Shown here: piece by piece, positions 1 through 64,000 of the stretch
Layout: each line of letters opens with the position of its first letter
How positions within the stretch are numbered: the first letter of the stretch is position 1
Assembly (NCBI GenBank): GCA_003171335.1
Contig: PMYD01000040.1
Span: 1 to 64,000 of the forward strand
Reading direction: 5' to 3'
Origin: Phycisphaerales bacterium
GTDB lineage: Bacteria > Planctomycetota > Phycisphaerae > SM23-33 > FEN-1343
DNA: 64,000 nucleotides
Notes under the pieces: generated by a model
The model's database searches: none
Told to the model about the DNA's origin: nothing
The model's input: the letters and a program-made list of their open reading frames with translations, nothing else
Translations under genes and position numbers: made by a program

Positions 1-45
1 TTGCAATTTGCAATTTGAAATCTCAAGAACCGGAGGCCCCTATAT

Positions 46-807
46 ATGGAGCAGACGCGCCAATTTGTCCTCACCCCTTCCATGGGCAAGCGGCTCATCG
101 GCCGCGGCCTGGCGGCGCATCCGGCCATCGCGGCCGTGCTGAAGAAGGGCACGCTGGCGATCATCGCCGGCACGACCAACGCGTACGTGGCCGAGGAAAT
201 TCTCGCCACCCTTGGCCAGGGCGAGGGCTTCGCCCGCAAGGGCTTCCGCCGCGGCATGACCGTGCCGCCGGGCTTTAACCTGGCGGCCTTGCGCTCGGAA
301 TTCGCCGGCGACGTCATCGTGGTGGATGGCAAATATCGCCCCGGCAAGACCATCTTCGACGTCGCCGATTCGCTCGCCGCCGGCGATATCGTGCTCAAGG
401 GCGCCAATGCGCTGAACGTGGCCCAGCGGGCCGCCGCCGTGTACATCGGCGACCGCAAGGCCGGCACCATCGGCGCGGTCCTGGGGGCGGTGGTCGGCCG
501 GCGCGTGCGGCTGATCGTGCCGGTGGGCCTGGAGAAGCGCGTGATCGAGCCCATCGCCGACCTGGCCGCCTTAATCAACGCCCCCACCACCCAGGGCCCG
601 GGCCTGCTGCCGCTGCCGGGCGAGCCCTTTACCGAGCTGGACGCCATCGCCACGCTCACCGGCGCTACCGGCCGCCTCCTGGCCGCCGGCGGCACCTGCG
701 GCGCCGAAGGGGCCATCTGGCTGGGCGTCAGCGGCTCCGCCGAGCAGCTCGAAAAGGCCGAGGCGATCCTCGGGAACCTGGCCAGCGAGCCGATGTACCA
801 CCAGTAG
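46..807 (+). CDS. Conserved protein of unknown function
   Basis: I do not recognise the family. The 253-residue protein is soluble-looking, with no signal peptide or membrane segment. It is rich in Ala/Gly with several short Rossmann-like glycine stretches, such as GTTNAYVAEEIL and GAVLGAVVGRR, and a C-terminal GTCGAEGAIWLGVSG segment. The start is well supported: GGAGG lies about ten bases before the ATG at 46, and the overlapping 15..278 frame is a shadow. It stands alone in front of the tRNA, flanked on both sides by AT-rich CAATTTGCAATT word repeats. No function is proposed. Confidence 0.8.
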   Translation: MEQTRQFVLTPSMGKRLIGRGLAAHPAIAAVLKKGTLAIIAGTTNAYVAEEILATLGQGEGFARKGFRRGMTVPPGFNLAALRSEFAGDVIVVDGKYRPGKTIFDVADSLAAGDIVLKGANALNVAQRAAAVYIGDRKAGTIGAVLGAVVGRRVRLIVPVGLEKRVIEPIADLAALINAPTTQGPGLLPLPGEPFTELDAIATLTGATGRLLAAGGTCGAEGAIWLGVSGSAEQLEKAEAILGNLASEPMYHQ

Positions 808-926
808 GAATTGCCAATTGCCAATTGCAAATTGCCGATTGAAAAACGAGGAGGGGCGGCCCGTGCTGCGAAAACCCTCGCCGAAGTTCCCCAATTTGCA
901 ATTTGCAATTTGAAATTGGCAATCCC
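808..926. repeat. Inverted pair of CAATTTGCAATT word repeats
   Basis: Two arms built from iterated AATTGCCAATTGC-type words (about 808-845 and 889-926) face each other across a GC-rich spacer of about 45 bases. The left arm reads ATTGCCAATTGCAAATTG; the right arm is its approximate reverse complement. A further fragment of the right-arm type opens the window at 1-20. This is one of several such pairs in the window (compare 32828-32990 and 34096-34215). Confidence 0.7.
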
Positions 927-983
927 GTTCAGGATTCGCGCCCGTTGGCAACCGTTAGTCCGTCCGATACACTCGGATTCATC

Positions 984-1056
984 GGGCCCATAGCTCAATT
1001 GGCAGAGCAGCGGACTCATAATCCGTTGGTTGGAGGTTCGAGTCCTCCTGGGCCCA
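984..1056 (+). tRNA. tRNA with CAU anticodon, probably tRNA-Ile2 (lysidine type)
   Basis: A full 73-nt cloverleaf can be folded by eye. It has acceptor GGGCCCA/TGGGCCC with A73, D-stem GCTC/GAGC, anticodon stem GCGGA/TCCGT with loop CTCATAA (anticodon CAT at 1017-1019), a five-base variable loop, and T-arm GGAGG-TTCGAGT-CCTCC. CCA is not encoded. The stem carries C4-G69 and C5-G68, the pairs known as positive determinants for TilS, so Ile2 is favoured over elongator Met. The lack of initiator features (paired 1-72, no GGG/CCC anticodon stem) excludes fMet. Confidence 0.9.
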
Positions 1057-1105
1057 GTCGTTTTCCGCCCGCCTGCGTGGGTGGAGAACCCGGGAGCCGT
1101 CATTC

Positions 1106-1393
1106 GTGAACCACATCGAGCGTTTCACGGCGCGCGCGGCCATCGCCACGGTGGATTCCGACGGCAATATTCACGAGACCATTGCGTGGCTCGAGGCCGC
1201 CGGCATCCAGGGCCTGATGCCCATGGAGCAGCGGGCCGGCAACGACCTGGCCCGCATCCGGCGCGAGCATCCGCGCTGGCTCATGGTCGGCGGCTACGAC
1301 AAGACCCTCATGCACCGCGGCGAGCCGGCCATGCGCGCGGAATTCGAGCGCCTCGGGCCCGTGATGCGCCAGGGCGGCTTCATCCCCTCCGTA
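1106..1393 (+). pseudogene. Internally deleted and truncated URO-D-family remnant
   Basis: The GTG-started frame opens with MNHIERF, like the N-terminus of planctomycete uroporphyrinogen-decarboxylase-like proteins. It then jumps straight to what is normally the C-terminal third of that family: VDSDGNIHETIAWLEAAGI, a PMEQRAG-NDLARIRREHP stretch and GGFIPSV. Some 250 expected residues are missing between, and the expected continuation after FIPSV (the DH..PPD region) is also absent because the frame runs into unrelated sequence near 1391-1395. It is read as a decayed gene; assembly misjoining is an alternative. Homology is judged from memory of the family. Confidence 0.6.
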
Positions 1394-1395
1394 CA

Positions 1396-1749
1396 AGCTG
1401 GACGGTCATCAGCGGCCCCGGCAGCGTCACTTTCGCCAATGCCGCCTCCGCGCAGACCACGGCAACTTTCGCCACAATTGGAACTTACGTGCTGCGCCTG
1501 ACGGCCAACGATTCGGCCGCCGCCACCTCGGCCGATGTGACCATCACGGTCAATCCCATCCTCGGGGACTTCAACGATGATGGCAAGGTGGATGGTGTGG
1601 ACTTCCTGATCTGGCAGTCGCACTACCCAACCGCCTCCGGCGCCACCCGCGCCCAGGGCGATGCCAACGGCGATGGCAAGGTGGATGGAGTCGATTTCCT
1701 GGCCTGGCAGGCGGCGTACGCAGGCCAGAGTCCGCCCGGCCAGGATTAG
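1396..1749 (+). pseudogene. C-terminal PKD-like and dockerin fragment
   Basis: In the frame of the 1030-1749 ORF, sequence from SWTVISGPGSVTFANAAS onward is a PKD/cadherin-like repeat ending TVNP. It is followed by a two-repeat dockerin-type module with Asp-rich calcium loops (DFNDDGKVDGVDF and DANGDGKVDGVDF). The same module ends the large protein at 8764-12006. No start, signal peptide or enzymatic part exists upstream; the frame is entered through the URO-D-like remnant. It is therefore the 3' stump of a secreted protein gene. Confidence 0.65.
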
Positions 1750-1983
1750 ACACGAAAAAACGATCTTCCGATGAGTACAAGACATTATAAAGGAAGCAGT
1801 TACAGACACCGTGGGCCCGCTGGTAGACAGGTTGCCTTGGCCGTAGTTTCTTGGCGACCGCCGCAGAACTCCCGGCGGGCGTTTCTTCAGGCTCCCGGCC
1901 ATGTGCAGGCGAATCAGGCACGCCCTGCCGTGGTGCACAGCGTTTTATTGCCTCCAGATGTGAAAGATTCTCGATTTTCTCTA

Positions 1984-2012
1984 TTGTCGATTTGAGCAAC
2001 CTGGGTTATCAT
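1984..2012 (+). promoter_or_regulatory. Candidate sigma-70 promoter for the PEP-CTERM gene
   Basis: TTGTCG at 1984-1989 and TATCAT at 2007-2012 are separated by 17 bases. If used, it would give a leader of roughly 235 nt before the ATG at 2253. Inference from motif match only. Confidence 0.4.
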
Positions 2013-2018
2013 AGCCTC

Positions 2019-2252
2019 GTGTGAGGGTGAGTTTTACCCCCTCTGATGTCACGTCGGGCCGTATGTGGTTGCTGGGAACAGCATCCAGGCCTTTGAAAAC
2101 TGATTCAGATCTGGTGAGGGAGCAACCCCCTGGTGCCGGCTGCATGAGCTAGGCAGTCGGATGAGGTTAAGGGACCTCAAGGGGCTGTTTCAACACCGTG
2201 TTCCGATGGGCAGGAGAGCCCTTGCTTGTCGGGTATATCAAGGAGAGGGATT
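2019..2252 (+). other. Long structured 5' leader of the PEP-CTERM gene
   Basis: This non-coding stretch contains several potential stems. GGGT/ACCC lies around 2027-2041; CCGGCTGC pairs with GCAGTCGG around a nine-base loop near 2138-2161; GAGGT-TAAGGG-ACCTC follows; then comes a GGGC...GCCC pair near 2210. It ends in AAGGAGAGGG just before the start codon. I could not match it to a riboswitch, 6S, SRP or RNase P consensus known to me. The region 1750-1983 upstream holds nothing I can identify beyond a weak GC-rich hairpin near 1860. Confidence 0.4.
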
Positions 2253-3038
2253 ATGAGAAAGTTTCTTCTAGTGAGTGTTCTGTTGTTAGCTTCACAGGCG
2301 TTCGGCGATGTGATGGTTGCGTTCAACTACGTCGCGGATGCCAACGTCACGATGCCGGCTGGTTTCACACAGTGGACCAGCAACGTGGACCTTTTGGGCA
2401 CGCAGAATTTGACCATCGGCTCCAACGTCGTGTCCGTGACTCCGTACCTGGACGCCCGCGACCCCAATTCAGGGATTGTCACCCCCCGGATCGCGGAGCG
2501 CAACCGCAGCACCGCCGACGCTGGTTATCCCAGTGTGAACCCCGACCTTCTGTACCAGTTCTGGCGTTCAGAGATTTCAACCACGTACAACAATAGTTCC
2601 AATTCCTGGCCGGCCTTGAAGATCCAGGTGACGGGCCTGCAAGCCAGCACGGCTTATCAGTTGACGATCGGGTCGTTTGACAAGTCCTCCGCCTACCTTG
2701 GCAAGTATCAGGACAGCGGCCTCGTGGCTCACCCGCTGAAGAACATCCTCCAGCCAGATGCTGGCACCACTGGCGCCACGTCGAACTGGACCTTCACCGG
2801 CGTGGCGACTGCGGACGGCCTTGTCAGCCCCGGCGGGGCCGGCACGGATACGGCTGCGGACACATTCACGACGGATGCCAGCGGCGTGTTGACGGTGGAC
2901 TGGATTCTGGACAACACCAACAATAATGCCGGTGCGAACCCCGAGGCCGTGATGAACTTCCTGACGGTCACCCCCGAGCCGGCGACGTTGGCCCTGCTGG
3001 TTCTGGGCGGCCTGGCGGCCCTGCGCCGCCGTCGGTAG
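2253..3038 (+). CDS. PEP-CTERM sorted exported protein
   Basis: The true start is the ATG at 2253 (MRKFLLV...), behind a strong AAGGAGAGGG; the ORF-track start at 2226 would put extra residues before the signal peptide. The 261-residue protein has an N-terminal signal peptide ending near SQAFG. A secreted body rich in Thr, Asn and Asp follows, probably beta-sandwich. The C-terminus is a classic PEP-CTERM tail: PEPATLALL, hydrophobic helix, then RRRR. Such proteins are processed by an exosortase system and displayed or released outside the cell. The body is unrecognised. It is followed by a strong terminator. Confidence 0.85.
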   Translation: MRKFLLVSVLLLASQAFGDVMVAFNYVADANVTMPAGFTQWTSNVDLLGTQNLTIGSNVVSVTPYLDARDPNSGIVTPRIAERNRSTADAGYPSVNPDLLYQFWRSEISTTYNNSSNSWPALKIQVTGLQASTAYQLTIGSFDKSSAYLGKYQDSGLVAHPLKNILQPDAGTTGATSNWTFTGVATADGLVSPGGAGTDTAADTFTTDASGVLTVDWILDNTNNNAGANPEAVMNFLTVTPEPATLALLVLGGLAALRRRR

Positions 3039-3104
3039 TAGCTGTAAAAGGCTTTTTTGACATTTAAGACGTGTTCCCTTAACACAGATCTGAAGTCGCG
3101 ACTG

Positions 3105-3141
3105 GCGCCCGCCGGCGAGAACCCGGCGGGCGCTTTATTTT
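3105..3141 (+). terminator. Rho-independent terminator after the PEP-CTERM gene
   Basis: A perfect 11-bp stem (GCGCCCGCCGG/CCGGCGGGCGC, loop CGAGAAC) is followed by TTTATTTT. The remaining 3142-3376 holds no convincing gene. Confidence 0.85.
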
Positions 3142-3376
3142 GGGCGGATCTATGCGGCGGGGAACGGGGGATTGGAACGGGGAATTGCCTGGCCCAAAAA
3201 AAAGTAGCCACGGACCCGCCGATGCAGGCCCGTGGCGGCCTTGCGCCGCACGGGCCGCAAGGCGTCCGCTGCACGGACTTATCCGGTTCTGCGCCGCCGG
3301 CTGGTCCGAATGGCCCAGCCTGACCCCACTTTGGCACCCTTTTACGGCGCGTCCCCTGGTTGCTCGCCGGGAAAGA

Positions 3377-3952
3377 TCAACCGATCAAATTGCTGGCCGA
3401 TTCCACCACATCCAGCACGCCGGCCATCGTGAAGGGCTTGGCGAGGAATCCGTCGAAACCCTCCGCCTGGAGCTTCTGCCCCTGGCGCGTGGTCAACTGC
3501 CCGCTGACCGCCACGACCTTCACCGCGGCCAGGTTCGGGTTCTGCTTGATGTTCTTACACACCTGCCGGCCGTCCACATCGGTCAGCATCAGGTCCAGCA
3601 GGATGACGTGCGGCCGGAATCGCTGGGCGGCCATGCCGGCTTCAAAGCCGTTGCCGGCCGTCTCCACTTCGTATTTAGGATTGGTGGCGAACATATCCTT
3701 CATCAGCTCCAGGGTTTCCGGCTCATCATCCACCAGGAGCACGCGTAAGGTTCCGCCGTCTAAGCCGTTGAGTGGCAAACCGTGGGCCCTCATGAATTTG
3801 ACGAGTTGGTTGACCGGAATCCGCCGGTCGCGGCTGCCGGGGATGCGATAGCCACGCAGCTTGCCGGTGTCGAACCACTTGCTGACGGTCCGCGGCGCCA
3901 CGTTGCAGATCCGGGCTACATCGCCAGTTGTAAGAACCTCTTTGTGTTTCAT
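3377..3952 (-). CDS. Excisionase-type HTH plus response-regulator receiver protein
   Basis: 191 residues. The N-terminal ~60 residues (TTGDVARICNVAPRTVSKWF) form a MerR/excisionase-like DNA-binding helix-turn-helix with an RGYRIPGSRDRRIP wing. Residues ~68-190 are a CheY-like receiver: acidic VDDE pocket, phospho-acceptor Asp in LLDLML, and the conserved Lys in LAKPF. This order (HTH first, REC second) is the reverse of OmpR-type regulators and is common in Planctomycetota. It probably responds to an unlinked histidine kinase. The only kinase in the window is at 54641. Confidence 0.85.
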   Translation of the reverse strand: MKHKEVLTTGDVARICNVAPRTVSKWFDTGKLRGYRIPGSRDRRIPVNQLVKFMRAHGLPLNGLDGGTLRVLLVDDEPETLELMKDMFATNPKYEVETAGNGFEAGMAAQRFRPHVILLDLMLTDVDGRQVCKNIKQNPNLAAVKVVAVSGQLTTRQGQKLQAEGFDGFLAKPFTMAGVLDVVESASNLIG

Positions 3953-4309
3953 AGCCGTTTCACGTCCCCTCGTGCTCTAAGGTCCACCGGCCGGTCGGGC
4001 GCTTGATGATCCCGCGTCGCCAAGCTGCGCCGCCGCCGAACGGATGAGCCGACGCACTGTTCATCGGACGCTAAGGCAAAAGCTTTAACAAGAAGCGGCC
4101 ATTGAACCGGCGGGCGGGCGGCCAAAGCCCCAAAGGCCCACGGCGGACGTCCATAGCTTCATTACATGCAAGAACTTATGGAGTGCTTTGGGGCCGGCGC
4201 CGCCGCCGGATGCTCAGAATTTCTTTTGCGGGTGGGCTGTTTGACCCCGCCATTTTCGCGGGTATAGTGAACCCATGCGCCTGCCGCATGGAACGCGGCA
4301 TGGCCCCTG
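3953..4309. other. Divergent intergenic region between regulator and helicase
   Basis: A 357-base spacer between two divergent genes. The right end holds the helicase promoter candidate (4241-4268). No ORF, RNA or repeat with clear support was seen in the rest. Confidence 0.5.
4241..4268 (+). promoter_or_regulatory. Candidate promoter of the UvrD/PcrA helicase gene
   Basis: TTGACC at 4241-4246 and TATAGT at 4263-4268, spacing 16 bases, the best sigma-70 match near this gene. A small inverted repeat (CCGC/GCGG) sits in the spacer. Confidence 0.6.
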
Positions 4310-6589
4310 ATGGAGTTGGCCGTGGACCTGCTAAGCGATCTGAACGAGCCGCAGCGCCAAGCGGTGATGCACATGGAAGGCCCGCTGCTGGTGTTGGCGG
4401 GAGCCGGCTCGGGCAAGACGCGGGTCATCACGCGCCGCGTGGCCCATCTCATTTCGCAGGGCGTGGCCCCCTGGCAGGTGCTGGCGATCACCTTCACCAA
4501 CAAGGCCGCGCACGAGATGGTCGACCGCATCGCCAACCTGGGCGCCCGCGGGGTGATGGCCTGCACGTTCCACAGCCTGTGCGCGCGGCTGTTGCGCGAG
4601 TTCGCCGAGGAGGCGGGCGTGTCGCCCAATTACAGCATCTACGACCAGGCCGACCAGCGCCGCGTGGCGCGGCTGGCGCTCGAGCAGGCCAAATTGCCTT
4701 CCGGCTCGCTGACGGCCGCCCAGGTCCTGCACACCATCAGCCGCGCCAAGATGCAGCTCCAGACCGCCGCCGACTTCGAGCAGAACGCCGCCACCTCGCC
4801 GATGCGGCAGATGGCGAAGATCTATTCTGAGTATGAGAAGCTGCTGGGCGCGGCCAACGCCCTGGACTTCGACGACCTGCTGCTGCGCGTGGCCCAGCTC
4901 ATGGGCCGCCGGCCGGACATCCGGCGACTGCTGGGTGAGCGATATCGTTTCGTGCTGATCGACGAGTACCAGGACACCAACCACGCCCAGTATGTCATCG
5001 CGCACGGCATCGCGTTGGAGCACGAGAACATCTGCGCCACGGGCGACCCGGACCAGAGCATCTACTCCTGGCGCGGCGCTCGAATCGACAACATCCTGGA
5101 ATTCGAGCACGACTACACCAACGCCACCGTGGTCCGCCTGGAGGAGAATTACCGCTCCACGCCGCAGATTCTGGCCGCCGCCGACCGGCTGATTTCCTAC
5201 AACCGCCTGCGCAAGGCCAAGGGGCTGTTCACCCAGCGGCCCTCCGGCGCCGACGTGTGGGTGGTCTGTACGCACGATGAGCACGCCGAGGCCGCCGAGG
5301 TGGTCCGCCGGGCCCGCGAGCTGGTGGCCCGGGGCATGCGGCACGACGACATCGCGGTCTTCTACCGCCTCAACAGTCTGTCACGCGTGATGGAGGATGC
5401 CTTCCGCCGCACCGGCGTGCCCTACCGCATCGCCCGCGGCGTGGCGTTCTACAATCGCAAGGAAATCAAGGATGTGCTGGCGTATCTCAAGCTGATGGTC
5501 AACCCGCGTGATGACCTGGCGTGCGAGCGGATCATCAACGTGCCCTCGCGCGGCATCGGGTCCACCACGCTGGCCCGCCTGCGCGACTTTGCCGCCGGCC
5601 GCGGCATCGGCCTGCTGGAGGCCGCCAGCCAGGGGCGAATGATCGGCGAGCTGGGCAAGGCCGCGGCGAATAAGGTGGCCGCCTTTGCCCAATTGGTGAA
5701 GCAGCTTGCCGAGGGGCCTTTAGCGCCGGTGCGCACCGTGCTGGAGAGCGTGCTGGCCGCCACGGGCATGGAGCAGGAGCTGCGGGCCATCGGCGGCGAG
5801 GAGCACGAGGAGCTGGCCAACGTGGCCGAACTGGTCACCGCCGCCGGCGAGTTCGACCGCGAGAACCCCAGCGCCACGCTGCCCGATTTTCTGCACCTGG
5901 TCTCGCTGGTCAGCGATGTGGACCGCTTCGAAGGTTCCACCGGGGCTGTTACGCTGATGACGCTGCACGCGGCCAAGGGGCTGGAGTTTCCCGCCGTGTT
6001 CATCGTGGGCTGCGAGGAGGGCATCCTGCCCTTCCGCCGCATGGGCGAGGAGGAGACTTGCGACCGGGAAGAAGAACGCCGGCTGTGCTTCGTGGGCATG
6101 ACCCGCGCCATGGACCACCTGACGCTCACCCGCGCCCGCTACCGGGGCCTGCGCGGCTCGCGGCAGCGGCAGGCGGCCTCGCCGTTCCTGGCGGAGCTGG
6201 ATGGGCCGCAGGTGCGGCACGTGGAATTGCGGCCGCCGGTGGAGGTGCAGCCGATCCGCCAGGAGTCCGGGGTCGATTCGGAGCTGGGCGAGCTGGTCGA
6301 AGAGACCCCGCCGACCTTCGATGAGGGTTTTTACGACGTCAAGGCCCCCGCCGCCAGCGTGGCCGCCGCCCCTGCCGGCCGCGACAGCGATTCCGCCGAT
6401 GTCGCCCAAAGCGATGGCTCCGTCCCCCACCTGCCGCCCGGCCGCCGCGTCCGCCACCCTATGTTCGGCACCGGCCAGATCGTAAGTACCGGCCGCAGCG
6501 GGGCCTACACGAAGGCCGTGATCGACTTCGATCAGTACGGCCGCAAGACGATTATCCTGCAGTTCACGCGGCTGGAATTGCTGGCGTGA
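4310..6589 (+). CDS. pcrA: ATP-dependent DNA helicase, UvrD/PcrA type
   Basis: 759 residues, a normal length for SF1A helicases, which unwind DNA 3'-5' in excision repair and replication restart. Motifs appear in order: Q motif (LNEPQRQAV), Walker A GAGSGKT near residue 31, TFTNKAA (Ia), DEYQDT (II) near 219, GDPDQSIYSWRGA (III) near 246, and C-terminal TLHAAKGLEF and FVGMTRA. After a linker, residues ~705-759 form the PcrA/UvrD C-terminal Tudor-like module (HPMFGTGQIV). The start is either the ATG at 4310 or the GTG at 4322, which has GGAG at a better distance. The promoter is at 4241. Confidence 0.95.
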   Translation: MELAVDLLSDLNEPQRQAVMHMEGPLLVLAGAGSGKTRVITRRVAHLISQGVAPWQVLAITFTNKAAHEMVDRIANLGARGVMACTFHSLCARLLREFAEEAGVSPNYSIYDQADQRRVARLALEQAKLPSGSLTAAQVLHTISRAKMQLQTAADFEQNAATSPMRQMAKIYSEYEKLLGAANALDFDDLLLRVAQLMGRRPDIRRLLGERYRFVLIDEYQDTNHAQYVIAHGIALEHENICATGDPDQSIYSWRGARIDNILEFEHDYTNATVVRLEENYRSTPQILAAADRLISYNRLRKAKGLFTQRPSGADVWVVCTHDEHAEAAEVVRRARELVARGMRHDDIAVFYRLNSLSRVMEDAFRRTGVPYRIARGVAFYNRKEIKDVLAYLKLMVNPRDDLACERIINVPSRGIGSTTLARLRDFAAGRGIGLLEAASQGRMIGELGKAAANKVAAFAQLVKQLAEGPLAPVRTVLESVLAATGMEQELRAIGGEEHEELANVAELVTAAGEFDRENPSATLPDFLHLVSLVSDVDRFEGSTGAVTLMTLHAAKGLEFPAVFIVGCEEGILPFRRMGEEETCDREEERRLCFVGMTRAMDHLTLTRARYRGLRGSRQRQAASPFLAELDGPQVRHVELRPPVEVQPIRQESGVDSELGELVEETPPTFDEGFYDVKAPAASVAAAPAGRDSDSADVAQSDGSVPHLPPGRRVRHPMFGTGQIVSTGRSGAYTKAVIDFDQYGRKTIILQFTRLELLA

Positions 6590-6591
6590 GC

Positions 6592-6623
6592 AATAAGCGT
6601 ATGGTATATCCCATACGCTTATT
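6592..6623. terminator. Hairpin after the helicase gene
   Basis: A perfect 13-bp inverted repeat (AATAAGCGTATGG / CCATACGCTTATT) with a six-base loop starts two bases after the stop codon. It lacks a separate long T tract but has an AT-rich stem base; likely a terminator or REP-type stem. Confidence 0.6.
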
Positions 6624-6770
6624 CGTGGAACCATGTCAAACGCGACCTCAGGAGCGAAAGTTTCGCTCCTGGTGAGCTTCCAAAACGAGAAAGCCTGTCA
6701 CGTGGTCGAATCGACCACGTGGAACCATGTTGCGTGACCTCAGGGGCGAAAGTTTCGCCCCTGCTACATG
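6624..6770. repeat. Direct repeat carrying GGGGCGAAAGTTTCGCCCC-type palindromes
   Basis: Two ~48-base direct copies start at CGTGGAACCATGT and each ends in a near-perfect palindrome (AGGAGCGAAA-G-TTTCGCTCCT at 6649-6671; the CAGGGGCG form at 6741-6763). Between them is a third palindrome with CACGTGGTCGA arms at 6699-6721. The GGGGCGAAAG palindrome recurs near 29718, and a CACGTGGTC relative near 39902. Confidence 0.75.
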
Positions 6771-6818
6771 CCCCCCCCAAGTAAGCAATCCCGGTTAAAC
6801 AACATAACGATTAACCGA

Positions 6819-7574
6819 TCATTCCCTTTGCCGATTCCTGGGATCCGCCAGCCCCATCTGGCGCTTCATCGCCAGTAGTTCCGCCAGTTGTTCGGCCGTC
6901 AGCGGCCGGGGACCGCCCAGGGGGGCGCTGAGGAGCAGCACCTGGCAGTAGCGCTCCAGGGTCTCCAGGCGCCACCAGGCCCGCAGCAAGGTTCGGCCGA
7001 CGGTGACGGCCCCGTGGTTGGACAAGAGCACGGCCCGCGCGCCGGCCTTCACGTGGGCGGCCGCCCCCACAGCCACGGCGTTGGTGCCCGGCGTGCGATA
7101 GGCGGCCAGGCCGATTGGTCCCAGCAGCATCTCCACCTCCGGCTGCACGCCGGCCGGCGGCCGCTTGCGGGCCACGGCAAAGGCCGTGGCGCACGGCGGA
7201 TGGGCGTGCACGACGGCCATCACGGTCGGGCTGGTGCGGAAGATCTGTAAATGCAGCCGAAACTCCGATGTCACGGGCAGCCGGCCGGAAAGCTGCTGGC
7301 CCTGCTCATCCAGCACCGCCAGGTCGGCGGGTTTCATGGCCCCTTTGGAAATCTCCGTGGGCGTGCACAGAACCCGCCCGCTGGCCAGGCGCAGGCTGAT
7401 ATTGCCTTCGCGGCCGCACACGAAACCCCGCTCCCACATCCAGAGGCCCACCCGGCAGATTTCCTCCCGCGCGGCCGATTCGCTTTGGCGCGGCGGGGCT
7501 TTCATGATGATCGGCGCGGCCGGCATTCGACCGAGCCGGGCCATTTTGCCGATGGACTTGTCTTCACGCGGCAT
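6819..7574 (-). CDS. Class II aldolase/adducin family protein (fuculose-phosphate-aldolase-like)
   Basis: 251 residues. Family hallmarks are visible: GREGNISLRL near residue 55, the zinc-binding HAHPP near 123, a glutamate in QPEVEMLLGPIG, and the third zinc histidine in LSNHGAVTVG. Class II aldolases of this kind cleave sugar phosphates such as fuculose- or rhamnulose-1-phosphate retro-aldol fashion. Substrate specificity cannot be read from sequence, and some members are epimerases or decarboxylases. The first ~23 residues are outside the usual domain, so an internal start at the Met before KAPPRQSE is possible. Confidence 0.85.
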   Translation of the reverse strand: MPREDKSIGKMARLGRMPAAPIIMKAPPRQSESAAREEICRVGLWMWERGFVCGREGNISLRLASGRVLCTPTEISKGAMKPADLAVLDEQGQQLSGRLPVTSEFRLHLQIFRTSPTVMAVVHAHPPCATAFAVARKRPPAGVQPEVEMLLGPIGLAAYRTPGTNAVAVGAAAHVKAGARAVLLSNHGAVTVGRTLLRAWWRLETLERYCQVLLLSAPLGGPRPLTAEQLAELLAMKRQMGLADPRNRQRE

Positions 7575-7678
7575 GTCGGGCCTTTCATAGAAGAGGCTTG
7601 AGGCGTGAACACATCTTGCGCGTCAGAGCGGCGAATCGCAAGACCCGCTTATGCCGGTGTGCAGCGAAGCTGCACACC

Positions 7679-8500
7679 CTACGGGAGAATCGCCCGCACG
7701 TGATCGGCGTTCTCCCGCACCTGGTTCTTGCGCTTCTGGAAGATGCCCACATTCACCAGGTCGGTAGGCTTGATGAGCGAGAAGGCGCGCTGGAAAGCGG
7801 CGCGGGTATCCGCCTCGGTGCGGCAGTTGCGGCTGGCGGCCATGATCTTGAAGCCGATGCAGGGCTTCTTCACTTGTCGCATCACCGCCGCCATACGCTC
7901 GGGGTCCCCCTCGGGGAAATGGTCGCGCTGGTACGCATCCTGGTCCACCGCCGGGGCGCTCTTATACTGGCGGGCGAGGTTGTAAAAGCAGCACATGTAG
8001 AAGTCCGTCTCCCAGCCGTGCTCCTCCATGTACTCGATCACCTCGGGAATATGGCTGCCCACGCCGGCCGGCAGGCCCTGGTCCTTGATCGCCCGGACGA
8101 GGTCGCGAATACGGTCGATCTTGCCCATATGCCAACTGTTGTCGGTGTGCGTGCCGTGGTGGTAGATGGCGATGGGCTTGTAGCCGGCGATCTCGGCGAT
8201 GTTGGCCTCGATGGAGGCGAATTCCGAGGCCGTCTGGGCGATCCACTGCATTTTCCCGCCGGCCAGGCGGTGTTCCAGGTGCGCCCGCATCTGGTGGCGG
8301 TCGCCGCGGGACTGGAAGGTATTGATGCCTTGCTGCCAGCACTCCCTCAGCAGGGCCTGGATGGCCGGCATGGTGTAGTACTCGATCATCTCCTCATCCA
8401 GCTCGGCCGAGACGTGCGAAAACCCGCTGAGCGGGTTGCCGCCGCAGATCAGCCGGCTGACACGCTGGCCGCAAAACTCCACCTGGGCAAGTGGCTTCAC
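7679..8500 (-). CDS. Conserved hypothetical protein, TIM-barrel/aldo-keto-reductase-like
   Basis: I choose the GTG at 8500 (MKPLAQVEFCGQRVSRLICGGNPL...) because GGAG precedes it by eight bases and the longer ORF start adds low-quality sequence; this gives 273 residues. The opening, strand-forming 'G.RVSRLICGGNPLSGF', resembles aldo/keto reductases. The QSRGDRHQMR, GTHTDNSWHMGKID and KKPCIGFKIMAA segments look like a barrel of conserved planctomycete proteins of unknown function. No clear AKR catalytic Tyr-Lys-His set is visible, so oxidoreductase activity is not claimed. Confidence 0.75.
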   Translation of the reverse strand: MKPLAQVEFCGQRVSRLICGGNPLSGFSHVSAELDEEMIEYYTMPAIQALLRECWQQGINTFQSRGDRHQMRAHLEHRLAGGKMQWIAQTASEFASIEANIAEIAGYKPIAIYHHGTHTDNSWHMGKIDRIRDLVRAIKDQGLPAGVGSHIPEVIEYMEEHGWETDFYMCCFYNLARQYKSAPAVDQDAYQRDHFPEGDPERMAAVMRQVKKPCIGFKIMAASRNCRTEADTRAAFQRAFSLIKPTDLVNVGIFQKRKNQVRENADHVRAILP

Positions 8501-8763
8501 CGCCGGTACTCCACGCGCAAGGAAATTGTTCTGTGATGCGCGATGATTATGCCGCACTTTCGCCTGCGGATCATCACTATTTACTCGTTTTGAGAGAGGC
8601 AGGTGCTGCTGATTGGAGCAAACGCGAGAGCTAAAAGCCAGACCATCGCTTCCCATGCAGCGCCGGCCCGCAGATGCATCCGCGGGCGCGGCGCAACGGG
8701 CGCAATTCGTGCATCAGTCTTCACCGGGTCTGCACGCGCTTTGCCTTGAGATCCAGCGCAGAC

Positions 8764-11700
8764 TCACTGCCAGAGGCCATAACCCACTTGCCAGTCCAGG
8801 AAGTCGACGCCATCGACCTTGCCATCGCCGTTGGTATCGCCGGTGGCCTTGGTGGCGCCGGAGGCGGTGGGGTAATGCGACTGCCAGACCAGGAAGTCGA
8901 CACCATCCACGCGGCCGTCGCCGTTGAAGTCGGCCGACAGGTCGCCATCCATGGTGACGGTCACATCGCGGTAGCCGGTCAATTGCCCATCGCTGGCGGA
9001 CAGCCGCAGCACGTACGTGCCGGCGTACTGGAGATTGACCGTGGTGGTCGCGGCCGCCGGATTGGCGAAGACGACCGCGTGGGGACCGGAGACCAGGGTC
9101 CAGGCGCAGGTGATGGAGGGCGGAGTCGGCTTGCCATCATCGCTGACCGAGCCTTGCAGGCTCAGGGTCTTGGTCGGGGCCGTGATGCCGCCGGCGGCGA
9201 TGATGCTCACCACGGGCGCCAGGTTGTTCGGCGGGTTCACCGTAATGGTCACGTTGGAGGTCGCCGAAAGCGCCGAGTCGCTGGCCGTCAGGCACAGCAC
9301 ATACGTGCCGGCCGTGGAGAACGTGGCCGTCGTGCTCACGGAAGAAGCGTTGGCGAAGGTCACCGTGCCGGGCCCGGAGACCTCGCTCCAGGTGGACGTG
9401 CAGAGGCCCGGGGGATTGGGCTTGCCGTCATCGCTCATGGCGCCGCTCAGCGTCGCCGCCGCCGGCAGCGTGATGGTCTGATCCGTCCCCGCGCTGACCG
9501 TAGGCGCCACGTTGTTGGCGGCGGTGTACAGCGCGGTGATCTGGGCGCTGGTCAGCGCCACGCTGTGGATCCGCACATCATCCAGGCCGCCGGCGTACAT
9601 GCGGACGTTGCTCAGGTCATTGCGAGCGCCCAGGAACAGGGCGGAGTTGGGGTCGAAGCTGGCGCCGCCGCGGTTGGGATCGGCGGCAATCTGGTTGGCG
9701 TCCAGGTAGACGATCGAGCCGACGCCCGGCTTGACGGTCAGCGTGTAGAAGTGCCACTGGGAATCCAGGGGCAGGTTCGCATCCAGCGTGTTCGTGTAGG
9801 CGCCGTCGGTGGAATCCAGCAGATACGTGCGGATGTGGTTGGGATAAACCGTCTCGCTGGCATTGGTTTTGAGGATGTTCAGGCTGTTGGCCACATCGAC
9901 GGTACCCTGGCTGAAGAAATACTGGTACGTGCCGCCGGCGTTGTCGGCCTTGAACCAGAAGCTGACGCTGAACTCAGGCCCGTAGGGGAAATCCGGCACC
10001 GTGACGTAATCGGTGGCCCCGGAGAAATGGATCGCCCCGCCCAGGTGGCCGGCGACCCACGTTGGGCTGTTGATCAGTGTGCCGTCGTGGCCGTTGCCCG
10101 TGGTGTCGTGGGCGATGCTGCCGCTGCCCTCATCAAAGGGCAGGTGCAGGAGCAGCGTCGCGTTGGCCGCGTTGGGATCGACAATGCCGATCGTGACCGT
10201 GCCATAAGCCGAGTACTGCGTATCGTTGGCGGTCAGACGCAACGTATAGGTGCCCACGGTCGAGAAGGTGACCGTCGTGGTGGGCGAGCTGGCATTGGCG
10301 AAGGTGACGCTGCCCGGGCCGCTGTCAACCGTCCAGGCCTTGCTGACGGTCGCGCCGGAAGGCAGGCCATCATCGCTGACCGTGCCGGCCAGGGTCGTGG
10401 TCAGCGTCGGCAGGGAAAGCGCCTGATTTGACCCGGCGTTCACCACCGGCGGCTGATTGCCCACCGCTGCCTGGCTCAAGACGATAAACGCGCCGAATTG
10501 TTGGGGCGTGTGCACATACGGCACCGGCGCGTTGCCGGCCGGCTGGGCCGCGGTGGTGGAAGTCATCGGGATATTAATCGTGCCGCCGGCGTACGTGCCC
10601 GAGGCGACCGGCGAGCCGAAGAAATTCTGCACATCCTGCACGACGTATGAAGACCCGACCGTCAGGATGGATGACACATCCACCGCCACGCTGCTGTACA
10701 GCGGCCAGTTGTAGACGGCGATGTTGCCGCGGCCGCTCTCGTAGGGGTTGGCGTGGACGAACACGTGCAAGGCCGTCGGCATGCCCTTGGTGTAGGTGGA
10801 GTGCACGTCGAGGGTGGGGTAGTTGGTGCGCCAATCGGTCCAGCTCATCAGCAGCGAGCTGGGCAGCCGGTAGAACGGCTGCCACTCGTTCCACTGGTCG
10901 GGGACCTCGGTGCAGTAATAGGTGTTGTAGTCCCAGTTCCAAGCCGTGGGATTGACGCCGGAGGTGTTGATTTTGCACATGAAGTTGGTGGCGGCAACCG
11001 TGTTGTTGCGGTACGTGAGCGTCTGCCACTGGTTCATGGAGGAGCCGGCGATGCAGTAGTTGTTCTGGACGTTGGCGTCAACGCTGACATACCCGGCCAC
11101 GTATCCCACTTCCATGCCCGTGCCGCTCAGACTGCGGCGGTAGAAGTTGTTATCGCAGACAATGATGCCGCTGGAGGCGTTGCCGCCGCCGATGATCAGT
11201 TCGTCGCCCGTGCTGTTGTCAGACAGGACTCCGGCCTCGAACCAGATGTCGTGATCGAACGTGAAGTTGTTGGTAAACGTGTTGCCCGTGCCGTAGGCCT
11301 GGGTGCCGTTGTCAAAGTTGGCGAAGATGATGTTGTCGTGGTACCACTTGATGCCGGTGTTGTTCTGGGAGTAGTTGCCGTGGCCGTGGCCGCGGTCGGG
11401 GCCCTGCCAGCCGTTGAAGTAGATCAGGCAGCCGGCGCCCTCGAAGTTGACGCTATTGACCCAGCCGCCGATACCGCCGGCGCAGTCGTGGATGACGATA
11501 TTGATGAGCTTGCAGTAGCTGCCGCCATTGGTCGTCGTCATGCCGCCGGCGATATCAATGTCGGTCGGCCACGAGTACGGGTGCGCGTAATCGGCGCTGA
11601 CGCGGTTGGTGACGGAGGAGGTGATTTCAAAACCCCAGAAGTTGACGTACGTGCAGTACATCAATTGCAGCGTTTCAAGTTGATTCCAGACGGTGTTACC

Positions 11701-12006
11701 CTTCAGTGTGGCGCGCTCGCCCGGATACTGGCGAATGGTGATGGGCTGCGTCGCCGTGCCGGTAAAGTGCGGATAGAAAACATTATTTCCCAGGTACGTG
11801 CCCCCGCGCAGCCAGACGGTGTCGCCGGGCTTCACGGCAGCGGGACCATTGAACGCCGTGGTAATGTCCCACGGGCTGGTGATGGATCCGTTACCGCTGG
11901 AAGAGCCGCTGGGTGAAACATACCAGTTCGAGGCCGGTGCGGCGGCGGTCCCCAAGAGAATCACGCAACTGGAAAGCACGGCAAGATAGCTAAGGCGGCG
12001 GGGCAT
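8764..12006 (-). CDS. Large secreted multidomain protein: beta-helix, LamG, PKD-like repeats and dockerin
   Basis: About 1080 residues. The start is set at the ATG at 12006 (MPRRLSYL...), with GGAGGAG at proper spacing; the signal peptide ends near PASNWYV. Residues ~28-520 begin with the WYVSPSGSSSGNGS signature and fit a right-handed parallel beta-helix of pectate-lyase or chondroitinase-like proteins. Then come a PKD-like repeat, a LamG/concanavalin fold (~630-790, FDEGSGSIAHDTTGNGHDG), two more PKD-like repeats (VSGPGTVTFANAS), and a C-terminal dockerin module (DFNGDGRVDGVDF). It is probably an extracellular polysaccharide-degrading or -binding protein. Several of its antisense ORFs in the track are shadows. 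Confidence 0.85.
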   Translation of the reverse strand: MPRRLSYLAVLSSCVILLGTAAAPASNWYVSPSGSSSGNGSITSPWDITTAFNGPAAVKPGDTVWLRGGTYLGNNVFYPHFTGTATQPITIRQYPGERATLKGNTVWNQLETLQLMYCTYVNFWGFEITSSVTNRVSADYAHPYSWPTDIDIAGGMTTTNGGSYCKLINIVIHDCAGGIGGWVNSVNFEGAGCLIYFNGWQGPDRGHGHGNYSQNNTGIKWYHDNIIFANFDNGTQAYGTGNTFTNNFTFDHDIWFEAGVLSDNSTGDELIIGGGNASSGIIVCDNNFYRRSLSGTGMEVGYVAGYVSVDANVQNNYCIAGSSMNQWQTLTYRNNTVAATNFMCKINTSGVNPTAWNWDYNTYYCTEVPDQWNEWQPFYRLPSSLLMSWTDWRTNYPTLDVHSTYTKGMPTALHVFVHANPYESGRGNIAVYNWPLYSSVAVDVSSILTVGSSYVVQDVQNFFGSPVASGTYAGGTINIPMTSTTAAQPAGNAPVPYVHTPQQFGAFIVLSQAAVGNQPPVVNAGSNQALSLPTLTTTLAGTVSDDGLPSGATVSKAWTVDSGPGSVTFANASSPTTTVTFSTVGTYTLRLTANDTQYSAYGTVTIGIVDPNAANATLLLHLPFDEGSGSIAHDTTGNGHDGTLINSPTWVAGHLGGAIHFSGATDYVTVPDFPYGPEFSVSFWFKADNAGGTYQYFFSQGTVDVANSLNILKTNASETVYPNHIRTYLLDSTDGAYTNTLDANLPLDSQWHFYTLTVKPGVGSIVYLDANQIAADPNRGGASFDPNSALFLGARNDLSNVRMYAGGLDDVRIHSVALTSAQITALYTAANNVAPTVSAGTDQTITLPAAATLSGAMSDDGKPNPPGLCTSTWSEVSGPGTVTFANASSVSTTATFSTAGTYVLCLTASDSALSATSNVTITVNPPNNLAPVVSIIAAGGITAPTKTLSLQGSVSDDGKPTPPSITCAWTLVSGPHAVVFANPAAATTTVNLQYAGTYVLRLSASDGQLTGYRDVTVTMDGDLSADFNGDGRVDGVDFLVWQSHYPTASGATKATGDTNGDGKVDGVDFLDWQVGYGLWQ

Positions 12007-12072
12007 CGTCATCTCCTCCTGTTTTCTCACCCCGGCGAAGAACAGCGCCCGGGGATCAAAGACCTCGCGGGA

Positions 12073-12091
12073 AACATTCTTTCAGAATGTT
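12073..12091. promoter_or_regulatory. Palindrome in the 5' region of the secreted dockerin gene
   Basis: A perfect 19-base palindrome, AACATTCT-TTC-AGAATGTT, lies just downstream of the candidate promoter at 12100-12128 (minus strand). Its position suits an operator or an mRNA 5' hairpin; which of these is inference. Confidence 0.4.
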
Positions 12092-12099
12092 ATCTCTAT

Positions 12100-12128
12100 A
12101 TCCTAACCGAAAGTGCCAATTTTGCCAA
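12100..12128 (-). promoter_or_regulatory. Candidate promoter of the secreted dockerin gene
   Basis: On the minus strand TTGGCA (12123-12128) and TAGGAT (12100-12105) are 17 bases apart. The rest of 12129-12390 shows no feature that I can identify. Confidence 0.4.
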
Positions 12129-12393
12129 GCGTTGCAAGCCGCGGCACGCCAAGTCATGCTTGCACGTGCAATCATGGGCATTTCAAATACATGAAGAAGC
12201 ACTTTGGCCCCTATCAAGGGCGGTTTTTTAACCGTGAGCAATCGTGCCAATGCTCGGGTCTGCGCTTTGGGTCCCGAGGTCCTCACTTCGGGTGGCCGAA
12301 CGAAGCCGCTTCATGAGTGGAAAGCTTCAGCGGCCGCTCAACCGGGCATCCCCCAGGCTATTGCCGAGGGTTTGCCGTTGGCGCAGCCGGCAC

Positions 12394-12421
12394 TTGAATT
12401 CGCCGTCCGGCGCACTAGCAT
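12394..12421 (+). promoter_or_regulatory. Possible promoter of gnd
   Basis: TTGAAT (12394-12399) and TAGCAT (12416-12421), spacing 16, about 45 bases before the gnd start. Weak match. Confidence 0.3.
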
Positions 12422-12465
12422 GGAAGGATTCTGTCCTCACGACAATGCACTAAGGAGTTTCAATC

Positions 12466-13938
<1,473 letters not shown>

Positions 13939-14093
13939 ACTGTAGGCTATAGGCTTCAGGCTGTAGGGATACGGTTGGAAGTCTTGTTCGCATCTTCGTG
14001 TTTGACTGTTTGAATGAACCGGAAGGCTGAAGGTTCGACTTACGCTGGGCGTTCCGTGAGGGTGCCTACAGTCTATAGCCTACAGCCTCCCGA
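13939..14093. repeat. Inverted pair of GTAGGCTGTAGGC word repeats
   Basis: The left arm (about 13939-13972, TGTAGGCTATAGGCTTCAGG) and the right arm (about 14067-14093, CAGTCTATAGCCTACAGCC) are approximate reverse complements across about 95 bases. The same words recur at 31681-31882, 41299-41395 and 53648-53690. Confidence 0.75.
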
Positions 14094-14107
14094 GGAGACG
14101 GATTCCC

Positions 14108-14938
14108 ATGAGCGCACACACCAAGAACCTGTTCGACATCACCAACAAGCGCATCGCCATCACCGGCGGCGCGGGCGTGCTGTGCGGGCAGATGTCCGCC
14201 GAGCTGGCCCGCCAGGGCGCCAAGGTGGCGGTGATCGACTTCAACATCCAGGCTGCCCAGGCCCTGGCCGGCCAGATCAAGAAGGATGGCGGAACCGCCG
14301 TGGCCGTGCATGCCAACGTGCTGGAGAAGGAGGCCGTCGAGAAGTCGCTGGCCGCAACGCTGGATGCCTTCGGCGGCGTGGATGTGCTGATCAACGGGGC
14401 CGGCGGCAACCGCAAGGAAGCCACCTGCTCGGCGCCGGCAACGTTCTTCGACCTGCCCGCCGACGCCATCCGCTGGGTCTTCGACCTCAACTGCCTGGGC
14501 ACCATCCTGCCCAGCCAGGTCTTCGGCAAGCATTTGGCCCAGCAAGACGCCGGCAGCATCATCAACATCTCCTCCATGAACGCCTTTCGCCCGCTGACCA
14601 ACATCGCCGCCTACTCGGCGGCCAAGGCGGCGGTGAGCAATTTCACCCAGTGGCTGGCGGTGTACATGGCGCAGCGGCATTCCAAGAATGTCCGCGTCAA
14701 CGCCATCGCCCCCGGCTTCTTCCTCACCGAGCAGAACCGCTTCCTCCTGACGGACGAAAAGACCGGCCAGCCCACCCCCCGCGGCCGCACGATCATCGAG
14801 CACACGCCCATGGGGCGCTACGGCCAGCCGGAAGAACTGGTCGGGACGATCCAATGGTTGATTTCTGACGCGGCGAGATTTGTGACGGGTGTGGTGGTGC
14901 CGGTGGATGGCGGATTCAGCGCGTTTTCCGGGGTTTGA
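14108..14938 (+). CDS. SDR-family oxidoreductase (mannonate/fructuronate reductase-like)
   Basis: 276 residues, a classical short-chain dehydrogenase/reductase: NAD(P)-binding TGGAGVLCG near residue 19, the D-x-N adenine-ribose region, NGAGG, catalytic Ser in [14 protein letters not shown] (catalytic Tyr/Lys) near 178, and the PGFFLTEQN loop. The extra-long loop [15 protein letters not shown] and overall pattern resemble SDR-type D-mannonate oxidoreductases of sugar-acid catabolism. Substrate is therefore a suggestion, not a demonstration. GAGGAG precedes the ATG by ten bases; the next gene, cysK, starts 16 bases after its stop. Confidence 0.85.
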
Positions 14939-14954
14939 CGGGGAGAACAAGGCC

Positions 14955-15908
14955 ATGGCGAACATTTACGAGGACATCACCGAAACGATCGGCCGCACGC
15001 CGCTGGTGCGGATTCGGCGGCTGATCCGCTCGCAGGCGACCGTGCTGGCCAAGCTGGAGTCGCGAAACCCCATGGGCTCGGTCAAGGACCGCATCGGCCT
15101 GTCCATGATCGAGGCGGCCGAGCGCGATGGGAAGATTCGCCCCGACACCACCATCGTCGAGCCCACCAGCGGCAATACGGGTATCGCCCTGGCCTTCGTG
15201 TGCGCCGCCCGCGGCTACCGCTGCGTGCTCACCATGCCCGAGTCGATGAGCGTGGAGCGGCGCAAGGTGCTCCAGGCCCTGGGCGCCGAGGTGATCCTGA
15301 CGCCCGCCGCCGACGGCATGCCGGGTGCCATTCGCAAGGCCGAGCAACTGCTGGCCATGATTCCAGGGGCCTTCATGCCCCAGCAGTTCAACAACCCGGC
15401 CAATCCCCAGGTGCACGAGCAGACCACGGCCCAGGAGATCTGGCAGGATACGGATGGGCGGGTGGATATCGTCATCGCCGGCGTGGGCACCGGCGGCACG
15501 ATCACGGGCATCGCCCGGGCCCTGCGGCCGCGCAAACCCGCGCTGCAGGTGATCGCGATTGAGCCGCTGCAAAGCCCCGTGCTGACGCAGGCCCGCCAGG
15601 GTAAGCCCCTCCAGCCAGGCCCGCACAAGATCCAGGGCATCGGGGCCGGCTTTGTGCCCCAGGTGCTGGACACGAACCTGCTGGATGAAGTGATTGCCAT
15701 CGATCAGAATGAAGCCTTCAAGTGGGCCCGCAGGGCGGCCCGGGAGGAGGCCCTGTTCGTAGGCATTTCCAGCGGTGCGGCTTTGGCGGCCGCCGACCAG
15801 GTGGCCCGCCGCCCGCAGAGCGAGGGAAAAACCATCGTCGTCATCCTGCCCAGCTACGGCGAACGGTACCTCAGTACGCCGCTGTTCGATTTCGATCAGA
15901 AGTTCTAG
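14955..15908 (+). CDS. cysK: Cysteine synthase A (O-acetylserine sulfhydrylase)
   Basis: 317 residues from the ATG at 14955 ([18 protein letters not shown]); the ORF-track start 66 bases upstream lies inside the SDR gene. It is a PLP enzyme making cysteine from O-acetylserine and sulfide. The PLP lysine lies in [15 protein letters not shown], the substrate loop is [13 protein letters not shown], the phosphate-binding loop is [12 protein letters not shown], and the PLP ring contact is in GISSGAA. It ends [11 protein letters not shown], the CysK signature. Probably co-transcribed with the SDR gene. Confidence 0.96.
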
Positions 15909-15967
15909 CCGAGCCGCCAAAGGCGGCCAGAGAGTAGAGAAGAGAAAGTAGAGAGTAGAAACGACGG

Positions 15968-16849
15968 ATGCGACGGCTGTGTGATCTTCACGCCCATTCG
16001 ACCTGTAGCGACGGCACGTTGCCTCCGGGGGAGGTGGTTCGCCTGGCGGACCGTCGGCAGTTGGCCGGCGTGGCGCTGACCGACCACGACACGATCGACG
16101 GCCTGGCCGAGGCCGCCGCCGCCGCGGGCGAGTTTCCGGAACTCACGTTCGTGAGCGGCGTGGAGCTCTCGGCTGTCGCCCCGCAAGGCACGCTGCACGT
16201 GCTGGGGCTGGGCATCGATCCGGCGGCCACCTCGCTGGTCCACCTGCTGGGCCAGCTCGTCCAGGCCCGCAACGATCGCAACCCCCAGATGATCGCCCGC
16301 CTCCAGTCCCTGGGGCTCAAGATCGACATGGACGAAGTCCGCCGGGCCGCCGAAGGCCCCCTGCCGCCCGCGCCGGGCGCCCCGCCGGCGGTCGTCGGCC
16401 GCGTGCACATGGCCGAGGTGCTGGTGCACAAGGGCTATGTCCGCACGATCGAGGAGGCCTTCGATCGCTTTCTTGCCGAGGGCCGGCCGGCCTATGTCGA
16501 CAAGGAGCGGCTCTCGCCGCGGGCCCTCGCCGACGCCATCCACGCCGCCGGCGGGCTGGCCATCATCGCCCACCCGGTGCAACTGGGCTTCGAAAATTAT
16601 GCCCAGGCCCAGCGGCTCATTCGGCTGCTGGTCGAGCAAGGCCTCGATGGCCTGGAGGTCTATCACAGCGACCACGGCGCCGCCCTGACGCGGTTCTTCC
16701 TGGACCTGGCCAAGCGGTTCAACCTGGCCATCAGCGGCGGCAGCGACTTCCACGGCCGCATCAAGCCGCACGTTCAATTGGGCCGCCCGCGCGTGCCGGT
16801 GGAAGTGCTAAGAGAGCTGCAGCGGCGACTGGCCTGTAAAAATAGTTGA
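15968..16849 (+). CDS. PHP-domain phosphoesterase (RNase AM / YciV-like)
   Basis: 293 residues. The PHP metal ligands are visible: DLHAHSTCSDGT (residues 6-17), LTDHDTIDG, GVELSA, an AHP motif in AIIAHPVQ, the H in VYHSDHG, and the C-terminal SGGSDFHG. The inserted segment between ~85 and 165, with VVGRVHMAEVLVHKGYV, matches the YciV subfamily, which acts as a 3',5'-nucleoside bisphosphate phosphatase and 5'-3' exoribonuclease. The exact substrate here is inferred from subfamily resemblance. Confidence 0.85.
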   Translation: MRRLCDLHAHSTCSDGTLPPGEVVRLADRRQLAGVALTDHDTIDGLAEAAAAAGEFPELTFVSGVELSAVAPQGTLHVLGLGIDPAATSLVHLLGQLVQARNDRNPQMIARLQSLGLKIDMDEVRRAAEGPLPPAPGAPPAVVGRVHMAEVLVHKGYVRTIEEAFDRFLAEGRPAYVDKERLSPRALADAIHAAGGLAIIAHPVQLGFENYAQAQRLIRLLVEQGLDGLEVYHSDHGAALTRFFLDLAKRFNLAISGGSDFHGRIKPHVQLGRPRVPVEVLRELQRRLACKNS

Positions 16850-16857
16850 AATTCCTC

Positions 16858-16885
16858 TTGCGGAAGTCAGCCTTTCGGCTATAAT
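16858..16885 (+). promoter_or_regulatory. Candidate promoter with perfect TATAAT before an AT-rich region
   Basis: TTGCGG (16858-16860 plus 16861-16863) and TATAAT (16880-16885), spacing 16. No convincing gene follows for 400 bases, so it would drive either a long murI leader or a small RNA. Confidence 0.45.
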
Positions 16886-17300
16886 ACTTAGCCATATGCA
16901 ACGAGGGCTTTACAACAATCTGCTTGCCGCTGCGGATTTGTTTATCTTCTCGGCACCATGTTGGCACACTTCTCATGACACGGAAACAGCCGTCGCATGT
17001 GAAAATAGGCAAGTTGAGTTGACTCAAACGGGTGAATCAATGACTATTCCTTTAATGACAATGACTTACGGTGACTCAAGCCTTTGACTCAGTGACTATT
17101 CCTTTAATGACAAGGGTTTAGGGTGACTCAAGCGTTTGAATCCGTGACTATTAAGTGACTATTCCTTAAATGACAATAACTTATGGTGACTCAAGCCCTG
17201 TATCAGGAATTCAGGGTCCTGCAAGCAGAATCGAGCATCTACCGTTCCTTTTAGTTTCTTTCTTTCGCCGCCGCCGGCGTGGGGTATCATAGTCGTCTGC
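16886..17300 (+). repeat. AT-rich non-coding island with 52-bp TGACTATTCC / TGACTCAAGC repeats
   Basis: Three imperfect units begin at 17041, 17093 and 17145 (period 52). Each has TGACTATTCCTTTAATGACA near the start and GGTGACTCAAGC near the end. The third holds an extra 11-base duplication, restarting TGACTATTCC at 17156. A TTGACTCAAACG precursor lies near 17019. Base composition is clearly less GC-rich than flanking genes. The 63-aa frame at 16896 has no ribosome site and is not called. Confidence 0.75.
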
Positions 17301-18134
17301 ATGGAGGCAGATCGGCAAAACGGATGCATTGGTGTCTTTGACAGTGGCCTGGGCGGCCTGACGGTCGTGCGCCGGCTGATGGCGGAATTGCCCGGTGAGG
17401 ACATTGTCTACCTCGGCGACTGCGCCCGCGTGCCCTACGGCACCAAGAGCCCCGAAACGATCCGCGCGTTCGCCCGGCAGGATGCCGACTTCCTCATGAA
17501 GTTCGATCCCAAGCTCATCGTGGTGGCCTGCAACACGGCTAGCGCGCATGCCCTCGATGCACTGTCGGCGGCGCTGCCGGTCAGCGTGATCGGAATGGTC
17601 GAGCCGGGTGCCCGCCTGGCGGTCACGTTCGCCGGCCCCGGGCCCATCGGCGTCATCGCCACGGAGGCGACCATCAGTTCGCAGGCCTACCCGCGGATGC
17701 TCGAACGCCTCCAGCCCGGCTGCAAGGTGTTGAGCGCCGCCTGCCCGCTGCTGGTGCCCATTGTCGAGGAAGGCCGCGGCGAAGATGACCCGATCGTGCT
17801 GGCGGTGCTGTCGGATTATCTCCGCCAGATGCAGCGCGAGCGGCCGACAACGCTGATCCTGGGCTGCACGCACTACCCGCTGCTTTCGGGCGCCATCGGC
17901 AAGCTGATGGGTCCGGCCACGCGGCTCATCGACAGCGGCTGGGCGGCGGCCCTGGCGGTCAAGCGGCAATTGACACAGAGCCACCTGGCCCGCGCTGCAG
18001 GCGGGGGCGGGACGTTAAAATGCTTCGCCACGGACAACCCGCAGCGGCTCTCGCTGCTGGCCCAGAGAATCATGGGGCGGGCGGTCGAAGTGAACTGGGT
18101 GGGAACGGATGAACTGACATGCGAAAAGGTTTGA
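17301..18134 (+). CDS. murI: Glutamate racemase
   Basis: 277 residues; it makes D-glutamate for peptidoglycan, so its presence argues for a peptidoglycan-type wall. Both catalytic cysteines are present in canonical settings: VVACNTAS (Cys77) and LILGCTHYP (Cys189), with N-terminal GVFDSGLGGLTV and LGDCARVPYG. The start codon follows GGGGTATCATAGTCGTCTGC; no strong ribosome site is seen. The end overlaps the next gene by 16 bases, indicating translational coupling with the lipoprotein. Confidence 0.96.
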   Translation: MEADRQNGCIGVFDSGLGGLTVVRRLMAELPGEDIVYLGDCARVPYGTKSPETIRAFARQDADFLMKFDPKLIVVACNTASAHALDALSAALPVSVIGMVEPGARLAVTFAGPGPIGVIATEATISSQAYPRMLERLQPGCKVLSAACPLLVPIVEEGRGEDDPIVLAVLSDYLRQMQRERPTTLILGCTHYPLLSGAIGKLMGPATRLIDSGWAAALAVKRQLTQSHLARAAGGGGTLKCFATDNPQRLSLLAQRIMGRAVEVNWVGTDELTCEKV

Positions 18135-18880
18135 CCGGTGCGGGATATCCCGCCAGCGTGCTGTCCCTGACCATGGCTTTTGGCGCGCTCATGGCAGCGC
18201 TTCTCCTGGCCGGCTGCGGCTCCAAGCAGCGGCCGCCAACGCCTTCGGAAGAAGGCAAAGCCATCATGGCCCGGATCGGCGATGTCGAGCGGCAGAAGCT
18301 CGTGGCCGAGGCGTTCGACACCAAATCGGCCGACCGCCGGCGGCTGGGCATTCTCCAGTTGTACCAGGAGGACTGGGGTCGCCAGGAGCCCTGCCTCAGC
18401 GCCTACGCCCTGCTGGCGCAGGATAAGGAGCCGATCGTGCGCGCTGCCGCCATCGTGGCGGTCGTCGAGTCGCGCAATCCCGCGTACATCCATGTGCTCC
18501 TCGACGCCCTGGATCGCGACAAGGAGGCGGAATACATCCGGGTCGATGCGGCCGAGGGCCTGCGCAAGGTGGTCGCCCCCACCGCTGTCGAGCCCCTGAT
18601 CCGCCATGCGAAGTCCGACCCGAGCCTCGATGTCCGCCTGCGCTGCATCCGCGCGCTGGTGCACTACCCGCAGAAGAACGTGCTCGATGCCCTGCTGGTG
18701 TGCGTGGGCGATGAGGAATTCGGCATCCGCTTCACGGCCCGGCGCACGCTGACGAGCCTGACCGGCGAGGACGCCGTGTACGACGTGAATCTGTGGTCCC
18801 AAACGCTCTCCTCCAAGAGCGATCCCTTCGTTCATCCGGCCGCGGCCCATTCCGGCCGCTGGAGCCTGTGGGGAACCTGA
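18119..18880 (+). CDS. HEAT-repeat lipoprotein
   Basis: 253 residues. A hydrophobic leader ends in a lipobox, LLLAGC (Cys near residue 33), so the mature protein is probably anchored to a membrane. Residues ~65-215 are a series of HEAT/armadillo-like helical pairs (AAAIVAVVES, RVDAAEGLRKV, RLRCIRALVHY, RFTARRTLTSL). These usually serve as a protein-binding scaffold. It overlaps murI at its start and shares the A of its TGA with the ATG of the next gene, so the three are likely one operon. Partner unknown. Confidence 0.85.
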   Translation: MRKGLTGAGYPASVLSLTMAFGALMAALLLAGCGSKQRPPTPSEEGKAIMARIGDVERQKLVAEAFDTKSADRRRLGILQLYQEDWGRQEPCLSAYALLAQDKEPIVRAAAIVAVVESRNPAYIHVLLDALDRDKEAEYIRVDAAEGLRKVVAPTAVEPLIRHAKSDPSLDVRLRCIRALVHYPQKNVLDALLVCVGDEEFGIRFTARRTLTSLTGEDAVYDVNLWSQTLSSKSDPFVHPAAAHSGRWSLWGT

Positions 18881-19833
18881 TGCGCGCGGTGGAATTCGCC
18901 GACCGGCTCACCTTCCGCCACGACTGGCCTGATCCCAAGGCCACGTCCCAGGAGGCGGTGGTGCGCGTGATTCGCGCGGGCATCTGCCGCACGGACCTGG
19001 AGATTGTCAAAGGCTACATGAACTTCCGCGGCGTGCTGGGGCACGAATTCGTCGGCCGCGTGTGCCAGGGGCCTGCCCGCTGGCTGGACCAGCGCGTGGT
19101 GGCGGAGATCAACTGCATCTGCGGCCATTGCGACATGTGCACCGGCGGCCTGCGCAATCACTGCCGCAAGCGCACCGTGCTGGGCATTGCCGGTCGCGAT
19201 GGCGCCTTCGCCGACAAGGTGCTGGTGCCCGTGCGGAACCTGCACCCGGTGCCCGACGGCGTGAGCGATGATGAGGCGGCGATGGTCGAACCTTTAGCCG
19301 CGGCGTTTCAGCTCGTGCACCAGATCCGCTTCGACAAGATGCAGCGCGTGGTGGTGCTGGGCGATGGCCGCCTCGGCCAGTTGGTGGCGCGCGTGCTGGT
19401 GCGGATCTGTCCCAACGTGCTGCTCGTGGGCCGCCACGCGGAAAAGCTGGCGCTGGCCGACCGCCTGCACATTCAAACGGTTCGGGTGGATGAGTTCACG
19501 CCGCGCCAGGAAGCCGATGTGGTCGTCGAGGCCACCGGCGCGCCGGCGGGTCTGGAGCTGGCCTGCCGCACCGTCCGCCCGCGCGGCACCATCGCCCTGA
19601 AGAGCACCTACGCCGGCCGCCAGCCCATGAGTATTTCCGGCATCGTCGTCGATGAAATCACCGTTGTCGGCTCGCGCTGCGGGCCGTTCTCCGATGCCCT
19701 GGATGCCCTGGCGCGCCACGAGGTCGATCTCTCCAACCTCATCGGCCGTCACCTGCCGTTGGAGAAGGCCCAGGAGGCGTTTGACCTGGCCGCACGCGGT
19801 GATGTGGTGAAGGTGCTCTTCGATGTGTCATGA
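18880..19833 (+). CDS. Zinc-type alcohol dehydrogenase family (MDR) oxidoreductase
   Basis: 317 residues from the ATG at 18880 (MRAVEFADRL), which overlaps the previous stop as ATGA; the ORF-track start 87 bases upstream lies in the lipoprotein gene. Catalytic zinc ligands are Cys in GICRTDLEI and HE in GVLGHEFVG. The structural zinc lobe is CICGHCDMCTGGLRNHC. The nucleotide fold shows VVLGDGRLGQLVA. It resembles threonine/sorbitol-type MDR dehydrogenases; substrate unknown. It is shorter than the typical ~340 residues, mainly because loops are trimmed. Its last 52 bases are duplicated just downstream. Confidence 0.85.
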   Translation: MRAVEFADRLTFRHDWPDPKATSQEAVVRVIRAGICRTDLEIVKGYMNFRGVLGHEFVGRVCQGPARWLDQRVVAEINCICGHCDMCTGGLRNHCRKRTVLGIAGRDGAFADKVLVPVRNLHPVPDGVSDDEAAMVEPLAAAFQLVHQIRFDKMQRVVVLGDGRLGQLVARVLVRICPNVLLVGRHAEKLALADRLHIQTVRVDEFTPRQEADVVVEATGAPAGLELACRTVRPRGTIALKSTYAGRQPMSISGIVVDEITVVGSRCGPFSDALDALARHEVDLSNLIGRHLPLEKAQEAFDLAARGDVVKVLFDVS

Positions 19834-19930
19834 GCACGATAAGCATATGGGCCATAGAGCAAAATTGATGGCCGAGGCGATGTGGTGAAGGTTTCCTTCG
19901 ATGTGTCACGAGCACGACAAGCATACAGAC
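19801..19930. repeat. 78-bp-period tandem duplication of the dehydrogenase 3' end
   Basis: GATGTGGTGAAGGT...TTCGATGTGTCA.GAGCACGA.AAGCATA at 19801 recurs from 19879 with few changes. The first copy ends the dehydrogenase; the second supplies the ATG used by the next gene. Confidence 0.85.
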
Positions 19931-20689
19931 CGTAGAGAAAACCTGCAGATAGCCGAGTTGAGCGGCGACTGGACCGTCGGCGCGCTGCCCATGCTCGATG
20001 CGCTGAGCGGCATTCGCCACGCGGTCAGCACGCGCCTGGGACCGGGCGGCGCCAACCTCGCCTGGGATGACCCGCACGGCCCGGCCCGCCGCCAGAGCCT
20101 GGGCCGCGCCATCGGCGCTGTTGAGGTGGCGGCGCTGCGCCAGGTGCATGGCGGCCGCGTGGTGGCGGCCGAAGAGGCCCTGGCCGGCCCCGTCGAGGCC
20201 GACGCCATGTTCACCCGTCGCGAAGGCCTGGCCGTGATGGGCCTGTCGGCCGATTGCCCCATCGTGCTGGCGGCCGATGTCCAGACGGGCGCCGTCGGCA
20301 TGGCGCACGCGAGCTGGCGCAGCACCGTGGCGCGGCTGACCTATAAACTGGTCCGGGCCATGTGCGTCGAGTGCGGCTGCAAGGCGACGGAAATCGTCGC
20401 GGGCATCTGCCCCTCGGCGGGCCCGTGCTGTTACGAAGTCGGCCCCGACACGCTGGCCGCCGCCACCGACGGCCTGGGCGCCAAGGCCGGGCGATTCTTC
20501 CTCCAGCGCGATGGGCACATGGTATTCGACCTGTGGGCGGCCAACGTTCAGCAGATGCTGGAGGCCGGTATCTGCCGACACAACATCCAGGTGGCCGGCG
20601 TGTGCACCATCTGCGATGGACGGTTTTTCAGCGTCCGCCGCGACGGCCCGCGCACCGGCCGGTTCGGCGCCATGATCGCGAGGGCATGA
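19901..20689 (+). CDS. pgeF: YfiH/PgeF-family purine nucleoside phosphorylase-like protein
   Basis: 262 residues. The YfiH (formerly multicopper polyphenol oxidase, LACC1) family carries a Zn site and acts as a purine nucleoside phosphorylase/adenosine deaminase or peptidoglycan-editing factor. Seen here: RQVHGGRV, LSADCPIVLAAD (Cys), GMAHASWRST (His), GICPSAGPCCYEVG, and the C-terminal VCTICDGRFFSVRRDGP. The ATG at 19901 lies within a duplicated copy of the upstream gene's tail, so the first ~9 residues (MCHEHDKH) derive from that duplication. queC-like begins one base after the stop. Confidence 0.88.
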   Translation: MCHEHDKHTDRRENLQIAELSGDWTVGALPMLDALSGIRHAVSTRLGPGGANLAWDDPHGPARRQSLGRAIGAVEVAALRQVHGGRVVAAEEALAGPVEADAMFTRREGLAVMGLSADCPIVLAADVQTGAVGMAHASWRSTVARLTYKLVRAMCVECGCKATEIVAGICPSAGPCCYEVGPDTLAAATDGLGAKAGRFFLQRDGHMVFDLWAANVQQMLEAGICRHNIQVAGVCTICDGRFFSVRRDGPRTGRFGAMIARA

Positions 20690-20690
20690 G

Positions 20691-21350
20691 ATGACCAAGA
20701 CAATCTCGGTAGTGCTGACCAGCGGCGGAATCAACTCGGCCGTGGCCGCGGCCCTGGAGGCCCAGGAATGCCGGCTGGCGCTGCTGCACCTGCAGTACGG
20801 CCAGCAGGCCCAGGATCCCGAACGGCGCGCCTTCGAGGCGCTGTGCGACTGGCTGAGCCCCCAGGAGCACCAGATCGCCACGCTGGGCGATTGGCCCCAA
20901 CTGACCGGCTCGGCCCTGGTCGAACCCCAGCACGACATCGAGGATGCCGCCGCGGTCAGCGGCTTTGCGGCGGCCTCCACGTTCGTGCCGATGCTGTCAC
21001 CGATTATGCTGTGCGCCGCCGCCGCCTGGGCCCAGAAGCTGGGCGCCCAGCGCCTGGTGTGGGGCATCTGCGCTGACAACCCCGGCCGCTACCCCGATCA
21101 CAGCGACACGGCGCGGCTCCTGGCCTGGCAGCTCATCGGCCAGTGCCTGGGCGACCGCCTGGCCCGGAAGGTCGAGGCCCCGCTGGCCCAGTACCCCAAG
21201 GCGGCCGTCGTCTCCCTGGCCCGCCAACTCAACGTGCCCCTGGATGCCACCTGGAGCTGCCTGCGCGGCGGCCACGAACCCTGCCGGCGCTGCATCGGCT
21301 GCGTCGCCCGAAAAGCGGCCATGGCACCGGTGGCGGCGAAGAAGAATTGA
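20691..21350 (+). CDS. queC: QueC-like 7-cyano-7-deazaguanine synthase
   Basis: 219 residues. QueC converts 7-carboxy-7-deazaguanine to preQ0 using ATP and ammonia, for queuosine or related modification. The PP-loop reads TSGGINSAV instead of the usual SGGxDS. The C-terminal zinc cysteines are present: SCLRGGHEPCRRCIGCVARK. A PDHSDTARL stretch sits where QueC has its substrate region. queD and queE lie 12-14 kb away. The altered loop and position next to pgeF leave open a related ATP-pyrophosphatase role. Confidence 0.75.
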   Translation: MTKTISVVLTSGGINSAVAAALEAQECRLALLHLQYGQQAQDPERRAFEALCDWLSPQEHQIATLGDWPQLTGSALVEPQHDIEDAAAVSGFAAASTFVPMLSPIMLCAAAAWAQKLGAQRLVWGICADNPGRYPDHSDTARLLAWQLIGQCLGDRLARKVEAPLAQYPKAAVVSLARQLNVPLDATWSCLRGGHEPCRRCIGCVARKAAMAPVAAKKN

Positions 21351-21395
21351 CAGCCTGAATGTGACAGATCAAGAGTGAGTTGCTCTAGGGTCCAC

Positions 21396-21501
21396 GTGAC
21401 AACCGTTGTCACCCGATGGCCGCCGGCAACTTTAAACCGTTTAAAGTACGGTTGGTCTTTGTTAGGCAATGGGCTGCGCTCAATTGACTAACCGTTGTCA
21501 G
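21396..21501. promoter_or_regulatory. Palindrome cluster: GTGACAAC-C-GTTGTCAC and ACTTTAAAC-C-GTTTAAAGT
   Basis: A perfect 17-base palindrome at 21396-21412, a perfect 19-base palindrome at 21429-21447, and an imperfect TGACTAACCGTTGTCA at 21485-21500 lie between two converging genes. Both palindrome types recur at 52163-52390. Confidence 0.6.
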
Positions 21502-21535
21502 TTCAAGCTTAGGTAGTAGCTGTGCTTAAGTCTTC

Positions 21536-22498
21536 CTAGGCTTCACAAGTTTCGCTCTTGTACCTCACATCGTTCGTATCCACCCGCGGCACTTCCAGCG
21601 GTCTGGCCGGATCAAGCACGACCTCCACCTTCGTCGTGAACGCCAGCCGGCAGCCGCGGCGGCGAAGGATGGCCAGGGTGTCGGCATTGTAGGAGCCGTA
21701 GGGGTAGGCGAAGACGTCGATCGGCTCGCCCAGCTCGCAGGCAAGCCTCTCATTTCCCTCCGTGATCTCCTTGTCCTGCTCGGCCGCGGAAAGCCGCGCC
21801 AACCAGGGGTGCGTCACGGTGTGGCCGCCGACGACCATGCCGGCCGCGCGAAGCTCGCGCAGGTTGTCCCAGTCGAGATACAGCTCGCGGATGAATTCCG
21901 CCTCGCCGCCGAAATAGCGCGGAAACATCTCGTCCAGCACGGCATCGCGGATGGACCAGGGCATCTCCAGCGTAGTGACGCGTTTGAAATGGCCCATCGC
22001 CGGCTGGTCGAACCGCGCATACGCCGCCGCCAGGTCGGCCCGCGATGGGTCGAATCGCCACGGCGAGGCATCGACGTTGGGAAACAGCCGGCCCAGCGTG
22101 GCGAAGAATTCCTCGTAGATCGTCGGGAAATCGCAGTTGTAGTTGAGAAACCGCAGTTTCTCCACGCTGGGCACGCGGCCGCGCACAAGCGGCTCGGTCA
22201 TCGGAAAGAACGCGCCTTCAAGGCCGAAACGCTTCAGAACCGGCACAACCGTGCGCAGGTGATCCACAAAGCCATCGTCGAAGGTGAGGTAAAAGGCCCC
22301 CGCCGGCAGCTCGCCGCGGCCTTCGAAATACGCCACCAGATCCGCCGCCCGCACCGGCTGGCCGTGCCGGCACAAATGCTCCACCTGGCCGACAAACTCC
22401 GCCACGCGCCGGGCCTTGATGCCGCCGTACCGCGTCTGCTCCACATCGCGCACGAAGTGGTACATGACGACCTGGCAGGAGCGTGATTCTGTTTTCAT
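21536..22498 (-). CDS. Polysaccharide deacetylase family protein
   Basis: About 320 residues from the Met at 22498 (MKTESRSCQVVMYHFV). The NodB/CE4 homology fold is clear: VVMYHFVRD, YLTFDDGFVDH (catalytic Asp and metal Asp), GGHTVTHPWLA (metal histidines), and DVFAYPYGSYN. It carries a long insertion (~115-200) typical of larger bacterial members. These enzymes N-deacetylate sugars of surface polysaccharides. No signal peptide is evident, so it may be cytoplasmic or act on nucleotide/lipid-linked sugars. It heads a run of genes that fits surface polysaccharide modification. Confidence 0.85.
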   Translation of the reverse strand: MKTESRSCQVVMYHFVRDVEQTRYGGIKARRVAEFVGQVEHLCRHGQPVRAADLVAYFEGRGELPAGAFYLTFDDGFVDHLRTVVPVLKRFGLEGAFFPMTEPLVRGRVPSVEKLRFLNYNCDFPTIYEEFFATLGRLFPNVDASPWRFDPSRADLAAAYARFDQPAMGHFKRVTTLEMPWSIRDAVLDEMFPRYFGGEAEFIRELYLDWDNLRELRAAGMVVGGHTVTHPWLARLSAAEQDKEITEGNERLACELGEPIDVFAYPYGSYNADTLAILRRRGCRLAFTTKVEVVLDPARPLEVPRVDTNDVRYKSETCEA

Positions 22499-22526
22499 TT
22501 GGCTATGCCACCGACAAAAGGCAGAA

Positions 22527-22663
22527 CACAAAGATCACGAAGACCACGAAGAACACAAAGGGAAGAAGTGTAAAGAAAGAATTACTTTATGTCCCCTTTT
22601 GCCTTTGACCCTCTTCATCTTTGTGCCCTTCGTGATCTTTGTGGTCTTCGTGTTCGCCTTTTT
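22527..22663. repeat. Inverted pair of CACGAAGACCACGAAG word repeats
   Basis: Left arm CACAAAGATCACGAAGACC... (22527-22560) faces right arm ...TTCGTGATCTTTGTGGTCTTCG (22616-22663) across about 60 bases. A related pair built from ACCACAGAGGACACGAAGG lies at 25457-25597. Confidence 0.8.
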
Positions 22664-22673
22664 CTGCGAGTTG

Positions 22674-23807
22674 TCAGTTCGGCCTGTCCATATCATCATC
22701 CGACTTGGTCACATAGAAATCCGCCCGCGTCAGCAGCGGCCCGGTTTCCTTGCGCCACACAGCGCCAAGTCCGAAGGCGCCGCGAATCGTGTCCTCGGCG
22801 CCATCCAGCGGCTGAAATCGCGCCGGAATGGCCGGCCGGTCTGGCGCGGGCTCGTGCCGGCGAAAACCCGCATCTTCCAGCGCTGCCGCCGCCGCCGGAC
22901 AGGTGCAGTAGAAATCCGCCAGCGCCGCCCTTGCCCGCCGGCCCGCCGCCAGGACGGCACGCGCCAATGCAACTGCCGCCGGGCCATCCGCGAGAAACTC
23001 GACAATCCGCAGCACTTTGTGCGGCATATCCCGCACCGGCTCGATCCGCCAGATGGCCAGACCCGTCGGCTGGGCCGGGTCGTCGGCGTAGGCAAAGCAT
23101 TTCTCGTAATGAAACCGGGGATGATTCACATAGCGCCAATTGATGTACGCCGCATCGCGGCAGCCGCCGACCAGTCGGGGAGCAAAGCGAGTCTCCCAGC
23201 ACCGGTTCCACTGGCCGCCCAGCTCACCGAAAGCTTCGGCCACTTTGCCGTCCGCATCCTCCGGATCAACGATGCAATACTGGCGCGCCACAGCATCAAC
23301 GGCTTCCGCGCTGGCGGCGGGATTGGCCCGCGCAATTAATTCACACGCCGCCGGCGCATCCAGCACCGCCACCCAGCGCGGGCAGCGCGGCAGCACCTCA
23401 AATCCCATGCGGCCGTACAAACCCTCGACCGCCTGGCCGATGCCGAAGGCGAATCGCGCTTCGCAGCCGAGTTTCCTCGCCGTTTCCATGAGCGTCAGTC
23501 CAGCGCCCGTCACCTCTGGCAGCGCCAGCCAGTTGGCCAGCCAGGCCCCCGCCGCACGGCGGCCGCGAAAGTTGAACTCGAACGGAATCAGCCCCAGCAT
23601 GCCCACGATCTTCCCGCCGCGGCAGGCCAGCAGAACCGAGAGTTCATCGGCGGCCGCGCCCGCCAGGCGAGCCGGGGCGAATTGCCAGCGCAGCAGCGCC
23701 TCATCGCGCGAGAGAATGTGCCCGGATCGCCAGTGGCGGTCGATGAACGACATGAGCGCGGGGGCTTCGGCCAAAGGGCACAGCCTGATTTCCAGTTTCT
23801 CGCTCAC
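22674..23807 (-). CDS. GNAT-type acyltransferase-like protein (double-domain)
   Basis: 377 residues from the GTG at 23807 (MSEKLEIRLCPL), with AGGA seven bases before; the ORF-track ATG 57 bases upstream has no support. Residues ~1-160 look like a GNAT N-acetyltransferase (VLLACRGGKIVGMLGLIPFEF, ...GIGQAVEGLYGRMGFEVLPR). The second half, with INWRYVNHPRFHYEKCFAY, resembles the C-terminal half of GNAT/FemAB-like proteins in polysaccharide clusters. It may acylate an amino sugar exposed by the neighbouring deacetylase. That pairing is inference. Confidence 0.7.
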   Translation of the reverse strand: MSEKLEIRLCPLAEAPALMSFIDRHWRSGHILSRDEALLRWQFAPARLAGAAADELSVLLACRGGKIVGMLGLIPFEFNFRGRRAAGAWLANWLALPEVTGAGLTLMETARKLGCEARFAFGIGQAVEGLYGRMGFEVLPRCPRWVAVLDAPAACELIARANPAASAEAVDAVARQYCIVDPEDADGKVAEAFGELGGQWNRCWETRFAPRLVGGCRDAAYINWRYVNHPRFHYEKCFAYADDPAQPTGLAIWRIEPVRDMPHKVLRIVEFLADGPAAVALARAVLAAGRRARAALADFYCTCPAAAAALEDAGFRRHEPAPDRPAIPARFQPLDGAEDTIRGAFGLGAVWRKETGPLLTRADFYVTKSDDDMDRPN

Positions 23808-23884
23808 GGCAGATCCTGAACGTGTTCTCCCTGCTTCCGTTCTTATCCCTGCGCCCCCCCGCATCCGTGCTTACGTCCCCGCGC

Positions 23885-24583
23885 TTACAGCACGATATAC
23901 GCAATGCTCGGATCAAAGGAAAACCGGTTGATCCGATGCTTGGGCAGGTCCAGCATCTCCAGCACGGCCCGCATTTCCCCGGGCCACCAGGGGTTGTTCA
24001 GCTCATCGAAGGCCAGGATGCTGCCGGCCCCCATGCGCGGCAGAAAGTGCTCCAGGGCCACCTTGGTGGGCTCGTACAGGTCGAAATCCATGAACAGCAG
24101 GCTCACCAGCAGGTGCGGGTTGTCGCGGATAAACTGCGGAATCGTTTTGCAGGCGTCCCCCTTTACCAGATGCACCTTGGGGAACTGGTTGAGGAAGCGG
24201 TTGGCGTCGAACTCGGCGATCAGCTCGGTCAGCTCGGCGTACACGTCGTAGCCGGCGGCCAGGCCGCCTTCCTTCAGGGCCGCGTTTTCCTGGCCGCCCT
24301 TGTCCTGCTCGGCGATGGGGGGAAAACCTTCAAACGTGTCAAAGCCGATGATCCGCCGGTCCAGGGCGTAGGGCTCCAGGTCGGCCGACAGTTTCGCCCA
24401 GGCCATCAGGCCCCCGCCGTGGTGCACGCCGGCCTCGATGATGCTGCCCTTGATGGGCGCCTGGAGCTTGAAGATCTCGTACCGGGCCAGGAATCGCGCC
24501 AGGCTCTGGCGGCGGATGTACTTCTCGAAATTGTCCAGCTTCATGCGCATCGGCGCATCGGTGCGGGCGAAGACCTCGCTCAT
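23885..24583 (-). CDS. TylF/MycF-like O-methyltransferase
   Basis: 232 residues from the ATG at 24583 (MSEVFARTDAPM), with AAGGAAG at good distance. The earlier frame start reads through a palindromic repeat (RLTGKMPVP) and is rejected. The fold is a class I SAM methyltransferase of the macrocin O-methyltransferase family: GSIIEAGVHHGGGLM (SAM loop), GFDTFEGFPP, VHLVKGDACKTIP, and LLFMDFDLYEPTKVALEHFLPRM with the metal-binding acidic residues. The family methylates sugar hydroxyls, consistent with the surface-glycan setting. Confidence 0.82.
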   Translation of the reverse strand: MSEVFARTDAPMRMKLDNFEKYIRRQSLARFLARYEIFKLQAPIKGSIIEAGVHHGGGLMAWAKLSADLEPYALDRRIIGFDTFEGFPPIAEQDKGGQENAALKEGGLAAGYDVYAELTELIAEFDANRFLNQFPKVHLVKGDACKTIPQFIRDNPHLLVSLLFMDFDLYEPTKVALEHFLPRMGAGSILAFDELNNPWWPGEMRAVLEMLDLPKHRINRFSFDPSIAYIVL

Positions 24584-24599
24584 GGCATCTTCCTTAGCC

Positions 24600-24720
24600 A
24601 GTGGCACGGGCATCTTGCCCGTGAGTCGCACGGCCATCTTGGCCGTGTTTCCGGCAGTTTCTTCAGTCTTGCCACGGGCGAGACGCCCGTGGGACTCATG
24701 GGCGAGACGCCCATGCTACG
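24600..24720. repeat. Cluster of CACGGGCGAGACGCCCGTG-type palindromes
   Basis: Four short palindromes occur in a row (ACGGGCATCTTGCCCGT, CACGGCCATCTTGGCCGTG, CACGGGCGAGACGCCCGTG, CATGGGCGAGACGCCCATG). The set is inverted about its middle. The same arrangement is at 38655-38755. Confidence 0.8.
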
Positions 24721-25417
24721 TTTGGAACTTCCTTAACACGCAGTGATACCGGCCGATAAAGCCGCCTTTCAGCACATCTGTCTTTTTCACCAAATTGCAC
24801 TCCAGCAGCTCCAGGCGGCTGTCGATGAGCCGCTCGATTTTGGCGAAATTGAAGTACGACTGGATCGTATCCCGCTCGTGCTCGATGCGGACGGTCTGCT
24901 CGCCGGCGAATTCGCGGGCGTGGGCGGAGTCATCGCCGCTGATCAGGTCGCAGTAGAAATAACCGCCAGCCCGCAGCACGCGGCGGACCTCGGCGATGGC
25001 CCTCTGCGCGATGTTAAAGGGCATGCTGTCCAGCACGCCGTGGCTGATGACCACGTCGAAATAGCCATCCTCCCACGGCAGCGTGTCGGCCGACCCCTGG
25101 CGGATCCGCCGCTCGACGTCCCCCACGCCCGCCCGCGCGGCCCACTGGCGGGCCATGGCGACGGCCGAGGCCGAAAGATCCATCCCGTGCACATCCATGC
25201 CCGCCTCATGGCCGTACACCACGTGCCGGCCGATGCCGCAGCCCAAATCCAGCCAGCGCGGCGGCCGGCCGAAGGCGTGGCGGTCCTGGTACTCCTCGAG
25301 CCCCACGCGCTTGCGGAGGTACTTGGCGACGAAGCGGATCAGCTCTTCGCAGGGATAGAAGACGAAGTTCTGGCGGCTCTGATAGGAAGTTTCCCACTGG
25401 CCCTTGCGGTCGTCCAT
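24716..25417 (-). CDS. Class I SAM-dependent methyltransferase
   Basis: 233 residues. Motif I is WLDLGCGIGRHVVYGHEAG, followed by DLSASAVAMARQ (motif post-I), SADTLPWEDGYFDVVISHGVLDSM (motif II) and EVRRVLRAGGYFYCDLIS (motif III), a methyltransferase-11-type fold. The C-terminal part is short with ECNLVKKTDVLKGGF, giving no substrate clue. Its neighbours (a second methyltransferase, acyltransferase-like, deacetylase) suggest a glycan or small metabolite target. Confidence 0.85.
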   Translation of the reverse strand: MDDRKGQWETSYQSRQNFVFYPCEELIRFVAKYLRKRVGLEEYQDRHAFGRPPRWLDLGCGIGRHVVYGHEAGMDVHGMDLSASAVAMARQWAARAGVGDVERRIRQGSADTLPWEDGYFDVVISHGVLDSMPFNIAQRAIAEVRRVLRAGGYFYCDLISGDDSAHAREFAGEQTVRIEHERDTIQSYFNFAKIERLIDSRLELLECNLVKKTDVLKGGFIGRYHCVLRKFQT

Positions 25418-25456
25418 GACGTCGGCCTCCGTGCCTTTAAGTGCAGCCGGGGAAAG

Positions 25457-25597
25457 TTAACCACAGAGGACACGAAGGGCACAGAGAAAAACAGCGGGAA
25501 ACAAAAAGACGCTTAATCAGACAGTAAATAACGTCCGCTCCATTTCCTCGTTTTCTTTGCCTTCCTCGGTGTCCTCTGTGCCCTCTGTGGTCTATTT
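25457..25597. repeat. Inverted pair of CCACAGAGGACACGAAGG word repeats
   Basis: Left arm ACCACAGAGGACACGAAGGG (25458 on) and right arm CGGTGTCCTCTGTGCCCTC (about 25566-25592) enclose about 80 bases. It belongs to the same class as the pair at 22527-22663. Confidence 0.75.
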
Positions 25598-26806
25598 CTC
25601 CGGCTTTACTTGCACCCGCAACGTCACCTCCGGCCCATCCATGTCCCACAGGTTCCGCGCCCGGCAGTCCAGCACGTTTTCGCCGGCGTGCAGCGGCAGG
25701 GTGAAGCTGCCCTGCCTGTCCGGCATGGTCTGCCATTTTCCGCCATCGATGCGCACGCGGTATTCCTTGAAGTTGGGCGTGGCGGAGAGGAATCGCAGGG
25801 CCAGCTTGCCGTCCTTGTCGCGACGGGCGCTGAAGAACTTGGGCAGGTTGCACGTCCAGTCGATCTGGTGGCGGTCAGGCTCGAAGACCAGGTCGTTGCC
25901 GTCGTGGTAGCGCGGCCAGCGCGTGCTACGGGTTTCGGGCGTGTCCCAGATGACCAGGCGGGTGGTGTAGTCGTTGTTCAGATACCAGTGCGACTGCGTC
26001 AAAAAGTCCGTCCGCAGCCAGTAGCCCACCCAGTAATAGCTGCCGATGTTGCCGTGCCATTGGCCATCGCCGGTGGGGTCTTTTTTCTCCAGGCCCCAAC
26101 GTTTGACGACGCCCTTGCCGCCATCCTTGCGCAGGGCCTCGTGAATCTCCAGGGCCGATAGCGGCACGCCATCGCGCTCGAAATGGATGTCGTACTTGCA
26201 GTCGATGGCGATCCACTTGCCCAGCTCGTTGCACCACACCTCGTTGATGGCGTGGTGGCCGCCCTTGGGCTTCTGCGTGTAATCCACGTCGATGTACAGC
26301 ATTCGCGAGGGAAAGCCATACGCCGAATACACCGCGTGGGCCACCACTTGCGAGTGGGCGCAGTAGAAGCCGCGGCCGGTCTTCTTGGCCTCTTCCAGGA
26401 TGGCGAACGGGTCATCATACGGGAAGGAGCAGTTGTCATCGACGGGCCAGCGGGTGTACACCCAGTGGCGCAGGCGCAGGATCTTCTCGAACTCGCTCTT
26501 GGCCCCTTCCATGGCGGCGCCGGGGTTGTACTCATCGCGCATCTTCTTCAAGCGCGGGCTGTCGTAGCTCTCAAAGCCGCCCAGCACGCCCGGCAGATAC
26601 GGCGTGGGCCCGGCGATCGTGGCCGAAACGATCGAGCCGTCGGCACCATCAACCTTGACCGGCCGCACGTTGTCCATCGCCGACGGCACGGCCGGCGCGG
26701 CAGCGCTCATTGTGGCGCCACCCGTGCGCGCGCAGCCGGCAACGCCAAGAGCCATCACCAGAAGAACTACCAGCCATATCTCAAGACAGGGTGACATGAC
26801 AAACAT
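25592..26806 (-). CDS. Transglutaminase-like lipoprotein
   Basis: 404 residues from the ATG at 26806 (MFVMSPCLEI...); the ORF-track GTG start lies inside a repeat array. A hydrophobic leader ends in lipobox GVAGC, so membrane anchoring is expected. Residues ~115-235 contain a transglutaminase-like Cys-His-Asp triad: GFYCAHSQVVAHAVYSAYG, GGHHAINEVWCNE, and WIAIDCKYDIHF. The C-terminal ~80 residues form a beta-sandwich (LPLHAGENVLDCRARN). Bacterial members are often cysteine proteases or amidases at the cell surface rather than cross-linking enzymes; the substrate is unknown. Confidence 0.82.
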   Translation of the reverse strand: MFVMSPCLEIWLVVLLVMALGVAGCARTGGATMSAAAPAVPSAMDNVRPVKVDGADGSIVSATIAGPTPYLPGVLGGFESYDSPRLKKMRDEYNPGAAMEGAKSEFEKILRLRHWVYTRWPVDDNCSFPYDDPFAILEEAKKTGRGFYCAHSQVVAHAVYSAYGFPSRMLYIDVDYTQKPKGGHHAINEVWCNELGKWIAIDCKYDIHFERDGVPLSALEIHEALRKDGGKGVVKRWGLEKKDPTGDGQWHGNIGSYYWVGYWLRTDFLTQSHWYLNNDYTTRLVIWDTPETRSTRWPRYHDGNDLVFEPDRHQIDWTCNLPKFFSARRDKDGKLALRFLSATPNFKEYRVRIDGGKWQTMPDRQGSFTLPLHAGENVLDCRARNLWDMDGPEVTLRVQVKPEK

Positions 26807-26830
26807 GCGAACCAACCTTTCCTTGCCTTC

Positions 26831-27283
26831 GGTGCCACTGCTGCGCTGTTTGCAGCAGTGCGCCGGCCGCAAGATCATTGCCGAAGCTTCAGCGGAACCC
26901 GCAGGACCTCTATCCTTGCCGGCCCGCACAGCGCACGGCTGCAAACAACGCAGCCGTGGCACCGTCAAACCAATCCTTACTTGTCCTGGTGCCACTGCTG
27001 CGCTGTTTGCAGCAGTGCGCCGGACGCAGGATCATCGCCGAAGGTTCAGCGGATGCCGCAGGACCTCTATCCTTGCCGGCCTCGCACAGCGCACGGCTGC
27101 AAACGACGCAGCCGTGGCACCGGCAAACCAATCCTTCCTTGTCCTGGTGCCACTGCTGCGCTGTTTGCAGCAGTGCGCCAGCCGCAAGATCATTGCCGAA
27201 ACTTCAGCGGAACCCGCAGGACCTCTATACTTGCCGGCTCGCACAGCGCACGGCTGCAAACAACGCAGCCGTGGCACCGGGAT
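26831..27283. repeat. Three tandem ~157-bp units, each a face-to-face pair of REP-like palindromes
   Basis: GGTGCCACTGCTGCGC starts units at 26831, 26989 and 27146 (periods 158 and 157). Each unit ends with the inverted element GCGCACGGCTGCAAAC.ACGCAGCCGTGGCACC. The inner spacer (AAGATCATTGCCGAAG.TTCAGCGG...) is also conserved. The array fills the 535-base gap between the transglutaminase gene and ilvN; the ORFs across it in the track are not real. Confidence 0.9.
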
Positions 27284-27341
27284 AAGACGAGCCCAAGGCC
27301 TCGCTCAGATGGTCAATTGTCCATTGTCGATTGTCAATTCT

Positions 27342-27665
27342 TCACTCCCGGAAATACTCCTCCAGCCGCACGAACACATCGTGGGCCGCCTCGTGCCGGC
27401 GGACGGAAAAGACATCCTGGAGCTTGAGCAGTTGGGCGACCATCTGCTCCAGAGGCGTGTCGGCGTGGACCAGCAGCCAGATGTGGCTTTGGCGGCCATC
27501 GCCCACGGGCATGCATAGGATGGCCTCCACATTGAAGGCCCTCCGCGAGAACAGGCCGCACACGTGCGACATGACGCCGGGGTGGTTCGCCACGGTCAGT
27601 TCCAGCACCGCGCGGCCGTCCGTGCGGGCGGCGGGCGGCGGGTTGTCATTTGCAGGCTTCAACAT
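27342..27665 (-). CDS. ilvN: Acetolactate synthase small (regulatory) subunit, short ACT form
   Basis: 107 residues from the ATG at 27665 (MLKPANDNPPP). One ACT domain spans ~22-95 (AVLELTVANHPGVMSHVCGLFSRRAFNVEAILCMPVG), the region that binds branched-chain amino acids and confers feedback control on IlvB. It lacks the extra C-terminal domain of IlvH-type subunits and so resembles the short E. coli IlvN. It overlaps the end of ilvB by 20 bases, indicating coupled translation. Confidence 0.92.
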   Translation of the reverse strand: MLKPANDNPPPAARTDGRAVLELTVANHPGVMSHVCGLFSRRAFNVEAILCMPVGDGRQSHIWLLVHADTPLEQMVAQLLKLQDVFSVRRHEAAHDVFVRLEEYFRE

Positions 27666-29337
27666 GGGTCGCACCTCCAATCATGTCCCGATTGGCCGCG
27701 CCGGGCGGCACCATGGGGAAAACCATTTCGTTCACATCGATGGGCGCGTGGATCAGCCGCGGGCCGGGCGCGGCCAGGGCCTCGGCCAGTCTGGCCCGTG
27801 GATCGGCGGCCGTGCCCAGGTCGCAGGCCGGCACGCCAAAACCCTCGGCGATGGCGCAGAAATCCACCTTGAGGCGGTAGTCGCAGGCGAACAGCCGCCC
27901 CTGGTAGAACAGTTCCTGCTGCTGGTGCACCAGGCCCAGCGAGTTGTTGTTCATCACGATCACCTTGACGTTCACGTTCTCCTCGGCGGCCGTGGCCAGC
28001 TCCTGGATGTTCATGAGCAGGCTGCCGTCGCCGCTGAAGCACACGATGGTGCGGTCCGGTGCGGCCAGGGCGGCGCCGATGGCCGCCGGCAGGCCAAAGC
28101 CCATCGTGCCCAGCCCGCCGGAGGTCAGAAGCTGCCGCTGGCGGCGGATCGGGTAGGCCTGGGCCACCCACATCTGGTGCTGGCCCACATCGGTGGCGAT
28201 GATCGCCTCATCATCCAGCAGGGCGGCCGTCTGGACGATCAGGCCGTAGGGCGTGCGCACATCGTCGCAGCCGTCCATCCTCAGCGGGTGGTCACGGCGA
28301 AGCGATTCGAGCCGGCCGCGCCACGCCGGGCGCTCATCCGCCGCCACGTGCGGCAGCAGGGCCGCCAACGCATCGCCAGCGCTGGCCAGGACGGCGGTAG
28401 CGGGCGTCTTGATTTTGCCCAACTCGCTGGCGTCGATATCAATATGCACGATGGCCGCGTGGGGGCAGAATTCCCGCACCTTGCCCGTGGCCCGGTCATC
28501 GAAGCGCACGCCCGCGGCGATGACCAGGTCCGCCTCCTCCAGCAGCAGATTCGTGCAGCGGGCGCCGTGCATGCCCAGCATGCCCAGCGCCAGCGGATGG
28601 CCGGCCGGCAGCGCGCCCAGGCCCAGCAAGGTCATGGCGACGGGGATGGAGGCCCGCTCCGCCAGGCGGCGGACCTGCTCGCCCGCGCTACATGCCACGA
28701 CGCCCCCGCCCACATACAACACCGGCCGACGTGCCGCGGCGAGCCGCTCGGCGATGGCCGCGATGGCCGCCTCATCCACCGCCGGCGGCGCCGCCGGCTG
28801 ACCCGGCGCGGGCCACTCGGTGAACTCGAAGCGCTGGAGCTGAACATCCTTGGGCACATCGATCAGCACCGGTCCGGGGCGGCCGGAGGCGGCGATGGCG
28901 AAGGCCCGCGGGATCACCTCCAGCAGCTCGGCCGCCGAGCGCACCAGGTAGTTGTGCTTGGTGATGGGAATGCTCAGGCCGTACGTGTCGACCTCCTGGA
29001 AGGCATCGGTGCCGATCATCGCCCGGGGCACCTGGCCGGTGATGCAGATGACCGGCACGGAGTCGAGCTTGGCGTCGGCGATGGCCGTCAGCACGTTGGT
29101 GGCGCCGGGGCCGGAGGTGGCCAGGCACACCGCCGGCGCGCCGGTCACGCGGGCCATACCCTGGGCAATGAAACCCGCCCCCTGCTCGTGCCGGGTCAGG
29201 ATGTGGCGGATGCGGCCGCATCGCGCCAGCGCCTCGTACAGCGGCAGGTTACAGCCGCCGGGAATGCCCGCCAGGGTGGTGATGCCCTGTCGCTCCAGCA
29301 GGCCGACGATGATCTCCGCGCCAGTCAAGTTGAACAT
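27646..29337 (-). CDS. ilvB: Acetolactate synthase large catalytic subunit
   Basis: 563 residues from the ATG at 29337 (MFNLTGAEIIVGLL), preceded by AAAGGAG; the ORF-track start 42 bases upstream is rejected. It is a ThDP enzyme forming acetolactate/acetohydroxybutyrate, the first common step to Val, Leu and Ile. Seen: catalytic Glu in HEQGAGFIAQG, GPGATNVLTAIADA, the FAD-region IAAGVRFDDRATG, and the ThDP-Mg motif GDGSLLMNIQELATAAEENVNVKVIVMNNN. It is followed by ilvN. The leader at 29446-29689 suggests attenuation control. Confidence 0.96.
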   Translation of the reverse strand: MFNLTGAEIIVGLLERQGITTLAGIPGGCNLPLYEALARCGRIRHILTRHEQGAGFIAQGMARVTGAPAVCLATSGPGATNVLTAIADAKLDSVPVICITGQVPRAMIGTDAFQEVDTYGLSIPITKHNYLVRSAAELLEVIPRAFAIAASGRPGPVLIDVPKDVQLQRFEFTEWPAPGQPAAPPAVDEAAIAAIAERLAAARRPVLYVGGGVVACSAGEQVRRLAERASIPVAMTLLGLGALPAGHPLALGMLGMHGARCTNLLLEEADLVIAAGVRFDDRATGKVREFCPHAAIVHIDIDASELGKIKTPATAVLASAGDALAALLPHVAADERPAWRGRLESLRRDHPLRMDGCDDVRTPYGLIVQTAALLDDEAIIATDVGQHQMWVAQAYPIRRQRQLLTSGGLGTMGFGLPAAIGAALAAPDRTIVCFSGDGSLLMNIQELATAAEENVNVKVIVMNNNSLGLVHQQQELFYQGRLFACDYRLKVDFCAIAEGFGVPACDLGTAADPRARLAEALAAPGPRLIHAPIDVNEMVFPMVPPGAANRDMIGGATHVEACK

Positions 29338-29352
29338 GTCGCTCGCTCCTTT

Positions 29353-29396
29353 TCGTGTGGCACAGCCACAATGTGGCACAGCCGCCCTCGGCTGTG
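29353..29396. repeat. REP-like GTGGCACAGCC palindrome
   Basis: TGTGGCACAGCCACA and TGTGGCACAGCCGCCCTCGGCTGTGCGC lie side by side between the ilvB start and its terminator hairpin; they are related in form to the GGTGCCACGGCTG family. Confidence 0.55.
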
Positions 29397-29445
29397 CGCA
29401 TTTCCGGGGCCACCGGGGCGTCGGGAGGTCGGCAGGAGGCGGGCG

Positions 29446-29490
29446 TAAAAGAACAGCCCCCGCCGACGCCTGGCGCCGGCAGGGGCTTTG
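29446..29490 (-). terminator. Attenuator-type terminator hairpin in the ilvB leader
   Basis: Arms 29455-29465 and 29477-29487 pair as AGCCCC-GCCG/CGGC-GGGGCT with one mismatch and further pairing in the loop. On the minus strand the hairpin is followed by GTTCTTTTACG, and on the plus strand by TTTGGTTTTT, so it can stop transcription in both directions. Read toward ilvB it follows the mini-ORF at 29514-29609 by about 27 bases. Confidence 0.75.
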
Positions 29491-29513
29491 GTTTTTCGTG
29501 TCAACCGAACCCG

Positions 29514-29609
29514 CTATGGCGCACAGACATCGCCAAGGCCTACGATCAGGCCTACAGCGACTAGCGCCACTACAGCGACGGCAGCGGGTTGTCCGGTCTT
29601 TTGATTCAT
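29514..29609 (-). CDS. Candidate ilv leader peptide, 31 codons rich in Val/Leu/Ile
   Basis: This small frame is absent from the ORF track. It starts ATG AAT CAA AAG at 29609 and stops at TAG 29514-29516. The core AVAVVALVAVGLIVGLG contains most of its 11 branched-chain codons (seven Val, three Leu, one Ile). It sits between a promoter (29661-29689) and a terminator hairpin, with ilvB next, which is the layout of classical ilv attenuators. The ribosome site is weak (GTGAAG). An alternative is a single-span small membrane protein, since the same core would make a transmembrane helix. Confidence 0.6.
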   Translation of the reverse strand: MNQKTGQPAAVAVVALVAVGLIVGLGDVCAP

Positions 29610-29660
29610 CGCTTCACAAGCTCACTTCGCAAACCAGCGGGCACACGGCCCGATATTGAG

Positions 29661-29689
29661 ATTGTCCTATATATTTGTATCGGCGTCAA
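29661..29689 (-). promoter_or_regulatory. Candidate promoter of the ilvBN operon
   Basis: On the minus strand TTGACG (29684-29689) and GACAAT (29661-29666) are 17 bases apart; predicted transcription starts near 29654, about 45 bases ahead of the mini-ORF. Confidence 0.6.
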
Positions 29690-29716
29690 GGAAGTTCAAC
29701 GTAAGGCGCGGCTGCA

Positions 29717-29740
29717 GGGGCGAAAGTTTCGCCCCTGTTG
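29717..29740. repeat. GGGGCGAAAGTTTCGCCCC palindrome
   Basis: The same palindrome as at 6741-6763, here as a single copy upstream of the ilv promoter. Confidence 0.75.
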
Positions 29741-29777
29741 CATGGCTGCCGGAACGGCCGTGAGGACTTCGTTCTTT

Positions 29778-29820
29778 AAGTGTTACATTCATCACCTTTA
29801 AGGTGACGAATGTAACACTT
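29778..29820. repeat. 43-base near-perfect palindrome downstream of the M3 peptidase gene
   Basis: Arms AAGTGTTACATTC-A-TCACCTT and AAGGTGA-C-GAATGTAACACTT pair over 21 positions with one A-C mismatch and a single central base. A partial extra copy (CTGTAACACTTA) follows near 29867. It may terminate the peptidase transcript or be a REP-type element. Confidence 0.7.
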
Positions 29821-29898
29821 AGACCATCCCATGCAGCAGACCAAGTGTCCACGAAGCGCCGACTGTAACACTTATCGCCTGTGCCGGCAGCCAAACCG

Positions 29899-31659
29899 CT
29901 ATTCCATTCTCTCCAATTCCTCCGCCACCGCCGCCGCCAGGGGCGCGATGGTCTCGGCCGAGAAATCAAACCGCAGGCCGGCGGCGGCAAACAGCTCCGG
30001 CAGAGGTTTCGACCCGCCCAGGGCCAGCGCGGCGCGGTAGCCGGCCAAGGCGACCTCCGGGTCGCTGCGGGCCTTGACCCAAAGCTGAAGCGCCCCGAGC
30101 TGGGCGATTCCGTATTCAATGTAGTAGAACGGCACCTCGAAGATGTGGAGCTGCCGGTGCCACAGGTGGGCCTGCTGCTCCTCCAATCCGCTCCAGTCGA
30201 TCACGCCGCCGTCGAAGCGGCTGAGCGCTGCAAGCCACGCCTCACAGCGCTGGTCGGCCGAGTGGCCGGGATGCTCATAGAGCCAGTGCTGGAAGGAATC
30301 GATCGTCGCCACCCAGGGCAGGATCCACAGCACCTCTTCCAGGTGCTCGCGGCGGCTGCGGCGGAAATCCTCGTCCTGATCGTAAAACACCGTCATGTGG
30401 TCGCCGGCCAATAGCTCCATGCCCATGGAGGCCACCTCGCAGAACTCCATCGGCGCGTGCCGGTACGGCAGCAGCGGCTCGGCCACCGCCGCCAGGGCGT
30501 GGAAGGCGTGGCCGCCCTCGTGCAGCAGCGTGCGGACATCGCGATCCAGGCCCACCGCATTCATGAAGATGAACGGCTTGCGGGCCTCCGCCAGCGAGGT
30601 CTGGTAGCCGCCGGGCGCCTTGCCCTTGCGGCTGGCCAGGTCCAGCAGGCCCATCTGGCCCATGGAGGCGAACTGCTGCCCCAGCTCTGGATCGAGCTGC
30701 GTGAACACCGCCTGCGTGCCGGCGATGAGCCCCTCGGGGCGGTCGAACGGCTTGAGCGGCGGCCGGCCTAAAGGATCGACGCTCGTATCCCACGGCCGCA
30801 GCGTGCGCAATTTCATCCGCCGGCGGCGCTCATCAAGCATGCGCGCCCACAACGGCACGACGTGCCGCTCGACGGCCTGGTGATACTGCACGCAATCCTG
30901 CGGCGTGTAGTAGAAGCGGTGCAGCTCCTTGAAGCGGTAGTCGATGTACCGCTCGAAACCCGCGTTGGCGGCGATGCGCTGCCGCAGGGCGAGCATCTTG
31001 TCGAACAACTCCTCCAGCTTGTCCTTGTCCTTCAGGCGGCGGCGGGCGGTGGCGATCCAGGCCGATTTTCGCAGCGGGCGGTCGGGCTCCTGGAGGAATT
31101 TTCCCATCTGGGCCAGCGTGCGCTCCTCGCCGCGAAACCGCACGGTCATCGCGCCGCAGAGGGTCTGGTATTCCTGCGACAGCAGCGACACATCGCGGTT
31201 GAGTTCCACGTTCTCCTGGCGGAACAGCTCGATATCCGCCCGCAGGGCGCGATCGTGCACGTCGTAGCGGCCCGCCGGCTGGGTGGCCGGCATGCCCAGT
31301 TGATCGCGCGCTGTGATGTACTTGCGGTCCAGCTTGTCCGAAAGCGGCGCCAGGGCCGGCACCACGGTGGTGACGTACTCCTTGTACGCCTTGGCCCGAT
31401 CTTCATCATCCGTCTGGCAGGTCATGCGGACATACAGCACCGCCCCGGCCTGCCCCACCGCCGACTCCAGCTCCGAGCGGTCCAGCACCCAGGCCTCCAG
31501 CTCCTCCACGCTGTGCAGCGGCCGCTCCAGCAGCCGCTGATACAGCGCCACGGTCGTGTCCCTGTCGATGAGATTCACGCCCTCGGGCACGAAGTGCCGC
31601 GGCTGGTAAGGAGGCAGGGAGTCGAAGTTAAGCTGCGTGGCGGCGGTCCTGTCGGTCAT
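29899..31659 (-). CDS. M3-family oligoendopeptidase (PepF-like)
   Basis: 586 residues from the ATG at 31659 (MTDRTAATQLNF), with AAAGGA ten bases before; the ORF-track start runs into word repeats. The zinc site LLHEGGHAFHAL (HExxH, near residue 395) is followed by FCEVASMGMELLAG with the third-ligand Glu. The helical N-terminal half and length fit M3B oligoendopeptidases, cytosolic enzymes that trim short peptides. No signal peptide is visible. Confidence 0.92.
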   Translation of the reverse strand: MTDRTAATQLNFDSLPPYQPRHFVPEGVNLIDRDTTVALYQRLLERPLHSVEELEAWVLDRSELESAVGQAGAVLYVRMTCQTDDEDRAKAYKEYVTTVVPALAPLSDKLDRKYITARDQLGMPATQPAGRYDVHDRALRADIELFRQENVELNRDVSLLSQEYQTLCGAMTVRFRGEERTLAQMGKFLQEPDRPLRKSAWIATARRRLKDKDKLEELFDKMLALRQRIAANAGFERYIDYRFKELHRFYYTPQDCVQYHQAVERHVVPLWARMLDERRRRMKLRTLRPWDTSVDPLGRPPLKPFDRPEGLIAGTQAVFTQLDPELGQQFASMGQMGLLDLASRKGKAPGGYQTSLAEARKPFIFMNAVGLDRDVRTLLHEGGHAFHALAAVAEPLLPYRHAPMEFCEVASMGMELLAGDHMTVFYDQDEDFRRSRREHLEEVLWILPWVATIDSFQHWLYEHPGHSADQRCEAWLAALSRFDGGVIDWSGLEEQQAHLWHRQLHIFEVPFYYIEYGIAQLGALQLWVKARSDPEVALAGYRAALALGGSKPLPELFAAAGLRFDFSAETIAPLAAAVAEELERME

Positions 31660-31680
31660 GTGCAGTCGGTCCTTTAAAGC

Positions 31681-31882
31681 AGGCTTTAGGCTGTAGGCTT
31701 TAGGCTGTAGGAACAGCAAGAACGTAGCACCTTCGGCCGGCAGGAATGACCCCCTGCCATGCCCCTACAGCCTAAAGTCTACAGCCTATAGCCTCTGTAG
31801 GAACAGCAAGAACAGAGCACTTCGGCCGGCAGGAATGACCCCCTGCCATGCCCCTACAGCCTAAAGTCTACAGCCTACAGCC
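31681..31882. repeat. GTAGGCTTTAGGC word arms with a 90-bp tandem duplication
   Basis: Left arm (31681-31710) and right arm (CTACAGCCTAAAGTCTACAG, about 31765-31797) enclose a spacer. The block GTAGGAACAGCAAGAAC... through the right arm is then repeated once with a 90-base period (31707 and 31797). The last arm runs into the end of the lipoate-ligase-like gene. Confidence 0.85.
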
Positions 31883-32798
31883 TCTTCACCCACGCCGCGC
31901 CCGCATGCAGCCGATAGTGCTCCTGGAAGGCCCTGCCGGCGGCGGGCGCGGCGCCTGAGTCGATCAGCGCCACGCCGGCCGCCCGAACGGCGGCCGCCAG
32001 TGCGGCGGCCATCTGCTCAAATCCTACCGGCCGGCCCAGTAATTCCCCCACCGCGGCCGAAGGCTGGATCGGATGCGAGCGGCCAAGCACGATGCTGCCA
32101 TGCTGAAGCAGGCCCGTGCGCGTTCGCCGCTGGGCGCTGCCGGCCAATTTGCCCGCGCCGGCCATCAAGTCGAACGAGGCGTGGCACGCAAAACACAGGA
32201 ACGGCCCCGTGCGGCCGGCGGCGCGCTCTCGGCCGCCGCGCAAGGCGATTCTCGCTTGTTCACCCGGTCCTTCAACTCCCGGTGCCACGGCTGTCCGCAG
32301 CCGTGCGCTCGGGCCTGCTGGGCGGGGGGAAGGTCCGGCGGAATCCTGCGCGACGTCCGTTTGCTCTTGGGCGCACAGCGCACGGCTGCGGACAGCCGTG
32401 GCACCAAGAGATGGGACCGCCGTGGCGCCCAGAGACGCGATCGCCTCGGCCACGCGGGCGTGCATCCAATGGTAAAGATCCGCCGGGCGCTGCCCCGCCA
32501 GCGGATGATCCAGCGGCAGGATCAGGCTATAGGTCAGCTCGTCGGCATGCACGATCGCCCCGCCGCCAGTGCAGCGGCGCACGACGGGTAGCGCCGAAAG
32601 GCGCTCATCGCCCAGGCGCTGCGGGTCATCAAATTTCTGGAAATACCCCAGCGACAGCGTCGGCGGCGACCAGCGATAAAGCCTCAGAATCCCCTGGTCT
32701 TTCACCTCCTCCAGCAGCGCGCCGTCGATGGCCATGTTGGTGGCCCCGTCGCGGGGAGGATCGAGGAAGAGTTGCAGTCGCCAGGGAGTGCCCGTCAT
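31875..32798 (-). CDS. Lipoate-protein ligase/LipM-like protein carrying an in-frame REP insertion
   Basis: 307 residues, BPL/LplA/LipB fold: DGATNMAIDGALLEE, RLYRWSPPTLSLGYFQ, VVRRCTGGGAIVHADELTYS, and the conserved Lys in GAGKLAGSAQRR followed by LLQHGSIVLG. Between SLGATAV (~125) and GPFLCF (~200) lies about 60 residues with no family counterpart. This stretch is encoded by two inverted GGTGCCACGGCTG palindromes (32281-32308 and 32376-32405) plus spacer, reading LGATAVRSRA and ARLRTAVAPG. The frame stays open. Function is probably octanoyl/lipoyl transfer if the loop tolerates the insert. Confidence 0.75.
   Translation of the reverse strand: MTGTPWRLQLFLDPPRDGATNMAIDGALLEEVKDQGILRLYRWSPPTLSLGYFQKFDDPQRLGDERLSALPVVRRCTGGGAIVHADELTYSLILPLDHPLAGQRPADLYHWMHARVAEAIASLGATAVPSLGATAVRSRALCAQEQTDVAQDSAGPSPRPAGPSARLRTAVAPGVEGPGEQARIALRGGRERAAGRTGPFLCFACHASFDLMAGAGKLAGSAQRRTRTGLLQHGSIVLGRSHPIQPSAAVGELLGRPVGFEQMAAALAAAVRAAGVALIDSGAAPAAGRAFQEHYRLHAGAAWVKRL
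32281..32405. repeat. REP-like inverted pair inside the lipoate-ligase-like gene
   Basis: GGTGCCACGGCTGTCCGCAG... at 32281-32308 and its reverse complement at 32376-32405 (GCGCACGGCTGCGGACAGCC...) match the palindromes flanking the RAYT at 62419. In the gene's reading direction a short SLGATAV coding duplication borders it. Confidence 0.9.
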
Positions 32799-32827
32799 TG
32801 GAAGGTTCCCCCGTTGAGGCTGGCGCT

Positions 32828-32990
32828 AAAATCCCAAATCCCAAATTTCAAATCCCAAACAAATTCCAAGCACCAAATTCCAAACCCATACCGGGAACAA
32901 CCATCAGTCGGCAGGAGAATGTTTGTTCCCCTTTGGAATTTGGGATTTGGTGCTTGTTTGGAATTTGGGATTTGGAATTTGGAATTTCTT
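32828..32990. repeat. Inverted pair of AAATTCCAAATCCC word repeats
   Basis: Left arm (32828-32885) iterates AAATCCCAAATTTC-type words and ends CAAGCACCAAATTCC; right arm (32930-32990) is the reverse complement, with GGTGCTTGTTTGG. The spacer side carries TTGTTCCCCTTTGG, also found at 42124. The same element occurs at 37425-37575 and 42037-42225. Confidence 0.9.
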
Positions 32991-33005
32991 CTACCCACGT
33001 GCAAC

Positions 33006-33368
33006 CTATTGCCCCCGATACACGCACTTCGCCGTTTCGCTCTCGCACACCGCCACGGCGGAAAGCTCCGGCAGCTCCGGCTTGATGCGCTGCCACAGCC
33101 ACTGGGCCAGCAGTTCGCTGGTGGAGTTGGCCAGGCCGGGAATCTGCCCTAGGTCGTGGTGGTCGAGCTGGTCGATCAGCGGCCGCACGATGGACGAGAT
33201 GCGGGCGAAATCCATCACCCAGCCGGCGTGCGGATCGACCGGCCCTTCCACGTGCACATCCACGCGGTAGCTGTGTCCGTGCATGCTGCCGCACTTGTGA
33301 CCCGCCGGCACGTTAGGCAGCGCGTGGGCCGCGTCGAATCGAAATGTTTTTATAAGTTCTGCTTTCAT
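33006..33368 (-). CDS. queD: 6-carboxytetrahydropterin synthase QueD
   Basis: 120 residues from the ATG at 33368 (MKAELIKTF); four more residues are possible upstream. This PTPS-fold enzyme makes 6-carboxy-tetrahydropterin from dihydroneopterin triphosphate, the second step to preQ0. Zinc histidines are FDAAHALP and MHGHSYRV, with the catalytic Cys in HKCGSMHGH, the Asp/His pair LDHHDLG, and the purine-binding Glu in VCESETAK. queE lies 64 bases upstream on the same strand, so a queE-queD unit is likely. Confidence 0.93.
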   Translation of the reverse strand: MKAELIKTFRFDAAHALPNVPAGHKCGSMHGHSYRVDVHVEGPVDPHAGWVMDFARISSIVRPLIDQLDHHDLGQIPGLANSTSELLAQWLWQRIKPELPELSAVAVCESETAKCVYRGQ

Positions 33369-33377
33369 GTTACCGGA

Positions 33378-33396
33378 CACAGGCTAAAAGCCTGTG
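33378..33396. repeat. CACAGGCTAAAAGCCTGTG palindrome
   Basis: A perfect stem of eight bases lies ten bases upstream of queD; the identical element is at 50928-50946 before argD, in both cases flanked by GTGCCACC. Confidence 0.85.
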
Positions 33397-33432
33397 CCAC
33401 CTAAACCTTATCCCTACAGCCTACAGCCTGTC

Positions 33433-34089
33433 TCACCTGCCTCGTTCCTCCGCCGGCCAGATGATCTTATGCAATTGCACGTTCAGCCGCGCGGGCAGAT
33501 GATCGGCGAGCATCCACGCGGCCAGGTCCGCCAGGGGCAGGCGGTCGGCCACCGCGCCCAGGAGCACGGTGCAGCGGCGAGGAAGATCATATCGCGCCAG
33601 CACGTCCTTGGCGAAATCGTAGTCGGCCCGGTCGGCCAGGACGAGCTTCACCTCATCGGTCGGCCGCAGCAGAGGCAGGTTCTCCCAGCGCATGCGCTCA
33701 GTAGCGCCGCTGGAGGGACATTTCACATCGACAATCCGCACCACGCGCGGATCCACGGCGGCGATATCCACGGTGCCGGAGGTCTCCAGCAGCACCTGGT
33801 AGCCCGCATCGCACAGGGCCGTCAGCAGCCCAATTGCCCCCGCCTGCGCCAACGGCTCACCGCCGGTCACCTCCACCAGCGGACACGCCAGCTCCTTCAC
33901 GCGTGCTAACACCTGCGCCAGGTCCATCGCCTGCCCGCCTTGGCGGGCGTACGCGGTGTCGCACCAGCGGCAGCCCACATCGCAGCCCGCCAGCCGCACG
34001 AAGCTACACGGCTGGCCCACGCGGGTGGATTCGCCCTGGAGGCTGAGGAAGATTTCGCTGATGGACAGCGCTGTTGGCACGGGGACCAT
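33433..34089 (-). CDS. queE: 7-carboxy-7-deazaguanine synthase QueE
   Basis: 218 residues from the ATG at 34089 (MVPVPTALSISEIF); the longer ORF start reads through word repeats. It is a radical-SAM enzyme converting 6-carboxytetrahydropterin to 7-carboxy-7-deazaguanine. QueE features: EIFLSLQGESTRVGQPCSFVRLAGC, cluster cysteines C-x3-C-x2-C in CDVGCRWCDTAYA, and EVTGGEPLAQ. It precedes queD. Together with the QueC-like gene at 20691, the window encodes the last three preQ0 steps. Confidence 0.93.
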   Translation of the reverse strand: MVPVPTALSISEIFLSLQGESTRVGQPCSFVRLAGCDVGCRWCDTAYARQGGQAMDLAQVLARVKELACPLVEVTGGEPLAQAGAIGLLTALCDAGYQVLLETSGTVDIAAVDPRVVRIVDVKCPSSGATERMRWENLPLLRPTDEVKLVLADRADYDFAKDVLARYDLPRRCTVLLGAVADRLPLADLAAWMLADHLPARLNVQLHKIIWPAEERGR

Positions 34090-34095
34090 TCTACA

Positions 34096-34215
34096 GGGGA
34101 ATTTGCGATTTTTGATTTGCGATTTGCGATTAGAAAGGCCGGAACAAGGTGCCGGTCGTAAAGACAGGTCGTCTGGGGATCGGGTCTTCAATCGCAAATC
34201 AAAAATCGCAAATCG
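34096..34215. repeat. Inverted pair of TTTGCGATTTGCGATT word repeats
   Basis: Left arm GCGATTTTTGATTTGCGATT (34105 on) and right arm AATCGCAAATCAAAAATCGC (about 34190-34212) surround about 60 bases. The same element is at 59532-59650. Confidence 0.85.
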
Positions 34216-34257
34216 TCCCGAGCTGGCAGCGCCGACAAGCGACTCACCGTCACCCTG

Positions 34258-35562
34258 TCAGCCCGCCGTCGCCCTGTATTTCACCTGCCCCTCGACGATC
34301 GTGCACACGGCCTTTGCCGTCAGCGGCCAGCCGTTGTAGGGGCAGTTTCGGCTCTTGCTGCGCCAGGAGGCGATGTCCACGGTGTAGCGCATCTCGGGGT
34401 CGATGATGGTCACATCGGCCGTGGCCCCGACCGCCAGGCTGCCCAGCGATTTGCCCAGTGCCGCCGCCGGGCCGCTGGTCATGCGGGCGATGAGCGCGGG
34501 CCAGTTCATCAGGCCCGTCTCGAGGAGCGCCTTGACGTACAGGCCCAGCGCGCACTCCAGGGCGATAATGCCGTTGGGCGCCAGGGCGAATTCCAGTTCC
34601 TTCTCCTCCGCGGCGTGCGGGGCGTGGTCCGTGGCCACCGAGTCGATGGCGCCATCGGCGACGCCCTCGCGGACGGCCTGCACATCTTCCACCGTCCGCA
34701 GCGGCGGGGCCATCTTGTAATTCGGGTCGTAGCTGGAGCAGGCGGCCTCGGTCAGCAGCAAATGGTGCGGCGTGGCCTCGGCGGTGACGGCCAAGCCGCG
34801 GGCCTTGGCGGCGCGAATCATCCGCACCGAGCCGGCGGTCGACACATGCTGCACGTGGTAGCGGCCGCCGGCGTGGGCCAGCAGCGACAAGTCGCGCTGG
34901 AGCATGATTTCTTCGCTGACCGCCGGCACGCCGGCAAGGCCCAGCCGCACGGCCACGGCGCCGGAGTTCATCACGCCCTTGGAGCCCAAATCGGGGTCCT
35001 GGCAATGCTGCATGATGGTGGCCTTGAACATGCCGGCGTACTGCAGCGCCCGCTGCATGACGCTGGAGGAGGCCACGCCGTCGCCATCATCGGTAAAGGC
35101 CACCGCGCCGGCCGAGAGCATGGAGCCCATCTCGGCCAGCTCCTTGCCCTCCCGGCCTTTTGTAATCGCCCCGGCCGGCAGCACGCGCGCCAAACCCGCC
35201 TGCTTGGCCAGGCGAATGACGTATTCGATCGCCGCCTCGTTATCCAGCACCGGGTGCGTGTTGGGCATGGCCACGATGGTGGCAAACCCGCCGGCCACGG
35301 CCGCCGCCGAGGCGGTGGCGATGGTCTCCTCCTCCTCGTGGCCGGGCTGGCGGCAGTGAACGTGCATGTCGATCAGACCGGGGCAGACGATCTTGCCCGC
35401 CGCATCGATCACCTCGGCCCCGTGCACCGCCGGCAGCCGTGAACCGATCTTGGCCACCTTGCCGCCGGAAAGCAGCACGTCGGCCTTCTTGTCCGTCAAG
35501 GAGGCCGGGTCGATCAGGCGGCCGTTTTTGATGAGGATGTCTCGTGTCTCTGGCATAGTCAT
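34258..35562 (-). CDS. pyrC: Dihydroorotase
   Basis: 434 residues, the type I (long, PyrC/CAD-like) dihydroorotase closing carbamoyl-aspartate to dihydroorotate. Metal ligands: DMHVHCRQPG near residue 65, MQHCQDP, HVQHVST, and the catalytic Asp in ATDHAPHAAEEK. The usual carboxylated-lysine site appears to be FKATIMQH. The start could be the ATG at 35562 or the internal one six bases later. pyrB and pyrR lie upstream on the same strand, separated by a palindrome cluster. Confidence 0.94.
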   Translation of the reverse strand: MTMPETRDILIKNGRLIDPASLTDKKADVLLSGGKVAKIGSRLPAVHGAEVIDAAGKIVCPGLIDMHVHCRQPGHEEEETIATASAAAVAGGFATIVAMPNTHPVLDNEAAIEYVIRLAKQAGLARVLPAGAITKGREGKELAEMGSMLSAGAVAFTDDGDGVASSSVMQRALQYAGMFKATIMQHCQDPDLGSKGVMNSGAVAVRLGLAGVPAVSEEIMLQRDLSLLAHAGGRYHVQHVSTAGSVRMIRAAKARGLAVTAEATPHHLLLTEAACSSYDPNYKMAPPLRTVEDVQAVREGVADGAIDSVATDHAPHAAEEKELEFALAPNGIIALECALGLYVKALLETGLMNWPALIARMTSGPAAALGKSLGSLAVGATADVTIIDPEMRYTVDIASWRSKSRNCPYNGWPLTAKAVCTIVEGQVKYRATAG

Positions 35563-35589
35563 ATTTCAGGCCCGAAGGGCCGAAGGACG

Positions 35590-35765
35590 GTAGCCGGGGG
35601 CGTAAGCCCCCGGATCCCAAGCTGCCGATCAAGAGCCCCGGAGGGGCGACAGAAAACGAGAACAACTCTCTGCGCCGTCTTTCGCCCCTTCGGGGCTCTT
35701 GTCATTTCCGCATTGACTCCGGGGGCTTACGCCCCCGGCTACGGGCCATAGGCCCCTTCGGGGCC
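35590..35765. repeat. GGGGGCGTAAGCCCCC and CCCCGGAGGGGC palindromes in mirrored order
   Basis: GTAGCCGGGGGCGTAAGCCCCCGG near 35590 is mirrored by CCGGGGGCTTACGCCCCCGGCTAC near 35725; between them lie GAGCCCCGGAGGGGCG and CGCCCCTTCGGGGCTC, also mirrored. This fills the pyrC-pyrB gap and may stop or process the pyr transcript. Confidence 0.85.
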
Positions 35766-35830
35766 AAAACAATAAACGTTGACCATCGGCGGGCCACGAC
35801 CAGGGCCTGCCGGTCTGGAGTCCGCGATTC

Positions 35831-36832
35831 CTACGCCTGGCTCCCCTGGTTCACCAGGAACAGCACGGCCATGCGAATTGCCAGTCCGTTGGCCACCTGC
35901 TGGAGGATGGCGCTGTTTTTACCATCGGCCACATCGCTGGTCAGTTCGAGCCCGCGGTTGATGGGCCCGGGGTGCATCACCAGCACATCGGGCCGGGCCT
36001 TGGCCAGCCGCTCGGCGTTGAGGCCGTAGAGCCGGGCGTATTCGCGCACGGAGGGGAAGAGGTTCGAGCCGATCCGCTCGAACTGAATCCGCAGCATGTT
36101 GATCACATCCACGTGCGGCAGCACCTCGTCCAGGCTGTGGCAGATCTCCGCCCCGAGCGTCCGCATGGCCCCGGGCACGAGCGTGGGCGGGCCGACGCAG
36201 ACCACCTCGGCCCCGAGCTTGCGCAGGCCGAAGATGTTCGAGCGCGCCACGCGGCTGTGGGCGATGTCGCCCACGATGGCCACGCGCTTGCCGGCGATGG
36301 ACCCCAGCCGCTGGCGGATGGTGAAGATATCGAGCAAGCCCTGCGTGGGATGCTCGTGCTGGCCGTCGCCGGCGTTCACCACGCTGGTCTTGAGGCACTG
36401 GGCCAGCAGGTGCGGCGCGCCGCTTTGGCTGTGGCGGATGACCATGGTATCGACGCCCATGGCCTCGATGTTGCGGGCCGTATCGCGCAACGTCTCCCCC
36501 TTGGCCACGGAGGAGCCCTTGGCGGAAAACTCCAGCACATCGGCTGAGAGGCGGCTGGCCGCCAGGGTAAAGCTCATGCGCGTGCGCGTGGAGTCCTCGA
36601 AGAACAGGTTGGCCACCACCTTGCCGCGCAGGGCGGGCACCTTCTTGATGGAGCGGGTGGAGACCTCGCGGAAGCTCTCGGCGGTGTCCAGGATGGCCAG
36701 GATCTCCTGGCTGCTCAGGTCGTCGAGGCCCAGGAGGTGCCTGCGCGTCCAGACGAAACCCTCCAGGGCTGTCGTGCCAGTGATGTTGACCGGCCGTTGC
36801 TGATTTTTCGCGCTAGCCCGTGGGGTGCTCAT
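35831..36832 (-). CDS. pyrB: Aspartate carbamoyltransferase catalytic subunit
   Basis: 333 residues. The carbamoyl-phosphate site [12 protein letters not shown] (near 78-90), [45 protein letters not shown] and the C-terminal [11 protein letters not shown] are all canonical. It forms carbamoyl-aspartate in pyrimidine synthesis. Its start codon overlaps the pyrR stop (ATGA), so the two are translated together. No pyrI regulatory subunit is present in the window, in line with PyrR-type control. Confidence 0.96.
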
Positions 36833-37368
36833 GATGAACGTTTGCCCTTGATGAGGAAGACCGCATCCTTACCGTCGGCCTCGGTGAGATTCACCTGGAC
36901 GCGCAGCGCATCGGGCACATCCAGCCGGCGGCCGACGAAATCGGCGGCGATGGGCAGCTCGCGGCCGCCGCGATCGATCAGCACCGCCAGCCGGATGGCG
37001 CGCGGGCGGCCGAAATCCATGATGGCGGCGATGGCGGCGCGCACGCTGCGGCCGGTGTGCAGCACATCATCCACCAGCAGCACCAGCTTGTCGTCCAGGT
37101 CGAAGTCGATTTCCGTGGCCCGCACCAGCGGCGCGCCCTTGCGCCGCGCCAGGTCATCGCGGTAGAAGGTGATATCGAGCACGCCGTGGTCGATCTGCCC
37201 GCCAAACCGCTCGGCCAGCCGTGCGCCCAGCCGCTGGGCGATGATCTCACCCCGGGTGCGAATGCCGATGATGGCCAGCGGCGCCTTGGCCGGCAAATGC
37301 GAGGCCACGGCCTGATACAGGTCGTCCAGGGCCCGTTGGACCTGCTCTTGGTTCAGCAGCTCTTCCAT
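36829..37368 (-). CDS. pyrR: Pyrimidine operon regulator / uracil phosphoribosyltransferase PyrR
   Basis: 179 residues from the ATG at 37368 ([11 protein letters not shown]); the ORF-track start 102 bases upstream translates the word repeat (CLGFGIWNLGF) and is rejected. The PRPP loop is [28 protein letters not shown] and the [11 protein letters not shown] region match PyrR. In Gram-positives PyrR binds leader mRNA with UMP to cause attenuation. I saw no clear PyrR-binding loop in 37369-37590, which is occupied by the AAATTCCAAATCCC inverted pair. The pyrB start overlaps its stop. Confidence 0.92.
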
Positions 37369-37424
37369 GAATTGAGGCAAGCGTACGGCGAGCGGCGGCG
37401 ATTTGCAAGGCGGCGTAGAGGCAA

Positions 37425-37575
37425 ATCCCAAATTCCAAATCCCAAATCCCAAACAAATTCCAAGCACCAAATTCCAAAGGGGAGCAAAAGCACGTCCAGA
37501 GCGAGCGGATGTCCCTTCCCGGGGTTTGGAATTTGGGATTTGGTGCTTGTTTGGGATTTGGAATTTGGGATTTCG
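37425..37575. repeat. Inverted pair of AAATTCCAAATCCC word repeats
   Basis: The left arm (37425-37481) and right arm (37518-37575) are near-perfect reverse complements around a ~35-base GC-rich spacer. Both contain the CAAGCACCAAA/TTTGGTGCTTG box. It lies between the pyrR start and the phosphoesterase end. Confidence 0.9.
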
Positions 37576-37590
37576 CGCTTCGGTCGCCAG

Positions 37591-38484
37591 CTACGCTCGC
37601 CGCAGCGTGAAGACTGTCACCTCAGGCCGTTTATTGAGCTGCAGCCGCCGCGCATACGAGAGTCCGCGGTTGACGTAGAGATGGCCGCCGTCGACGCCGT
37701 AGTACCCGCCGTGATAGTGCTTCTTCTCGACGGGGAAGACCGCATCGCGCAGGCGGCTGACGCCGGCGGGGTTGCCGTGCGTGTGGCCGCTGAGCACCCA
37801 GTGGGCGCCGAGTGAGATCATGTGGTGCGCGGCATCGGGGTTGTGGGCCAGGGCGACCGTGGGCAGGCCCACGTGCGCCTCGGCGAAGGCGGCCTCGGGG
37901 CTGTAGTCGTCCGACCACATGTCATCGACGCCGACAAACTGGATGGCATCGTCGCCGCGGCGGAAAATGGCGTGCTGGTTGCGCAGCGTGTGCACGCCGG
38001 CGTCAAAGAGCCGCCGCGAAAGGTAGCCGGGAAGCTGCCTCATGAGCCCGTGGCCGCGCGGGTGATAGATGCCGAAGTCGTGGTTGCCCAGACAGGCGAT
38101 GCGGGCATCGGTCACCTGCAATTCGCCGAGCAGCCTGGCCACGCGCTTGGCGTAATGCGTGCCGCCGGTGACGAAATCGCCCGTGATGGCCACAAAGGCC
38201 GGCCGCTCATCGTTCAGGTGGCGGATAATCTGCCGCAGGTAGCCTTCCATGACGATAGGCGAGCAGTGTAAGTCGCTGATGTGAATGAGCTTGGCGCCCT
38301 CCAGGGCGGCACCGAGGTTGGGTAGCGGCATGTCCAGCCGCGCAAAGCGGATCCACGACCGGCTGATTCGGCCCGCGTACAGCCCGCCCAGGGCGCAACT
38401 GCCAGCGATGGTCCAGAACAGCCGGCGTACTCGCGGCAGCCGGCCATCCGTGGCAGCCGCCGAGGTGAAGATAATATCGTTCAT
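37591..38484 (-). CDS. Calcineurin-like metallophosphoesterase (YkuE-like)
   Basis: 297 residues from the ATG at 38484 (MNDIIFTSAA); the long upstream extension in the ORF track crosses a repeat cluster. An N-terminal RRLFWTIAGSCALGGLYAG resembles a Tat-like or uncleaved membrane anchor. The metal motifs are all present: DLHCS, GDFVTGG, LGNHDFG, ALAHNPD and SGHTHGNP. The YkuE group acts on membrane or cell-wall phosphodiesters; the target here is unknown. Confidence 0.85.
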   Translation of the reverse strand: MNDIIFTSAAATDGRLPRVRRLFWTIAGSCALGGLYAGRISRSWIRFARLDMPLPNLGAALEGAKLIHISDLHCSPIVMEGYLRQIIRHLNDERPAFVAITGDFVTGGTHYAKRVARLLGELQVTDARIACLGNHDFGIYHPRGHGLMRQLPGYLSRRLFDAGVHTLRNQHAIFRRGDDAIQFVGVDDMWSDDYSPEAAFAEAHVGLPTVALAHNPDAAHHMISLGAHWVLSGHTHGNPAGVSRLRDAVFPVEKKHYHGGYYGVDGGHLYVNRGLSYARRLQLNKRPEVTVFTLRRA

Positions 38485-38654
38485 GCTTCTTTTGAGTCGT
38501 CTGGCGCTACGACCGCCGCTCCTGGCCTCTTGGCCCCCTTGGCATCTGGCGCAATACGTAGGCCTGTTGCAAACATCATAACAAAGACAACCGGAAAATT
38601 GCGGGTAAAAGAGGCGAACATCATCGCGAAAAGCGGCTCGTCCGGCTCTGATCG

Positions 38655-38755
38655 TGGCACGGGCGTCTCGCCCGTGAGTCTCACGGCCATCTTGGCCGTG
38701 AATCCGGCCGTTTCTTGCGCCGCCACGGGCGAGACGCCCATGCCACATTTTCATG
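38655..38755. repeat. CACGGGCGTCTCGCCCGTG palindrome cluster
   Basis: The same four-palindrome mirrored arrangement as 24600-24720, with CACGGCCATCTTGGCCGTG and CACGGGCGAGACGCCCATG. It fills the gap between mutY and the phosphoesterase gene. Confidence 0.85.
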
Positions 38756-38762
38756 CACATTC

Positions 38763-39854
38763 TTACAGTTTGACGCTCGCAAAAACCTTGCGATTGGCGG
38801 CCGGGAAGGCATAGCGCGAGAACTGGGCCGGCGTGATCCACTTCAATTCCGTGTGCACGTGCGGCCGGCAGCGGCCGGCCGAAACCGTGCAGCGATAGAC
38901 GTGCAGGTCAATGGTCATGTGGCTGTAGGCATGGTAAACGCTGGCCACGTGGGAGCCGACCGCGATGGCCAGACCGACTTCCTCGCGAATCTCGCGCTGG
39001 AGCGCCGCCGCGCGGGTCTCGCCGGCCTCGACCTTGCCGCCGGGCAGCTCCCACAACCCGCCTAGGAGGCCCCCCGCCGGCCGGCGGCCGATGAGGTAGC
39101 GCCCGCGGCGCTCGATGAGGCCGGCGACGATCGCGTAATGCGGCAGCGCCTTGCGGCGCATCCGCACCGGCAGGCGGTCGGCATCGCCCGCGCGGCGGGC
39201 ATCGCACAGCCGGCCGATGGGGCATTCATCGCACGCCGGCTGCCGCGGCCGGCAGATCGTCGCCCCAAGGTCCATCAGCGCCTGGTTGAAATCGCCTGCG
39301 CGCCTGGCGGGCAAAAGCTCCTCGGCGATGCGCCACAGCCGGTCCTGCGCCGCGGCCTGATTCAGCGGCCGGCGAATGCCCAGCAGCCGCGCGTACACGC
39401 GCTTGACGTTGCCATCCACCACCGGCGCGGCTCTCCCGAAAGCCACGCTGGCGATCGCCCCGGCCGTGTAACGCCCCACGCCCGGCAGGGCCATCAACCC
39501 CTCGACCGTATCCGGGAACTTGCCTTCAAGCTCCCCCACCACGACGGCGGCCGCACGCATCAGGTTCCTCGCCCGGCTGTAATAGCCCAGGCCCTCCCAC
39601 AGCTTGAAGACCTCATCTTCGCTGGCCTTCGCCAGGGTTTTCACCGTCGGCAGGGCCTTCAAGAACCGGCGGTAATATGGCAGTACGGTCGCCACCTGCG
39701 TCTGCTGGAGCATGATCTCCGACAGCCAGATGCGGTAGGGGTCCTTCGTCCGCCGCCAGGGTAGGTCGCGGGCGTGGCGGCCGTACCAGGTAAGCAAAGA
39801 CCGCTGGAGATAAGACCGCAGGCGTGATAACTCTGGCGATTTGACGGAAGACAC
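38763..39854 (-). CDS. mutY: A/G-specific adenine DNA glycosylase
   Basis: 363 residues. It removes adenine mispaired with 8-oxoguanine. HhH-GPD domain: IWLSEIMLQQTQVATVLPYY, the hairpin LPGVGRYTAGAIASVAFG, and catalytic Asp in VVDGNVKRVYARL. The 4Fe-4S loop CRPRQPACDECPIGRLC follows. The C-terminal ~130 residues are a NUDIX-like domain with GGLWELPGGKVEAGETRAAALQREIREEVG, the MutY 8-oxoG recognition module, here with an unusually intact Nudix box. Confidence 0.95.
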   Translation of the reverse strand: MSSVKSPELSRLRSYLQRSLLTWYGRHARDLPWRRTKDPYRIWLSEIMLQQTQVATVLPYYRRFLKALPTVKTLAKASEDEVFKLWEGLGYYSRARNLMRAAAVVVGELEGKFPDTVEGLMALPGVGRYTAGAIASVAFGRAAPVVDGNVKRVYARLLGIRRPLNQAAAQDRLWRIAEELLPARRAGDFNQALMDLGATICRPRQPACDECPIGRLCDARRAGDADRLPVRMRRKALPHYAIVAGLIERRGRYLIGRRPAGGLLGGLWELPGGKVEAGETRAAALQREIREEVGLAIAVGSHVASVYHAYSHMTIDLHVYRCTVSAGRCRPHVHTELKWITPAQFSRYAFPAANRKVFASVKL

Positions 39855-39897
39855 AAGAATTCTCGTCCAAATGCGGCAGCAACCGGCAGAAACGCTT

Positions 39898-40060
39898 CAT
39901 TCACGTGGTCAAGTTGACCGCGTGATCCTGCTCAGGAGGCAACCATACACAATATGTAGTAGGTCCTCGCCCCTGGCTACACAATTCCCTCATTCACTTC
40001 ATGACCGTCATGAAGTGAAACCTTCAACCAGTTCATTCCCGTGATGAACTGAATGCCTCT
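39898..40060. repeat. Three unrelated-looking palindromes after mutY's start
   Basis: A CACGTGGTCAAGTTGACCGCGTG stem occurs near 39902 (relative of 6699-6721). A perfect TTCACTTCATGAC-C-GTCATGAAGTGAA palindrome lies near 39993. CAGTTCAT/ATGAACTG around TCCCGTG is near 40030. No ORF is supported in 39855-40141. Confidence 0.7.
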
Positions 40061-40141
40061 TACGACGGTACGCTGCCTCAGCACCGATGGCGGCGTCGAC
40101 TGGGGAAATTCCTCAGTCGGCCATATCGCCACATTGCCGCT

Positions 40142-41128
40142 TCACGTCTGCTGCATCAGCAGTTCCACATACTGCGCCCGCTCGAAGGCAAAGCGGTCGG
40201 GCACATCCTCCTGACTGAGTTTGCCGCGGAAATCGGCCAGCGTGGCGTAGCCGTGCCGGTCCATCCAGCCGGCCAGTTCCGCGTTGATGTTCGAGAGCTG
40301 GTCCACGCCGTGGAGATACAGCGTCGAGACCACCTGCACGGCCGTGGCCCCCGCCAGCAGTTGCCGCACGACGCCGCCGGCGGCGTGGATGCCGGTCGAG
40401 GCCACCAGGTCGGCCTTGACCCGCCCGTGCAGCAGCGCGATATACCGCAGCGGCAGCCGGGAATCCTCGGGGCGCGAGAGATTCATCGCGTTACGCAACG
40501 TCTGGCTCTCCTCATCGATTTCCGGCTGGACGAAGCGATTGAAAAGCACCAGCCCCCGGGCGCCGCGATGGTCCAACTCGTTGGCCACGTGAATCAGGTT
40601 CGTGTAGAACGGGCTGAGCTTGACGGCCACGGGAATGGACACCTCTTCCACCACCTTCTGCACCGTGTCGTACAGATCTTTCTCGACATCCTGCGGCGCG
40701 CGATCGGGGTCGGTCTGCACGGCGTAGGTGTTCAGTTCCAGGCCATCTACGCCGGTGTCCTGGAGCTGCCTGGCGAATCCCGCCCAGCCGTCGGGGCTGA
40801 CGGCGTTGAGGCTGCCGAACAGCGGCATGCGCACCGCCTTGCGGCTCTTGGCCACCCACATGAGGTGCTCGCGCGGCCCGGCGTGCTCCAGCGGCGGGAA
40901 GTACGTCAGCGACTCGGCGAACCGCTCCGAGCCGACGGCCAACTGCTCCGACAGCCGCAGCGCCTCGACCATGATCTGCTCTTCGAAGAGCGACTTGATC
41001 ACCATCCCCCCCGCCCCGGCCTCTTCCACTTCCTGGATCGTTGACAGCCGCCCCGACAGCGAGCAGGCCCCCACAAGCACCGGGCTGGAAAGCGGAATCC
41101 CCATATAAGTCGTTGCTAAGTCGGCCAT
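40142..41128 (-). CDS. Dihydroorotate dehydrogenase-like protein
   Basis: 328 residues from the ATG at 41128 (MADLATTYMGIPL), with GAGG seven bases before. An FMN TIM barrel of the DHOD family: PLSSPVLVGACSLSG, GAGGMVIKSLFEEQI, FGSLNAVSPDGW, LELNTYAV, PVAVKLSPFYTNL, and STGIHAAGGVVRQLLAGATAVQVVS. The catalytic Ser/Cys base loop is less clear than in PyrD, so it may belong to the uncharacterised 'DHOD-like' subgroup rather than be the pyrimidine enzyme. No other pyrD is in the window. Confidence 0.82.
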   Translation of the reverse strand: MADLATTYMGIPLSSPVLVGACSLSGRLSTIQEVEEAGAGGMVIKSLFEEQIMVEALRLSEQLAVGSERFAESLTYFPPLEHAGPREHLMWVAKSRKAVRMPLFGSLNAVSPDGWAGFARQLQDTGVDGLELNTYAVQTDPDRAPQDVEKDLYDTVQKVVEEVSIPVAVKLSPFYTNLIHVANELDHRGARGLVLFNRFVQPEIDEESQTLRNAMNLSRPEDSRLPLRYIALLHGRVKADLVASTGIHAAGGVVRQLLAGATAVQVVSTLYLHGVDQLSNINAELAGWMDRHGYATLADFRGKLSQEDVPDRFAFERAQYVELLMQQT

Positions 41129-41298
41129 AGGAACCTCCCACTCATCTCTGTTGGCACGGGCCTTTAGGGCTCGTGTCGCGTTACCAGGCACTTTCAGTAG
41201 TTTCACGCGAACCGTGCCTGAAGGATTATTCGCACGCGACGGGGGCCGAGTCAAATCGAGCGGGTCGGTAAGCGAAGCGGCGGCAAGGAATTCGGGGG

Positions 41299-41395
41299 TT
41301 AGGCTGTAGGTTGTAGGCTGTAGGTACGGCCGGAGAAAACGAGCGGCCTCTTTCCCGCCTTTCCTACAGCCTACAGCCTACAGCCTACAGCCTTC
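41299..41395. repeat. Inverted pair of GTAGGCTGTAGG word repeats
   Basis: Left arm TTAGGCTGTAGGTTGTAGGC (41299 on) and right arm CCTACAGCCTACAGCCTACA (41364-41395) enclose about 40 bases. They sit upstream of the lipoprotein promoter at 41399. Confidence 0.85.
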
Positions 41396-41398
41396 CGT

Positions 41399-41427
41399 TT
41401 GACTTGTGCCCCGCAGGCCTCTAGGCT
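41399..41427 (+). promoter_or_regulatory. Candidate promoter of the small lipoprotein gene
   Basis: TTGACT (41399-41404) and TAGGCT (41422-41427), 17 bases apart, 28 bases before the ATG. The -35 box abuts the word-repeat arm. Confidence 0.5.
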
Positions 41428-41454
41428 GAATACCATCTGCCGAAAGGAGAACCC

Positions 41455-41982
41455 ATGATCCTGCGTCTGGTCGCGGCGGCCGTTGGCCTGGCGATGCTGG
41501 CCGGCTGCGAGGAAAGCACGCGCTACCGATCGATCTCGCTGGGCAATGTGGAGATGCCCGCCGCCATGATGGCCGCCCGCGATGTGATGGGCCAGTATTA
41601 CGGCATCGCCGAGGTGGATGAGTACGCCCACAAGTTCACCTGCGACCCCAAGGTGATGAGGGGCGCCACGGCCGGCCTGCTTTCCAAGGGCTCCGCACGC
41701 GAGCTGGCCGTGCTGCGCCTGCGCAGCGAGGGAAACGCCGTGTGGGCCGACGTGAGCATCATCGTGCAGCACGGAGAAGCCCCGCAGCGGCGGATGATGG
41801 ATCCCTGGATCAGCGGCTACGATTATCCCAGCCCGCCCCCCTACCAGAAGGACGCCCCCTACACCGCCGAGCAGGAAGAGGCCTGGCAGACCGTCGGCCA
41901 TAATGATGCGACGGAGGCGAGAATTCTCCAAGATCTCTACAATGCGCTGCACCCGGAGACGACCAGCCGGCCGGGGAAGTAG
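41455..41982 (+). CDS. Lipoprotein of unknown function
   Basis: 175 residues with AAAGGAG before the ATG. A short signal sequence ends in lipobox MLAGC (Cys18). The body has no family I recognise: ~35-110 could be a small alpha/beta fold (VRLRLRSEGNAVWADVSIIVQ-type strands), followed by a proline- and tyrosine-rich stretch (SGYDYPSPPPYQ). Its convergent neighbour is the ABC permease gene. Confidence 0.75.
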   Translation: MILRLVAAAVGLAMLAGCEESTRYRSISLGNVEMPAAMMAARDVMGQYYGIAEVDEYAHKFTCDPKVMRGATAGLLSKGSARELAVLRLRSEGNAVWADVSIIVQHGEAPQRRMMDPWISGYDYPSPPPYQKDAPYTAEQEEAWQTVGHNDATEARILQDLYNALHPETTSRPGK

Positions 41983-42036
41983 AGTATGCGCCGGGGAAGC
42001 AGAGTCTGCGAATAGTGAGGATGCCACACCGGCCGA

Positions 42037-42225
42037 AATCCCAAATTCCAAATCCCAAATCCCAAACAAATTCCAAGCACCAAATTCCAATGTTCAGCGG
42101 GAAGTCTCTGCGCAACACAACCTTTTTGTTCCCCTTTGGGATTTGGAGCCCTTCGGCGGTGAGCCGCTCAGGGCGGTCGAACCGCTTGTTTGGGATTTGG
42201 AATTTGGGATTTGGGATTTGCCGGC
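42037..42225. repeat. Inverted pair of AAATTCCAAATCCC word repeats with an inserted segment
   Basis: Left arm 42037-42092 and right arm 42124-42225. The right arm is interrupted by about 45 GC-rich bases (GAGCCCTTCGGCGGTGAGCC...) before resuming at TTGTTTGGGATTTGG. TTGTTCCCCTTTGG lies at the arm boundary, as at 32929. Confidence 0.85.
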
Positions 42226-42244
42226 CCTTCAGGCCGGCTTAGGC

Positions 42245-44062
42245 TTAATGGCTTTGTCGCCGGATGATCATATCGAACGTCTTGACCATCGAGTTGTACA
42301 TCCCCCACACGACCAGGCTGAAGGCGCCGCAGGCGATGAAGGAGTGAACCAGCATCGTCGGCTGGAGCTGCGACCAGTACTCGGGCGACCAGCCCCGGCC
42401 GGCGAATTCGGATGTGGAGACGACCATGTGAATCGTCACGTATGGACTGACCATCGCCACCAGCGGCCCGGCCATCTCGACGTGGCTCATGGACAGGGCG
42501 CAGGCCGAGCCGCCCACGCCCACCACGCCGATGATCGCCACGGTGGCCATGACCGCGCTGATCGTGCGGCGGACCTTGAGCGACATGTTCAGCGCCACGA
42601 TCACCGCCAGCGCGCAGAACGACAGCATCGTCGCCGCCAGCGCCAGCACGCCGGCCGGTGAAACCACCGGCACGCCCGGCAGCGGCCCCGCCGACGGACC
42701 GCCGGAATAATGGTGCGCCGGCCCCAGCAGGTCCTGGATGCAAAACAGGACCGCCGTGCCCACGGGTGCGATCAGCAAAATGGCGGCAAAGCTCATCAGC
42801 CCGCGCAGCTTGCCCCAGAGGTAGTACCGGCTCGTGATCGGCGTGACCAGGAGCAGGTCCAGCGTGCCATCCTCGCGCTCGCGCGTGATGGCGCTGGCCG
42901 AGACGTTGCACAAGGCCAGCAGCACGATGGTCAGCTCCACCCACAGCACCGACTGAAGCAGGGCGCGAATCGTCGTGTTGCTGAACCAGCCCCAGGCGTA
43001 GCCGATCCACAGCAGCACCCCGGCGGTGAGGCCCAGGATGAGGAACAGCCAGCGCAGGATGCCGCGCCCGCCGGCCGAGGCGCTGGTGGCCGCCTCGCGC
43101 CAGGCCACCGGGTTATTCCACACGCTGCGCGGCCGGCGGCGCTCCTGGCCCCCGAGCAGCCAGGAGAGCAGTTTCCTGCGCCAGTCGACGCGGGTGCGCG
43201 ACTGCGACCAGCGGACGAAGATCGTGCCCAACAGCACCATGAGCAGGCTGCCGCCCAGCGTCCAGCACACATAGGCGTAGTGCGGCCAGCACACCCACAG
43301 CCGCGCCAGCCACGAGGCCTTGGGCAGCAGCACCGGATCGGGGGCAGGGGTGATGTTCAGAACGACCATCAGGCTCAGGAACGGGTGCAGTGCGGTAACC
43401 CACGTGGTGGAGTTGGCCGGAATGCCCGCCACCGCCACGGCCGGCACGCGGGCCAGCATCCACACCGAGGCCAGGTACAGCCCGAAGGCCAGGTAGAAGG
43501 CGAAGATCGTTCGCCCCGTGCCCACGCGGATGACCGCGATGGTCACCGCCAGCGCGCCGGTGAAGATGGCCGTGGCCGCGGCGATCATGAAGCTCAGCAG
43601 GATGCTCCGACCCGACACGCCGCCGAAAAGCTGCGTGATCAGGAACACCGGAATGCCGCTGGCCAGCAGCATCAGCACGAAGAAGAGCCGGCTGGCCAGG
43701 GAGCCCAGGACGATCTGCGCGTTGGAGAGCGGCGTGGTCAGCAGCACGCCGTAGGTCTGGTTGTCCTTCTCCTGCGTGATCGCCCCGGCCATGAAGATCG
43801 GGGCCATCAGGCAGGCCATGGCAAGCTGCACAAACGAGATGACCGTGAACATGAACGCCGACCGGCGGGACAAATCGGTGAGCGTGCCCCCCGCCGACAG
43901 GCTGTGCAGCACCAGCACCAGCGCCACGGCTAAGAGCGCCGCCAGGTAGGAAATGCGGATGGCGGCATGCCGGCCGCGCTTGGCCGCGGTCTCGACCACG
44001 CGGACAAAGATCGGATTGCCCGGCAGCAGCCGCCAGAACGGATTGTCCGTCACCCAGGCCAT
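42245..44062 (-). CDS. ABC-2 type transporter permease (duplicated, two halves)
   Basis: 605 residues with two similar halves, each with about six hydrophobic spans: residues ~35-290, and ~335-600 after the soluble linker LLGGQERRRPRSVWNNP. Both halves contain the ABC-2 coupling-type motif, QEKDNQTYGVLLTTPLS and REREDGTLDLLLVTPIT. It is a multi-span exporter subunit, most likely partnered by the ATPase at 46113. Together with the 756-residue membrane protein at 47160 it resembles the gliding-type ABC sets of planctomycetes; the cargo is unknown. Confidence 0.85.
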   Translation of the reverse strand: MAWVTDNPFWRLLPGNPIFVRVVETAAKRGRHAAIRISYLAALLAVALVLVLHSLSAGGTLTDLSRRSAFMFTVISFVQLAMACLMAPIFMAGAITQEKDNQTYGVLLTTPLSNAQIVLGSLASRLFFVLMLLASGIPVFLITQLFGGVSGRSILLSFMIAAATAIFTGALAVTIAVIRVGTGRTIFAFYLAFGLYLASVWMLARVPAVAVAGIPANSTTWVTALHPFLSLMVVLNITPAPDPVLLPKASWLARLWVCWPHYAYVCWTLGGSLLMVLLGTIFVRWSQSRTRVDWRRKLLSWLLGGQERRRPRSVWNNPVAWREAATSASAGGRGILRWLFLILGLTAGVLLWIGYAWGWFSNTTIRALLQSVLWVELTIVLLALCNVSASAITREREDGTLDLLLVTPITSRYYLWGKLRGLMSFAAILLIAPVGTAVLFCIQDLLGPAHHYSGGPSAGPLPGVPVVSPAGVLALAATMLSFCALAVIVALNMSLKVRRTISAVMATVAIIGVVGVGGSACALSMSHVEMAGPLVAMVSPYVTIHMVVSTSEFAGRGWSPEYWSQLQPTMLVHSFIACGAFSLVVWGMYNSMVKTFDMIIRRQSH

Positions 44063-44270
44063 AGAGAAGCAGGTCCGCTCGCTGCGCTCGCTCTTGGTTA
44101 ATCCGTCAACTGGTTAATCAGGACATGCCGGAGCATCATCGCCGCCTATCGGTCATACGCCTCCCCAACGCCAAAAAAGCCGCAAGACAGCAGGTAGCGT
44201 ATCGCGCGCGGGCGGAAAGTCAATCTTTTTGGGGTGGCATGCTCGCAGGCGCGCGCCAGGAAAGTTCCCC

Positions 44271-44446
44271 GGGTGCCACGGCTGCGTCGTTTGCAGCCGT
44301 GCGCCGTGCTCGCGACATAAGGGAGGCGGTGCCAAGGCAGCGGCTTAAGCTGCTCCCCGGCCAACCCTTGCCCCGCTTCCGTGGCACCGTTGTGCCTTAT
44401 GGCCGCTTCCGGCGCACGGCCGCAGACCACGCGGCCGTGGCACCAT
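44271..44446. repeat. Inverted REP-like GTGCCACGGCTGCG pair
   Basis: GGTGCCACGGCTGCGTCGTTTGCAGC... at 44274-44310 and the inverted GGCGCACGGCCGCAGACC...GGTGCCAC-type element at about 44413-44445, with a partial GTGGCACCGTTGTGCC between. This is the same family as the RAYT flanks at 55749 and 56515. The remaining bases of 44063-44458 show no gene. Confidence 0.85.
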
Positions 44447-44458
44447 GCATTCGAATGG

Positions 44459-45067
44459 TCAAACTCGCTGCCGCCGCCTCAGCGCAAGAGCCGCCAGGGC
44501 CAGAAACGCCAGCGTGGCCGGCTCGGGGACAATCACGACCTGGGCCGACAGGCACGTGGCTCCGCCGTTGGCGGTGAAATCATTCACGGAGGCCTTGTTG
44601 TCAGAGGTATTCAGAATCGTCGGCACTCGCCCGGCCGCGTAGGTCCCTGAGGCCAGCAGAACGGGGCAGCCCCAGGTGGTGTCCGGGATGCTTGGCGGAG
44701 CGCCGGGGATTCTGCCAGCCACCTGGCCCACGCCCCAGATCAGGCTATTGGGGTCCGTGGTGTTCTGGCCGCCAAAGTACTCGTAAATGCCGCTGGTAAC
44801 GACGGTCACGCCGTGCTGGGTGAACCCGCGCAAGACCATCGTACTGAAGTCTTCTGCACATGGAGCGTTGATCGTCCCTGTAGCGCAACCCTGCAAGTCG
44901 AGGGCGAAGGCGGAGATGCCGCCATTGTCGTTGGAATCGGTGGCCAAGAGCTGCCAGGTTCCAGCGGCCGGATTGGTGGTCATCCACACGTTGACGGTCG
45001 GGGTCTGCGCGCGGGCCAGACCGGTGGCCACGAAAATGCACAAAAACGCCGAGCAATACCTAAGCAT
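44459..45067 (-). CDS. PEP-CTERM exported protein
   Basis: 202 residues from the ATG at 45067 (MLRYCSAFLCIF), with GGGAGAAG ahead; the longer ORF-track start is unsupported. The signal peptide ends near GLARAQ. The secreted body (VNVWMTTNPAAGTWQLLATDSNDNGGISAF) looks like a beta-sandwich common in planctomycete PEP-CTERM proteins. The tail is VPEPATLAFLALAALALRRRQ. It sits between the ABC ATPase and permease genes, next to the transposase, so this block may have been inserted. Confidence 0.85.
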   Translation of the reverse strand: MLRYCSAFLCIFVATGLARAQTPTVNVWMTTNPAAGTWQLLATDSNDNGGISAFALDLQGCATGTINAPCAEDFSTMVLRGFTQHGVTVVTSGIYEYFGGQNTTDPNSLIWGVGQVAGRIPGAPPSIPDTTWGCPVLLASGTYAAGRVPTILNTSDNKASVNDFTANGGATCLSAQVVIVPEPATLAFLALAALALRRRQRV

Positions 45068-45360
45068 GGTGCTTCTCCCGCAAATGCCAATGTGCCCGCG
45101 CCGGTAAAGCCGCCGCGCGGACGGAGCCTGGGTTATTGGCACTTGGCCGAGACGGCCTGGGGCAAGAGATGCGAAGAGCGAAATCGCTCCTGCCCGTTTC
45201 GTTGGACTACCCGCCGCGCCCACAGAGCGGGGAGAAGCGCGTAGAGTGTACCGCGCTTCGGGAAAAAGTCAAGGCAGAAAATTGACAGCCGAATCACGTC
45301 ATGTCGGCACGAACGTACACGCAGATCTGCACCCCCCTCACATGCGCATAATCCCTCTTT

Positions 45361-45450
45361 ACCGGTCCCGGAGGGACCCTGGGAAGCTAGCCCAGCACTT
45401 TCAGTGCTGGGTTTGCTGGCCCCGAAGGATCCGTCCCGGAGGGACGGATG
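45361..45450. repeat. Palindrome set downstream of the RAYT (left flank)
   Basis: GGTCCCGGAGGGACC (45364-45378), CCCAGCACT-TTC-AGTGCTGGG (45391-45411) and the ATCCGTCCC/GGGACGGAT stem (45429-45449). The mirrored set is at 45960-46047. Confidence 0.9.
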
Positions 45451-45452
45451 AA

Positions 45453-45905
45453 TCACCCAAACACGCGCTGGGGATCGTACGGCATGCCATACCGCCTCAG
45501 AAAGGCAACAAACTCCTCCTCGAAACTGGTTCGCCGATGGTGTTCCTCCTGACCCTGGATATATCGGATCGTGCGCCCCACCTGCGATTGGCTGACACTG
45601 AATGCGCCATACCCTTCTTGCCAGGCGAAACAGCCGAGATCGGGAAAGTTCTCATGCACCCACCTCGATGAGGCGCCTTTGATCCGTTGGAGGCTGGAAG
45701 ACAGCGAAAGCGTGGCGCACAGGCCCAAAAGCATGTGCACGTGGTCTTCCCCGCCCCCCACGGCCATGGCATGCAGGCCGTTCTCGCGGGCGATGCCCCC
45801 CAGGTAGGGCCAGAGCCTGCTCTGCAAGTCCGGCGCGATCTGCCGGCGACGATCTTTGGTGCTGAAGATAAGGTGCGTGCGGCACCAGATGTAGGTATGG
45901 GACAC
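45453..45905 (-). CDS. REP-associated tyrosine transposase (IS200-like, Y1/HUH)
   Basis: 150 residues from the GTG at 45905 (MSHTYIWCRTHLIF), with GGGAGAG ahead. It is a single-domain Y1 transposase: N-terminal beta strand IWCRTHLIFSTKDRR, the HUH metal site in GGEDHVHMLLGL, and catalytic Tyr in TIRYIQGQEEHHRR. No accompanying tnpB and no subterminal IS200 ends are seen. Instead it is bracketed by mirrored palindromes (45361-45450 and 45960-46047), the layout of a domesticated RAYT that acts on REP sequences. It differs clearly from the other two RAYTs in the window. Confidence 0.88.
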   Translation of the reverse strand: MSHTYIWCRTHLIFSTKDRRRQIAPDLQSRLWPYLGGIARENGLHAMAVGGGEDHVHMLLGLCATLSLSSSLQRIKGASSRWVHENFPDLGCFAWQEGYGAFSVSQSQVGRTIRYIQGQEEHHRRTSFEEEFVAFLRRYGMPYDPQRVFG

Positions 45906-45959
45906 GTGGAACTCTCCCGCGGCAGGCTCATCGCGGCGCGAGCCCGCGAACGATTTCAA

Positions 45960-46113
45960 GCGTCCCTCCGGGACGCATCGCTTGGGGCCGTATTAATCCC
46001 CAGCACTGGAAGTGCTGGGCTACTTTCGCAGCATCCCTCCGGGATGCTCTACAGGACCAATCCTTTCATCAGCCGCATGAATGCTATTTGCGCCGCATCT
46101 ATCCGGGATGCTT
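45960..46113. repeat. Palindrome set upstream of the RAYT (right flank)
   Basis: GCGTCCCTCCGGGACGC (45960-45976), CCCAGCACT-GGA-AGTGCTGGG (45999-46019), GCATCCCTCCGGGATGC (46031-46047), and a degenerate GCATCTATCCGGGATGC near 46097. Two direct ATCAGCCGCATGAATGC-type copies span the end of the ATPase gene. Confidence 0.9.
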
Positions 46114-47045
46114 CATTGCACCAGCCCCTTCGTCAGCCGCATGAATGCCGTCTCGAGGTTCACCGGCTCGGGGCGGATTTCGCGGATGCCGATGTTCGCA
46201 TCCAGGAGCGCGCGGGCGATGGCGGAGATGTCCTCGGCATCGCTTTCCAGGCTCACCTGGATGTGCCCATCCTGCTGCGTGGCTTCTTTGACGCCGCGCA
46301 GCCGGCCCAGGAGCGCCGCCGCCTCGGCGATGCGCGTGGTGACATCCACGTGCAGAATCGTGCCCGTGCGGCTGCGCCGGACGGCCTCGGCGACGGTGCC
46401 GGAGAAGATCAGCTCGCCGCGCTCGATGATGCCGATCTTGTTGCACAGCTCGGCCAGCTCGTGCAGGATGTGCGAGGAGATGAGGATGGTCTTGCCCATC
46501 CGTTTGAGTTCCTTCAATAGCTCGCGAATCTCGATGCGGGCCCGCGGGTCCAGGCCGCTGGCCGGCTCATCCAGGAGCAGCACCTTGGGGTCGTGCAGCA
46601 GCACGCGGGCCAGCGACAGCCGCTGCTGCATGCCGCGCGACAAACCGTTGACCAGGGCATCGCGCTTGAAGGCCAGGTCGGTCAGCTCCAGCACATCGTG
46701 CACCACCTGCTCGCGGGCCTTGCCGGTGATGCCGTAGGCGGCGGCGAAGAATTCCAGGTACTCCTGCACCACCATGTCCTCGTATGCGCCGAAACTGTCG
46801 GGCACGTAGCCGATCATGGGCCGGATCTTGCGGCTCTCGTAGCCGATCACGTGGCCGCAGATCCGCGCTTCGCCCCAGGTGGGCTGAAGCAGCGTGGCCA
46901 GGATGCGGATGGTGGTGGTCTTGCCCGCCCCGTTGGGGCCGATGAAGCCGTAGCAGTCGCCCGGCTCGATGGACAGGTTCAGGTTGCTCACCGCCAGAAG
47001 CTGGCCGTAGCGCTTGGTCAGGTTGATGGTTTCGATGATGGCCAT
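46113..47045 (-). CDS. ABC transporter ATP-binding protein
   Basis: 310 residues. Walker A GPNGAGKTT near residue 37, Q-loop region MIGYVPDSFGAYEDM, signature LSRGMQQRL, Walker B LLLDEPASGLD and H-loop SSHILHE are all intact. A ~70-residue C-terminal extension (TTRIAEAAALLGRLRG...) is typical of ABC-2 exporter ATPases. Its C-terminus MRLTKGLVQ ends at the start of the palindrome block, and a direct copy of the segment encoding AFMRLTKG lies just downstream. The likely partner permease is at 42245. Confidence 0.93.
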   Translation of the reverse strand: MAIIETINLTKRYGQLLAVSNLNLSIEPGDCYGFIGPNGAGKTTTIRILATLLQPTWGEARICGHVIGYESRKIRPMIGYVPDSFGAYEDMVVQEYLEFFAAAYGITGKAREQVVHDVLELTDLAFKRDALVNGLSRGMQQRLSLARVLLHDPKVLLLDEPASGLDPRARIEIRELLKELKRMGKTILISSHILHELAELCNKIGIIERGELIFSGTVAEAVRRSRTGTILHVDVTTRIAEAAALLGRLRGVKEATQQDGHIQVSLESDAEDISAIARALLDANIGIREIRPEPVNLETAFMRLTKGLVQ

Positions 47046-47159
47046 AGAAGAGGTCCGCTCGCTTCCTGCTTCGCCAAGGCTACGCAGGACTCCGTCGCTC
47101 CGCTCTTGGTTAATCCGTTAATTAGTTAATTGGAAAAGGCAAAAGGCATCGTATCGCCC

Positions 47160-49430
47160 CTAGTCTCCAACCTGGCAATCCAAAATGACACGAACGACGG
47201 TCGAGCCGCTGTGCGGCACGGTCACATGACTTACACGAATCTCGGCGGGCAGGAAATCCCGCGCCTCGGCGATCAGCAGCACCTTGCCGGCGGCAATCTC
47301 GTCGCCGCGGTCGAACTTGAAGAGCGCCCCCCGCCGCACGGAACGCGACTCGTTCATGTAGTTGTTCGCCTGCGCGGCCTCGGGCTGGTCGAACAACGAC
47401 AGCGTCGAAAGCATCAGCGTGCGCTCCAGGAACGGATGGCCGCCGGCCAAGGCGGCCAGGCCCGTGCCGACGGCGCTGCGTTGCCCATCATGCAGGCTCT
47501 GCTGTTTGAGCGCGCGGCCGGAAGGACCGGCGGCGGAGTCGAAAACCAGGCTGGAGCCCTTGGCGATGTCGCCCAGGTCAACCACGCGGCACCATAGGGC
47601 GTCGGTATCCGTCAGCGGGCGCGCCTTTTCCGTCGTTAGGCCCGGGGCGATGAACGGCGGCAGGAACACCAGCCGCGCGTGGGACAGGTCCACGGGCAGG
47701 CTGTTACGGAGGGACCCGGCAATCTGCCATTTCGCTGAATTGGGGTCAAAATACACCTTCAGCGGGCCATCGACGTGCACCGCACCGCCGGCCTCGCCGC
47801 GCCAATCGATGGCAAGCTGCTTGACCGTCCGCCGGACCGGCGGGGCAAGCTGGGTGAGCGAGTCCTGGCGGATGTCGTACTCGCGGACATCCGGGTACGT
47901 CGCCAGGTCGCGCACATCCGGCTCGATCATCGGGATCAGCCTGCCGGCGGGGTCGCCCATCAGCTCCACCAGGCTGGTGCTGTGTGCCGGCTCATAGAGG
48001 CCCAGGTAGCCGCGGCAGACGGCGTAGGAGGAATTGACCGGCAGGTCCAGGACCACCGCGCTGCTCACGGCCACGCCGCGGATCGACACCACCGACAGCA
48101 GCAGGCTGGCCAGCGTGGCGGCGCCCACGACGGCGCCGAAGAACCACCAGCTCAGGTGCCGCTGGTTGCGGTGCTGGGCGTACAGCCACGTGCCCGGCCC
48201 GGCCAGCAGGCCGTAGGCCAGCAACATCAGCACCGCCAGCACGATGAGCCAGTTGGAGCCGCCGCTGGCGAGATAATCGGAGATGCCCGAGGTGAGGGAG
48301 ATCTCGTTGTAGCCGTAACCGCCCTGGCTGTTGTTGCCGCTGCGCGTGATGTTAAAACCCAGCAGGCGTGCCTGGGCGGCGAGCTCGTCGGGGGTGGCCC
48401 GGTCGAAGCCGCCGCCCTCCAGGGATGTGCACATCACGGTGATGCTGCCGGCCCCGCGGTCCGCGCGAAAGAGCAGGGGCGGACCCAGGTCGCTGCGCCC
48501 CTGGTCGGCCGGCGACAGCCACGGCCGCACGCCCGCTCGCGGGTGAACGGCGACCACGGTGGCCGGCTCGGAGAAGTTGTTGCCGTAATACCGCCCCAGC
48601 AGTGCCCGCCCCAGCGGGTGCAGGTTGGCTACGCGCTGCGAGGTCGTCAGCACATCCACCGGCAGCAGGCGGGCCAGTTCGCTGTCGGAGCCCACCAGGC
48701 CCTGGCTCTTGATGCCCAGCCCCACCACGAGTTGGCCGCCGCGCCACACCCACTGCGACAGGGCCCGCTGCTGCTCGATATCGAGCACGCTGGGGTCGGC
48801 GTCGTCCCAGTAGATCACATCGACGCTGTCCAGCGCCTGCCACAGGGCGGGAAACCGCTCCAGGGGCATCGAAATCAGCTTGGCCGGCTCGCCCGTAATG
48901 GCCCCGGTCTGGCCGGCAACAATGGTGCTGAGCCCCGCCAGCGAGTGGCCGATGGAATTGCCGATGATGCCGACGACGCGCCGCTCGCGGTCGATCGGGT
49001 TAGGGAGGCTGCGGAGCATGGCCCGCGAATGCTCATCCAGGCCGACCAGGTCGCATGTGTCGACGGGCTTGGCGGCGCCGCCGGCCACGTCGACCAGGTT
49101 CACCCGCACCGTTTCCAACCCGTCATGCCGCGGGCAGACCAGCACCATTCGCCACTCCTGGCCGCGCGGGCGGATGGCCGCCTCGGCTCGCCAGCGGATG
49201 GAGTCGCCGTCATCATCGCGCTGCGTGGCCTGAAGCTCGCCGCCGAAGGGGGCCTGGAGCGGGTTATTGATGAGCACGAAGATGGGCACCATATGCCCGC
49301 AGCGATACAGGCCGTCAAAGCCGACGACCACCTCCTGCATGTGCACGCCCGGCGGCGGCTCCGCGGCGGCGGCCGGACATGCCGCCACCACAGGCAAAAT
49401 CGCCAATACCAGGCCCGCCCAACGCTTCAT
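47160..49430 (-). CDS. Large membrane protein of unknown function with GATase-like fold, ABC-associated
   Basis: 756 residues. A signal peptide (MKRWAGLVLAILPVVAACPAAAA) precedes an extracytoplasmic beta region (~30-130) and a class I glutamine-amidotransferase-like alpha/beta region (~150-330: VVGIIGNSIGHSL, WDDADPSVLDIEQQRAL, WVWRGGQLVVGLG). Two transmembrane spans follow at ~395-465 around PGTWLYAQHRNQRHLSWWFFG, then a C-terminal periplasmic domain. Proteins of this layout accompany ABC-2 exporters. The ATPase starts 114 bases downstream. No catalytic Cys is visible in the GATase-like part. Confidence 0.75.
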   Translation of the reverse strand: MKRWAGLVLAILPVVAACPAAAAEPPPGVHMQEVVVGFDGLYRCGHMVPIFVLINNPLQAPFGGELQATQRDDDGDSIRWRAEAAIRPRGQEWRMVLVCPRHDGLETVRVNLVDVAGGAAKPVDTCDLVGLDEHSRAMLRSLPNPIDRERRVVGIIGNSIGHSLAGLSTIVAGQTGAITGEPAKLISMPLERFPALWQALDSVDVIYWDDADPSVLDIEQQRALSQWVWRGGQLVVGLGIKSQGLVGSDSELARLLPVDVLTTSQRVANLHPLGRALLGRYYGNNFSEPATVVAVHPRAGVRPWLSPADQGRSDLGPPLLFRADRGAGSITVMCTSLEGGGFDRATPDELAAQARLLGFNITRSGNNSQGGYGYNEISLTSGISDYLASGGSNWLIVLAVLMLLAYGLLAGPGTWLYAQHRNQRHLSWWFFGAVVGAATLASLLLSVVSIRGVAVSSAVVLDLPVNSSYAVCRGYLGLYEPAHSTSLVELMGDPAGRLIPMIEPDVRDLATYPDVREYDIRQDSLTQLAPPVRRTVKQLAIDWRGEAGGAVHVDGPLKVYFDPNSAKWQIAGSLRNSLPVDLSHARLVFLPPFIAPGLTTEKARPLTDTDALWCRVVDLGDIAKGSSLVFDSAAGPSGRALKQQSLHDGQRSAVGTGLAALAGGHPFLERTLMLSTLSLFDQPEAAQANNYMNESRSVRRGALFKFDRGDEIAAGKVLLIAEARDFLPAEIRVSHVTVPHSGSTVVRVILDCQVGD

Positions 49431-49568
49431 GCGCCCCTTCTTTCCATTTGCCCGCGCCCTGCCGCACAGCGCGCAGGATTCTACCGCCCAGGATCATACG
49501 GCCGCGCGGGGGGCGCGTCCAGCTTTGGGAAGGCTCCAGGCCAAAGGGCTACAGCCTGCTTCTTGCCA

Positions 49569-50756
49569 TCACTGCGTGTATTGCTGGATCTTGTCCTTGG
49601 CCTGCTGGGCGTACTTGGTGGTGGGGTACTGGTCGGCGCACTTGCGCAGGGAGTCCAGGCCCTTCTGGAGAATGACGTTGTTGTGGGTGGCGTGGCCCAG
49701 GATGGCCTGGTTGAGGCCGTCGTCGTACAGTTTCTGGGCGGCGGCCTCGGCTACGTTGGGGTCGGGGGCGGCCATGGAGAAGGACGGCTGCATGAACCCT
49801 TCGCCGCCGCGATGCTCCCTGGCGTCCTGCTGCTGCTGTTGAATTTCAAACAGGGCGCAGCTCAGGACGGGCGCCACATCCGGCACCCGCGGGTCGCCGG
49901 CGAACATGAGCCGCCCGCGGGCCCCCAGCACCACCGCCGTGGGCACGGCCATCACCGGAATGGTTTTGGGCGCCGGGCAGGCCGCCGGGTTGTCGGCCAT
50001 ATAGAACTGCACCGCCTGGACTTTCTGGTCGGCGGCGAATTTCTTGGCGGCCGGCGCGGCCGCCGCGTCGTCCAGATTGATGCCGATGACCGTCACGCCG
50101 GCCGGGCCGAACTTGGTCAGCAGGGCGTTCTGACGGGCCAGGTCCTCGGCCGCGGCTTTCTCCCCGGCGGGCGCCAGGGCCCAGAAGTACAGCACGGCCG
50201 CCGATGCACCCATGGTCTCCGTTTTGAAGGTGGCCCCCCCCTCCAGCGGCAGGGCAATCGCCGGCTGGCGGCCGCCGAGTTTCGTCAGCGGCGTGATGTA
50301 GTCCAGCCAGGGTTTATAGCCCGCGTAGGGCGGCTTATTCAGCATGCCCATGTAGATCTCGATGCCGCGGGCCTGCGGCTCGGCCATGCGGGCCACGATT
50401 TCCGCGCGCAGGGCACGCGGGTCAGGCGTGTCCGTATTGCGTTGCACCCAGGCATCGGCGATGCGCATCGCGCCGGTCGGATCGCCGGCCATCAGCGAGG
50501 CCCGGACCGCCGCCTGGGCATACAGGGCGTAGTCGGCATCGGTGAGGCTGGTCAGGTCGATGCCCTTGCTCAGGTCGCTGAGGATCTGCCTGCCGGCGGT
50601 CTGGAGCATGGCGTCGTTGCCCTGGAGCGCATCATCGAGCTCCTTCGAGGCGCCGGCGATGGACTGGCCGGGGTTGGGGCCGGCGGGTTTGCGCGCCTGG
50701 GCGAAGGCGGCGGCGGCGAGGCTGAGCACCAAGGTCAAGGCGATGATCGTGCGCAT
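49569..50756 (-). CDS. Exported thioredoxin-fold protein with TPR-like tail
   Basis: 395 residues. The signal peptide ends near AAAAFAQA. Residues ~60-150 are helical (TPR-like), ~165-275 fit a TlpA/AhpC-like thioredoxin fold (AAVLYFWALAPAGEKAAAEDL... VTVIGINLDD... VMAVPTAVVLGARGRLMFAG), and ~325-395 end in another TPR-type pair (LRKCADQYPTTKYAQQAKDKIQQY). The redox CxxC is absent at the expected position after FWA, so disulfide activity is unlikely. It reads more like a scaffold derived from a thioredoxin fold. Confidence 0.75.
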   Translation of the reverse strand: MRTIIALTLVLSLAAAAFAQARKPAGPNPGQSIAGASKELDDALQGNDAMLQTAGRQILSDLSKGIDLTSLTDADYALYAQAAVRASLMAGDPTGAMRIADAWVQRNTDTPDPRALRAEIVARMAEPQARGIEIYMGMLNKPPYAGYKPWLDYITPLTKLGGRQPAIALPLEGGATFKTETMGASAAVLYFWALAPAGEKAAAEDLARQNALLTKFGPAGVTVIGINLDDAAAAPAAKKFAADQKVQAVQFYMADNPAACPAPKTIPVMAVPTAVVLGARGRLMFAGDPRVPDVAPVLSCALFEIQQQQQDAREHRGGEGFMQPSFSMAAPDPNVAEAAAQKLYDDGLNQAILGHATHNNVILQKGLDSLRKCADQYPTTKYAQQAKDKIQQYTQ

Positions 50757-50927
50757 CGTGTGGGCTCCTCATTCGTGGCGCGGGACGGCGGCCGCCGGCG
50801 CCCATTCCAAAGCCGCCGGAGACAGCACTACGGATTCTATCGCGCTTGACGGGGGGGAGAAAGAGTCATAAAACCTTCTTTTTCCACGTGGCACAGGTTT
50901 TGAGACTGGGCATTGTGGCCAGTGGGA

Positions 50928-50946
50928 CACAGGCTAAAAGCCTGTG
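50928..50946. repeat. CACAGGCTAAAAGCCTGTG palindrome
   Basis: The same element as 33378-33396, here 21 bases before argD and preceded by a degraded GTGGCACAGG arm near 50888. Confidence 0.85.
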
Positions 50947-50967
50947 CCACCCAAGAGGAGAAGGGCA

Positions 50968-52149
50968 ATGACCAACGAACAGTTGATGACGGGCACGCAG
51001 AAGTACCTCATGGCCAACTACGGCCGGCTGCCGGTGGCGATTGTCAGCGCTGCCGGGGCCACGGTGCGCGATGCGGCCGGCAGGGAGTACATCGACCTGT
51101 TCGCCGGCTTCGGGGCCGCGGCCATGGGGCATTGCCACCCCGCCGTGGTCGAGGCCATCCGCCGCCAGGCGGGCGAGCTGATGTGCGTGGGCAACCTGTT
51201 CACCTGGCCCTCGCAGGTGGAACTGGCCGAGCGGATCATCCGCCACAGCTTCGGCGCGGGGCGCGTCTTCTTCTGCCACAGCGGCGCCGAGGCCAACGAG
51301 GCGGCGCTGAAGCTCGCCCGGCGCGCCGCCGGCAAGGGCCGCTACAAGATGATCAGCTTTACCCACGGCTTCCACGGGCGAACCATGGGCGGGCTGAGCA
51401 TGACCAGCCAGACCAAGTTTCACGAGGGTTTCGAGCCCATGGTGCCCGGCTGCGTGTACGTGCCCTTTAACGATGCCCCCGCCGTGGAGCGGGCCATCGA
51501 CAAGGAAACGGCCGGCATTATCTTTGAGCCCATCCAGGGCGAAGGCGGCATCCACCTGCCCGAGGCGAGCTTCCTGGCCCGCCTGCGCGAGCTGGCTGAC
51601 CGGCATAAGCTGACCCTTATTTGCGATGAGGTGTGGACCGCCCCCGCGCGGACGGGCCAGTGGTTCGGCTACCAGCATTACGGCATCACGCCCGACGTGA
51701 TCACGCTGGGCAAGGCCCTGGGCGGCGGCGTGCCTGTGGCCGCATGCGTGGCCCGCGAAGGCTTCGACCAGGTGCTCACCCCCGGCACCCACGGCTGCAC
51801 CCTGGGCGGCAACCCCGTGTGCGCCGCCGCTGGTGCGGCGGTGATGAAGCTTATCGAAAGCGAAGGACTGGTCGAGCGGGCCAATCAGCTCGAACGGCGG
51901 ATCCGCGAGATGATCGCTGCCGCCAAATTGCCCAACGTTCGCGAGGTGCGCGGCAAGGGACTCATGCTGGGCATCGAGATGGCCAAGCCCGCCAAGGAAG
52001 CCGTCGCCGCCTGCCTGGCCAAGGGTGTAATGATTAACGTGACGGCCGACACCGTGGTCCGCCTGGCCCCGCCGCTGACCATCGAGCAGGGGCAGTTGGA
52101 GGCCGCCCTGAAGATTGTGCTCGACGTGCTGAAGGCCATGCCGGCGTGA
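50968..52149 (+). CDS. argD: Class III aminotransferase, acetylornithine-aminotransferase-like
   Basis: 393 residues from the ATG at 50968 (MTNEQLMTGTQKYL), with GAGGAGAAGG ahead. The fold-type I PLP enzyme shows IDLFAGFGAAAMGHCHPAVVEA, the PLP phosphate loop FCHSGAEANEAALKLARR, GFHGRTMGGLS, the PLP Asp in LTLICDEVWTAPARTG, and the Schiff-base Lys in VITLGKALGGGVP. Length and pattern fit ArgD/RocD/GabT. ArgD is the best guess; no other arginine gene is nearby, so ornithine or 4-aminobutyrate transamination remains possible. Confidence 0.85.
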   Translation: MTNEQLMTGTQKYLMANYGRLPVAIVSAAGATVRDAAGREYIDLFAGFGAAAMGHCHPAVVEAIRRQAGELMCVGNLFTWPSQVELAERIIRHSFGAGRVFFCHSGAEANEAALKLARRAAGKGRYKMISFTHGFHGRTMGGLSMTSQTKFHEGFEPMVPGCVYVPFNDAPAVERAIDKETAGIIFEPIQGEGGIHLPEASFLARLRELADRHKLTLICDEVWTAPARTGQWFGYQHYGITPDVITLGKALGGGVPVAACVAREGFDQVLTPGTHGCTLGGNPVCAAAGAAVMKLIESEGLVERANQLERRIREMIAAAKLPNVREVRGKGLMLGIEMAKPAKEAVAACLAKGVMINVTADTVVRLAPPLTIEQGQLEAALKIVLDVLKAMPA

Positions 52150-52159
52150 GACTGGCCTG

Positions 52160-52212
52160 ACGTAACGGATAATGGACCTGGCAACGGTTGCCATGTCCGT
52201 TATCTGTAACGT
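52160..52212. repeat. Imperfect 25-bp inverted repeat after argD
   Basis: CGTAACGGATAATGGACC... and ...GGTTGCCATGTCCGTTATCT pair around a TGGCAAC-G-GTTGCCA core. It begins ten bases after the argD stop. The core is a relative of GTGACAAC-C-GTTGTCAC at 21396. Confidence 0.75.
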
Positions 52213-52268
52213 TCAGACCGAGCATAAGGGAACATGGGCTCTTGGTTGCGATAACCGCCCAATCCGAC

Positions 52269-52420
52269 AACTTTAAACGGTTTAAAGTTGGAGGATTCGG
52301 CCCTAACAAAACCTGACCGTACTTTAAACGGTTTAAAGTTGGAGGAATTCCATAACAGAACCCGACCCACCTTTAAACGGTTTAAAGGTGACCCGATCGC
52401 CCTAACGTGCACCGACCAGC
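52269..52420 (+). promoter_or_regulatory. Three ~50-bp units with an ACTTTAAACGGTTTAAAGT palindrome
   Basis: Perfect palindromes at 52269-52289, 52321-52339 and 52368-52390 have centres 51 and 49 bases apart. Each is followed by similar sequence (TTGGAGGATTC / TTGGAGGAATTC, then TAAC..AACC.GACC). The array ends at the start codon of the next gene. One copy of the palindrome (with C centre) is at 21429-21447. Confidence 0.75.
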
Positions 52421-52422
52421 TT

Positions 52423-53592
52423 ATGCGACGTATTTACCTGGACAATTCGGCGACCAGCTTCCCCAAGCCGCCGGCGGTGGCCGAGGCCATGGCCAATTTT
52501 GCGCGGCAGTGCGGCGCTTCGGCCGGGCGCGGGGCGTATGCCGAGGCGCGGGCGTGCGGGGAAATCCTGGCCACCTGCCGCCAGCGCATCGCCCGGCTGA
52601 TCAATGCCGAGTCGCCGCAGACGATCGTCTTTACGCTGAACTGCTCGCACGGCCTGAACATCGTCATTCACGGGCTGCTCAACGCCGCCTCTCCCAAGGC
52701 GCACGCCATCACCACCGCCCTGGACCACAACAGCGTGCTGCGGCCGTTCAACGCCCTGGCGGCCGCGGGATTCATCGAGCCGACGTTCCTCCCCTGCGAC
52801 GGCCGCACGGGACTCGTGGATGTGGATGACCTTCGCCGCGCCATCCGGCCCGACACGCGGCTGATCGCCGTGGCCCACGCCTCCAACGTCACCGGCACGC
52901 TTCAGCCGGTGGCCCAAATCGCCGCCGTGGCGCGGCGGGCGGGCGTGCCGCTGCTGGTCGATGCAGCGCAGTCGGCCGGCCACGTGCCCATCGATGTGCA
53001 GGCCTGGGGCGCGGATTTTGTCGCCTTCCCCGGCCACAAAGGGCTGCTCGGGCCGCTGGGTACGGGCGTGCTGTACATTCGCCCCGGCGCCGATACGGCG
53101 CTGCCCACGATGCACGAAGGCGGCACTGGTACGGTCAGCGAGCTGGCCGTGCAGCCCGAGTCAATGCCCGACAAGTACGAGGTCGGCAGCCATAACGCCA
53201 TCGGCATCGCCGGCCTGTCTGAGGGCGTCGCCTGGCTGCTCGAGCGCGGGGTCGAAAATGTCCGGAATGAAAGCCTCGCCCACTGCCGCCGCTTCCTCTG
53301 CCGGCTGGCCGATGTGCCCGCCTTGACGGTATTTGGACCCAGCGCGGAAGAGTTGGAGTACCGCACCGACGTCTTCAGCATCCGCCTGGCCCACCATGCG
53401 CCGTACGCGCTTGCCAACCTCCTGGAAAGCCGCTTTGGCATCTTGACCCGCCCGGGTCTGCACTGCGCTCCGCTGGCCCATCGCACCATCGGCACCTATC
53501 CCGAGGGCACGACGCGGCTGAGCTTCGGGCCCTTCACCACCGCCGCCGATGTCGATCTTGCCGTCGAGGCGATACAGGCCGTAGGCTCGTAG
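52423..53592 (+). CDS. Cysteine desulfurase family protein (class V aminotransferase)
   Basis: 389 residues from the ATG at 52423 (MRRIYLDNSATSFPKPP); the ORF-track start translates the palindromic array. PLP motifs: DNSATSFPKP, TLNCSHGLNIVIHG, VDAAQSAGHVPIDV, and Schiff-base Lys in FVAFPGHKGLLGPLGTG. A Cys in LTRPGLHCAPLAH sits at the persulfide position. It most resembles the group of stand-alone SufS/CsdA-like desulfurases rather than IscS. No isc/suf partners are nearby. The ribosome site is weak, and the start lies at the end of the operator-like array. Confidence 0.87.
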   Translation: MRRIYLDNSATSFPKPPAVAEAMANFARQCGASAGRGAYAEARACGEILATCRQRIARLINAESPQTIVFTLNCSHGLNIVIHGLLNAASPKAHAITTALDHNSVLRPFNALAAAGFIEPTFLPCDGRTGLVDVDDLRRAIRPDTRLIAVAHASNVTGTLQPVAQIAAVARRAGVPLLVDAAQSAGHVPIDVQAWGADFVAFPGHKGLLGPLGTGVLYIRPGADTALPTMHEGGTGTVSELAVQPESMPDKYEVGSHNAIGIAGLSEGVAWLLERGVENVRNESLAHCRRFLCRLADVPALTVFGPSAEELEYRTDVFSIRLAHHAPYALANLLESRFGILTRPGLHCAPLAHRTIGTYPEGTTRLSFGPFTTAADVDLAVEAIQAVGS

Positions 53593-53700
53593 AGCCTTTT
53601 TTGGGGGTCGCAACTTTCGGAAATTTGTTGTTTTTTCCCGGCCTTTGCTACAGCCTACAGCCTATAGCCTAAAGCCCTGCAGCCTGCGAAGGAGCTGTTC

Positions 53701-54447
53701 ATGACTGTGATTGCCGTCGTTCCGGCCCGATATGCGAGCCAACGACTGCCGGGCAAGCCCCTGCTGAAGGAGACGGGCAAGTATCTCATTCAGCATGTCG
53801 TTGAGCAGGTGGGCAAGACCAAGGGGCTGGATGACGTCATCGTCGCCACCGACGACCAGCGCATCATGGATGCATGCAAGTGCTTCGGCGCCCATGCGAT
53901 ACTCACCCGCGCCGATCACCCCACCGGCACCGACCGCATCGCCGAGGTGGCCGAGAAGTTGTGGCTTTCCGACACCGACATCATCATCAACGTGCAGGGC
54001 GATGAGCCGGAGATTCCCCCGCCCTATATCGCCGAACTGGTCAACCTGGCCAAGGATGCGCCCACGGACTTCCCCATGGCCACGCTGGCCACGCCCCTGC
54101 CGGCCGACCGGGCGGATGACCCCAACCGGGTGAAGGTGATCTTCAGCCCCAGCGGGCGGGCGCTGTACTTCTCGCGCGCCCGGATTCCCTTCGACCGCGA
54201 CCGCACCGGCCAGGTGCAATATTTCCTGCACCTGGGGATCTATTCCTATCGCGCCGGCTTCCTGCGCCGCTTCATCGCCCTGCCGCAGGCGCCGGCCGAG
54301 AAGGCAGAAAAACTCGAGCAGCTCCGCGCCCTGGAGCACGGCTACGGCATCCTGGTGGTCACCGTTCCCACCGCCCACGCCGGGATTGACACGCCGGCCG
54401 ACTACGCGGCGTTTGTGCAGCGGTGGAAGATGATTCATACGCCGTAA
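53701..54447 (+). CDS. kdsB: 3-deoxy-manno-octulosonate cytidylyltransferase
   Basis: 248 residues. It activates KDO with CTP for lipopolysaccharide inner-core synthesis. Motifs: VVPARYASQRLPGKPLL (CTP loop), VIVATDDQRI, TGTDRIAEV, INVQGDEPEIPP (metal/KDO site), YFSRARIPFDRD, and QLRALEHGYGI near the C-terminus. AAGGAG precedes the ATG. It is consistent with a Gram-negative type envelope. The 53593-53700 gap contains a single TACAGCCTACAGCC word arm and a T-rich run. Confidence 0.96.
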   Translation: MTVIAVVPARYASQRLPGKPLLKETGKYLIQHVVEQVGKTKGLDDVIVATDDQRIMDACKCFGAHAILTRADHPTGTDRIAEVAEKLWLSDTDIIINVQGDEPEIPPPYIAELVNLAKDAPTDFPMATLATPLPADRADDPNRVKVIFSPSGRALYFSRARIPFDRDRTGQVQYFLHLGIYSYRAGFLRRFIALPQAPAEKAEKLEQLRALEHGYGILVVTVPTAHAGIDTPADYAAFVQRWKMIHTP

Positions 54448-54492
54448 GAGGCGGACTGCGGAAGGCCAGTGTATGGCTTTTCCGCAGTGCGC
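54448..54492 (+). terminator. Hairpin after kdsB
   Basis: GGCGGACTGCGGAA and TTCCGCAGTGCGCC pair across a ~16-base loop starting three bases after the stop. No T tract follows directly. Confidence 0.5.
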
Positions 54493-54640
54493 CTGAGTGA
54501 ATCGTCGTCGCTGCCGCCGGCGGCCGGGTGGTTGTTTTTTTGCCCCTCGCCGCGACTTATTTGTAGAGTCAGTTCCTGGCTCTTCTGTTGGCGGGGTTCT
54601 GTCCAAAGCAATAATGCCTGATGTCTGGGGTAGGCGTACG

Positions 54641-55702
54641 ATGACAATTCATAACGACACGGGCACGAGGCGCCCAAGCGACTGGACCAAGAAGCCGCCG
54701 CTGTGGGCGACTATTGGCGTCAGCCTCCTGGCCCTGGCCCTTGTGGGTTACCTGGATTACGCCACCGGCAAGCTGAGCATCCTGCTTTTCTACTTCCTGC
54801 CCATCGGCATAGCCGCATGGTATGGCGGACGGTGGCCGGGGCTGATTTTGTCTTTTCTCGCACTGGGGGTTTGGTTCAGAGCAAGCTACTGGCTGTACGA
54901 ATACTCCGGCCTTGCCAGCGCCGCGTGGGAAACGGGCATTGCCGGCGGAATGTTCATCACCTTCGCCCTTCTCCTGTCCAGCTTGAGGAACGCACGCGCC
55001 AGGGCCCAGGCGGCGATGGAGCAATTGGCGCGGTCCAACCAGGAGCTCCAGGAGTTCGCCTATGTGGCCTCCCACGACCTCCAGGAGCCAATTCGGGTCA
55101 TCACGCTGTTCCTGGAACTGCTGCAACGTCAATACGGCGAAAAGCTCGATGCCCACGCCAACGAATTCATCGGCCATGCCACGGATTCCGCCGAGAGAAT
55201 GATGCAGATGATCCGGGATCTGCTGGCCTATTCCCGCGTGGAATCGGACACGACGCTCCAGGATGTCAATTGCGGCGAGGTGATGTGCCAGGTCCTGGAG
55301 AACCTCCAGCCGGCGATCGCCGAAAGCGGGGCCATGGTGCAGGTGGATGCCCTGCCCACGGTCAAGGGCTCGCCCACGCTGCTGATGCGGCTGTTCCAGA
55401 ATCTGCTGAGCAACGCCATCAAGTTTCGCGGCCCGCGAACCCCGGTTGTCCACATGGCCGCCCGGCAAGCCGGCGGGCAGTGGGGGTTTTCCGTCCAGGA
55501 CAATGGGATCGGCCTGGATCACCGCCAGGCGGACCGGGCGTTCATCATGTTCGAGCGGATTCACGACCGCAGCAAGTATCCCGGAACGGGTATCGGGCTG
55601 GCGACGTGCAAACGCATCGTCGAACGCCACGGGGGCAGGATCTGGGTAGAGTCCACCCCCGGCGAGGGTTCGACGTTCTATTTCACCATTTCAAAGCGGT
55701 AA
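54641..55702 (+). CDS. Membrane-anchored sensor histidine kinase
   Basis: 353 residues from the ATG at 54641 (MTIHNDTGTRRP; an alternative Met is 27 bases upstream). Residues ~20-110 hold three to four transmembrane spans (WATIGVSLLALALVGYLDYA, LSILLFYFLPIGIAAWYGG, LILSFLALGVWF, GMFITFALLLSSL), a small MASE-like sensor region. A coiled stretch leads to the HisKA box FAYVASHDLQEPIRVI (phospho-His). The HATPase domain shows NLLSNAIKF (N box), VQDNGIGLD (G1), and GTGIGLATCKRIVERHGG (G2). No regulator is adjacent; the HTH-REC at 3377 is a distant candidate. Confidence 0.92.
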   Translation: MTIHNDTGTRRPSDWTKKPPLWATIGVSLLALALVGYLDYATGKLSILLFYFLPIGIAAWYGGRWPGLILSFLALGVWFRASYWLYEYSGLASAAWETGIAGGMFITFALLLSSLRNARARAQAAMEQLARSNQELQEFAYVASHDLQEPIRVITLFLELLQRQYGEKLDAHANEFIGHATDSAERMMQMIRDLLAYSRVESDTTLQDVNCGEVMCQVLENLQPAIAESGAMVQVDALPTVKGSPTLLMRLFQNLLSNAIKFRGPRTPVVHMAARQAGGQWGFSVQDNGIGLDHRQADRAFIMFERIHDRSKYPGTGIGLATCKRIVERHGGRIWVESTPGEGSTFYFTISKR

Positions 55703-55748
55703 CGGCTCTTGACTCCGGCGAACGCGACGGCAAGAAAAATCATCTGGT

Positions 55749-55783
55749 GGTGCCACGGCTGCGTTGTCTGCAGCCGTGCGCCG
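55749..55783. repeat. REP-like element, left flank of the second RAYT
   Basis: GGTGCCACGGCTGCGTTGTC-TGCAGCCGTGCGC; the inverted mate is at 56515-56548 with the RAYT gene between. Confidence 0.92.
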
Positions 55784-55832
55784 TGCCCTCGCCCACGCGA
55801 CAGTTCCCGTGGAACCAACTGGCGCTGTGCTC

Positions 55833-56405
55833 TTACGCTCCCACGTCCGGCAAGCTACTCAAGTCCAGCGGAATTTGCCCTTCCTGGCCTGTCTCCCACG
55901 CTCGGTCACTTGACCATGGCCACTCCATTGCCGTAGCCACGAGCTTCCGCCGGACAGGGTTTTGGTGAACGTATTGAATCTTCTCGTAGATCTCTTGGGC
56001 CGTCCGAAGATTCCTGTCATACCCCCCGCCGGCCTGCCAGAAATGATACATCACCCGCCCGTCCGGATGGCGCTGCTCCAGGCGCGACAAAAACGCGGGC
56101 TTGTTCTTCTTTAACCAACTCACAACTCTCGTGCTCATGGGCCGCTTGATGCGATACAGAATATCACTGATTTTGGCGCCTTCGTGCGGAAGGATTACGA
56201 GGTGAACATGCTCAGGCATGATGACGTAAGCCCACAGATCGAACCGAGCCGACCGCCGGGCCGCATGCAGACACTGCAAGAACCACTGGGGTGACTGGCG
56301 ACCCAGAAAGAAAGGCCGCCGCCCAAAGCAGGAAAAAGTCAGATGGTGCGCACGCCAAGGCTCATCGATTCGTCGGCATTGCTTTCGATGGGGTTTGACC
56401 CACAT
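55833..56405 (-). CDS. REP-associated tyrosine transposase
   Basis: 190 residues if started at the ATG at 56405 (MWVKPHRKQCRRIDEPW). The RAYT pattern is clear: HHLTFSCFGRRPFFL, HUH site in VIMPEHVHLVILP, the YHFWQAGGGYDRNL region, and catalytic Tyr likely in IQYVHQNPVRRKLV, which is a RAYT hallmark (x-x-Y-hydrophobic-H-x-N-P-V). The protein is about 70% like the one at 62419 by eye. It lies between inverted REP-like palindromes, so the whole 55749-56548 unit looks like a REPtron. Start sites without strong ribosome motifs leave the N-terminus uncertain. Confidence 0.9.
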   Translation of the reverse strand: MWVKPHRKQCRRIDEPWRAHHLTFSCFGRRPFFLGRQSPQWFLQCLHAARRSARFDLWAYVIMPEHVHLVILPHEGAKISDILYRIKRPMSTRVVSWLKKNKPAFLSRLEQRHPDGRVMYHFWQAGGGYDRNLRTAQEIYEKIQYVHQNPVRRKLVATAMEWPWSSDRAWETGQEGQIPLDLSSLPDVGA

Positions 56406-56514
56406 GCGTGCAAGGATATCGCCCGCGAGAACGCCGTCAAGTTCAACACTCTGCGCCTGGGCAGTCGAAAGATCGATCCGGTTCCATCGAACCTCTGGCG
56501 GTATCGAGCGGCAC

Positions 56515-56548
56515 GGCGCACGGCTGCAAACGACGCAGCCGTGGCACC
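56515..56548. repeat. REP-like element, right flank of the second RAYT
   Basis: GGCGCACGGCTGCAAACGAC-GCAGCCGTGGCACC, reverse complement of the element at 55749; a few bases (stem loop) differ. Confidence 0.92.
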
Positions 56549-56583
56549 ACGCACCAGTGGGCTCTGCTCGCCCATTCTTGTTC

Positions 56584-58182
56584 TTACCCAATCTCCGGCC
56601 CCGCCACGGCGAACTGCCGCACGGGCTGGCCGGGAGAGTCGTTGGTTCCACGGTACATGCGGGTGAAGGAGCGCTGGAGGGTAAAGCCCAGGCCGGTCAG
56701 CCAGTCGGCGAAAGCGGCCGGTGCTGCATCGCTGGCGTCGATGAGAACAGGCCGGCCTGCCAAAGGATGCAGCGCCGCCTTGGCCAGGGCGATCGCGTCT
56801 TCGGCTGTGTCCGCGAGAATAGGTCCGACCTGGAAGAAGTTCGTGCCCGGCCGGCCGAGGCACAGGCCGCGGAACTGGCCGCTGCGCGTGAGCTTGAAGG
56901 CGCAGGCGAGCGAATTGTGGAAGAGCGTCGAGAGGACGGCCGTGCGATCAGCGCCGAAGACCTCGCGGTCCAGCGCGATCGCCGCGGGCAGATCCGCCTC
57001 CTCCAGCGGTGCGACTTGGTCCCCCGCCGCCGGCACGGCGGGCAGCGACGATGTCACCAGCCGGCGCAGGCCATACTCGTCCACGAAGCCCAGGCTGAGG
57101 TACACCTTTCGCCCCTCCGGCGTGGCATCCAGCTTGATCGTCCTGCACTGCGCGTGCGTGTCCATCGCGTGCTTCATCAGCCGCGTGGCGATGCCCAGGC
57201 GGCGAAACGCGGGATCCACCAGCACCATGCCGATCCAGCCGAGCTGGTCGGCGTAGGACACCAGCGTGGCGCTGCCCACCACCCGTCCGTTATGCACGGC
57301 CACAACGCAGCCCTTCGGCGCGGCGGCCAAAAACATCCGCCAGTCGGCCGGTGTCTGGTTCCAGCCGGCGAGCGTTTTCAGGTGCATCACACCCGGCACA
57401 TCCGCTTCAGTCATCGCCCGCACCGCGATGCCGCCGGCGCCGGCGTAGCGCGGCTGCTCGCGCAGGCGGGCGATGCGGTCGCGAACGACGGGCAGCATGC
57501 CTTTCCGTATCGACTCGACAATGGCCCGGCCTTTCTCGGCCGTGGCGCGCGAGGGATAGCCCGTCACGCCGGCCGCACTGAAATGGCCGATCCCGAAGGT
57601 GGTCAAATCGCGCTGCATCAGCGGGACCGGTTCATCCGCCCTGGGCGGTGAGTCCTGGGCCTGCTCCAAGTGCACGAGGTCGGGCGCGATGGCCATCATC
57701 ACGGACGTCTCATCCTCGGCGGCGTGCCCGACCGCGCCGGCGCTGGGGCCGGCCGGTTTCGCGTGGGCGAAGTCCCAGGGATGGACCAGCAGGATCTTCA
57801 GCGGCCGGTCCAGCCGGTTCATGTCGCGGATGACCGGGATGAGGAAGAAGTTGCCGCCGTGCGAGTTGACCACGATGAGGATGCGGAAATTCTGCCGCTC
57901 CACCTCATCGGCCACATCGCGGATCACCTGCATGGCCGTCTCCGGCCGCAGCGACACGGCGCCGCGAAAGCCGGTGTGCTCCAGCGAGGTGGCGAAATGC
58001 ATGGCCGGCAGCAGCGCCGCGTTCAGGTCCTCGGCGAGCATCCTGGCGAAGTACTCCGCATGGATGCAGTCCGTATCCAGCGGCATATGGAACGAATGCT
58101 GCTCAAACGCCCCCACCGGCAGGATGATGATGTCGCCGGGGTGCTTCTGCCAGTCCAAGGTCGTGTTCAGCGGGCCGATCAT
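56584..58182 (-). CDS. Creatininase-family amidohydrolase fused to GNAT acetyltransferase domains
   Basis: 532 residues from the ATG at 58182 (MIGPLNTTLDW), with GGAG eight bases before. Residues ~1-240 are a creatininase/MftE-like amidohydrolase: VGAFEQHSFHMPLDTDCIHAE (metal Glu/His/Asp), EHTGFRGAVSLRPET, VVNSHGGNFF, and AGHAAEDETSVMMAIAP with its Glu. Residues ~255-400 are a GNAT domain (LGWIGMVLVDPAFRRLGIATRLMKHAM, the acetyl-CoA loop), and ~400-520 a second, acetyltransferase-like C-terminal domain (VFGADRTAVL). Substrates are unknown; the fusion suggests linked amide hydrolysis and acetylation of one metabolite. Confidence 0.85.
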   Translation of the reverse strand: MIGPLNTTLDWQKHPGDIIILPVGAFEQHSFHMPLDTDCIHAEYFARMLAEDLNAALLPAMHFATSLEHTGFRGAVSLRPETAMQVIRDVADEVERQNFRILIVVNSHGGNFFLIPVIRDMNRLDRPLKILLVHPWDFAHAKPAGPSAGAVGHAAEDETSVMMAIAPDLVHLEQAQDSPPRADEPVPLMQRDLTTFGIGHFSAAGVTGYPSRATAEKGRAIVESIRKGMLPVVRDRIARLREQPRYAGAGGIAVRAMTEADVPGVMHLKTLAGWNQTPADWRMFLAAAPKGCVVAVHNGRVVGSATLVSYADQLGWIGMVLVDPAFRRLGIATRLMKHAMDTHAQCRTIKLDATPEGRKVYLSLGFVDEYGLRRLVTSSLPAVPAAGDQVAPLEEADLPAAIALDREVFGADRTAVLSTLFHNSLACAFKLTRSGQFRGLCLGRPGTNFFQVGPILADTAEDAIALAKAALHPLAGRPVLIDASDAAPAAFADWLTGLGFTLQRSFTRMYRGTNDSPGQPVRQFAVAGPEIG

Positions 58183-58204
58183 GAGGGCTCCGAAGAAGGC
58201 TGGA

Positions 58205-58350
58205 GGCGGTGGCATGCCCTCACGGCCGGGGCGAAAGCCCCAGGCGAGTGGGCATGGGCGCAGATGGGGGCGCACACTTTTTCGGGAGGCACATGCCCGC
58301 CCGCCTCGGCCGCTAAAGCGGCCTTCGTCGTGAGGGCATGCCACCGCATG
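58205..58350. repeat. Inverted GGTGGCATGCCCTCACG pair enclosing GGCGAAAGCC and CCGCTAAAGCGG stems
   Basis: GGTGGCATGCCCTCACG near 58208 is mirrored by CGTGAGGGCATGCCACC near 58330. Inside lie GGGGCGAAAGCCCC and GGCCGCTAAAGCGGCC hairpins. This is another mirrored palindrome set between two convergent-type units on the minus strand. Confidence 0.85.
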
Positions 58351-58378
58351 CCGCAATTTTGGCGCGCACCCACCAGTT

Positions 58379-59461
58379 TCAACCTTTCACGTACTTCTTA
58401 ATCGCCGCCAAGACCTTCTCCTTCGGCTCGCCCTCCGTTACGTGATACACACAGCCTTTAAGGCTGCCCAGGCGGTCGGCCAGGCGGTCGAGGATCTGGA
58501 TGCCCAGCAGCGACGAGAGCCACAGTTTCTTGCCGCCGCCGCGTATGCGGAGGAGCAAATCCAGCCAATCCTTCTTGCGCGGCTCGCCCTCGCCCATGAC
58601 CCACTGAATGCCGTCCAAACGTTCGAGGCTCAGCAGCGAGGGCACGTGGGGCAGTTGGCCGATGCCGTCCAGGTGGTACATCGAATACGTCAGCCGCCGG
58701 CAGGTCGCCTCCAGCTCGGGCCGGACGAACTCATCAAACATTTCCGGGCTGATCATGTAGCAGAAGTCGCACTGGAGCATGTAGTACATCTCGGGGCAGA
58801 ACGTGCCGTCCCAGGCGGAATAGCCGGGATTGACCGGCTGCAGGATGGCGTTCAGTTCCGTGTAGTACCGGTGCCACAGCTCGTGCGCTTCCCACAGGCA
58901 GCGTTTGACATCCTCCGGGTGGTCGATCAGGTCCAGCAGCAGCCGCTCGGCGGGACGGAAGGTCGAAAGCATGTCGAGGTTGCCGCCCAGGTCGGTCATG
59001 CCGATCTGCGCATCGCCCTCGAAACGCTTGACGAACGCCCGCGCCACCTCCTGCACGCGCAGCCACCATGGGTTGTCGGCGTCGTACTCAAAGTGCAGCT
59101 CGGTGATCGGCAGCTCGCGGGGCGGGTGGAACCAGGTGGTCCACTCGGCGGGCGTCACCTTGGCGCCCATGAAGGCCGCCGCGACTCCGGGGCCGAAATT
59201 CAGCCAGGTCATGGGGAAGGCGTCCCCATAAAAACGCTGCTTGCTGACCTCCCAGTGCCAGCGGTCGGCGATGGCGTCGGCCGAGATGGAAAAGTCGTAG
59301 TTGCCCATGAAGAAGTGAAACGGCGTCTTGGGCTCCGGCCGGCCCGGGTCGCCATCTTCGGTGCGGTACACGATCAGCGGCCGCTCCAACTGACCCGCCC
59401 ACCAGGCGCGATGCGTCTCCTTGATCTTTAGCCAACGGTCCTTGCCAAACAGGATGCCCAT
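58379..59461 (-). CDS. Uroporphyrinogen-decarboxylase-fold protein
   Basis: 360 residues from the ATG at 59461 (MGILFGKDRWLKIKETHRAWW), with GGAG eight bases before. The URO-D/MtaA-like barrel shows WLNFGPGVAAAFMGA, MTDLGGNLDMLSTFRPAERLLLDLIDHPEDV, the FDEFVRPELEATCRRL helix, SMYHLDGIGQLPHVPSLLSLERLDGIQWVMGEG, and a C-terminal CVYHVTEGEPKE. Planctomycetes carry many such paralogues, which are corrinoid-dependent methyltransferase-like or of unknown role rather than haem enzymes. The remnant at 1106 belongs to the same broad family. Confidence 0.82.
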   Translation of the reverse strand: MGILFGKDRWLKIKETHRAWWAGQLERPLIVYRTEDGDPGRPEPKTPFHFFMGNYDFSISADAIADRWHWEVSKQRFYGDAFPMTWLNFGPGVAAAFMGAKVTPAEWTTWFHPPRELPITELHFEYDADNPWWLRVQEVARAFVKRFEGDAQIGMTDLGGNLDMLSTFRPAERLLLDLIDHPEDVKRCLWEAHELWHRYYTELNAILQPVNPGYSAWDGTFCPEMYYMLQCDFCYMISPEMFDEFVRPELEATCRRLTYSMYHLDGIGQLPHVPSLLSLERLDGIQWVMGEGEPRKKDWLDLLLRIRGGGKKLWLSSLLGIQILDRLADRLGSLKGCVYHVTEGEPKEKVLAAIKKYVKG

Positions 59462-59531
59462 CTCAAATCTCCATAATTGCCCGAGTAAACCAACAGCCTG
59501 TATCAAGCTCTATCGTAATTCTTCCCCCGCC

Positions 59532-59650
59532 AATTTGCGATTTGCGATTTGCGATTTTTGAATACGGATTCCAGGAAGCCGCCATCCTTGCCAAGGATGA
59601 ATTAGTCAGCCTTTCAATCGCAAATCAAAAATCAAAAATCAAAAATACGC
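59532..59650. repeat. Inverted pair of TTTGCGATTTGCGATT word repeats
   Basis: Left arm AATTTGCGATTTGCGATTTG (59532 on) and right arm CAATCGCAAATCAAAAATCA (59614-59648) around a ~50-base spacer, upstream of pyrG. It matches the pair at 34096-34215. Confidence 0.88.
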
Positions 59651-59692
59651 TTTCCTTGCTTCCCCCCGGTCGGACGGCTAAAGTAAGGCTCC

Positions 59693-61477
59693 ATGAGCGA
59701 TGCCATGGATCTGCTGCGTTCGGTCAAAGACCGGACGGACGAAACGGAGTTCTACACCCCCCTCCCGGACGGCTACACCCTCGGCTCGACGAAATACGTC
59801 GTGGTGTTTGGCACGGTCATAAGCGGGCTGGGTAAGGGGATTTTTTCCTCCTCGCTGGCCAAGCTGCTCAAGGACAAGCATCTTCGCATCTCGCCCATCA
59901 AGCTGGAGGGGTACCTCAACATCGACTCGGGCACGCTGAACCCCTTCCGCCACGGCGAGGTGTTCGTGCTCGATGATGGCATGGAAACCGACATGGACCT
60001 GGGCACCTACGAGCGCATGCTCGACCAGGACCTGACGCGCCAGAACTTCGCCACCAGCGGCCAGATTTACTCCACCGTGCTGGCCAAGGAGCGGGCCGGC
60101 ACGTACCTCGGCCGCGATGTGCAGATGATTCCGCATGTCACCGGCGAGGTGAAGCTGCGCCTGCGCGAGCTGGCCGTGCGCAGCCGCGCGGATGTGGTGT
60201 TCATCGAGGTCGGCGGCACGGTGGGCGACATCGAAAACGCCTTCTACATCGAGGCCATGCGCGAGCTGTCGTACGAGGAAGGCGAGGGCTCGGTCGTCTT
60301 CGTGGCGCTGACGTACGTGCTGACGCCCTCGGCCCTGGGAGAGCAGAAATCCAAGGCCGCCCAGCTTGGCATCAAGCGGCTGATGGAGTTCGGCATTCAC
60401 CCGCATATCCTGGCCTGCCGCGCCGAGCAGCCGGTCTTGGAGAAGGTCCGCCAGAAGCTGGCCGTGTACACCAACGTGCCCATGCGGCGCGTCTTTTCCA
60501 TGCACGACCTGCCCAGCATCTACCTGCTGCCCAGCATCATGCGCGAGGAGGGCCTCGACAGCGAGCTGGTGCAGCTCTTAAACCTCGGCGGCCGGGTCAA
60601 TTCCGCCCACGAGTTGCGGGCCGCCAGCGAGTGGCACCGCTTCAGCTCGCGGATCGGCCACGCCAGCCAGGAAGTGTCCATCGGCATCACCGGCAAGTAC
60701 ACCGCCCTGCGCGACAGCTACGCCAGCATCATCAAGGCGCTGGAGCACGCCGGCGTGGCCAACGATGCCAAGGTGAACGTGGAGTGGATCGACACGACCG
60801 ACATCCACGATGGCAACGTGGTCAAGGCGCTGGAGACCGTCGACGGCATCATCGTGCCCGGCGGTTTTGGCACGCGCGGCAGCGAGGGCAAGATCTCCTG
60901 CATCGGCCACGCCCGGCGGAACAAGCTGCCGTACCTGGGCATCTGCCTGGGCTTCCAGATGGCCGTCGTCGAATACGCCCGCCACATGGCCAACCTGGAA
61001 GGCGCCAACAGCAGCGAGATGGACCCCGACTGCAAGCACCCGGTGATCGATATCCTGCCCGAGCAGAAAAAGATCGAGGGCCTCGGCGGCAACATGCGCC
61101 TGGGCGGCCAGGATGTCACCCTCACGCCCGGCACGCTGGCCGCCGAACTCTTCCCCGGGGCCGACCAGGTGCGCATGCGCTTCCGCCACCGCTACGAGGT
61201 GGACCCGCGCTACCTCGACCCCCTCACGCAGGCGGGCCTGATCTTTTCCGGCTGCCACCCGCACCACCCGATCATGCAGATCCTGGAGCTGCCGCGGGAG
61301 GTGCACCCGTTCTTCATCGGCGTCCAGTTCCACCCCGAGCTGACCAGCCGGCCGCTGCGGCCCAGCCCGCTGTTTGTCGGGCTGGTCAAAGCGGCGCTGG
61401 AACGAAAGAGCAAGGCGGGGAAAGAGGAAGCAGGGATGCAGGGGATGCACGGGATAAAGGCAAAACAGGAAGGGTGA
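59693..61477 (+). CDS. pyrG: CTP synthase
   Basis: 594 residues, slightly longer than usual (~545). It aminates UTP to CTP with glutamine. The synthetase domain starts near residue 34 (TKYVVVFGTVISGLGKGIFSSSLAKLL); HGEVFVLDDGMETDMDLG, the GGTVGDIEN motif and VALTYVLTPSALGEQKSK follow. The GATase domain has CLGFQM (nucleophile Cys) and FHPELTSRP. The canonical KxDPYxNxDxGT segment is altered to IKLEGYLNIDSGT. The ~20 last residues (GMQGMHGIKAKQ) read through low-complexity sequence resembling intergenic words. An internal start near MDLLRSV is possible. Confidence 0.93.
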   Translation: MSDAMDLLRSVKDRTDETEFYTPLPDGYTLGSTKYVVVFGTVISGLGKGIFSSSLAKLLKDKHLRISPIKLEGYLNIDSGTLNPFRHGEVFVLDDGMETDMDLGTYERMLDQDLTRQNFATSGQIYSTVLAKERAGTYLGRDVQMIPHVTGEVKLRLRELAVRSRADVVFIEVGGTVGDIENAFYIEAMRELSYEEGEGSVVFVALTYVLTPSALGEQKSKAAQLGIKRLMEFGIHPHILACRAEQPVLEKVRQKLAVYTNVPMRRVFSMHDLPSIYLLPSIMREEGLDSELVQLLNLGGRVNSAHELRAASEWHRFSSRIGHASQEVSIGITGKYTALRDSYASIIKALEHAGVANDAKVNVEWIDTTDIHDGNVVKALETVDGIIVPGGFGTRGSEGKISCIGHARRNKLPYLGICLGFQMAVVEYARHMANLEGANSSEMDPDCKHPVIDILPEQKKIEGLGGNMRLGGQDVTLTPGTLAAELFPGADQVRMRFRHRYEVDPRYLDPLTQAGLIFSGCHPHHPIMQILELPREVHPFFIGVQFHPELTSRPLRPSPLFVGLVKAALERKSKAGKEEAGMQGMHGIKAKQEG

Positions 61478-61507
61478 TTCATCCCCCGCCGGTGAAAGTT
61501 GCTGCCT

Positions 61508-62329
61508 ATGCCAAACCTTCTCTCAATCGAAGAATCCCAATGCACCCGGTGCGGCCAGTGCGCCGCGGTCTGTCCCATGGGCCTGGTGGTAATGGGCACG
61601 CGTTTCCCCCGCACGCTCCGCACGGCGGCCGAGCGATGCCTCCGCTGCGGACACTGCGTGGCGGCCTGTCCAACGCAGCAGTTGCGGCACGAAGGGCTGG
61701 CGGCCGGCGAATGCCTGCCGCTGGAAGCCCGGTGGGTTGCCGCGGCCCAGGTGGTCGGGCAGCTTATCCGCGGCCGGCGATCCATCCGGCGGTATCGACC
61801 CGAAGCGGTCGAGAAGGGAACACTGCTGGCGGTCCTCGATGCGGCCAGATACGCCCCGACGGCCATGAATTCGCAATCGGTCAAGTGGCTGGTCGTGTAC
61901 GACCCCGCGGAAGTGAAGAAGCTGTCGTTGGCCGTGATCGAGTGGATGCGCGGGCTGATGCAGAAGGATGAGGCGGTGGCAGGCCGCTATAACGCGGCCA
62001 CGCTGATTGCCGCCTGGGATGCCGGCCTTGACCCGGTCCTTCGCGGGGCGCCGCATGTCCTGATCGCCTACGCGCGCCAGGATGACCCGGCGGCCGCCAG
62101 CTCCTGCACCATCGCCATGACGACGGCGGAACTGGCCGCCCAACCCTTCGGCCTAGGCGCCTGCTGGGCGGGTTTCCTGCACCTGGGGGCGCGAAATTCG
62201 CCGGCCGTGCAGGAGGCAATGGGCCTGCCCGCCGAGCACGTGATGCATGGCGGGCTCATGATCGGATACCCGGCCGTTACTTACCACTCCATCCCGCCGC
62301 GAAAGCCGCTGACGGTGGATTGGCGATAA
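61508..62329 (+). CDS. Nitroreductase-family protein with N-terminal 2[4Fe-4S] ferredoxin
   Basis: 273 residues from the ATG at 61508 (MPNLLSIEES); the ORF-track TTG start is unneeded. Two cluster motifs, CTRCGQCAAVCP and CLRCGHCVAACP, occupy residues ~12-60. The FMN nitroreductase domain follows with RRSIRRYRPEAV, AARYAPTAMNSQSVKW and FGLGACWAGFLH. Such ferredoxin-nitroreductase fusions are common in anaerobes and take electrons directly from ferredoxin-type donors; the substrate is unknown. It is followed by the third RAYT unit. Confidence 0.9.
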   Translation: MPNLLSIEESQCTRCGQCAAVCPMGLVVMGTRFPRTLRTAAERCLRCGHCVAACPTQQLRHEGLAAGECLPLEARWVAAAQVVGQLIRGRRSIRRYRPEAVEKGTLLAVLDAARYAPTAMNSQSVKWLVVYDPAEVKKLSLAVIEWMRGLMQKDEAVAGRYNAATLIAAWDAGLDPVLRGAPHVLIAYARQDDPAAASSCTIAMTTAELAAQPFGLGACWAGFLHLGARNSPAVQEAMGLPAEHVMHGGLMIGYPAVTYHSIPPRKPLTVDWR

Positions 62330-62343
62330 GAGGGACTAGGAAT

Positions 62344-62371
62344 GGTGCCACGGCTGTCCGCAGCCGTGCGC
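62344..62371. repeat. REP-like element, left flank of the third RAYT
   Basis: GGTGCCACGGCTG-TC-CGCAGCCGTGCGC, inverted mate at 63100-63127; identical in core to the pair inside the lipoate-ligase-like gene. Confidence 0.92.
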
Positions 62372-62418
62372 TGTGCGATCAGCCGTATTAGAGGTCGGAT
62401 GGTATGAGGTTCCAACCC

Positions 62419-62991
62419 TCAGCCCCCCGATTCCGGCAGGCTCTCCAGATCCAGACGAATCTGACCTTGCTGACCCGTTAGCCAGCACTGGGCGCTCGAC
62501 CAAGTCCACAACTCCGCCGCTGGCACGAGTTTGCGCCTGACAGGGTTGTCATGCACGTAACCGATCTTCTCGTAGATTTCTCGAGCCGACCGAAGGTTAC
62601 GGTCGTACCCTCCACCCGCCTGCCAGAAGTGGTAGGTCGATGTTCCATTGGCGTGACGCCGTGTCATACGGATCAGAAATTCCGGGTTGTGGCCCGTGAC
62701 CCAGTTCAACACCTTGGCCGTCATGGGGCGCTTCATACGGAAAAGAATGTCGCGTATGGCGGCTTCATCGTGAGGCAGGATGACCAGGTGCACGTGTTCG
62801 GGCATGATCACGTAGGCCCACAGATCGAAACCTGCCAGCCGCCGGGCCGTGTCGAGACATTCCAGGAACCAGTCTGGCGATTGCCGCCCGAGGAAGAATG
62901 GCTGCCGCCGAAAACAGGAAAACGTCAGATGGTGGGCCTGCCAGGGCTCGTCAAGTCTTCGGCAGCGCTTTCGGGGAGGGGGTATCCGCAT
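62419..62991 (-). CDS. REP-associated tyrosine transposase
   Basis: 190 residues from the ATG at 62991 (MRIPPPRKRCRRLDEPW), with AGG a few bases before. Features: HHLTFSCFRRQPFFL, HUH site VIMPEHVHLVILP, YHFWQAGGGYDRNL, and the RAYT motif IGYVHDNPVRRKLVPA with the likely catalytic Tyr. It is a paralogue of the protein at 55833 and sits between inverted copies of the same REP-like palindrome. The C-terminus TGQQGQIRLDLESLPESGG is also shared. No second gene or IS end was seen, so it is a REPtron-like unit, not a classical IS. Confidence 0.93.
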   Translation of the reverse strand: MRIPPPRKRCRRLDEPWQAHHLTFSCFRRQPFFLGRQSPDWFLECLDTARRLAGFDLWAYVIMPEHVHLVILPHDEAAIRDILFRMKRPMTAKVLNWVTGHNPEFLIRMTRRHANGTSTYHFWQAGGGYDRNLRSAREIYEKIGYVHDNPVRRKLVPAAELWTWSSAQCWLTGQQGQIRLDLESLPESGG

Positions 62992-63099
62992 TCGCCTGAA
63001 GATAACCAGTGAGGGCGGAGGGTCAAGTGCATCCTAAAGTCAGATGATCGGGGGGTCTTTCAGATTCCTTCGGACCTCATCTTTTTGGCGCTCTCCACA

Positions 63100-63127
63100 G
63101 CGCACGGCTGCGGACAGCCGTGGCACC
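63100..63127. repeat. REP-like element, right flank of the third RAYT
   Basis: GCGCACGGCTGCG-GACAGCCGTGGCACC, reverse complement of 62344-62371. Confidence 0.92.
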
Positions 63128-63169
63128 CCCGGAAGTCTTTCCCGTTGCTTCGCTCCTGCCTCGTTGACT

Positions 63170-64000
63170 TTATTTCGCGTTCAGCAAACTCTCCGTTTCC
63201 CGCAGCGCGGGCATGATGAAGCGGGTGACGACCTGCTCCCAGCTCATCTGGTGGGCCAGTTGCCAGCCGGACTCCATGAGTTTGCGGATTTCGCCATCGC
63301 TCCGCGGCAGGCGGGTGACCAGCTCGGCGGCCAGGCGGGCGTTTTCGCGCTGCTCGATCTCGTTGCGCTGGGCCATGCCGATGCTGCGGGCGTAGTCCAG
63401 CGAGACGATCTGGCCCATGTCGGTGTAATCGGCCTCCAGCACGTTGGGCACCGCCGCACCGCCGGTGACGGCCCGCACGAAGCCCATGCAGCCGCAGATG
63501 TTGGTCGGCACGCAGATAGCGCCGAAGCTCAAGGGCTCGAGCTGGCTGATGCCGAAGGGCTCGTAGATGCTCATGCCGAACTCCACATCCGTGCCCTGGC
63601 GGATATCGGGGAAGCTCATGTCCGGCGGCATGCGGCGGCCGCACAGCGCCCGGCCCCAGCCGAACTGGTTCACGAACACCGCGCGGCAGAAGTCGTGGTC
63701 GCGGTTGAAATTCTCGAACTGGTCGAGCTGGCCTTCCTCCCCGCCCGACAGGTCGGGGTAGCCTTCCTCGTGGTGCACCGGCCAGCCGTACACGCGTTCC
63801 ATCTGGAGCACATCCTGCGGCCGCCGCTGGCCTCCAAGCGAGCCCAGCATGAAGTACACCGCCCGCTCGTTGCGTTCCTTCAAGAGCGGCTCCATGGCGT
63901 GCAGCAGGCCCAGGTCGCGCCAGACCGCCTTGGAGAGCACCGGCCGGGCCACGTGCGCCAAAATCCAGTCCGGCCGGTCGCCGAAGAGGTTCTGCGCGTA
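63170..64000 (-). CDS. Glycosyltransferase (glycogen/starch-synthase-like), 5' end outside window
   Basis: The frame stays open to the window edge (codons upstream of the ORF-track Met read YAQNLFGDRPDWI), so this is the C-terminal ~276 residues of a longer protein. Visible is the GT-B nucleotide-sugar side: FVNQFGWGRALCG, GTDVEFGMSIYEPFGISQLEPLSFGAICVPTNICGC with the E-x7-E type motif, then helices ending QMSWEQVVTRFIMPALRE. The EPFG.xxLEP pattern fits GT4/GT5-type synthases acting on ADP- or UDP-glucose. Acceptor and donor cannot be assigned from this part. Confidence 0.83.
   Translation of the reverse strand, partial: YAQNLFGDRPDWILAHVARPVLSKAVWRDLGLLHAMEPLLKERNERAVYFMLGSLGGQRRPQDVLQMERVYGWPVHHEEGYPDLSGGEEGQLDQFENFNRDHDFCRAVFVNQFGWGRALCGRRMPPDMSFPDIRQGTDVEFGMSIYEPFGISQLEPLSFGAICVPTNICGCMGFVRAVTGGAAVPNVLEADYTDMGQIVSLDYARSIGMAQRNEIEQRENARLAAELVTRLPRSDGEIRKLMESGWQLAHQMSWEQVVTRFIMPALRETESLLNAK

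Follow-up and report, generated by a model that had tools for sequence, protein, structure and literature searches.

A four-copy family of promoter-plus-repeat loci, possibly small non-coding RNA genes, in a Phycisphaerales genome

Introduction

CsrB and RsmZ are sponge RNAs, which are made as standalone transcripts and in which a short repeated motif binds one protein many times; in CsrB, the repeats are GGA motifs located in hairpin loops. REP and BIME elements typically reach copy numbers of over 100. Like the REPINs, these are intergenic palindromic units that are dispersed and arranged in mosaics (PMC2817692, PMC3116915). The antitoxins of type III toxin-antitoxin systems also consist of repeated RNA (PMC8860590, PMC4627078), and the known biology of the DNA methylase CcrM is that of the Alphaproteobacteria (PMC3973325, PMC3667746). 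In the lineage studied here, for which the gene content and the presence of dockerin-like motifs point to the Planctomycetota, small RNAs and intergenic repeats have barely been charted.

Here, we describe a repeat locus upstream of murI in a Phycisphaerales bacterium, identified in a 64,000-nucleotide stretch of contig PMYD01000040.1 (the window, to which positions refer unless another contig is named), along with its relatives in the same genome, a metagenome-type assembly of 4.2 Mb in 169 contigs. The evidence base is the sequence of this one genome.

The locus upstream of murI

The locus lies between a gene for a PHP-domain phosphoesterase (3',5'-nucleoside bisphosphate phosphatase / RNase Rnm-like; 15968..16849, forward strand; Pfam PF02811, with NCBIfam NF041577 below cut-off) and murI, the gene for glutamate racemase (17301..18134, forward strand; TIGR00067 above cut-off). 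A preliminary description of this DNA had reported about 400 bases with no gene; the gap is indeed devoid of genes, and its true extent is 451 bp (16850-17300). Also borne out were a composition unlike that of the flanks, with a GC content of 0.39 at the repeats versus 0.63-0.75 on either side, and the presence of three direct repeats, which the repeat search placed at 17020-17071, 17072-17123 and 17135-17186. The reported period of 52 bp is strict for the first pair, whereas the third copy follows at a spacing of 63, out of register because 11 bases (TGACTATTAAG) are inserted in the second linker. Identity is 81% for the second repeat and 63%, ungapped, for the third. The motif TGACTATTCCTTWAATGACAA is present three times in the gap (17041, 17093 and 17156), and the heptamer TGANTCA six times in 186 bp, as compared to an expected 0.07.

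Delimited by these heptamers, unit 1 (TGAATCA-ATGACTATTCCTTTAATGACAATGACTTACGG-TGACTCA) spans 17033..17078 and unit 2 spans 17085..17130, while unit 3 (17156..17193) is without the left TGANTCA and 11 nt out of register. All three are on the forward strand and were recovered by both the repeat search and the unit models, with unit 3 also seen in the alignment; in a search of the window with the core model, they scored E-values of 1.7e-8, 1.2e-6 and 8.7e-8. The array is preceded on the same strand by a conserved box (ATGTGAAAATAGGCAAGTTGAGTTGACTCA, 16997..17026), by a leader of variable sequence (16899..16996) with low identity and inconsistent open frames across copies, and by a probable start region (ACTTAGCCATATG, 16886..16898) that has exactly three occurrences in the genome, all at members of this repeat family. 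The promoter had been described as perfect, which holds for the -10 box TATAAT (16880..16885), the only case of TTG-N16..18-TATAAT in the window. The -35 hexamer TTGCGG (16858-16863), within the conserved upstream part AATTCCTCTTGCGG (16850..16863), is weak, with 3/6 matches to the consensus, and was not flagged by a consensus promoter scan. A search for an intrinsic terminator at the 3' end of the element found none.

Paralogous loci in the genome

A pattern search of the whole genome for the repeat core, allowing at most 3 mismatches, returned only the window and the loci C139 and C150, and a sequence-only model of the units added a fourth locus on C68. Model R2, which combines the conserved box and the first unit, ranked exactly four loci across the whole genome (E 2e-25 to 6e-24), with E-values of about 2e-25 to 3e-24 for the three full paralogues besides the window. 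Matches to TGACTATTCC at C35 and C75 were excluded, since they sit in other, apparently coding, sequence. The layout is common to all four loci: a sigma-70-type promoter, a leader, the box, and then two to three units of about 50 bases, with two units following the box in the paralogues and the third present only in the window.

In 4/4 loci, the promoter has the orientation of the box and precedes it by 140-161 nt, and the distance from the -10 element to the box, counted by eye, is about 114 nt in the window versus 131-135 nt in the other three. The -35 hexamers are TTGCGG (window), TTGTCA, TTGCCG and TTGACA, and the -10 boxes of the paralogues, at a spacing of 16-17, are TATAAT (C139), TATGAT (C150) and TAATAT (C68). 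A sequence AATYCC..CTTG in the upstream part of the promoter is kept in all four. The promoter-to-start block TATAATGCTTAGCCATATG has three matches in the genome (at most 3 mismatches), all of them at the repeat family, and TAT(A/G)ATNCKTAGCCATATG is restricted in a genome search to three of the four loci; at C68, the corresponding position is taken by a separate TTGACA-N17-TAATAT. The leaders are 98-130 nt long and show no sequence conservation between the four loci, whereas the box has the consensus TGTKAAAATRGGCAAsyTGAGTTGAMTCA. The units follow the pattern TGANTCA-TGACTATTCCTT..KACAA..ACTTAYGG-TGANTCA or, in finer detail, TGANTCA-n-TGACT(ATT|CAA)CCTTnnnTnACAAnnACTTAYGG-TGANTCA. Motifs are homogeneous within a copy, the window having mostly TGACTCA with AATGACA, and C139 and C150 mostly TGAATCA with AATTACA. 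The four loci are thus paralogues in which both promoter and layout are conserved.

The genes next to the four elements differ. The window element precedes murI and the C139 element precedes a gene of the GH20 family, both pointing at a downstream gene 50-100 bp away. These two loci would fit a regulatory 5' leader of unusual length, belonging to murI in the window and to the GH20 gene at C139, but we regard this explanation as very improbable. The C150 element extends as far as the stop codon of a small convergent gene (read by eye) and the C68 element points toward the 3' end of tgt, so these two are not 5' UTRs; the downstream genes are unrelated, and a riboswitch match is absent. Since the downstream or facing genes differ and two are convergent, the element is not the leader of one gene type and is independent of the downstream genes. 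The window element, with a PHP phosphoesterase gene, a cysK-like gene and murI as neighbors, showed no replication initiator or plasmid context.

Another explanation is that the locus works as DNA, with the TGANTCA sites serving as targets for a dimeric regulator or for a GANTC methylase. It is kept alive by the two-fold symmetry of TGANTCA, a perfect pair of half-sites with a free centre that occurs 4-10 times per element and whose halves are kept though the centre varies and for the most part does not pair in RNA. GANTC reaches 29-51 per kb in the four elements, as compared to about 2.5 per kb (157 occurrences in 63.5 kb) in the remainder of the window, and the genome encodes a beta-class adenine DNA methylase (L082 1392-2553), for which CcrM is the best solved relative (6pbd, E 6e-30). 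This match covers only the common catalytic core, however, so that a specificity for GANTC is putative. A pure array would moreover not need the promoter and the downstream box, which are conserved too, and the rest of the unit (CTATTCC, ACTTAYGG) is also kept. When read from the promoter, TGANTCA has A at its centre in 19 cases, C in 12 and T in 4, and never G, a bias which fits RNA, although it could stem from one ancestral unit. On balance, we consider a function as DNA unlikely.

Coding potential and RNA folding

An open reading frame from the ATG at 16896 (in CATATG) extends over 62, 65 and 48 codons in three copies. It was rejected as a small protein gene because the frame is not kept between copies; C150 has a different frame with respect to the conserved box, and the ATG context is missing from C68. 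No consistent protein is encoded by the four-locus family. Antisense pairing to one genomic target was also rejected, as neither strand of the genome has another near-perfect match to the core.

Folding energies of the repeats, the leaders and the whole predicted transcripts of the array loci were at chance. No compensatory change was found in the inner CCTT/AAGG hairpin, and the outer TGANTCA arms mostly mismatch at the centre. Given that no fold was found, repeated single- or double-stranded recognition by a protein would be the likeliest use of the units. The window element had no Rfam match at or above the gathering threshold (best E 0.49 in a permissive scan), and the four-locus family matches no known RNA family.

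Distribution in other genomes

No convincing copy was identified in about 930 other genomes. The element is absent from two other genomes of the same family, and the unit model found nothing significant in the order (38 genomes). Model R2 gave no significant match in the class (397 genomes) or the phylum (392 genomes); three others in each set reach an E-value of 0.01, about the number that chance predicts. The preliminary description had named the lack of a transcript and of other copies, along with absence of the repeat from close relatives, as grounds for abandoning its readings; further copies are present in the same genome and close relatives have none, which is half of that outcome. A mobile or viral origin was discarded, as phages and plasmids gave no matches and neither did IMG/VR with three patterns. 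One exact match in a Lachnospiraceae contig (L012) was set aside as a single copy without context at about chance level.

The short core model had weak matches in seven genomes of the order, 10 in all and near the number expected by chance, of which eight are within about 530 bp of contig ends. Other genomes of the order also contain the motifs AAGGACTTACG/AATGACTTACG, for the most part at contig ends (L095 299-342 (-); L091 47-68; L093 1501-1522; L094 4-25), and two of these have 20-21 of 22 bases identical to the units. Since such matches cluster at contig ends, where repeats break assemblies, distant relatives may exist in the order.

Single-unit relatives and other repeats

The core ACTTAYGGTGANTCA is also present as a single unit at five intergenic loci (C5, C56, C78, C23 and C39), here called type B to distinguish them from the type-A arrays, which gives a total of about 14 units at nine loci. 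The type-B unit is one nested palindrome, TGAATCA-AGCTTCCTTGTCAAATAAGGACTTACGG-TGATTCA, followed by ACTGACTCAGAATCAAGA. Judged as extragenic palindromes, type-B units fold better than shuffled sequences (z -3.0 for C5 and z -2.4 for C23), whereas type A is at chance and the inner stem is without compensatory change. The order of modules differs between type-B loci. In a comparison of the loops of the CCTT/AAGG stem, the inner loop reads ATTTGAC in C68 (L037:2032-2123 (-)) versus the exact reverse complement, GTCAAAT, in C5, C56 and C78 (L038:1702-1716, L039:2017-2031, L040:872-886 (-)), as if a small inversion had occurred at the inverted repeat.

These observations bear on the alternative that we are dealing with a low-copy REP/BIME- or MITE-like family that has no cellular function and was dispersed by transposition or recombination, with the type-A arrays as decayed tandem forms. 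The nested palindromes and the mosaic order of type B keep this alternative alive, and the reverse-complemented loop, the richness of the genome in intergenic repeats and the clustering of weak matches in relatives at contig ends, as repeats do, agree with it. The number of units is nevertheless far below that usual for REP sequences, and the surroundings of type A yielded no transposase, terminal repeats or target duplication. Furthermore, promoter and box are conserved between otherwise strongly diverged copies, which looks like selection. We regard a dispersed repeat as possible but doubtful.

The C23 and C39 elements have 607 bp in common at 83%. They open with a sigma-70-type promoter made up of TTGACA/TTGACG and a TATAAT 16 bases on (TTGACA-N16-TATAAT at C23), followed by a foldable 5' domain of 160-170 nt (L122:3925-4095 (-) and L121:3262-3430 (-)) with a third relative on C78 (L040:1225-1385 (+)). 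Three compensatory pairs were observed in the domain, in an alignment of three sequences only, and Rfam gave no match to it; it is a candidate for a multi-copy structured RNA.

Several other repeats were noted. The start of a RAYT-like transposase (MPRTVRTSVGGIAYHVLNRGNAR, L040 about 857-1030 (-)) seems, by eye, to be cut off at the start of a type-B unit. In the window, a REP-like palindrome (GGTGCCACGGCTGCGTnGTnTGCAGCCGTGCGCC) is present in many copies in both orientations (26831-27279, 32273-32413, 44272-44444, 55749-55786, 56491-56548, 62343-62377 and 63096-63127), a dispersed palindromic repeat around TTTAAACGGTTTAAAG has three copies (21427-21470 and 52301-52390), and repeat blocks of the AAATCCCAAATTCCAA type form inverted pairs (32829-32988, 37414-37586 and 42030-42222). 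Acido-Lenti-1 RNA scored above its gathering score at 35568-35613 (-) of the window and at L008 6693-6741 (-) and 6856-6903 (+); the match in the window is one arm of a 38-nt inverted repeat, with the other arm at 35718-35755.

Discussion

We hold with moderate confidence that the locus upstream of murI is one of four paralogous, standalone and lineage-restricted non-coding RNA genes. Transcription of four small RNA genes best explains why the leader varies freely while the promoter, the box, the orientation and the layout are conserved. Of the three readings in the preliminary description, the small-RNA gene is the favored one: four unlinked paralogues retain the promoter, the orientation and the arrangement of promoter and repeats, and for two of them a role as the leader of a downstream gene is impossible. 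A protein-binding DNA array remains a rival, and iterons found no support. The type-B relatives C23 and C39, which likewise follow a TTGACA/TATAAT promoter and a foldable 5' domain, argue for RNA genes; folds at chance, mismatched outer arms, the lack of a terminator and of a homologue outside the genome argue against them.

We infer that the loci are transcribed, that the RNA is the active form and that it binds a partner. The sigma-70-type promoter would start the RNA near 16890-16896, and the transcript would cross a copy-specific leader of about 100-130 nt into the conserved box and then two to three 50-nt units, UGANUCA ... GACUAUUCC..ACAA..ACUUAYGG-UGANUCA, with the window RNA ending near 17205. 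The repeats would most likely form a platform with several binding sites for a single partner, much as in a sponge RNA; the leaders may vary without constraint or direct each RNA to a target of its own. A more specific version is that a shared promoter and repeat scaffold carries copy-specific leaders of nearly fixed length, which aim the members at different targets, with one protein recognizing the UGANUCA/ACUUAYGG units; we think this quite improbable. If the leaders are targeting arms on a common scaffold, they would represent a new regulatory design; otherwise, the loci are a further repeat family specific to one lineage. With four copies that have promoter and repeats in common, the family is a defined target for RNA-seq and pull-down.

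The locus shares features with several known systems. As in plasmid iterons, direct repeats are in register, but the four loci are unlinked and beside housekeeping genes, with no replication gene seen at the copies, for which reason iterons of the plasmid type are unsupported. The TGANTCA of the element contains GANTC with a free centre like the sites of CcrM, whereas the element conserves seven bases plus other boxes; here, the comparison is of sequence only. With REP, BIME and REPIN sequences and their RAYTs it has in common intergenic palindromic units that are dispersed and form mosaics, and a fragment resembling a RAYT seems to lie directly next to one type-B unit. The high copy number was not found, however, the type-A units are not palindromic enough to fold, and the element includes a promoter and a box. 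The RNAs of type III toxin-antitoxin systems (ToxI, CptI) also have a promoter followed by tandem repeats of similar length, but those are near-identical, whereas the repeats in the window diverge and are irregularly spaced; no toxin gene is adjacent at the four loci, where the downstream or facing genes include murI, GH20 and tgt, and no short toxin ORF was found. In contrast to CsrB, the motif is UGANUCA/ACUUAYGG and the type-A units, folding at chance, do not form repeated hairpins, but the family resembles CsrB and RsmZ in its predicted standalone transcript, in which a repeated motif would offer one protein many binding sites.
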